A stretch of 20,908 nt of DNA, taken from positions 1-20,908 of IMG/VR virus record IMGVR_UViG_3300045996_000232; one strand, 5' to 3'. The notes under the pieces are model-generated. The model saw only the letters and a list, made by a program, of their open reading frames with translations. It was not told the DNA's origin and searched no databases. Source of the DNA: a virus. The translations under genes and the position numbers were made by a program. How positions within the stretch are numbered: the first letter of the stretch is position 1; each line of letters begins with the position of its first letter. Positions 1 through 20,908 of this stretch are shown piece by piece.

Positions 1-12
1 TCCCGCATTAGG

Positions 13-44
13 GGGACGCTGTTGTACTTCGCGTCCCATTTTTT
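13..44 (+). terminator. Rho-independent terminator or attenuator before integrase
   Basis: A perfect 7-bp inverted repeat (GGGACGC at 13-19, GCGTCCC at 31-37) with an 11-base loop is followed by one A and a run of six T (39-44). This is the textbook layout of an intrinsic terminator for plus-strand transcription. Only 11 bases separate the T-run from the integrase ribosome binding site, so there is no room for a promoter in between. It may end an upstream operon beyond the window, or attenuate a leader that continues into the integrase. The stem-loop is seen directly; the role is inferred. Confidence 0.75.
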
Positions 45-64
45 AACACCTTGTCGGAGGTATC

Positions 65-901
65 ATGGACGCTTTGATGCAGGAGTTTAAGGAGTGTCAC
101 GTCGCCAATCTCTCGGTACGCCGGGAGTTTGAATGGGTCATTGCCAAATACTTTGGCCCACTCAAAGCCTATTCAATAGAGGCGGTGACACCCTTGGTCG
201 TAGAGAAGTGGTATCACAACATTGGGAAGCATTCGCAGTCCCAGGCGAACAAATCCCTCTCCATTCTCCGCACCATGTTTGATAAGGCGCGGGACTGGAA
301 GATGTACGAAGGGGACAATCCGTGCCGTCATGTGAAAAAGTATCCCAGGAACGAGCGGGACCGCTTTGTGCAACCCGAGGAAATGCCCTTGCTCATTAAG
401 GTGCTCAATACCGAGCCCGAGGATGTGCAGTGCTATTTCCTGCTGTGTCTCCTGGTCGGTTGTCGGAAGATGGAGGCCCTCAGCCTTAAATGGACTGACA
501 TTGATTTCCACCGAGGCGTTTGGCATAAGGGGCAGACCAAGACCCGCATTAAGCATGCCGTGCCAATCCCAACCGCCCTATTGGAACGCATCAAGAACCT
601 CCCTCATCATAATGAGTACGTCTTTGCCAGCAAACAGGGTCATTGGAGCAAGAGTGCCACCCACCAGTTGTGGGATAGCATTCGGAAGGCCGCTGGTATC
701 AAAGATGTTACTATCCACGATCTGAGGCGTACCTGTGCCAGCTGGCTCGCTATCCACGGGGAAAACATCGCCTTGATAAGCAAGGGCGTATTGAACCATA
801 CTACCCTGGCGAATACAGGTATTTACACTAGGCTGAACCTCGCGCCTGTGCAGAAGGCATTGGAGGCGAATAGCGGCAGGATTCTAGGGGTGCAACCATG
901 A
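65..901 (+). CDS. int: Tyrosine recombinase (phage integrase), short form
   Basis: Site-specific recombinase expected to integrate and excise the phage genome. The catalytic set of the tyrosine recombinase family is visible: Arg134 (VGCRKMEAL), a beta-hairpin Lys near 159, His218 and Arg221 (HDLRR), His245 (LNH) and nucleophile Tyr254 (GIYTR). Residues 1-95 form the SAM-like core-binding domain and 100-278 the catalytic domain. At 278 residues it is shorter than typical P4-type integrases of around 400 and lacks their N-terminal arm-binding domain. An in-frame stop at 44-46 rules out a longer in-frame start. The start is chosen for GGAGG at 56-60, although spacing is only four bases; Met5 is the alternative. 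It runs opposite to the late genes and its stop overlaps the next gene (ATGA). The family call is secure; the specificity is unknown. Confidence 0.95.
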   Translation: MDALMQEFKECHVANLSVRREFEWVIAKYFGPLKAYSIEAVTPLVVEKWYHNIGKHSQSQANKSLSILRTMFDKARDWKMYEGDNPCRHVKKYPRNERDRFVQPEEMPLLIKVLNTEPEDVQCYFLLCLLVGCRKMEALSLKWTDIDFHRGVWHKGQTKTRIKHAVPIPTALLERIKNLPHHNEYVFASKQGHWSKSATHQLWDSIRKAAGIKDVTIHDLRRTCASWLAIHGENIALISKGVLNHTTLANTGIYTRLNLAPVQKALEANSGRILGVQP

Positions 902-1026
902 CCAATGACCCTGGAATGATGTCCTCGCTGGTGATTGCTACTCTCATCATCATAGGCTTTGCAGTGCTGTGGGAAAGCGGCTTGGCTGAATGGTATCTAC
1001 AATTCGTCCAAACCATTGGACGGTAG
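898..1026 (+). CDS. Small single-pass membrane protein, unknown function
   Basis: A 42-residue ORF whose ATG overlaps the integrase stop codon (ATGA), with AGGGG seven bases upstream. Residues 10-24 (SLVIATLIIIGFAVL) form one clear hydrophobic segment, followed by a short tail rich in aromatic residues. I do not recognise a family. Coupling to the integrase and the good ribosome binding site support real translation. Tiny membrane proteins at the edge of phage lysogeny regions can have many roles, and none is assigned here. Confidence 0.55.
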   Translation: MTNDPGMMSSLVIATLIIIGFAVLWESGLAEWYLQFVQTIGR

Positions 1027-1034
1027 GAGGGGCC

Positions 1035-1160
1035 ATGCGTACATTGATCTTCTGTCTCGTTGTCGCTATGGCAATCGTATTCACCGCCATGATTGTGATG
1101 GATACAGACATTGACCATAACGGCTACAGGGAACTGAATAAGGCAACGCTTGTGCGTTAG
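1035..1160 (+). CDS. Small membrane or exported protein, unknown function
   Basis: A 41-residue ORF beginning eight bases after the previous stop, with TAGGAGG ending four bases before the ATG. Residues 2-21 (RTLIFCLVVAMAIVFTAMIV) are strongly hydrophobic and look like a membrane anchor or uncleaved signal. The remaining 20 residues are polar and partly acidic (MDTDIDHNG). No family is recognised. It closes the three-gene plus-strand group led by the integrase. Its stop overlaps the stop of the converging minus-strand gene by four bases. Confidence 0.55.
   Translation: MRTLIFCLVVAMAIVFTAMIVMDTDIDHNGYRELNKATLVR
1145..1158. other. Short inverted repeat across the convergent stop codons
   Basis: AACGC (1145-1149) and GCGTT (1154-1158) form a 5-bp stem with a TTGT loop, lying exactly where the plus-strand and minus-strand operons meet. 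There is no T-run on the plus side and only a weak one on the minus side, so it is at best a poor bidirectional terminator. The repeat is seen; the function is a guess. Confidence 0.3.
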
Positions 1161-1351
1161 GCAGCGACTTCTGGCCTGACAGGTCTCTTGCCATGCTTGC
1201 GTAGGTACTTATCGAATTGCTTATGGAGCATGGCAACTTGTTTCATGGGAAGGCCCTGGATGAAGCCGAAGTTATCAGACGAACACTTGTAGGATTGGCG
1301 TAGCAGTTCTTCAATCGCTCCACGCATGTACTTGTCCAAGTTAGACCTCAT
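1157..1351 (-). CDS. Small phage protein, unknown function
   Basis: A 64-residue basic protein. The ATG at 1351 lies inside the last codons of the upstream phosphoesterase gene (11-base overlap) and has a weak GGAAC ribosome binding site. A TTG at 1387 would give a 76-residue version, and a later ATG at 1330 a shorter one. The C-terminal half (KQVAMLHKQFDKYLRKHGKR) looks helical and positively charged, which could suit nucleic acid binding, but no family is recognised. It is the last gene of the minus-strand operon and converges with the 41-residue plus-strand gene. Confidence 0.6.
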   Translation of the reverse strand: MRSNLDKYMRGAIEELLRQSYKCSSDNFGFIQGLPMKQVAMLHKQFDKYLRKHGKRPVRPEVAA

Positions 1352-2117
1352 AAAGTTCCAGTCCAATCGCACAGGTGTACTGCACAATAGGCACTGGTGT
1401 TAGATAAATAATGCCGTTCTCTCGTAACAGGCCGACACCAAAGCCTAATGCCCAATCCCGATTGGCCCGCACCCGATACATGTAATCCACTTTCGTAACG
1501 TCACCAAGCCAACCAAACGATGCTCCGACATGCGGAACCCCTTTGGCGTTACCTTCCACCCTGAACTGCATACGGTGAGTGTGGTTGATGACCACGTTAT
1601 CTTGGTATGAGGCGAGGGCATCCTTAACCGCGTTATCACCAGCTTTCCCGATGTCATGTGTGACATACGCTTTTCCCACGGTGGTATGGTCCTTATACTT
1701 CGTGATTCTCCAGCCGTGGTCGGAGAGGTCAAGCAGCTCGTCGGTACTGATGCAGCCGTGCAGTTCGCCGGCTCTGTCGGCAATGTATCTATCAAGCCTG
1801 TTCTCATGGTTCCCTTCTATATAATCGAGTTCCTTGAAGCCCCAGGATTCGACGCGCCTAAGCAGCTTTTTGGTTTCATGCACTTCATCAAGGAAGGTTT
1901 CTTTGCGGCCGGGGTCTTTGGAATGTGATGACACAGCATAAAAGTCTGGAAAATCTCCTCCAATGACGCATCGGTGGAATCGCACTCGTTCTGCCACCCG
2001 TTCGATAAGATCATATGCCCTCCTATCGTGGTAGGGGCAATGCGTGTCTGGTAAAAAGAGAACATTTTGGAGTGTTTCACCGCCGAGTGCCTTGGCCCAT
2101 TGCTTAAACTTTTTCAA
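1341..2117 (-). CDS. Calcineurin-like metallophosphoesterase
   Basis: Predicted two-metal phosphoesterase of the calcineurin-like superfamily. All signature blocks are present in order: DTH at 24-26, GGDFPD at 53-58, GNHE at 102-105, His154 (VTHD) and HTH at 179-181, which stands in for the usual GHxH. At 258 residues it is of normal single-domain length. The start is a TTG at 2117 overlapping the upstream stop (TTGA), with GGAAGGA three bases before it; no ATG lies nearby in frame. Phage members of this superfamily include protein phosphatases and nucleic-acid phosphoesterases; the substrate cannot be read here. It lies between the lysis cassette and the operon end, so it may act late or be an accessory gene. 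Confidence 0.9.
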   Translation of the reverse strand: MKKFKQWAKALGGETLQNVLFLPDTHCPYHDRRAYDLIERVAERVRFHRCVIGGDFPDFYAVSSHSKDPGRKETFLDEVHETKKLLRRVESWGFKELDYIEGNHENRLDRYIADRAGELHGCISTDELLDLSDHGWRITKYKDHTTVGKAYVTHDIGKAGDNAVKDALASYQDNVVINHTHRMQFRVEGNAKGVPHVGASFGWLGDVTKVDYMYRVRANRDWALGFGVGLLRENGIIYLTPVPIVQYTCAIGLELYEV

Positions 2118-2317
2118 ACATCCTTCCCCGCAGGGGTGCTCACTTCACTTGCTTCATGTTCTTCGCATTCGTACACGGCTCTAATGTTGCCTTCCTGGTA
2201 GTCCCTAACTTGCCTTAGGCCCTCTTCCTTACAGTCCTTATAAGAGGCGAACGGCTTACCATCAGCAAACTGGATGGTGGTTCCTACGAGCACGATTGTC
2301 AGAATCCAGACGGTCAT
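2114..2317 (-). CDS. Small signal-anchored protein, unknown function
   Basis: A 67-residue protein beginning with a hydrophobic stretch (MTVWILTIVLVGTTIQF), followed by a charged soluble part containing two Cys (YKDCKEEG and YECEEHE). This suggests a membrane-anchored or exported small protein. The ATG at 2317 lacks a good ribosome binding site. An in-frame GTG at 2431 preceded by GAGGG would place the hydrophobic stretch internally, which is less natural. Translation may therefore depend on reinitiation from an upstream reading frame. Its stop overlaps the TTG start of the phosphoesterase. The family is not recognised; the position next to lysis genes is the only hint. Confidence 0.6.
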   Translation of the reverse strand: MTVWILTIVLVGTTIQFADGKPFASYKDCKEEGLRQVRDYQEGNIRAVYECEEHEASEVSTPAGKDV

Positions 2318-2330
2318 GGTAATATGGGTC

Positions 2331-2426
2331 TCAGTTGACAGCTCGTTGTTTTGGGTCGGTGGTGGAAGCCGAATAAAACGAATAAGGCTTATGCGGATTC
2401 CTTCGGGAGTCTGTGAATCTGACCAT
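2331..2426 (-). CDS. Possible 31-codon leader ORF
   Basis: An ATG at 2426 is preceded by GAGGG nine bases upstream and opens a 31-codon frame that stops 13 bases before the ATG of the 67-residue gene. The product is basic with no recognisable domain. It could be a leader that delivers ribosomes to the poorly initiated gene downstream, or it could be untranslated sequence. Support is only the ribosome binding site and the spacing. Confidence 0.25.
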   Translation of the reverse strand: MVRFTDSRRNPHKPYSFYSASTTDPKQRAVN

Positions 2427-2437
2427 TCCACCGACCC

Positions 2438-2686
2438 TCATAACTTCTCCCGACAAGTCTTTAACGCTTCCTTCAGCCTGATATTCTGATCTTCCAAGAG
2501 GAACCGAGCTTCCACAAAGCCGGTGCTCACACTCCAGCATTGCTCAGACTTCAGCGGGTCACAGTTCGTCGTATCCAACGTAGCTGGGATGCTAAACGAT
2601 GGAATCAGACAGCCTGCGGTATTCCCTAAGCAGAAGATCAAGAGCAGCGAAGTCCTTAGCCGCCAATGCCTTTTGTGAGGCTTCAT
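2438..2686 (-). CDS. Lipoprotein-like small protein, candidate outer-membrane spanin
   Basis: An 82-residue protein with a basic N-terminus (KPHKRHWRLR), a hydrophobic core (TSLLLIFCLGN) and Cys26 after TAG, resembling a lipoprotein signal. The lipobox is imperfect because Leu is missing at -3, so lipidation is uncertain. The C-terminus from about 58 is a charged helix ending in KTCREKL. GGGAG five bases before the ATG supports the start. The first 95 bases lie inside the preceding gene in another frame, the arrangement known for Rz/Rz1-type spanins. With an endopeptidase and holin-like genes just upstream, an o-spanin role is plausible but rests on context. Confidence 0.65.
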   Translation of the reverse strand: MKPHKRHWRLRTSLLLIFCLGNTAGCLIPSFSIPATLDTTNCDPLKSEQCWSVSTGFVEARFLLEDQNIRLKEALKTCREKL

Positions 2687-2798
2687 GGAGTCTCCCTAGC
2701 TTCTTGTTGACAGACCATTCGTGATAGCCGTCAGGTTCCGTGACGTACTTGAAGATGGTGTTAGCGAGGACCGCTAGTGGACCAATGGCGTCAATCAT
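2592..2798 (-). CDS. Small lysis-region protein, candidate inner-membrane spanin or accessory
   Basis: A 68-residue protein with a modest hydrophobic N-terminal stretch (IGPLAVLANTIFKYV) and a helical, charged C-terminal half (KLGRLHEASQKALAAKDFAA). Its ATG overlaps the upstream stop (ATGA), and GAGGAAG lies within 20 bases upstream. The lipoprotein-like gene starts inside it in another frame. That nesting, the N-terminal hydrophobic segment and the coiled C-terminus suit an i-spanin, but the hydrophobic part is short and the protein smaller than known i-spanins. It could instead be a holin accessory or an unrelated small phage protein. Confidence 0.6.
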   Translation of the reverse strand: MIDAIGPLAVLANTIFKYVTEPDGYHEWSVNKKLGRLHEASQKALAAKDFAALDLLLREYRRLSDSIV

Positions 2799-2953
2799 TT
2801 GCCGGCCAGCTTCCTCAGCACGCTAGCGACCACTTGAAAGACGCTGTTCTCTTTAACTGAGGGGATTTGTGCTAATGCCTCACTCAGTACGAATAAGGCA
2901 CCCAGGACACCAGCTGCGACTTCCAAATACATAATCTGCGGTTGCGGTTCCAT
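2795..2953 (-). CDS. Small holin-like membrane protein
   Basis: A 52-residue protein beginning at ATG 2953, with a strong AGGAGG four bases upstream. It contains one hydrophobic segment (YLEVAAGVLGALFVLSEALA, about 9-28), a short polar turn and a second amphipathic helix ending in RKLAGK. The size, membrane segment, basic tail and place next to an endopeptidase fit a small holin or pinholin-type protein. It ends in an ATGA overlap with the next gene. The holin role is inferred from topology and context; no family signature is visible. Confidence 0.65.
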   Translation of the reverse strand: MEPQPQIMYLEVAAGVLGALFVLSEALAQIPSVKENSVFQVVASVLRKLAGK

Positions 2954-2961
2954 ACTGCCTC

Positions 2962-3186
2962 CTAGTGTTTACCAAAATACTGCGACAGCCCAGCGAGGAA
3001 CCCAGTTCCTCCACCAAGGCCAGCAATCCATTTCCACACGCCGACAGCGCCTTCCTGTTGGTCAATCTTCTGCCAATACGTCTCGTCTTTCGTGATATGG
3101 CTATCTAGCTTCGCATCAAGACTTTTGCATGTCGTTTTGATGTCTGAAAGGGTGTCGCGAAGCAGTACGAACTGTTGATCTTCCAT
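2962..3186 (-). CDS. Coiled-coil plus C-terminal membrane protein, XhlA-like
   Basis: A 74-residue protein with an N-terminal heptad-like region (MEDQQFVLLRDTLSDIKTTC to about 45) and a hydrophobic, glycine-rich C-terminus (WKWIAGLGGGTGFLAGLSQY). This architecture resembles phage hemolysin XhlA-type proteins, which work beside holins and endolysins. The ATG at 3186 follows GGGAG by eight bases and sits two bases after the peptidase stop. A longer in-frame start at 3213 would lie inside the peptidase gene and is less likely. The membrane-associated lysis role is inferred from topology and position. Confidence 0.65.
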   Translation of the reverse strand: MEDQQFVLLRDTLSDIKTTCKSLDAKLDSHITKDETYWQKIDQQEGAVGVWKWIAGLGGGTGFLAGLSQYFGKH

Positions 3187-3188
3187 GA

Positions 3189-3527
3189 CTACTCTCCCTG
3201 ATAATATGTCCACATCACGTTTTGCGGCTTGTCAGCACCAATGCCGACATGCACAAAGTCTTTCCCGATTCCGATTCTCACAATGCCCATGTCTAACAAT
3301 TCCTTGACCATCTTGTAGCGAGTGACGGACCGCTTGCAGAGGATGTCTACGCCTTCCGCTGGGTCGTAGGTATGCTCACTAAACGGCACCCCGCCAACGT
3401 CTTTGTTGTGTTCAGGGTGTCTGTACCCGCTGGTAATCGTCAGGGCAAAGCCCATGCGCTTTTCCAGTTCGCCTAGATGTTTCTTGATGATCGGATGCAG
3501 ATTTTGTGAGAGCCAGCCTGGTTCCAT
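3189..3527 (-). CDS. M15-family peptidoglycan peptidase, predicted endolysin
   Basis: A 112-residue peptidase of the M15 type (D-Ala-D-Ala carboxypeptidase/L-Ala-D-Glu endopeptidase fold), expected to cut peptide stems of peptidoglycan. The core motifs are present: SGYRHPEHN near 33-41, the zinc pair His52 and Asp61 in SEH...GVDI, and His93 in FVHVGI. It is a single catalytic domain with no cell-wall-binding part and no signal peptide, so release through a holin is expected. The ATG at 3527 follows GAGGG by seven bases and overlaps the upstream stop (TAATG); an in-frame TTG two codons earlier is less likely. It lies between small membrane proteins, as expected for a lysis cassette. Confidence 0.88.
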   Translation of the reverse strand: MEPGWLSQNLHPIIKKHLGELEKRMGFALTITSGYRHPEHNKDVGGVPFSEHTYDPAEGVDILCKRSVTRYKMVKELLDMGIVRIGIGKDFVHVGIGADKPQNVMWTYYQGE

Positions 3528-3679
3528 TAGCAATCCCTCAATGGGCCTTGTTTGTGTTCACTGAGTAACATTTCGTTTTTCTCATGGCAGTTCTTCTCAA
3601 TATGCTCGACTCCCCACCCCAGGAAGCCACCTGAACCCACGACTGTCAGCACCGCTATCAGAAGCCAGGTCAGTTCCAT
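3527..3679 (-). CDS. Small single-pass membrane protein of the lysis cassette
   Basis: A 50-residue protein whose N-terminal half is one membrane segment (LTWLLIAVLTVVGSGGFLGW) and whose C-terminal half is polar and mixed-charge. The ATG follows the tail-fibre stop directly, and its own stop overlaps the peptidase start (TAATG), so translation is probably coupled on both sides. An N-terminal anchor followed by a charged helix suggests a holin, antiholin or spanin-type part, but nothing in the residues decides among these. Confidence 0.6.
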   Translation of the reverse strand: MELTWLLIAVLTVVGSGGFLGWGVEHIEKNCHEKNEMLLSEHKQGPLRDC

Positions 3680-4720
3680 TTACCGCTCATAAATGACGTT
3701 GACCGTCCCGTTATCAAATGTATCTGTCCCGCCTGTGGTGGTAATCGTAAGTTGCGTCAATTCGGCAGAGAGCGACTTGCTACAGGCTGAGACGATGGTA
3801 CTGGCTGCGTTACTCAGCCCGAATGTGCCGCGCCCCACCCATGCAAATGTGGCCTTATTGGACAGGTCAAACGATGCTGCACCGTGGATAACGTTGGACG
3901 CACTCGCACTAGAAATGAGAAGTCCTGCCGTTGAGTTCGCCGCTACCGTTGCTCCAGCATTCGTGACGATGGCGCTAGAGCCGAGGTAGCCGCTACTCTC
4001 AACACCGCCTGAATCACCAAGCTGAATCAGCAGTGAATCAGTCCCGCTGGTAGAGACTCCAGCAAACGTAACAGTGACTCGCCTGACGCCCGCTTGAATG
4101 TCAGTGAAGTTTATGGCGGTACCTGAAGTGGATGCGGTTAGTGTCTTTTGAGCAATGTTCTCTCGACGCGGAACCTCATTCCACTCCCCGCTTCCATCAT
4201 TCACGAACTCTAAAATATCGTCAGCCGACACGGTACGGTCAGCGCGGGTACTGAGGACTAGGCCGGCAGAATGGGTGAGCGTCGGAGTGGAATCAAATAT
4301 CAGTTTGACGTAAGGCTGCGTCCCGCTGATGGCGGTAATAGGGCCAGTAGAGCCGGTAACGTGGAACACATCACCGTCAGAGCCAAGTGTGAGCGTTGCC
4401 GCTGACACAATGGCGGTGCCTTCCCCACTTGGGAAGTTATCGGTGACGGATACGTTATCCCAGGTATAAATCGTGGAGTAGTTGACGCCATCGGTGGAGC
4501 CGTCAATTCTGAACTTGTAGATGCCATCCCAGTAGCCAGAAGCAATGCCGGCCGAATCACTCTCGAGCGGTTGGGCTACCGTGGCTGATTTGGTGCGGGT
4601 TGTGTAGCCGTCTTGCAGCGTCGTGGTGCCAGCAGCATAGTGATAAATCTTCAGTGTGTAGAGCGTACCGGAAGAATTGAAAAACGGTCCGAAAGATTTG
4701 AATTGTGCGTTTGTTGCCAT
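3680..4720 (-). CDS. Tail fibre protein
   Basis: A 346-residue, Gly/Ser/Thr-rich, beta-strand protein. The N-terminal 75 residues follow the common phage tail-fibre attachment pattern: a sequence like LYTLKIYHYAAGTTTLQDGY, then PLESDSAG and a GIYKFRIDG strand. The last 120 residues resemble a recurrent fibre tip domain ending in GTDTFDNGTVNVIYE. The middle probably forms a trimeric beta shaft. AAGGAG four bases before the ATG is a strong ribosome binding site but lies within hairpins. It sits between the ejection-protein genes and the lysis cassette. The virion role is well supported; host-receptor binding is inferred. Confidence 0.8.
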   Translation of the reverse strand: MATNAQFKSFGPFFNSSGTLYTLKIYHYAAGTTTLQDGYTTRTKSATVAQPLESDSAGIASGYWDGIYKFRIDGSTDGVNYSTIYTWDNVSVTDNFPSGEGTAIVSAATLTLGSDGDVFHVTGSTGPITAISGTQPYVKLIFDSTPTLTHSAGLVLSTRADRTVSADDILEFVNDGSGEWNEVPRRENIAQKTLTASTSGTAINFTDIQAGVRRVTVTFAGVSTSGTDSLLIQLGDSGGVESSGYLGSSAIVTNAGATVAANSTAGLLISSASASNVIHGAASFDLSNKATFAWVGRGTFGLSNAASTIVSACSKSLSAELTQLTITTTGGTDTFDNGTVNVIYER

Positions 4721-4722
4721 GC

Positions 4723-4761
4723 GACTCCTTCAGGAGTTACCGGGGAGTCACTTGGCAGTGA
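4723..4761 (-). promoter_or_regulatory. Structured leader masking the tail-fibre ribosome binding site
   Basis: In minus-strand RNA, ACTCC-TGAA-GGAGT (4737 down to 4724) forms a 5-bp stem with a tetraloop that contains the AAGGAG ribosome binding site. A second upstream copy, GACTCC (4749-4744), can pair with the same GGAGTC (4728-4723) as an alternative. A further 5-bp hairpin (TCACT/AGTGA, 4748-4761) overlaps the second copy. Mutually exclusive pairing could tune fibre translation. The pairings are seen; the regulation is inferred. Confidence 0.4.
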
Positions 4762-4782
4762 GGAGGCCGGGGGGAAACTTAA

Positions 4783-6171
4783 TTATTGTTCGTTCTTAAA
4801 GGGCTGTAACATCGTTCCTGAGCCTACTATATCACGGTTCTTTGAGGCCATTCCACTAGCTACAAATGCTGAGAGCGCACCAGCGAGCTTGGGGGTAATA
4901 GCCCCTTCATTGGTAAATATCTGTTTCACGAATTGCTTGCCACCTGGCATCCTCCAGGCTTGCATGACCATCCCGCCGATGTTCATGGCTTCTGGGGCAA
5001 ACAGGCCGATCCCTCCACCTATTGCTGCACCTGGAGGACCGCCCAAAGTCAAGCCGATTCCGTAGCCAATGCTACCACTAGCGCCAGCGTTCAGCAGTTT
5101 ACCAGCTAACCTGCCGAATCCGTACTGCTGCCCAGCCCCAGGCTGGAGGCCAGGGATTTCATTGAGGAAGCCAAAGAGGGACTTAATCTCAGCCTGTTCA
5201 GACCGTGAGAAGGATTGCGAGAACCACTTGCCTAGCCCCTCACTCTCGTCATTCAGTTCGTTAATAATCTTCTGTGCGCTGAACTGGGTTTGACTCCCTT
5301 GGCCTTTAGGGGTAAATACGGCACCGTTTATCCTCTTCTCAATGTCATTAAGCACCTGTTCGCGCTTCCAATAGTCACGGGCTGGGCCTAATGCAGAGCC
5401 GCTATTGTCGAGGTCATCGTTGAGGGATTTGAAGAACTTACCTAGATACTCCTTGCTGATTCCGCTTCCAGTCTCAGTGGATGCATCGGCTTGTAGCTTC
5501 CCAATGTCATGTAAAAGCGCCTGCATCTTGGACGGGGTAATGCTGCCTCCAGTAGCCACATCCTCCAGCCCTGTATCCTTCAATACCTTCTCAAAGGCTT
5601 TCTGGCCAGCTGGAGTCTGGTCAAACATCATATTCCGCATTTCTTGCAGCACGCTGGTGGTCTCGTTCAGTTCAATGGTGAGACCTTGCCTTGTCGCTTG
5701 CTCCATCACCTCTTTGGCCGGCACCGCCCCACGATAGCCAGCCATCTGTGTCTTAGCCATGCCTGGAGCCGCTGTATTTAATGCCCCGGGTAATTTAGCC
5801 GCACCGCGCAACACATTGGCCCCATAACCAACGACAGGAGGAAGGCCAGCGGCTAGACCAATCTGAAATAGGCTTGGCTCTGTAATGCCTAACGCCTGGT
5901 TTGCGGCTTCACCGATCCCGCTTCCAATACCCATCTCGAGCGGGACAAATGGGGCATTCAAGGGACCTAGCATAGCCGTAGCAGCCGCAGGAAGCGCAAT
6001 ACTACCAATCGTTGGGAGGGCTGCTTGTTTGGCTACGCCAGCCGCTGCACCGCCAATCTGTTCAATGTCAAGCCCAACACGCGAGGGGCTATCGGCCGGA
6101 ATGCCAGTTTGATACTGCGTCCAAGGGCCTTGCGATTCGGCCTGCTGGTATTTCTCCCATGGACCTCCCAT
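4783..6171 (-). CDS. Internal virion / DNA-ejection-type protein
   Basis: A 462-residue protein opening with two PW-aromatic motifs (PWEKYQ near 4 and PWTQYQ near 16), a feature common at the ends of phage ejection proteins. Two long Ala/Gly-rich hydrophobic regions (about 40-125 and 360-410, including IGYGIGLTLGGPPGAAIGGG) could insert into membrane. Between them lies a charged helical region of roughly 150-340. This design fits a protein carried in the virion and delivered into the envelope during DNA entry, like the P22 gp7/gp16/gp20 set. AAGGTG lies five bases before the ATG, and the start overlaps the previous stop (TAATG). No lytic domain is seen. Confidence 0.65.
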   Translation of the reverse strand: MGGPWEKYQQAESQGPWTQYQTGIPADSPSRVGLDIEQIGGAAAGVAKQAALPTIGSIALPAAATAMLGPLNAPFVPLEMGIGSGIGEAANQALGITEPSLFQIGLAAGLPPVVGYGANVLRGAAKLPGALNTAAPGMAKTQMAGYRGAVPAKEVMEQATRQGLTIELNETTSVLQEMRNMMFDQTPAGQKAFEKVLKDTGLEDVATGGSITPSKMQALLHDIGKLQADASTETGSGISKEYLGKFFKSLNDDLDNSGSALGPARDYWKREQVLNDIEKRINGAVFTPKGQGSQTQFSAQKIINELNDESEGLGKWFSQSFSRSEQAEIKSLFGFLNEIPGLQPGAGQQYGFGRLAGKLLNAGASGSIGYGIGLTLGGPPGAAIGGGIGLFAPEAMNIGGMVMQAWRMPGGKQFVKQIFTNEGAITPKLAGALSAFVASGMASKNRDIVGSGTMLQPFKNEQ

Positions 6172-7943
6172 TAGTTCACCTTCTCCCAGTTGCTAGCCTT
6201 AGCGGGGTCTCCACCCTTGAAGCGGTAGCCCCCCTGCACTGTGCCAGGTTGTGGTGTGCCAACTGTTCCACCCCCTGCGCTAGCCCGTATCTTTCCGCTC
6301 GGGTCTCTAGTGCTAAGGGTATTGCTCAAGAAACGCTCTAGGCGGTTCAGTTTAGAAACAATCACTGAATCCTTATCGAATGAGTTTAGGCCGAACCGCC
6401 GAGCCATACTCTTGACCTCATCAGCGTTAGCCGCAGCGCCGGTCTCAGCCCTTAGTTTGGCCGCAATCGCGTCCTCAATCATGGAATTGATATCGCGGCC
6501 CTCTGAGAATGGCATGTTGGTAAACGATTGGAACACTAAGTCACGGTCTACTGAGCCGTCCTTCTTGATAATCGAACGTTTGACATCCTGCACATTCTGA
6601 AGCGCATTGTTAATCATGGTGAACTTGCCGGCTTCTTCTGTCGTTCCCGGCATCTTAATTTCTACGCCAGCCTTGTTGTGTAGATTGATAATGAGCTGTT
6701 GTGGCGCAACGCCTGGGTGCTTTGCCGCAATCTCTCCAGCCAGCCCCATAAGGGCTGAATCGGATGGGCTTGGCCCCAGCTTCGCAGCACGTTGAGCAAA
6801 TTCAGTCTGTGCGGTAGCTAACAGTTGCTTCTCAGCTATTTCCCGCGCTTCCTTGCCTTGCTTGTCAGCCAGTTGTAATTGCTCAATGTTCATGTGCGTC
6901 TGACGCAAGGAGGTAGCCCGATCCTCTAACCGCTGCTGAAGGTTGGCATAACGAGCAAATGTTTCCTTGTTCGGGTTCTTCAGAAACTCCAGCCGTGTCT
7001 CATTCAATTCAATCACACTATTCAAGGCTCTCGATTGAGCGTCAACGACCTCAGGTGTCTTGCCCTGAAATTCCCCAGTCATAGGTAGACCAAGTGACAG
7101 CCGCTCGAGGTTGGTCGCAATTTCCTGGCGCACTCCCCTGAAATGCTCCAGTTCTTTCTTGACCTGTGGAATCTGAGCGAGTCGCTTCTCATCAAAGTCA
7201 GGCATCCCTGGAATGGTCTCAAACTTCTGCATGATCTTTGAGCGTTCATTCTGGTTTATCGTCGCGCTATATTGCTCATAGGCATCCAAGAGTGGCCGAG
7301 CTTCTTCCAACTGAGCCCTCGCCGCATTCTTTGCCCCAAGGATATACTCGCCCTCAACCTTGACCATCGCTCCCTGATTGATGATGGCTTCAGCCTTCGC
7401 CTTCTCCATTGGTGTCTGGAAGGCCACTTGCGAGGCTTGCGTTTGTGCTGGTCCGAACTCACTCACCGCCATATCGAGCGCACGGTTTTCCTCAGTGCTT
7501 CCAGCCGCACCACGTAAAGCTTTCCCAGCATCCAACTTCATACCTGGGGCAGCTAGTGCAGCCGATTCTTTTAACGCCGAAGGTGACATCTTCTTGAGTT
7601 CGGCCCCGTACTGTTGCTGTTCCTGGCTCCCAGGTTTCGCCATAACAAACTTCTGATAGAGGTCAGGATTCGAGATAAAGGCGTTCTGACTTGGCAGAAG
7701 GCGTAGCGGAATGCCGGCCACTTCAGCGTATTGCTTCAAGATGGGGTACTGGTCGCTTAATGGGGCTTGTCCCATGGTGGTAGACAGGGCATTGAGTTGT
7801 TCAAGCCTTTGCTGATGCTGCTGCTGTGCCATCTCAGATTGCTTACGCAATTCAAGGGCTTGCGCGTTCTGGTCCAGTTGTAGCATCTGCATCCCAGTCT
7901 GCATGGGGTTCCAATAGTCGCTCAGGGTCTTAACTTCAGCCAT
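6171..7943 (-). CDS. Large coiled-coil internal virion / DNA-ejection-type protein
   Basis: A 590-residue, Gln/Ala/Glu-rich, mostly helical protein. Coiled-coil-like stretches appear near 20-55 (QNAQALELRKQSEMAQQQH), 200-285 and 325-390. A segment near 510-550 (LRAETGAAANADEVKSMARR) and the C-terminal motif GYRFKGGDPAKASNWEKV are patterns found at the ends of phage internal virion proteins. It is placed between a P22 gp7-type DNA transfer protein and a membrane-seeking partner, so it is probably ejected with the DNA. The ATG at 7943 has AAAGG eight bases upstream. It starts next to the divergent plus-strand gene, which interrupts the operon here. Confidence 0.7.
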   Translation of the reverse strand: MAEVKTLSDYWNPMQTGMQMLQLDQNAQALELRKQSEMAQQQHQQRLEQLNALSTTMGQAPLSDQYPILKQYAEVAGIPLRLLPSQNAFISNPDLYQKFVMAKPGSQEQQQYGAELKKMSPSALKESAALAAPGMKLDAGKALRGAAGSTEENRALDMAVSEFGPAQTQASQVAFQTPMEKAKAEAIINQGAMVKVEGEYILGAKNAARAQLEEARPLLDAYEQYSATINQNERSKIMQKFETIPGMPDFDEKRLAQIPQVKKELEHFRGVRQEIATNLERLSLGLPMTGEFQGKTPEVVDAQSRALNSVIELNETRLEFLKNPNKETFARYANLQQRLEDRATSLRQTHMNIEQLQLADKQGKEAREIAEKQLLATAQTEFAQRAAKLGPSPSDSALMGLAGEIAAKHPGVAPQQLIINLHNKAGVEIKMPGTTEEAGKFTMINNALQNVQDVKRSIIKKDGSVDRDLVFQSFTNMPFSEGRDINSMIEDAIAAKLRAETGAAANADEVKSMARRFGLNSFDKDSVIVSKLNRLERFLSNTLSTRDPSGKIRASAGGGTVGTPQPGTVQGGYRFKGGDPAKASNWEKVN

Positions 7944-7973
7944 TTGACAAGCCTTTCAGTAAGGGCGTACCAT
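7944..7973 (+). promoter_or_regulatory. Candidate promoter of the plus-strand moron
   Basis: A perfect TTGACA (7944-7949) is followed after 18 bases by TACCAT (7968-7973), a four-of-six match to the -10 box. It points at the plus-strand gene starting at 7997. A lone gene facing against the operon needs its own promoter. The -35 match is seen; promoter activity is inferred. Confidence 0.45.
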
Positions 7974-7977
7974 TATA
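7972..7977 (-). promoter_or_regulatory. Candidate minus-strand -10 box
   Basis: The minus strand reads TATAAT at 7977-7972, 29 bases before the start of the 590-residue gene. No good -35 box lies 16-18 bases upstream. It could restart late transcription downstream of the inserted moron, or be chance. It overlaps the plus-strand candidate promoter. Confidence 0.3.
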
Positions 7978-7996
7978 GACATACAGGAGGTGGCCC

Positions 7997-8320
7997 ATGA
8001 GAACCTTACTCACATTCATCGCGTTGTTGATTGCCACACCAGCGTTCGCCATCAGTGATGCACTCGTCAACTATTGCCTCACTACCAGCAACCCTGAATT
8101 TTGTCTCAGGAACTCCATGGCTAACGAACAAGCCAACCGCGAGCAACGCCAGATGGAACACCAGATGGCCATTGCTGAAGAACAGACTCGAGGGATGGCT
8201 TTGTTCGGTGCAGGGAATGCCATGATTAATGGCATCAACCAGGGCTTTCGTCCGATGCCTACTCCCCCGCCTGTCACGTTCCAACCTATGGCCATGCCGT
8301 ATCCTAATGCTGGCAGATAA
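7997..8320 (+). CDS. Exported small protein on the opposite strand (moron)
   Basis: A 107-residue protein with a textbook Sec signal peptide (MRTLLTFIALLIATPAFA, cleavage expected after residue 18). The mature part begins with a short segment carrying two Cys (NYCLTTSNPEFC, 27 and 36), then a Gln/Glu/Met-rich helix (about 40-68), a Gly/Asn turn and a Pro/Met-rich tail. The ribosome binding site is AGGAGG six bases before the ATG. It is the only plus-strand gene inside about 19 kb of minus-strand late genes. Its stop directly abuts that of the 340-residue gene. A periplasmic location is likely in a Gram-negative host. The function is unknown; superinfection exclusion or envelope modification are possibilities only. 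Confidence 0.8.
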   Translation: MRTLLTFIALLIATPAFAISDALVNYCLTTSNPEFCLRNSMANEQANREQRQMEHQMAIAEEQTRGMALFGAGNAMINGINQGFRPMPTPPPVTFQPMAMPYPNAGR

Positions 8321-9343
8321 CTAATACTCATAGGGATTGGTTGGGGTTGTTTGCCAATCAATCCCAGCAGTATTAGGTTTGTTTCGGTTCATCAGATTAT
8401 TGAACATGCTGTAGTTCAGCCCCGCTCCGATGGCTCCAGTAGCTGCGTTGCCAATTCCAGTCGCCATGTTCGCGTAAGCGTTCCCTGCCCCAATGAGCCC
8501 TTGTGCAGCAGCGTTTCCAGCCCCTACTTGTAGATTGGAGACACCTTGAGCGGTTCCCGTGATAGCCCCTGCGCCTTGTGCGGCCGCATTTGCTCCGATC
8601 CCAAACATACCAGCCATTCTGCCCCATTGCCGTTCCTCTTCACCCACTATGCGAGCGTACTGGCGTTCTACTTCACCAGCTCCCAACTCAATCAATCCCC
8701 TGCGTTTTTCCTCAGCTTCAAAGCCTGAGCCGCTCAAGCCTCGAGCCGCAAAATGCCTGTCCATCTGTCGCCCGAGTAATTCAGATTGGAACTGATACCA
8801 TGGGGAGGCTTCAATATCCGCAACCGTTCGCGGTCTATTAGATGGCTGTTGTGCTTGCTGTGTTTGGAACTGCTGCGCTTGCGAGAATTGCAATTCAGAC
8901 TGCTTATTGAATGTGGCGAGCTTCGCTTCAGCTTCACGAATCTTCGACTGAACCGTGTTGAGTTCAGCATGGAAGGCATCACGCCTCCGCTCGCTCGCAT
9001 TCTTGCCGGTAAATGTCTGGTACGTTTCCCACTGCGGAATCGTCGCTTTCAGGCGGTCAATTTCACCTTGCAATGCTATCCTTTGCGTATCCGATGTGGC
9101 CCTGATCTGTTCCGGTGAGTACAGCGCATTGGTCATGGCGTACCCAGCGGTGAGGCCGAAATTCCTATAGGGGTCTAGGTAGGATAAGGCGTCACGCCCC
9201 GCAGCCTGAGTGGTCTGGATGCCTTGCATGGCTGCGTCTTGCTGTACCGCCGCTGCATCCTTGGCCGCTCCACTTTGCAGGAGACCGCCCGTCACTGACG
9301 CTCCCGCACCGACTACCGCTGCTGCTGCTATTCCCCAAGGCAT
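8321..9343 (-). CDS. DNA transfer / ejection protein, P22 gp7-like
   Basis: A 340-residue protein of the phage DNA-transfer type. It starts with a hydrophobic Ala/Gly region (GIAAAAVVGAGASVTGGLL), continues with a coiled coil (about 85-160), then the characteristic block SPWYQFQSELLGRQMDRHFA and ARGLSGSG (180-207). It ends with a glycine-zipper-like C-terminus of repeated GAGNA elements (about 245-310). In P22 the gp7 family is expelled from the virion to help DNA cross the envelope. The ATG at 9343 has a strong AGGAGG six bases upstream and overlaps the cupin gene by 16 bases. Family-level confidence is good, based on the central block and the gene order. Confidence 0.82.
   Translation of the reverse strand: MPWGIAAAAVVGAGASVTGGLLQSGAAKDAAAVQQDAAMQGIQTTQAAGRDALSYLDPYRNFGLTAGYAMTNALYSPEQIRATSDTQRIALQGEIDRLKATIPQWETYQTFTGKNASERRRDAFHAELNTVQSKIREAEAKLATFNKQSELQFSQAQQFQTQQAQQPSNRPRTVADIEASPWYQFQSELLGRQMDRHFAARGLSGSGFEAEEKRRGLIELGAGEVERQYARIVGEEERQWGRMAGMFGIGANAAAQGAGAITGTAQGVSNLQVGAGNAAAQGLIGAGNAYANMATGIGNAATGAIGAGLNYSMFNNLMNRNKPNTAGIDWQTTPTNPYEY
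8333..8365 (+). terminator. Strong hairpin just after the moron stop codon
   Basis: Bases 8333-8344 and 8354-8365 form a 12-bp stem (GGGATTGGTTGG with CCAATCAATCCC) and a 9-base loop. The single imperfect position is a G-U pair in plus-strand RNA but an A-C mismatch in minus-strand RNA, so the structure favours the plus transcript. It begins 13 bases after the moron stop, inside the end of the converging gene. No T-run follows, so it may be a pause, a stability element or a weak terminator rather than a standard one. Confidence 0.5.
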
Positions 9344-9654
9344 TCTGCACCTCCTGTCGGTACTAACATCGCCGCTTCAGCACTGGCTGTATGGTGAATG
9401 CAGACCAGCCGCGTATTTGGCATGAGCGATTCAAACTCATGTAATTTGTTCGCCTTGATTTCCACTGCCTCTCCAGCGCAGTAGTCTCCAGACTCAACCC
9501 CATCTACATAGAGAATCACAGCGCCAGAGGCCACTAGCGTTGCATGGTCGTATGGGTGCTTGTGCTGGGGGATTCTGACGCCAAGGCCCAGCAGTACAGA
9601 CCTGAAATAGAGGCCGGCGACATTCTCTTGAATACTCTCAACTAACTCTTCCAT
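9328..9654 (-). CDS. Small cupin-fold, probably metal-binding protein
   Basis: A 108-residue single-domain protein with cupin features: a His cluster HKHPYDH (31-37), strands running through LVASGAVILYVDG, a glycine turn (GDYCAGEAVEI) and a second-motif His72 in KLHEF, with further His87-88. This pattern implies a metal-binding jelly-roll, possibly for Fe, Mn or Zn. The ATG at 9654 has GGAG four bases away; the in-frame TTG at 9678 is less likely. It overlaps the oxygenase gene by 17 bases and the ejection gene by 16, so all three are co-translated. Whether it is an enzyme, a sugar epimerase-like protein or a virion part cannot be read. Confidence 0.75.
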   Translation of the reverse strand: MEELVESIQENVAGLYFRSVLLGLGVRIPQHKHPYDHATLVASGAVILYVDGVESGDYCAGEAVEIKANKLHEFESLMPNTRLVCIHHTASAEAAMLVPTGGAECLGE

Positions 9655-10225
9655 ACTTCTCCGTTCGTATGCAGACAATAAGAGTGATTCTGTCTCGCAC
9701 GCTGTTATTCTCTACCCAGTGCAGCTTTCGGTTATCGAATAGCCACACTTCACCTTCCTTCGGCTCTAGTCCTTCCTTGACTCCATCATGCTCGCACCAG
9801 AAGGTAGCCCCTGGGTCGTTCTGAATGCAGACATAGAACTTGTCGTAATATTGAACATGCCAGCCGTCATCGGTATGCGGTGCGATGCCATGACCTGGAG
9901 GAATGCGGGTTATAAGCACCCCGCCAAGCATCTCCCCTTCCGTTGCAGCCATCAGGTCCATCACAATGGGCTTCAACGATGGAATGACCGTCCAGGCTGG
10001 ATACCAGACCGGCACATGGGCATCATTGAAGGTGCGATAATCCCCGCTCTCCTCATATTTCTTCACATCGTTGTAGCGCACCCAGATATCGGACATGCCG
10101 CTATGCGGGGTGTTCGGTGCGGTCTTTCTAATGGTATGCTGGTCCCACAGTTCAGGGTGTGCCTCTAGCTGGTTCTTCACCCGCCACACGTTGGCACCAG
10201 CACCGATCTTCTGGAAATGCACCAT
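9638..10225 (-). CDS. 2-oxoglutarate/Fe(II) oxygenase, aspartyl/asparaginyl hydroxylase type
   Basis: A 195-residue predicted dioxygenase. The C-terminal half carries the double-stranded beta-helix core: GVLITRIPPGHGIAPHTDDG with the iron ligands His117 and Asp119, third ligand His169 (NRKLHWVEN) and 2-oxoglutarate-binding Arg179 (RDRITLI). The spacing fits the Asp/Asn beta-hydroxylase-like family. Family members hydroxylate amino acids in proteins, free amino acids or lipids; the substrate here is unknown. It lies between the tailspike-like gene (TGATG overlap) and the cupin gene. This position suggests modification of a virion protein or of the host surface. The catalytic assignment is strong; the biological target is speculative. 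Confidence 0.88.
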   Translation of the reverse strand: MVHFQKIGAGANVWRVKNQLEAHPELWDQHTIRKTAPNTPHSGMSDIWVRYNDVKKYEESGDYRTFNDAHVPVWYPAWTVIPSLKPIVMDLMAATEGEMLGGVLITRIPPGHGIAPHTDDGWHVQYYDKFYVCIQNDPGATFWCEHDGVKEGLEPKEGEVWLFDNRKLHWVENNSVRDRITLIVCIRTEKYGRVS

Positions 10226-11523
10226 CAGAACGCCGCTCCACCGTCAATGCGGAATCGCTGACCGCCAGCGTAGATAATCAGGTTCCTATCGCCGGCCCCG
10301 GCATCCTCAATCAGCATGGTCCCATTTCTCGCTGCTGCCGCAGCTGGGAGGCTTGCTGTAGCAATCACTTGGGCCAGGCTCACATCTGAGACCGTGCTAG
10401 GTCCGACAAGTATTTCCGTCATCAAATTGTTCTGCGTGGAACCGCTGCCGATATAGGTATTCCCTAAGCTAATCCGTACCTGACGAGTCCCGGTCACGAA
10501 TGGAGCCCCGTTCGGGAACGTGTTCCCGATACAAATAAGCGGGGTGCCATCACCCGACCCAGACGAACACCGCAGGAGCCAAGAGGCTTCATAGGTGCCG
10601 CTGGCTAAGTCATTGCCGATGAGGGTCAGCGGTCCACCCTTTTGATACTGGATATACTCACCGTCAGCATGGAGTGAATCAGGTGAGAGTCGGCAGTTGG
10701 AAATGGTGACCGCCCATTTATTCGAGTCTCCCCCAGTGTCCGTCAGGAAGCGGTCAGAACTCTCAGACTGGCACCCGTCAATGACAATCGTATCCGTGGG
10801 AGACCCAAGGTAAATATCGTTGGTATTCCCGCTGAAGTTCACGCCTCTTGCACGGAAGCTGCCGGCCACTGTCTGAATGCCGTTTGTGCGACTCACTAGC
10901 GCCCCGCCCGTTATCTCAATCCACTTCGATTGCGAATGGTTGATGAGGTAGCCATTGGTGCCAGAACCCGTGATATTGACATCTCGGAATGAATGCAAAT
11001 CGTTGTTGGCGGTCGAACTGTTCCCGATTTGAACGGCTGTGGTAGAGGCACCAATAGACAGCCGCTCATAGATATTGTGGGCAGCGAGCGTGCTCCCTGA
11101 CGGCGCACTGGCATGGTCCACGCGGATTCCAATACCGATGGTTCCGGTGCCTGGAATGATTGAGAAGCCGTGCATGTAGGAATCGCGGGTCCTGTCAAAT
11201 AGAACTACCGTGCCGCCATTGGTTCCGTTCCACTTAAAGGTGGTATTCAGGTTGGTGTCACCACTCCCACCGTTGCCTCGTAGCTCAATGTTCTGAAGGG
11301 CTGTGAGGTTGATCGTATCGGAGATGTTATAGATGGCCCCAGGCATGAACGTCACAAGCCCACTGGAACCAGCTTCCTCAATCGCTGCGTTAATATCGCT
11401 GGTTGAATCACCAGCAGATGGCTCCACCAGTAACCCGTTAAGGTTCAGATACCTGTGCAACTCATCCAGGTAGTCCAGCATTTCATCGGCGTCAGCGGTC
11501 CTTGGTGGTCGTTGTACCGGCAT
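10225..11523 (-). CDS. Beta-helix tailspike-like protein
   Basis: A 432-residue protein. The start resembles a short virion-attachment helix (DADEMLDYLDELHRYLN), then a pectate-lyase-like right-handed beta-helix from about 45 to 360 marked by repeated strands such as NIELRGNGG, SFRDVNITGSGTNGYLI and VTISNCRLS. The C-terminus (SLPAAAAARNGTMLIEDAGA to the end) looks like a recurrent fibre-end domain, possibly for trimerisation. The length is normal for a small tailspike. It follows the gp10-like gene with a TAATG overlap, in the place where P22 carries its needle gene. Such spikes bind or cut surface polysaccharide; no catalytic residues can be assigned by eye. Confidence 0.78.
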   Translation of the reverse strand: MPVQRPPRTADADEMLDYLDELHRYLNLNGLLVEPSAGDSTSDINAAIEEAGSSGLVTFMPGAIYNISDTINLTALQNIELRGNGGSGDTNLNTTFKWNGTNGGTVVLFDRTRDSYMHGFSIIPGTGTIGIGIRVDHASAPSGSTLAAHNIYERLSIGASTTAVQIGNSSTANNDLHSFRDVNITGSGTNGYLINHSQSKWIEITGGALVSRTNGIQTVAGSFRARGVNFSGNTNDIYLGSPTDTIVIDGCQSESSDRFLTDTGGDSNKWAVTISNCRLSPDSLHADGEYIQYQKGGPLTLIGNDLASGTYEASWLLRCSSGSGDGTPLICIGNTFPNGAPFVTGTRQVRISLGNTYIGSGSTQNNLMTEILVGPSTVSDVSLAQVIATASLPAAAAARNGTMLIEDAGAGDRNLIIYAGGQRFRIDGGAAF

Positions 11524-12953
11524 TACTCCACGTTCTCCTGAGCATCTACCAAGACAAACTCACAGGCGTCTGTATGGCAGATTTCGTACTGCCTGAACTT
11601 GTAGGCACCGAGCTTATGTGTACGGGCTTCTAGGTAATGGTCTCCCACTTGGCCTAGCCGCAACTGCCGTTCGTTGCTCCATGCCCCGTTATGGTTCCTC
11701 CAGCGAAGCGTCACCACTGGGTCAGACACATCGCTATTTCCACGCCCCCGCTTGAATCGGAATACAATCTCTGAGGATTTCTTTTCATTATAGGTACCGT
11801 GACTGATGAAGCCGGTACGCCGTAGTGTTCTGATTGGGTTTCCATCATCGGTGTAGCAGTCCGTTTTGATCTTATAAACACGGCCGTCTTGCCTATCGGC
11901 TACTAGGTGGAAGTTCCATCCCTTGGCGTAGCAATAGCAATGACCACGGAAGGCTTCATATTCAGCGGAAGCGGTATTCCAATAGCCCCATTGCGCCCAT
12001 CCACCAGTCTGGTAGTTATAGGCTAGTGTCGTTCTGCCATTGGGGAAGCTCGTTACGTAGAGCGGAAAACCTGCCACTTCAATGTTGTCGCTCACGGCAT
12101 CGGAGACGGTATCAAACGACTGAATGAGCTTATGATAGGGGAAACTGATGTGCGTAGGGGTGCGGGAATCCAGCTTTACGAATCTCCGCTTGTTGTCCAA
12201 CCACATCCAGTTGTTCCCAACCTGCCTAAAGGTCTGGACCGCTGAACAGCCAGTAGGAATCAGGCCGTTCACCCGCCTTACAAACGGCGTCACGCCGTCG
12301 TTGTACCAAATCTCAACCGATTCCTCTCCGACAAGCATGAGTTCAGACCAACCCTCGTAGATCCCCAGCAAGTCATCGGGTCTGCCGGCCTTGCGAAAGG
12401 TATCGGTTGCTGTCCATGAAGTCATATCGTTCGGGTCGGAGAACAGGGCATCTCTCCCGCCTGAGGTCGCAATCAGGTAGCCATCCAGGGTGGCAAGGTG
12501 CGTCACTGTAGTGGGGGCTTGGGCATCAGCCATGTTTGCGGTGCTATTGGTGGTTAGTGGGGTGATGTCCGTTTGCAGGATAACCGTTCCATGCGCTACA
12601 TACAGGTTGCTTCTATCCGTCGCAAACGAAGCCCTGTTAATAGTTGGGGCCGCACCTATTTGTGAGGTGTCAGTCATTGTGCCATCACGCTCAATCTTCC
12701 ACAGGTTCCCATCGTTGTTCACAGCAAAGACAAGGTTGTTCACCTCATCCCAATAGAGCCCGATGATTGCTGGTAAGTTGGCGGCTGCTCCGTTTGTGCC
12801 GTAGTTCCCCCACTCCTCAAGCCCTGGCCGCTTCACCGTATGGCCTAGCTCATTCACATAGCCGTCAATGAGGGCAGCCGACACCCCGTCTAGCTCCACT
12901 TCATCCACGTTCGCGTATGGGTCCCCCGTTAAGGGGAGTTCTTTCCAGGCCAT
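11523..12953 (-). CDS. Packaged DNA stabilisation / tail hub protein, P22 gp10-like
   Basis: A 476-residue protein of the P22 gp10 type, which plugs the portal channel after packaging and anchors tail parts. The recognisable path includes YVNELGHTVKRPGL near 32-45, SGGRDALFSDPNDMTSW, GRPDDLLGIYEGWSELMLVG, ESVEIWYNDG and a C-terminal block RWRNHNGAWSNERQLRLGQV followed by KFRQYEI. The repeated beta-strands are consistent with a propeller-like fold. The length matches the family. It sits directly after the gp4-like gene (TAATG overlap), the same order as in P22. It is slightly unusual in carrying a cysteine-containing segment (HCYCYAKGW). Confidence 0.88.
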   Translation of the reverse strand: MAWKELPLTGDPYANVDEVELDGVSAALIDGYVNELGHTVKRPGLEEWGNYGTNGAAANLPAIIGLYWDEVNNLVFAVNNDGNLWKIERDGTMTDTSQIGAAPTINRASFATDRSNLYVAHGTVILQTDITPLTTNSTANMADAQAPTTVTHLATLDGYLIATSGGRDALFSDPNDMTSWTATDTFRKAGRPDDLLGIYEGWSELMLVGEESVEIWYNDGVTPFVRRVNGLIPTGCSAVQTFRQVGNNWMWLDNKRRFVKLDSRTPTHISFPYHKLIQSFDTVSDAVSDNIEVAGFPLYVTSFPNGRTTLAYNYQTGGWAQWGYWNTASAEYEAFRGHCYCYAKGWNFHLVADRQDGRVYKIKTDCYTDDGNPIRTLRRTGFISHGTYNEKKSSEIVFRFKRGRGNSDVSDPVVTLRWRNHNGAWSNERQLRLGQVGDHYLEARTHKLGAYKFRQYEICHTDACEFVLVDAQENVE

Positions 12954-13810
12954 TAGTAATAGAGAACCTTGTTATGAATGCTGGTCGTCTGCGCCTGCAC
13001 CGATCTAAAGACCTTTTCGTGCGACTCGTTTCTAAGGCTGCGAAGCAAGTTCACCCGCTCGATAGGGGTGTTATGCCCCGGTGCTAACTCAATGGCGAGT
13101 TGCTTCTGAAGGAACAGTGACCAGCCTTGCGGCATGTCTGGGTTATCTGACGCAGCATCGAAGTCATAGAGTGGCCGCTTCAACTGAAGGCGTATCAGTT
13201 CAGGAGCCACGTAGCTGGTGCCTGAAGCCCACACTGAAGGCCCTGAACCACCCGATTCCCAATACAGCAGATAGTTGGCTCCAGTAATCGGCTTATTCTC
13301 ATCAGCGGCAGTATGCGCCCGTATGCATTTCCAGGCTGCGGCATCAGTCCCTGTCACCACTGACTGAGTATTCACGCTCGAGAGCATCGGCACCACATAG
13401 AGCGACTTGCTAGAAACTGTGGTGTTCTCGGTCAGGTAGACATAGCGCGGGTCGCCGGTCTCCGTCTTGTTCTCCAGCATTTCATACTGCTCAGTCGTCA
13501 GCACATCCAGCGGTTCATCATTGCCTGATGTGTTCCGATAGCTGGCACTCACAATGCTCAAGGCGCTACTGGAGAGCCCGTTGCTGGTGGTATAGACGAA
13601 GGTGTTAGCCACTAAGGTAATGCTGCTCAGACTAATGGCCCACAGGTGCTTGCCGGCCAAATCGTGCTCACGCATGATGAGGTTCAGCTTCTTAATGCCT
13701 GTATTCAGCAAGTCTGCTGAGAGTGTTTCCCCTTCGGCCAAGACCCCTAGATCCTTATAGGCCAGGTCAATCAGGTCGTTTCGAGTGACGTTGAAGTTAT
13801 TGGTAGGCAT
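12953..13810 (-). CDS. Head-completion / tail accessory protein, P22 gp4-like, with insert
   Basis: A 285-residue protein. The N-terminal helical part (TRNDLIDLAYKDLGVLAEGE, then KKLNLIMREHD and KHLWAI) and the C-terminal part (KRPLYDFDAASDNPDMPQGW, then LAIELAPGHNTPIERV) match gp4-type proteins that bind under the portal and start the tail. Between them, residues 150-205 hold an extra beta-rich piece with a WKCIRAHTAADENKP motif and a WASGTSYVAP strand. It resembles the small W/G/Y modules seen in carbohydrate-binding domains. P22 gp4 itself is shorter. The start at 13810 overlaps the stop of the previous frame region and is followed by the gp10-like gene, as in P22. Confidence 0.82.
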   Translation of the reverse strand: MPTNNFNVTRNDLIDLAYKDLGVLAEGETLSADLLNTGIKKLNLIMREHDLAGKHLWAISLSSITLVANTFVYTTSNGLSSSALSIVSASYRNTSGNDEPLDVLTTEQYEMLENKTETGDPRYVYLTENTTVSSKSLYVVPMLSSVNTQSVVTGTDAAAWKCIRAHTAADENKPITGANYLLYWESGGSGPSVWASGTSYVAPELIRLQLKRPLYDFDAASDNPDMPQGWSLFLQKQLAIELAPGHNTPIERVNLLRSLRNESHEKVFRSVQAQTTSIHNKVLYY

Positions 13811-14070
13811 TAGATGAGCCCCACAATCTTCGTTGCCGTGGTTCCGGTGCTATGAATCTTCTTGATGTAGATGGGGAGCACGCTACCAGCCGGCACCGAT
13901 TCAAACGTGACGGTAGAGCCATCGAACATCGTCACTTTCAAATCGCCAGTCCCGCCGACATATACCCCGCGCATCCAGAACTGAAGATCGTCAACATCTG
14001 AAGGGGTAACGGCTTTTGCGCCCCAGCTTGGCCCCTTGCTATCGCGTGGATGAAATGGTCCGACACCCAT
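13810..14070 (-). CDS. Spike-base-like small virion protein (RCAP_rcc01079 type)
   Basis: An 86-residue beta-rich protein. The pattern AVTPSDVDDLQ, then RGVYVGGTGDLKVTMFDG and TVTFESVPAGSVLPIYIKKI, ending in STGTTATKIVGL, is the signature of the spike base protein family first named from Rhodobacter gene transfer agent genes. Members are small structural subunits at the base of capsid spikes or tail parts. The length is normal. The ATG at 14070 has only a weak AGGAC ten bases upstream and follows the previous stop closely. It is located just before the gp4-like gene. The family call is from memory of the motif pattern. Confidence 0.8.
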   Translation of the reverse strand: MGVGPFHPRDSKGPSWGAKAVTPSDVDDLQFWMRGVYVGGTGDLKVTMFDGSTVTFESVPAGSVLPIYIKKIHSTGTTATKIVGLI

Positions 14071-14075
14071 AGTGG

Positions 14076-14939
14076 TTACAGTCCTATATAGAGGCCAATT
14101 CGAGAGAGTTGCCGCTGTGCGGGTGGAACTGGTGAGGCCACAACGACTCCACCGCTAACTGTTCCTTCCCCTGCCATTTCCGAGAATCCAGCCGCGAAGT
14201 TCCCAGCCCCAACCCATCGCACGGTGCCGACGCCAGCCATTTGCGCCGAATCTGACGCAAAGTCACCAGTTCCTGTAATTGGTTGTGGGGCTTGGGCATC
14301 CTGCACCGTACCCGCGCCGTCCATTGACGCCGATTGGCTAACAAATGCCCCTTGTCCCACCCACCTGACTGTGCCAACACCGGCCATACTTGCCGCTTGC
14401 GCCGTGAACGCTCCAGTACCAGTGATGGCTTGTACTGGTTCTGTGTAGGTAACTTGGAGTTGGGCCGAACTAAAGGCGACAGTTGGTGATGCATCAGTGA
14501 CACGGACTCCAAAGGCTGTGAGCCCGTTGGTTCCAACGCCATTGACTTCATCGACGGTCCAGGCTGCACCTGACTTGGGGTTGGTTGCGTAACTGTCGGT
14601 TCGCAGCGCAATGTTCGCATTGCCGTTGCCAGGGTTGTGCGTGGCCGCACTGTTCCGATTGGTTGTGTCATTGCACCGGAGCAGACTGCCAGCGACAGAA
14701 CCTTGCGAGCCGTTCTTGAAATCGTAGTACAGGACTTGAACGCTGATGCTGGTTGAGTTAGCCGGGACATCAAAGACGCTGAATCCCATGACCAGTGCGC
14801 CGGCCCCTGAACAGGTCGTAACATCGGCCGCAGGGTTGGCGCTGTCAGGATGGTCGTCAAGCAGCAAATGTCTGGACGTACCAGACCATGTGCCGGTAAC
14901 TGCAACCTCACTGGTTGGATTTCGTGTCTTTGTTGCCAC
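14076..14939 (-). CDS. Virion-type beta protein with four C-terminal repeats
   Basis: A 287-residue protein. Residues 1-168 form a compact beta-sandwich-like domain with recurring strands (SISVQVLYYDF, TAFGVRVTDA, SSAQLQVTYTE). Residues 173-261 carry four 19-residue repeats. The start is a GTG at 14939 just past the preceding stop. A nearby ATG at 14941 (TAATG) opens a different frame of almost equal length, but that product is Pro/Arg/Gln/Leu-rich nonsense. No clear ribosome binding site is visible, so initiation is probably coupled to termination of the upstream gene. No named family is recognised; location and composition suggest a virion structural or decoration protein. Confidence 0.75.
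   Translation of the reverse strand: MATKTRNPTSEVAVTGTWSGTSRHLLLDDHPDSANPAADVTTCSGAGALVMGFSVFDVPANSTSISVQVLYYDFKNGSQGSVAGSLLRCNDTTNRNSAATHNPGNGNANIALRTDSYATNPKSGAAWTVDEVNGVGTNGLTAFGVRVTDASPTVAFSSAQLQVTYTEPVQAITGTGAFTAQAASMAGVGTVRWVGQGAFVSQSASMDGAGTVQDAQAPQPITGTGDFASDSAQMAGVGTVRWVGAGNFAAGFSEMAGEGTVSGGVVVASPVPPAQRQLSRIGLYIGL
14157..14423 (-). repeat. Four 19-residue protein repeats, arranged as two pairs
   Basis: The repeats begin at residues 173, 194, 222 and 243 of the 287-residue protein. The pattern is xGxGxFxxxxxxMxGxGTV, for example TGTGAFTAQAASMAGVGTV. Repeats 1-2 and 3-4 are each joined by RW, so a two-repeat unit was probably duplicated (period 49 residues). Base-level identity is only partial, so the duplication is not recent. 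Confidence 0.75.
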
Positions 14940-14940
14940 A

Positions 14941-15318
14941 TTAGGCTGGTGCGGTGTAGGTTAGGCTGCTCACAGAGACTTCCTGTCCTGCCGAGACTGA
15001 CACGCTCCCTAATTCAATATCCCCACCACCGCCAGTCGCCGTGACTGAACCTGACCAGACTTCGGTTCCTGCCGAATCCTTGATCCGTACCTTGGCAATC
15101 GTGCCACCTGTAGCACTGGAATCAGCGGTAATGGCAGAGGCCGTCGCAACGCCGTTGGCCGCATTCCCAAACGCAGGGTCAGAGAAGGTGCAGGTCGCGA
15201 CTTCCACATCACCAGAGGTTTGAAACTCTAGCGTGCCGGCTCCCGCCCCTGCGTCTACCCGATCCACCACAGCATCGGCCATTGCGTTTCGTGTGTTTGT
15301 CGTATGAACTACCGCCAT
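14941..15318 (-). CDS. Small virion-type protein, unknown function
   Basis: A 125-residue Ala/Gly/Thr/Ser-rich protein with no signal peptide. The N-terminal part (TRNAMADAVVDRVDAGAGAG) is followed by a beta-sandwich-like region (GTLEFQTSGDVEVATCTFSD, KVRIKDSAGTEVWSGSVT) and a C-terminal strand (EVSVSSLTYTAPA). Such small Ig-like proteins are common between capsid and tail genes, but the exact family is not recognised. The ATG at 15318 follows GGAGG by eight bases; a start at 15333 would overlap the upstream gene further. It overlaps the upstream gene by ten bases. Confidence 0.7.
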   Translation of the reverse strand: MAVVHTTNTRNAMADAVVDRVDAGAGAGTLEFQTSGDVEVATCTFSDPAFGNAANGVATASAITADSSATGGTIAKVRIKDSAGTEVWSGSVTATGGGGDIELGSVSVSAGQEVSVSSLTYTAPA

Positions 15319-15536
15319 GTGAGCATCCTCCACATCCGTACATACCAGGGTGCGCTGTCAGTGCCTTGCATTGTGGCCCCTGGACGAACCCAGACGGCCC
15401 GACCATCTTGTATCCACTGCTCCACAAAGGCCGATAACGGACCAGATTCATTCCGTATCGTGTAGGTCATGCCTTCGCAGTACACGCTTTTCAATTCAGG
15501 TTCCGTAAACGTCTTGAGGCATTTGAATGATCGCAT
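15309..15536 (-). CDS. Small phage protein, unknown function
   Basis: A 75-residue protein without signal peptide. It has a pattern of charged and aromatic residues (KSVYCEGMTYTIRN, AFVEQWIQDGRAVWV) suggesting a small alpha/beta fold, and two early cysteines. The ATG at 15536 overlaps the stop of the preceding gene (TAATG). An in-frame GTG at 15548 has no better ribosome binding site. Similar small proteins of unknown role occur in structural gene clusters of tailed phages, but I cannot name the family. Confidence 0.65.
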   Translation of the reverse strand: MRSFKCLKTFTEPELKSVYCEGMTYTIRNESGPLSAFVEQWIQDGRAVWVRPGATMQGTDSAPWYVRMWRMLTWR

Positions 15537-15970
15537 TAGTGTAGACACTCCACAATTCGCTTGAGGCCAGAGCCAGTTGTTTTGAGAGACGTACAGGCCA
15601 TCCCGGTGACCTCAATCTTATTGGCGTCAAGCTGCTTGGCCGTGATGTTGGTGACTGACACAGGGCTTTCTAGCGCCTTCACCCGCGTATCCAATGCCGC
15701 TACTACGTCCTGCCAGCCCGTATCCACATCGGCAAAGTACCGCGCCACATTGGACGATGGCCCACCATTCGGGACAGTGAGCTTGTAATAGCCGAACTCC
15801 GTAATGGGATAGCTCGGTGGATAGGCTGGAATCTCTTTAATGGGGGTGAACGGCCCGCCTTCATTCGCACTGTATTCCAACAGCAGGAACCCATCGGCAG
15901 TGTCATCCCAAATGAGCGAGGCCGCCTGAACTGGGGCTGCAAATATCAGTATGAAAAATAGAATCAGCAT
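15536..15970 (-). CDS. Exported beta-domain protein, unknown function
   Basis: A 144-residue protein with an N-terminal signal peptide (MLILFFILIFAAPVQAA, cleavage expected near 16). The middle (SLIWDDTADGFLLLEYSANE, YYKLTVPNGGPSSNVARYF) resembles a fibronectin type III-like or other Ig-like sandwich. This is followed by a short helix (VAALDTRVKALESP) and a strand-rich end with two Cys (ACTSL and VECLH) that could pair in an oxidising compartment. The ATG overlaps the upstream stop (TGATG). It is one of four consecutive signal-peptide genes. The function is unknown. Confidence 0.72.
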   Translation of the reverse strand: MLILFFILIFAAPVQAASLIWDDTADGFLLLEYSANEGGPFTPIKEIPAYPPSYPITEFGYYKLTVPNGGPSSNVARYFADVDTGWQDVVAALDTRVKALESPVSVTNITAKQLDANKIEVTGMACTSLKTTGSGLKRIVECLH

Positions 15971-18657
15971 CAGAATCCAATCCCCGTAGATGGTGAGACA
16001 ATCGTGAGACAGGCCCCGGCACTAGGCGTGTACGTATCCAGTGCGGTCCCTTCCTGCGAATACGCCTTAAAACAATGGGTATCGCCTGCCGTGGCGCTTG
16101 GCCCAATCTTAATGACGTAGCGCAAGACAATCGAGCCGTTTTGTGCTAGGTCAAAGACCGGCACTGCCGAAGATGTTTGCTGTGTGCTGCCATCGTTTTG
16201 CGTTAAGGCACCAGTCAGGCAACATGAGACGGTTCCAGTCAGAATGTCTGGATCTCCAGACACCCCGTAGAACGAATGATTGTAGGAAGCAAAGGCGTCT
16301 GGGACGGCAATGAACGTGTTACTGTTCACATTGCCGAGCAAGCGAATCCCGAGCGGGTCACAGTTCGCAACCGTGCAGTCAATTTGCAGGTCCAGAATCA
16401 CCGCACCGCCCACCATGACTGGCATCGTCGCCGCCGCCGAGCCGTAGGATTCAATGGCCCCGCCAGCAGTTTTCCTGAGCTTGCGCCATTGATGGGTCTT
16501 TTGCTCAAACGTACCTGTAGGGGACGGCGCTGGTTCTTCCCATGCCGCATAATCATCCGCACATGAGGCGACACTGGTGTATAGAATGAACTCGTCAAAC
16601 GTGTCATTCACTGGCGAATAGGCAACTAGGTTGTCTTGCACGGCTCCGAGCCGGAAGTTTGAGGTAAAGCTAAACGAGGTATAGGTCTTGGTTGAGGCCC
16701 CGGCTGTCGTCCCAGCAGTCCCGTTAATATAGAGGGTTGCCGTGTCAGTCCCGCTATCTAGGTTTAGGCACACGCGGGTCCAGCCTGCACTGACAGAAAA
16801 CTCCGTCGTATCACCGAGCCCGTTATTCTGTATGCCAAGCTGCCAGTTCCCGCTAAGACGGGACAACAGCAGCATCGTACTGGCACCGAATTGCGGGCCA
16901 AAGAATGTACGTGTAGAACTTTCTGTTCCAGGGTACGGCAACACCGAAAAGGCGATGGTCAAGGATTGCGTGGACGGGTCGATGGCATTGCCGTATGGGA
17001 TGGCAATGTAGTCATCGTCCCCCAGCATCTTCACGCCATAGTCACCGCTATGGCCCGTATTGAACTCTGGACCATTCGTCAAGGTTCCATCGTCGTCACC
17101 GCCTGATCCGTCCTCAAGGTTTGTGCCAGTTCCCTCATCCATCTCATAGCTAATGTCATCACCGGCAGGCGGCGTGCCGCCGCTTCCAGTACAGACCTCT
17201 GTGACGCCTTGCGTGGTGAAGGCAGTCGCCTTTTGGTATAAGGGAAGCGTAATCCCGAGTCCCGCGCTGTCCGTGAGGGTGCCGGGAGTGTACGTCACGG
17301 TCCAAGTCTGCCCCACCGCACAGTTTCCAGTGCCGCCAATTCCAGTAATGGTCAACCGCACCACACTATCAGTCGCCGCCTTCAGACTTGCACTTGAGAC
17401 AACAGGAGTCCCGCAATTTGACCCAGTGCAGCCAACGGTAAAGTTTGCTGCTGTGATGTTTGTCACTGGCACGTTCAAATTCATCAGGAAACTGACATCC
17501 ATTGATGCTGCGTCAATCGAGGCGCTCGAGAATCCGAATGTTTCAAATGCCCCCTGGTCACAGGTATCGTTACAGGCATTCCCTGACGCATTCGTGCCAG
17601 TCCCAATCGCCGCACTGCCGGCCTTCAGCGTCAGATCGTGATTGGTAGGGTCAACAAAGATGTCTGTGGCTGTGCCAGATGTCCGGTTCGTTGTTTGTGT
17701 CGTCGTGCCGTTCGCACCGGAAATGTTGGTGCCATGTCCCAACACAATGTTGTTTCGTAGAATGACGTTGCTACAGGCCCCAATCGTGATTCCATTGGTC
17801 CCTGAGTTATAAATCGTGTTGTTTTCTACTAGCGTCCCGGTGCAACTTTGGAGGTCAAGGGTGAGACCGTAGGTGCCGCTCACAAAACTTGACCCGCGCC
17901 GAATGACGTTCCGGCGAAAGGTGTGCGGCCCACGCGAGAGGTAGACGTTTGAGCCCCCAACGTTATTCTGGTTATTGTCGTAAAACGTATTCTTCTCAAC
18001 CAAGACGTTGGTTGCACTGGGGTACAGTTGCATCCCGTGCGCCCCATTGCCATAGACCTCGTTTCCTGAAATCACCATGCCAGAGGTCGTCCCGCCGATA
18101 TAGATCCCGTGGCATTGGTTCAACGGCTGAGTGACGCACCCGATCCCGTTGTTATAGATTTTATTTCGCAGCAGTTTGTTGCCGTTCCCTGCCCCTAGGT
18201 AGCCCTGCCACTTTCCACCGCTCGATTCGCCGTCCTCGAACGTGATGTTGTTGGAGGTACCGAGAAAGACGAGGTGGTTGTTCGGCGTGGTGCCAGTGAC
18301 CCGTATCCCGTGGAAGGTAATGTAGGCTCCACTTTGCAGGTCAATACTCCTGATAGACACGACCTCCCCGTTGAAATTGGTAATGGTCGTTCTCACGCTA
18401 TCGCTGGTTCCGCTTGTGATGCTGCCGGTAATATCTTCGTTGTACGTGCCGGTCCGTATGGAGATTGTGTCGCCAGCCGCTTCACAGCCCAGCGCACTGG
18501 CAATGGTCAGTTTCGGCAAGGTCGGATTTCCCGATCCGTCCACTGTTGAGGCTTGGACACAGCTATTGCTATTGCTGCCAGTCTTGGCCACGTAATAGGT
18601 CGTGGCATTGGCGAGAGTCGGGAACAGAAGGAACAGAGCAAAGAGAATCTGTATCAT
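15970..18657 (-). CDS. Large exported beta-helix and LamG-like protein
   Basis: An 895-residue protein. A signal peptide (MIQILFALFLLFPTLANA, cut near 18) precedes a right-handed beta-helix (about 19-370) with NosD-like repeats such as LLRNKIYNNGIGC, VISGNEVYGNGAHGMQL and LVENNTIYNSGTNGITI. Next come an Ig-like domain (about 375-485), a LamG/concanavalin-like domain (about 500-705, DDDYIAIPYGNAIDPSTQSL to DTFDEFILYTS) and a Cys-containing C-terminal domain (715-895). These are carbohydrate-binding and adhesion-type folds. The ATG at 18657 overlaps the upstream stop (ATGA); an in-frame start at 18699 would put 14 residues before the signal. It could be a tail fibre with an export signal or a surface protein made by the lysogen. 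Confidence 0.8.
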   Translation of the reverse strand: MIQILFALFLLFPTLANATTYYVAKTGSNSNSCVQASTVDGSGNPTLPKLTIASALGCEAAGDTISIRTGTYNEDITGSITSGTSDSVRTTITNFNGEVVSIRSIDLQSGAYITFHGIRVTGTTPNNHLVFLGTSNNITFEDGESSGGKWQGYLGAGNGNKLLRNKIYNNGIGCVTQPLNQCHGIYIGGTTSGMVISGNEVYGNGAHGMQLYPSATNVLVEKNTFYDNNQNNVGGSNVYLSRGPHTFRRNVIRRGSSFVSGTYGLTLDLQSCTGTLVENNTIYNSGTNGITIGACSNVILRNNIVLGHGTNISGANGTTTQTTNRTSGTATDIFVDPTNHDLTLKAGSAAIGTGTNASGNACNDTCDQGAFETFGFSSASIDAASMDVSFLMNLNVPVTNITAANFTVGCTGSNCGTPVVSSASLKAATDSVVRLTITGIGGTGNCAVGQTWTVTYTPGTLTDSAGLGITLPLYQKATAFTTQGVTEVCTGSGGTPPAGDDISYEMDEGTGTNLEDGSGGDDDGTLTNGPEFNTGHSGDYGVKMLGDDDYIAIPYGNAIDPSTQSLTIAFSVLPYPGTESSTRTFFGPQFGASTMLLLSRLSGNWQLGIQNNGLGDTTEFSVSAGWTRVCLNLDSGTDTATLYINGTAGTTAGASTKTYTSFSFTSNFRLGAVQDNLVAYSPVNDTFDEFILYTSVASCADDYAAWEEPAPSPTGTFEQKTHQWRKLRKTAGGAIESYGSAAATMPVMVGGAVILDLQIDCTVANCDPLGIRLLGNVNSNTFIAVPDAFASYNHSFYGVSGDPDILTGTVSCCLTGALTQNDGSTQQTSSAVPVFDLAQNGSIVLRYVIKIGPSATAGDTHCFKAYSQEGTALDTYTPSAGACLTIVSPSTGIGF

Positions 18658-19472
18658 CGTGCGTAGGCATCCTCTGGTAAGAATGGGGACAGTAACCAAG
18701 ACAAAAAGATCGGCAATGACGGACGGCGTGACGCTGCTGCGGCTTTAATTTCAATCCCGATACCGCCAGCGTCCCTGCTCACCCATGTTGCGCTTGGAGA
18801 TGTGTCGTTCGTGGCAAGAAATTCCACTTCAAGCTGCGAATCGTGACCACTGCCGTCCGTTCCAGTCACATCTGCGAGTTCGGTGTACCCGCCCTCGTTG
18901 GTAATGGCGACGTTATCCGCGAGACCAAACGTAGCAAGCGTGGCGTTCCCTGCGCTACCGAATGCCGCCAGCGCAAGCGTTAGGCCCGTTCCCGGTTCCT
19001 GCAAGTCAGTGTCGCTCTGGACAATCGCCCCAGAGCCGTTCGTGCCGCTCGTATCGACGCCGGTACACTCAACGACAACCCACGCCATCGAGGTCGCCCC
19101 TTCATTGACATCCCACGTAATGTGAACTGCCGTTCCAGTCGGTGAGGCTCCCATTGCGCGATGCAGAGACAGAATGTAAGACGGTGCCGCCGCCGATGAA
19201 AACGCTTGTCTCGCAATTTGGACGTATGTGAGGTTGTTGCCGGTAAGGGCTATCACCTCTGTCGCAGTCGTATCGTTTTCAGCCCGAAGCGTAGCGACTA
19301 GTACCAGTGCGTTCGCCGTTGGTGTGACTGAAGCCGTATCGTAGCCAGTCGCCTTCGTGGTGTTAGTTTCGCTGTATCCTGATGTCAGTAAGGCGCAGGA
19401 CACGGCTGCTTGTGCCTGTTCTGTCACAAACAGCACGCACAGAACGGTCAGTGTCAGTAGTAAACGCTTCAC
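18654..19472 (-). CDS. Exported beta-rich protein with hydrophobic C-terminus
   Basis: A 272-residue protein starting with GTG at 19472, preceded by GAGGAG seven bases upstream. A signal peptide (MKRLLLTLTVLCVLFVTEQAQA, cut near 22) is followed by a beta-sandwich-like domain (TPTANALVLVATLRAEND, AVHITWDVNEGATSMAWVVV and a closing GGIGIEIKAAA). The last 20 residues (LPIFLSWLLSPFLPEDAYAR) are unusually hydrophobic for a virion protein and might be a membrane contact. No named family is recognised. It is coupled to both neighbours: the GTG directly follows the upstream stop, and its stop overlaps the next ATG. Confidence 0.72.
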   Translation of the reverse strand: MKRLLLTLTVLCVLFVTEQAQAAVSCALLTSGYSETNTTKATGYDTASVTPTANALVLVATLRAENDTTATEVIALTGNNLTYVQIARQAFSSAAAPSYILSLHRAMGASPTGTAVHITWDVNEGATSMAWVVVECTGVDTSGTNGSGAIVQSDTDLQEPGTGLTLALAAFGSAGNATLATFGLADNVAITNEGGYTELADVTGTDGSGHDSQLEVEFLATNDTSPSATWVSRDAGGIGIEIKAAAASRRPSLPIFLSWLLSPFLPEDAYAR

Positions 19473-20834
19473 CTAGTCACTCCTCGACGTGACGCTGTAT
19501 TCCATCTTGAAGCCGATGTGGTGGAGCGTAGCAACTGCCGTGGTCGTTCCTGTGGCATCTAACTGATAGCGCCAGTACAGCATGTCACTAGCCGCACAGG
19601 TGCCAGCCGGTGTCACAGCCGCCGATGTCGTAAAGTCGTTCTGATTGCTGCCCGTGACGCCAGCATCGTCAATGGCTACTTCTGTGCCCCACGTGCTAGA
19701 CGGAGCTTCACCGTTGCCACGGCATTGCGCTGCAATGTCACCATTTAAGGCTGAAGTATCTGCCGCCGTTTGAAGGTAGACATGCTCAAACGTGACTGTG
19801 CCGCCATCCCACGAATCGGGCATCTTGACTGAGCCGTAAATAGTCGAAGCATCGTTATCCGTACAGATGATGGTCCAGATTTTGGGACCACTATTGATCG
19901 TGACTTCCGCCGGAGCAGCGCATTGGGTGCCGTCAGTTGACAGCGAGCCTGCCCCGAAAAAGATCGACTTGAGCGGGCGATAGGACGTGTTATAGGTCCA
20001 GACGGCCTTGACGGATGCTGCGTCCGGGTCAACTGTCTCTATGCACTCCGTCGATTCAATGTTGTAGAGGCACCAGTCAAAGTTTGTGGGGATGATGGTA
20101 CGTGTATTTGCATCGGTGCATGGCCTGACCTGTGGGCCAAGTGATGCATCGGTGTAAAGACACATCGGCGTGACACCATCCCCGATTCTGACCGCATTCG
20201 CTAAACTGTTGGCTCCCGTGATTTCCTTCCCACCAGTTTCAGCAAACACCGTCTGAAGCGTATCAACCTCAGTAGTAAGGACCGGCACCCATGTATCGGT
20301 GGTGTCGCAGTAGTAGAACTTCAACCCGCTGGTCGCGTCCGTATCCACATACACATCACCAACCGTGCAGTTGGCTGGAAGCGTTGTGCTGCTTGATACG
20401 GCCGTCACAGTGCCGCCGCCAGCTCCACCGCCTCCACCGCGCCGTGCGAGCGTCAGCAATCCTTTGACCGTCACAGTCCCGCCTGTGTAGGCCGATACTC
20501 TGGCTCTAAACTGTGCGAACCCAGCCACGTTACAGAAGTACAATCCGCTCGATGTAGCTGAAGTCACAAGGGCTCCCGATGTACTCGCTGTTGACGTACA
20601 AACAGACGACACCCAGTTGGAGCCATCAGTAGTTGCTTCAAACGTCACGGTAGCGGTATCGCTAATGACCACCTGAACTCCAATGGTTCCCCAGCCTTCC
20701 ACTTGCAAGGCGGTCCCGTCCCCAGTGGCAGACACCGCGTCTTGCATCACCTGTACCGGCTTAAATTCTCTTGCTGCCCAGACCGGACCAGCTAAGATGA
20801 GGCCCAGAAGGACCCCTAAGACTATTTTCCGCAT
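19473..20834 (-). CDS. Exported multi-domain beta protein, probable fibre-like
   Basis: A 453-residue protein. A signal peptide (MRKIVLGVLLGLILAGPVWA, cut near 20) is followed by a beta domain (about 22-130), a glycine linker (RRGGGGGAGGG near 131-141), a small motif typical of fibre proteins (LPANCTVGDVYVDTDATSGL and YYCDTTDTWVPV), and a C-terminal beta-sandwich with many Cys. The linker and modular layout suggest an extended appendage. The ATG at 20834 has AGGAGG four bases upstream. It overlaps the end of the partial upstream gene by 13 bases. The role is unproved; it could be a virion fibre or an exported surface protein. Confidence 0.75.
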   Translation of the reverse strand: MRKIVLGVLLGLILAGPVWAAREFKPVQVMQDAVSATGDGTALQVEGWGTIGVQVVISDTATVTFEATTDGSNWVSSVCTSTASTSGALVTSATSSGLYFCNVAGFAQFRARVSAYTGGTVTVKGLLTLARRGGGGGAGGGTVTAVSSSTTLPANCTVGDVYVDTDATSGLKFYYCDTTDTWVPVLTTEVDTLQTVFAETGGKEITGANSLANAVRIGDGVTPMCLYTDASLGPQVRPCTDANTRTIIPTNFDWCLYNIESTECIETVDPDAASVKAVWTYNTSYRPLKSIFFGAGSLSTDGTQCAAPAEVTINSGPKIWTIICTDNDASTIYGSVKMPDSWDGGTVTFEHVYLQTAADTSALNGDIAAQCRGNGEAPSSTWGTEVAIDDAGVTGSNQNDFTTSAAVTPAGTCAASDMLYWRYQLDATGTTTAVATLHHIGFKMEYSVTSRSD

Positions 20835-20908
20835 AGATCCTCCTGACTCATGGCAATGACTAACGAATCCCCATACACACGGATGTCCTCGAGTAACCCT
20901 AGTGCTTT
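20822..20908 (-). CDS. C-terminal end of an upstream gene, cut by the window edge
   Basis: An open frame enters from the right edge and ends at TAG (20824-20822), overlapping the start of the 453-residue gene. The visible 28 residues (KALGLLEDIRVYGDSLVIAM, then SQEDLCGK) look like ordinary soluble protein, and this is the only natural-looking frame at the edge. The identity cannot be judged from so little. Confidence 0.5.
   Translation of the reverse strand, partial: KALGLLEDIRVYGDSLVIAMSQEDLCGK

Follow-up and report, generated by a model that had tools for sequence, protein, structure and literature searches.

Why would a phage carry, in its late region, four consecutive genes whose products all begin with a Sec-type signal peptide? 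The prevailing view is that fibres of tailed phages are assembled in the cytoplasm, and late phage proteins with export are known only as single, scattered examples. The question is posed by a 20.9 kb (20,908 nt) fragment of an uncultured virus (IMG/VR record IMGVR_UViG_3300045996_000232, positions 1–20,908), hereafter the window, in which an earlier note had described a run of four late, translationally coupled genes for signal-peptide proteins with β-rich, Cys-containing mature parts, and had read them either as exported virion fibres or as a surface adhesin operon. The four open reading frames, here named SP1 to SP4, are present as described.

Layout of the late region

All four genes lie on the minus strand. 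SP1 (20834–19473, ATG start, 453 aa) encodes a signal peptide (MRKIVLGVLLGLILAGPVWA), a YomS/XepA-like β-sandwich, a Gly-rich linker and a C-terminal jelly-roll-like domain, with 12 Cys in the mature part, and SP2 (19472–18654, GTG start, 272 aa) encodes a signal peptide (MKRLLLTLTVLCVLFVTEQAQA) and a β-rich mature part with 2 Cys. SP3 (18657–15970, ATG start, 895 aa) combines a signal peptide (MIQILFALFLLFPTLANA) with a variable β-helix, Ig-like and LamG-like domains and a conserved C-terminal domain, its mature part containing 20 Cys, while SP4 (15970–15536, ATG start, 144 aa) consists of a signal peptide (MLILFFILIFAAPVQA) and a mature part of 128 aa with 2 conserved Cys. The SP1/SP2 junction is 0 nt, and SP2/SP3 and SP3/SP4 overlap by 4 nt and 1 nt, respectively, in agreement with the proposed translational coupling; strong Shine-Dalgarno sequences are found for SP1 and SP2.

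Beyond SP1, the window closes with the 3′ end of an upstream late gene (20822–20908, minus strand, stop codon at 20822–20824), which ends in KALGLLEDIRVYGDSLVIAMSQEDLCGK directly before the stop, as in the related contig L002, and whose last 28 residues match the methyltransferase/MptE-like protein of that contig. The first 13 nt of SP1 overlap the end of this gene, and the gene arrangement therefore places the SP1–SP4 block within the late operon. The SP1 start shows an overlap in L002 too, again with the MptE-like gene, and in another relative, L011, where the overlapped gene is that of the portal. A promoter search limited to the sigma-70-like type found no match in 13000–20908. The virion operon is marked by a head closure Hc3/P22 gp10-like gene (12953–11523, minus strand; phrog_578, E=3e-44), and the window further contains a conventional tailspike-like gene without a signal peptide (10225–11523, minus strand), whose N-terminus is conserved and C-terminus variable among relatives, a DNA-ejection protein gene (9343–8321) and, at its left end, an integrase gene (65–901). 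Host contamination of the contig was ruled out, as the block is flanked by phage hallmark genes and also occurs in virus relatives.

Several other features of this region were observed. A lone opposite-strand gene (7997–8320, plus strand) between ejection genes encodes a product that starts with a signal peptide (MRTLLTFIALLIATPAFA) and has a Cys pair in its first part; its leader is kept in the relatives L008, L027, L010 and L024, its middle varies, and the product is a candidate exclusion-type protein. At 14076–14941 (minus strand), two long ORFs of 287 and 285 aa overlap almost fully in different frames, and both are open in L002 too (15851–16713), possibly reflecting dual coding or a composition effect. 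An aspartyl/asparaginyl β-hydroxylase-like gene followed by a cupin-like gene lies inside the late region (9328–10225, minus strand). Between SP4 and the neck adaptor (13810–15548, minus strand; L010:10010–13999), the small genes are replaced wholesale among relatives, the L010 region holding one further signal-peptide gene of 393 aa. The methyltransferase fused to an MptE-like domain (L002:8328–10013; window 20822–20908) adjoins the coat-gene region, and a homologous gene is kept at the same place in L022 and L028, which lack the block. In L002, ADP-ribosyltransferase (ART-PolyVal) and HNH-like genes that are absent in the window are inserted between two neck genes (17836–19388).

Signal peptides and cysteine patterns

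Signal peptides were scored with a simple rule set of our own, calibrated on 13 known E. coli signal peptides (range 4.65–5.98). SP1, SP2, SP3 and SP4 scored 6.03, 5.97, 5.0 and 5.36, respectively, and by the same rules all four leaders are of the n/h/c type with an Ala-X-Ala-like cleavage site, the predicted cuts being GPVWA↓A, EQAQA↓A, TLANA↓T and APVQA↓A. The signals of SP3 and SP4 are weaker because their leaders lack a charged n-region. None of the four mature parts contains a TM-like segment. Among 437 genes in nine control phage sequences, 15 were SP/TM-like, including lambda Lom, Bor and Rz and none of the virion genes of P22, lambda or Pam5; from this base rate, four signal genes in a row would be expected by chance with a probability of ~1e-6 per position. 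The host's envelope type would have to be read from a spanin-like lipoprotein, the only clue to it.

The signal peptides extend to the homologues, on which the earlier note had proposed signal prediction. With the same rule-based predictor, a signal peptide was called in 23/23 members of the SP1 family, the window included, where L069 required a later start for the call, and in 18/18 members of the SP3 family, with the SP3 of L067 just below the cut-off; L004, an SP2 relative without a called signal whose start is uncertain, was left out. The SP2 leaders of the window and L002 have little in common although their mature parts align well, and across the relatives the leader sequences diverge while the signal property is kept.

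The mature parts are β-rich and hold more Cys than the window's other late genes (2.1% versus 0.8%), in line with the character claimed for them. The number of mature Cys is even in all 23 SP1 family members, ranging from 2 to 14, and among proteins with at least 4 Cys from 23 phages it is even in 55/57 with a signal peptide versus 48/89 without one (Fisher p=3e-9, a value that is only indicative because the relatives are non-independent). Perfectly co-varying pairs of Cys columns were found, for example at mature positions 285/304 and 351/393 of SP1 and 344/348 and 844/865 of SP3, and the SP1 pair C305/C324 is lost together in L002. The distant relative L073, which lacks a signal, has one Cys. 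Even Cys numbers together with paired gain and loss imply, at the level of sequence, the signature of disulfides and of folding in an oxidising compartment. As such patterns imply disulfides, they join the conserved signals as a second, independent line of support for export, and real export of the block proteins appears strongly supported. Chance hydrophobic N-termini were ruled out by the base rate, the conservation in homologues and the Cys parity. The broader proposal, that the N-termini are hydrophobic by chance or act as uncleaved anchors and that the proteins are ordinary, cytoplasmically assembled fibres, draws on the missing charged n-region of SP3 and SP4 and on the purely rule-based predictor; set against the 23/23 conservation, the even and co-varying Cys and the base rate, we regard it as extremely improbable.

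Predicted folds and spread among phages

The predicted model of SP1 (pLDDT 79) has an N-terminal β-sandwich matching the folds of YomS (target TM 0.83, 1.9 Å) and XepA (1.6 Å), a match that is restricted to this domain and has about 20% identity, and a well-predicted, jelly-roll-like C-terminal β domain with carbohydrate-binding-module folds among its PDB matches. The model matches many proteins of uncultured phages, and in the relative L075, SP1 has a segment shortly past the signal peptide that recurs in proteins annotated as tail fibres in HMO-2011 and Sulfitobacter phages. Neither Pfam nor PHROGs yielded a family for SP1, SP2 or SP4, with one non-significant PHROG match for SP2, and sequence searches of SP1 and SP2 against solved structures gave nothing significant.

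For SP3, the earlier note's β-helix was confirmed by a Pfam Beta_helix match (E=1e-13; right-handed β-helix), and the predicted model (pLDDT 73) matches the folds of the pectate lyase Pel9A and tailspikes; the β-helix also has weak matches to PL6 lyases and C5-epimerases. The LamG-like part of that claim held at the level of fold matches to LamG/ConA-like domains on the model, with no LamG profile match in SP3 above the curated cut-off; the L011 homologue has a sub-threshold Pentaxin match (E=9e-4). The Ig-like domain is our own reading of the strand pattern in the model. Clostridial neurotoxins are also among the fold matches, through their receptor-binding domains, but with an identity of ~10% these matches reflect the widespread LamG/ConA-like jelly-roll and were not taken as kinship to the toxins. 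The β-helix is the most variable part of SP3, with 23–30% identity to the window against 21–60% for the remainder. Its positions conserved at 80% or more are mainly G, N, Y, P and T; D occurs twice among them and K, R and H not at all, and no catalytic set is shared across relatives. As these conserved positions are structural, recognition seems likelier than a conserved enzyme, and binding rather than cleavage would be our guess. L008 combines a nearly identical tailspike with a diverged SP3, so that a close tie of SP3 to receptor choice becomes less likely.

Homologous blocks, mostly of three to five consecutive signal-peptide genes, are present in one MAG contig and in about 20 contigs of IMG/VR; profile searches with SP1 and SP3 had yielded some 20 further contigs, from many metagenomes. 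The survey of related phages suggested in the earlier note thus revealed a conserved block. Nearly all relatives carry two to five consecutive signal-peptide genes, and the apparent gaps in L010, L055 and L067 likewise hold signal-peptide genes. In L002, all four genes lie between coat-g85-g242-methyltransferase/MptE and the neck genes, L010 and L024 have variants of the block, and no block is present in L022 and L028, whose coat proteins are homologous. A different phage, L011, with portal phrog_12082 and head phrog_9953, has SP1–SP4 inserted between portal and scaffold; its DNA is no longer similar to that of L002 past the SP4 stop codon, and in the remainder the two share only weak methyltransferase/MptE-type similarities, the portal and capsid belonging to other families and the terminase having no detectable similarity. 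In total, the blocks occur on at least four unrelated phage backbones, including those with MCP phrog_334 and portal phrog_156 (the window type), phrog_9953 (L011) and phrog_3437 (L013, L048) and that of L075, a phage with a central tail fibre J. Its position varies as well: the block follows the coat gene, the portal or tail/ejection genes, or it precedes the terminase or, immediately, an endolysin gene (L047). The best reading of these comparisons is that it represents a widespread mobile cassette of late genes, a mobility and spread beyond what the earlier note saw.

SP1, SP2 and SP3 had no sequence match in about 50,000 deposited phage records, nor did two divergent relatives. In bacterial genomes, Hc3 had no match and the SP1 C-domain was found only in one Proteobacteria MAG contig, which carries a phage with a central tail fibre J; within the phylum of that MAG, 1/395 genomes was positive for the C-domain, the same genome. 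Literature searches returned no description of such a cassette.

Possible roles of the putatively exported cassette

The closest comparisons each cover part of this picture. XepA (PBSX) and YomS (SPbeta), lytic-cassette proteins of Bacillus subtilis prophages, resemble SP1 in their N-terminal β-sandwich fold and late expression, and the export of XepA would parallel that predicted for SP1; they differ from the block in lacking SP2–SP4 partners and in having a Gram-positive host. According to passages of the XepA crystal-structure paper, the protein is exported during phage development, is absent from particles and has no transmembrane regions, and these passages describe no Sec signal (PMC6834076). 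By analogy, XepA would provide a precedent for an exported late phage protein outside particles. The podoviruses MW202481 and HMO-2011 share with the block the runs of fibre/lectin genes, MW202481 having a fibre, lectin and adhesin run at the corresponding place, between coat and head-closure/neck genes, and HMO-2011 a long fibre cluster; the segment of L075 SP1 resembles HMO-2011 tail fibre. By contrast, these clusters have no signal peptide and a Cys content of 0–0.8% in most genes, and the cassette looks like their exported, disulfide-bonded counterpart. Lambda Lom is also a signal-peptide protein from a late tail region, but it is a single outer-membrane β-barrel expressed in lysogens, whereas the block comprises four soluble-looking multidomain proteins in one coupled unit. 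Pel9A and other secreted carbohydrate enzymes share the right-handed β-helix with SP3, which differs in its extra Ig-like, LamG-like and C-terminal domains and in having no catalytic residues conserved across relatives.

Taking together the conserved signals, the late-operon coupling, the spread across unrelated phages, the disulfide-type Cys patterns and the predicted folds, we consider it reasonably probable that SP1–SP4 form a mobile cassette of late genes for Sec-exported, disulfide-bonded fibre/adhesin proteins that act at or outside the envelope and are probably not in virions. The proteins would be made alongside the virion genes and exported by Sec, their signal peptides would be removed and their Cys pairs converted to disulfides in the periplasm, and they would fold into β-rich, probably oligomeric, lectin/adhesin-like structures that then act outside the infected cell or leave at lysis. 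Most likely, they would bind glycans on the surface of their own host and thereby keep progeny and sibling phages from being lost to infected cells or debris (receptor masking); alternatively, they may help release from the surface. The fibre/adhesin character suggested in the earlier note is retained because of the tail-fibre-type segment of L075 SP1, the SP3 β-helix with its LamG-like fold and the SP1 jelly-roll; its export is retained as well, and a late exported set outside the virion is favoured because the set accompanies heads and tails of unrelated kinds and an ordinary tailspike-like gene is also found in the window.

Counting against this preference, the virion-operon position and the L075 segment also fit virion fibres. 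The proteins could acquire their disulfides and fold in the periplasm and then be added to completed particles, as decorations of head or tail, while the cell lyses or afterwards, which would also agree with the many uncultured phage proteins matched by the SP1 model and with an SP3 β-helix as variable as those of tailspikes. However, the association of SP1–SP4 with unrelated portals and capsids would require a common docking site on the virion, a conventional tailspike-like gene is already present, and we know of no late-joining exported fibre in tailed phages; we rate this as the main alternative, though an unlikely one. Rather unlikely, too, is its elaboration into a two-compartment virion maturation, in which Sec-exported fibres with periplasmic disulfides are attached when lysis mixes the compartments and the cassette moves between unrelated phages. 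The matches of SP3 to Pel9A and, weakly, to PL6 lyases and C5-epimerases, along with the endolysin gene directly after the block in L047, would suit a secreted complex that degrades polysaccharide or aids release by loosening the surface matrix of the host at lysis. We find this role improbable, given that the conserved β-helix residues are structural ones such as G, N and Y and include no common catalytic set, and that in the window and several relatives the lysis genes are far from the block, which occupies the head-neck region. Adhesins of lysogenic conversion, displayed by the prophage host, would be in keeping with the integrase gene and with lambda Lom, an exported, tail-region-encoded protein expressed in lysogens (PMC12309495), but the tight coupling to late genes with no sigma-70-like promoter match, and the near absence of the set from bacterial genomes (one MAG contig), make this very improbable.

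A multi-gene, fibre-like mobile set whose SP1, SP2 and SP3 are unmatched in ~50,000 phage records suggests that infection by environmental phages commonly ends with a step that has gone unrecognised. It makes testable the ideas that the periplasm serves as a phage folding compartment, that the host is coated before lysis and that virion parts are gained after lysis.
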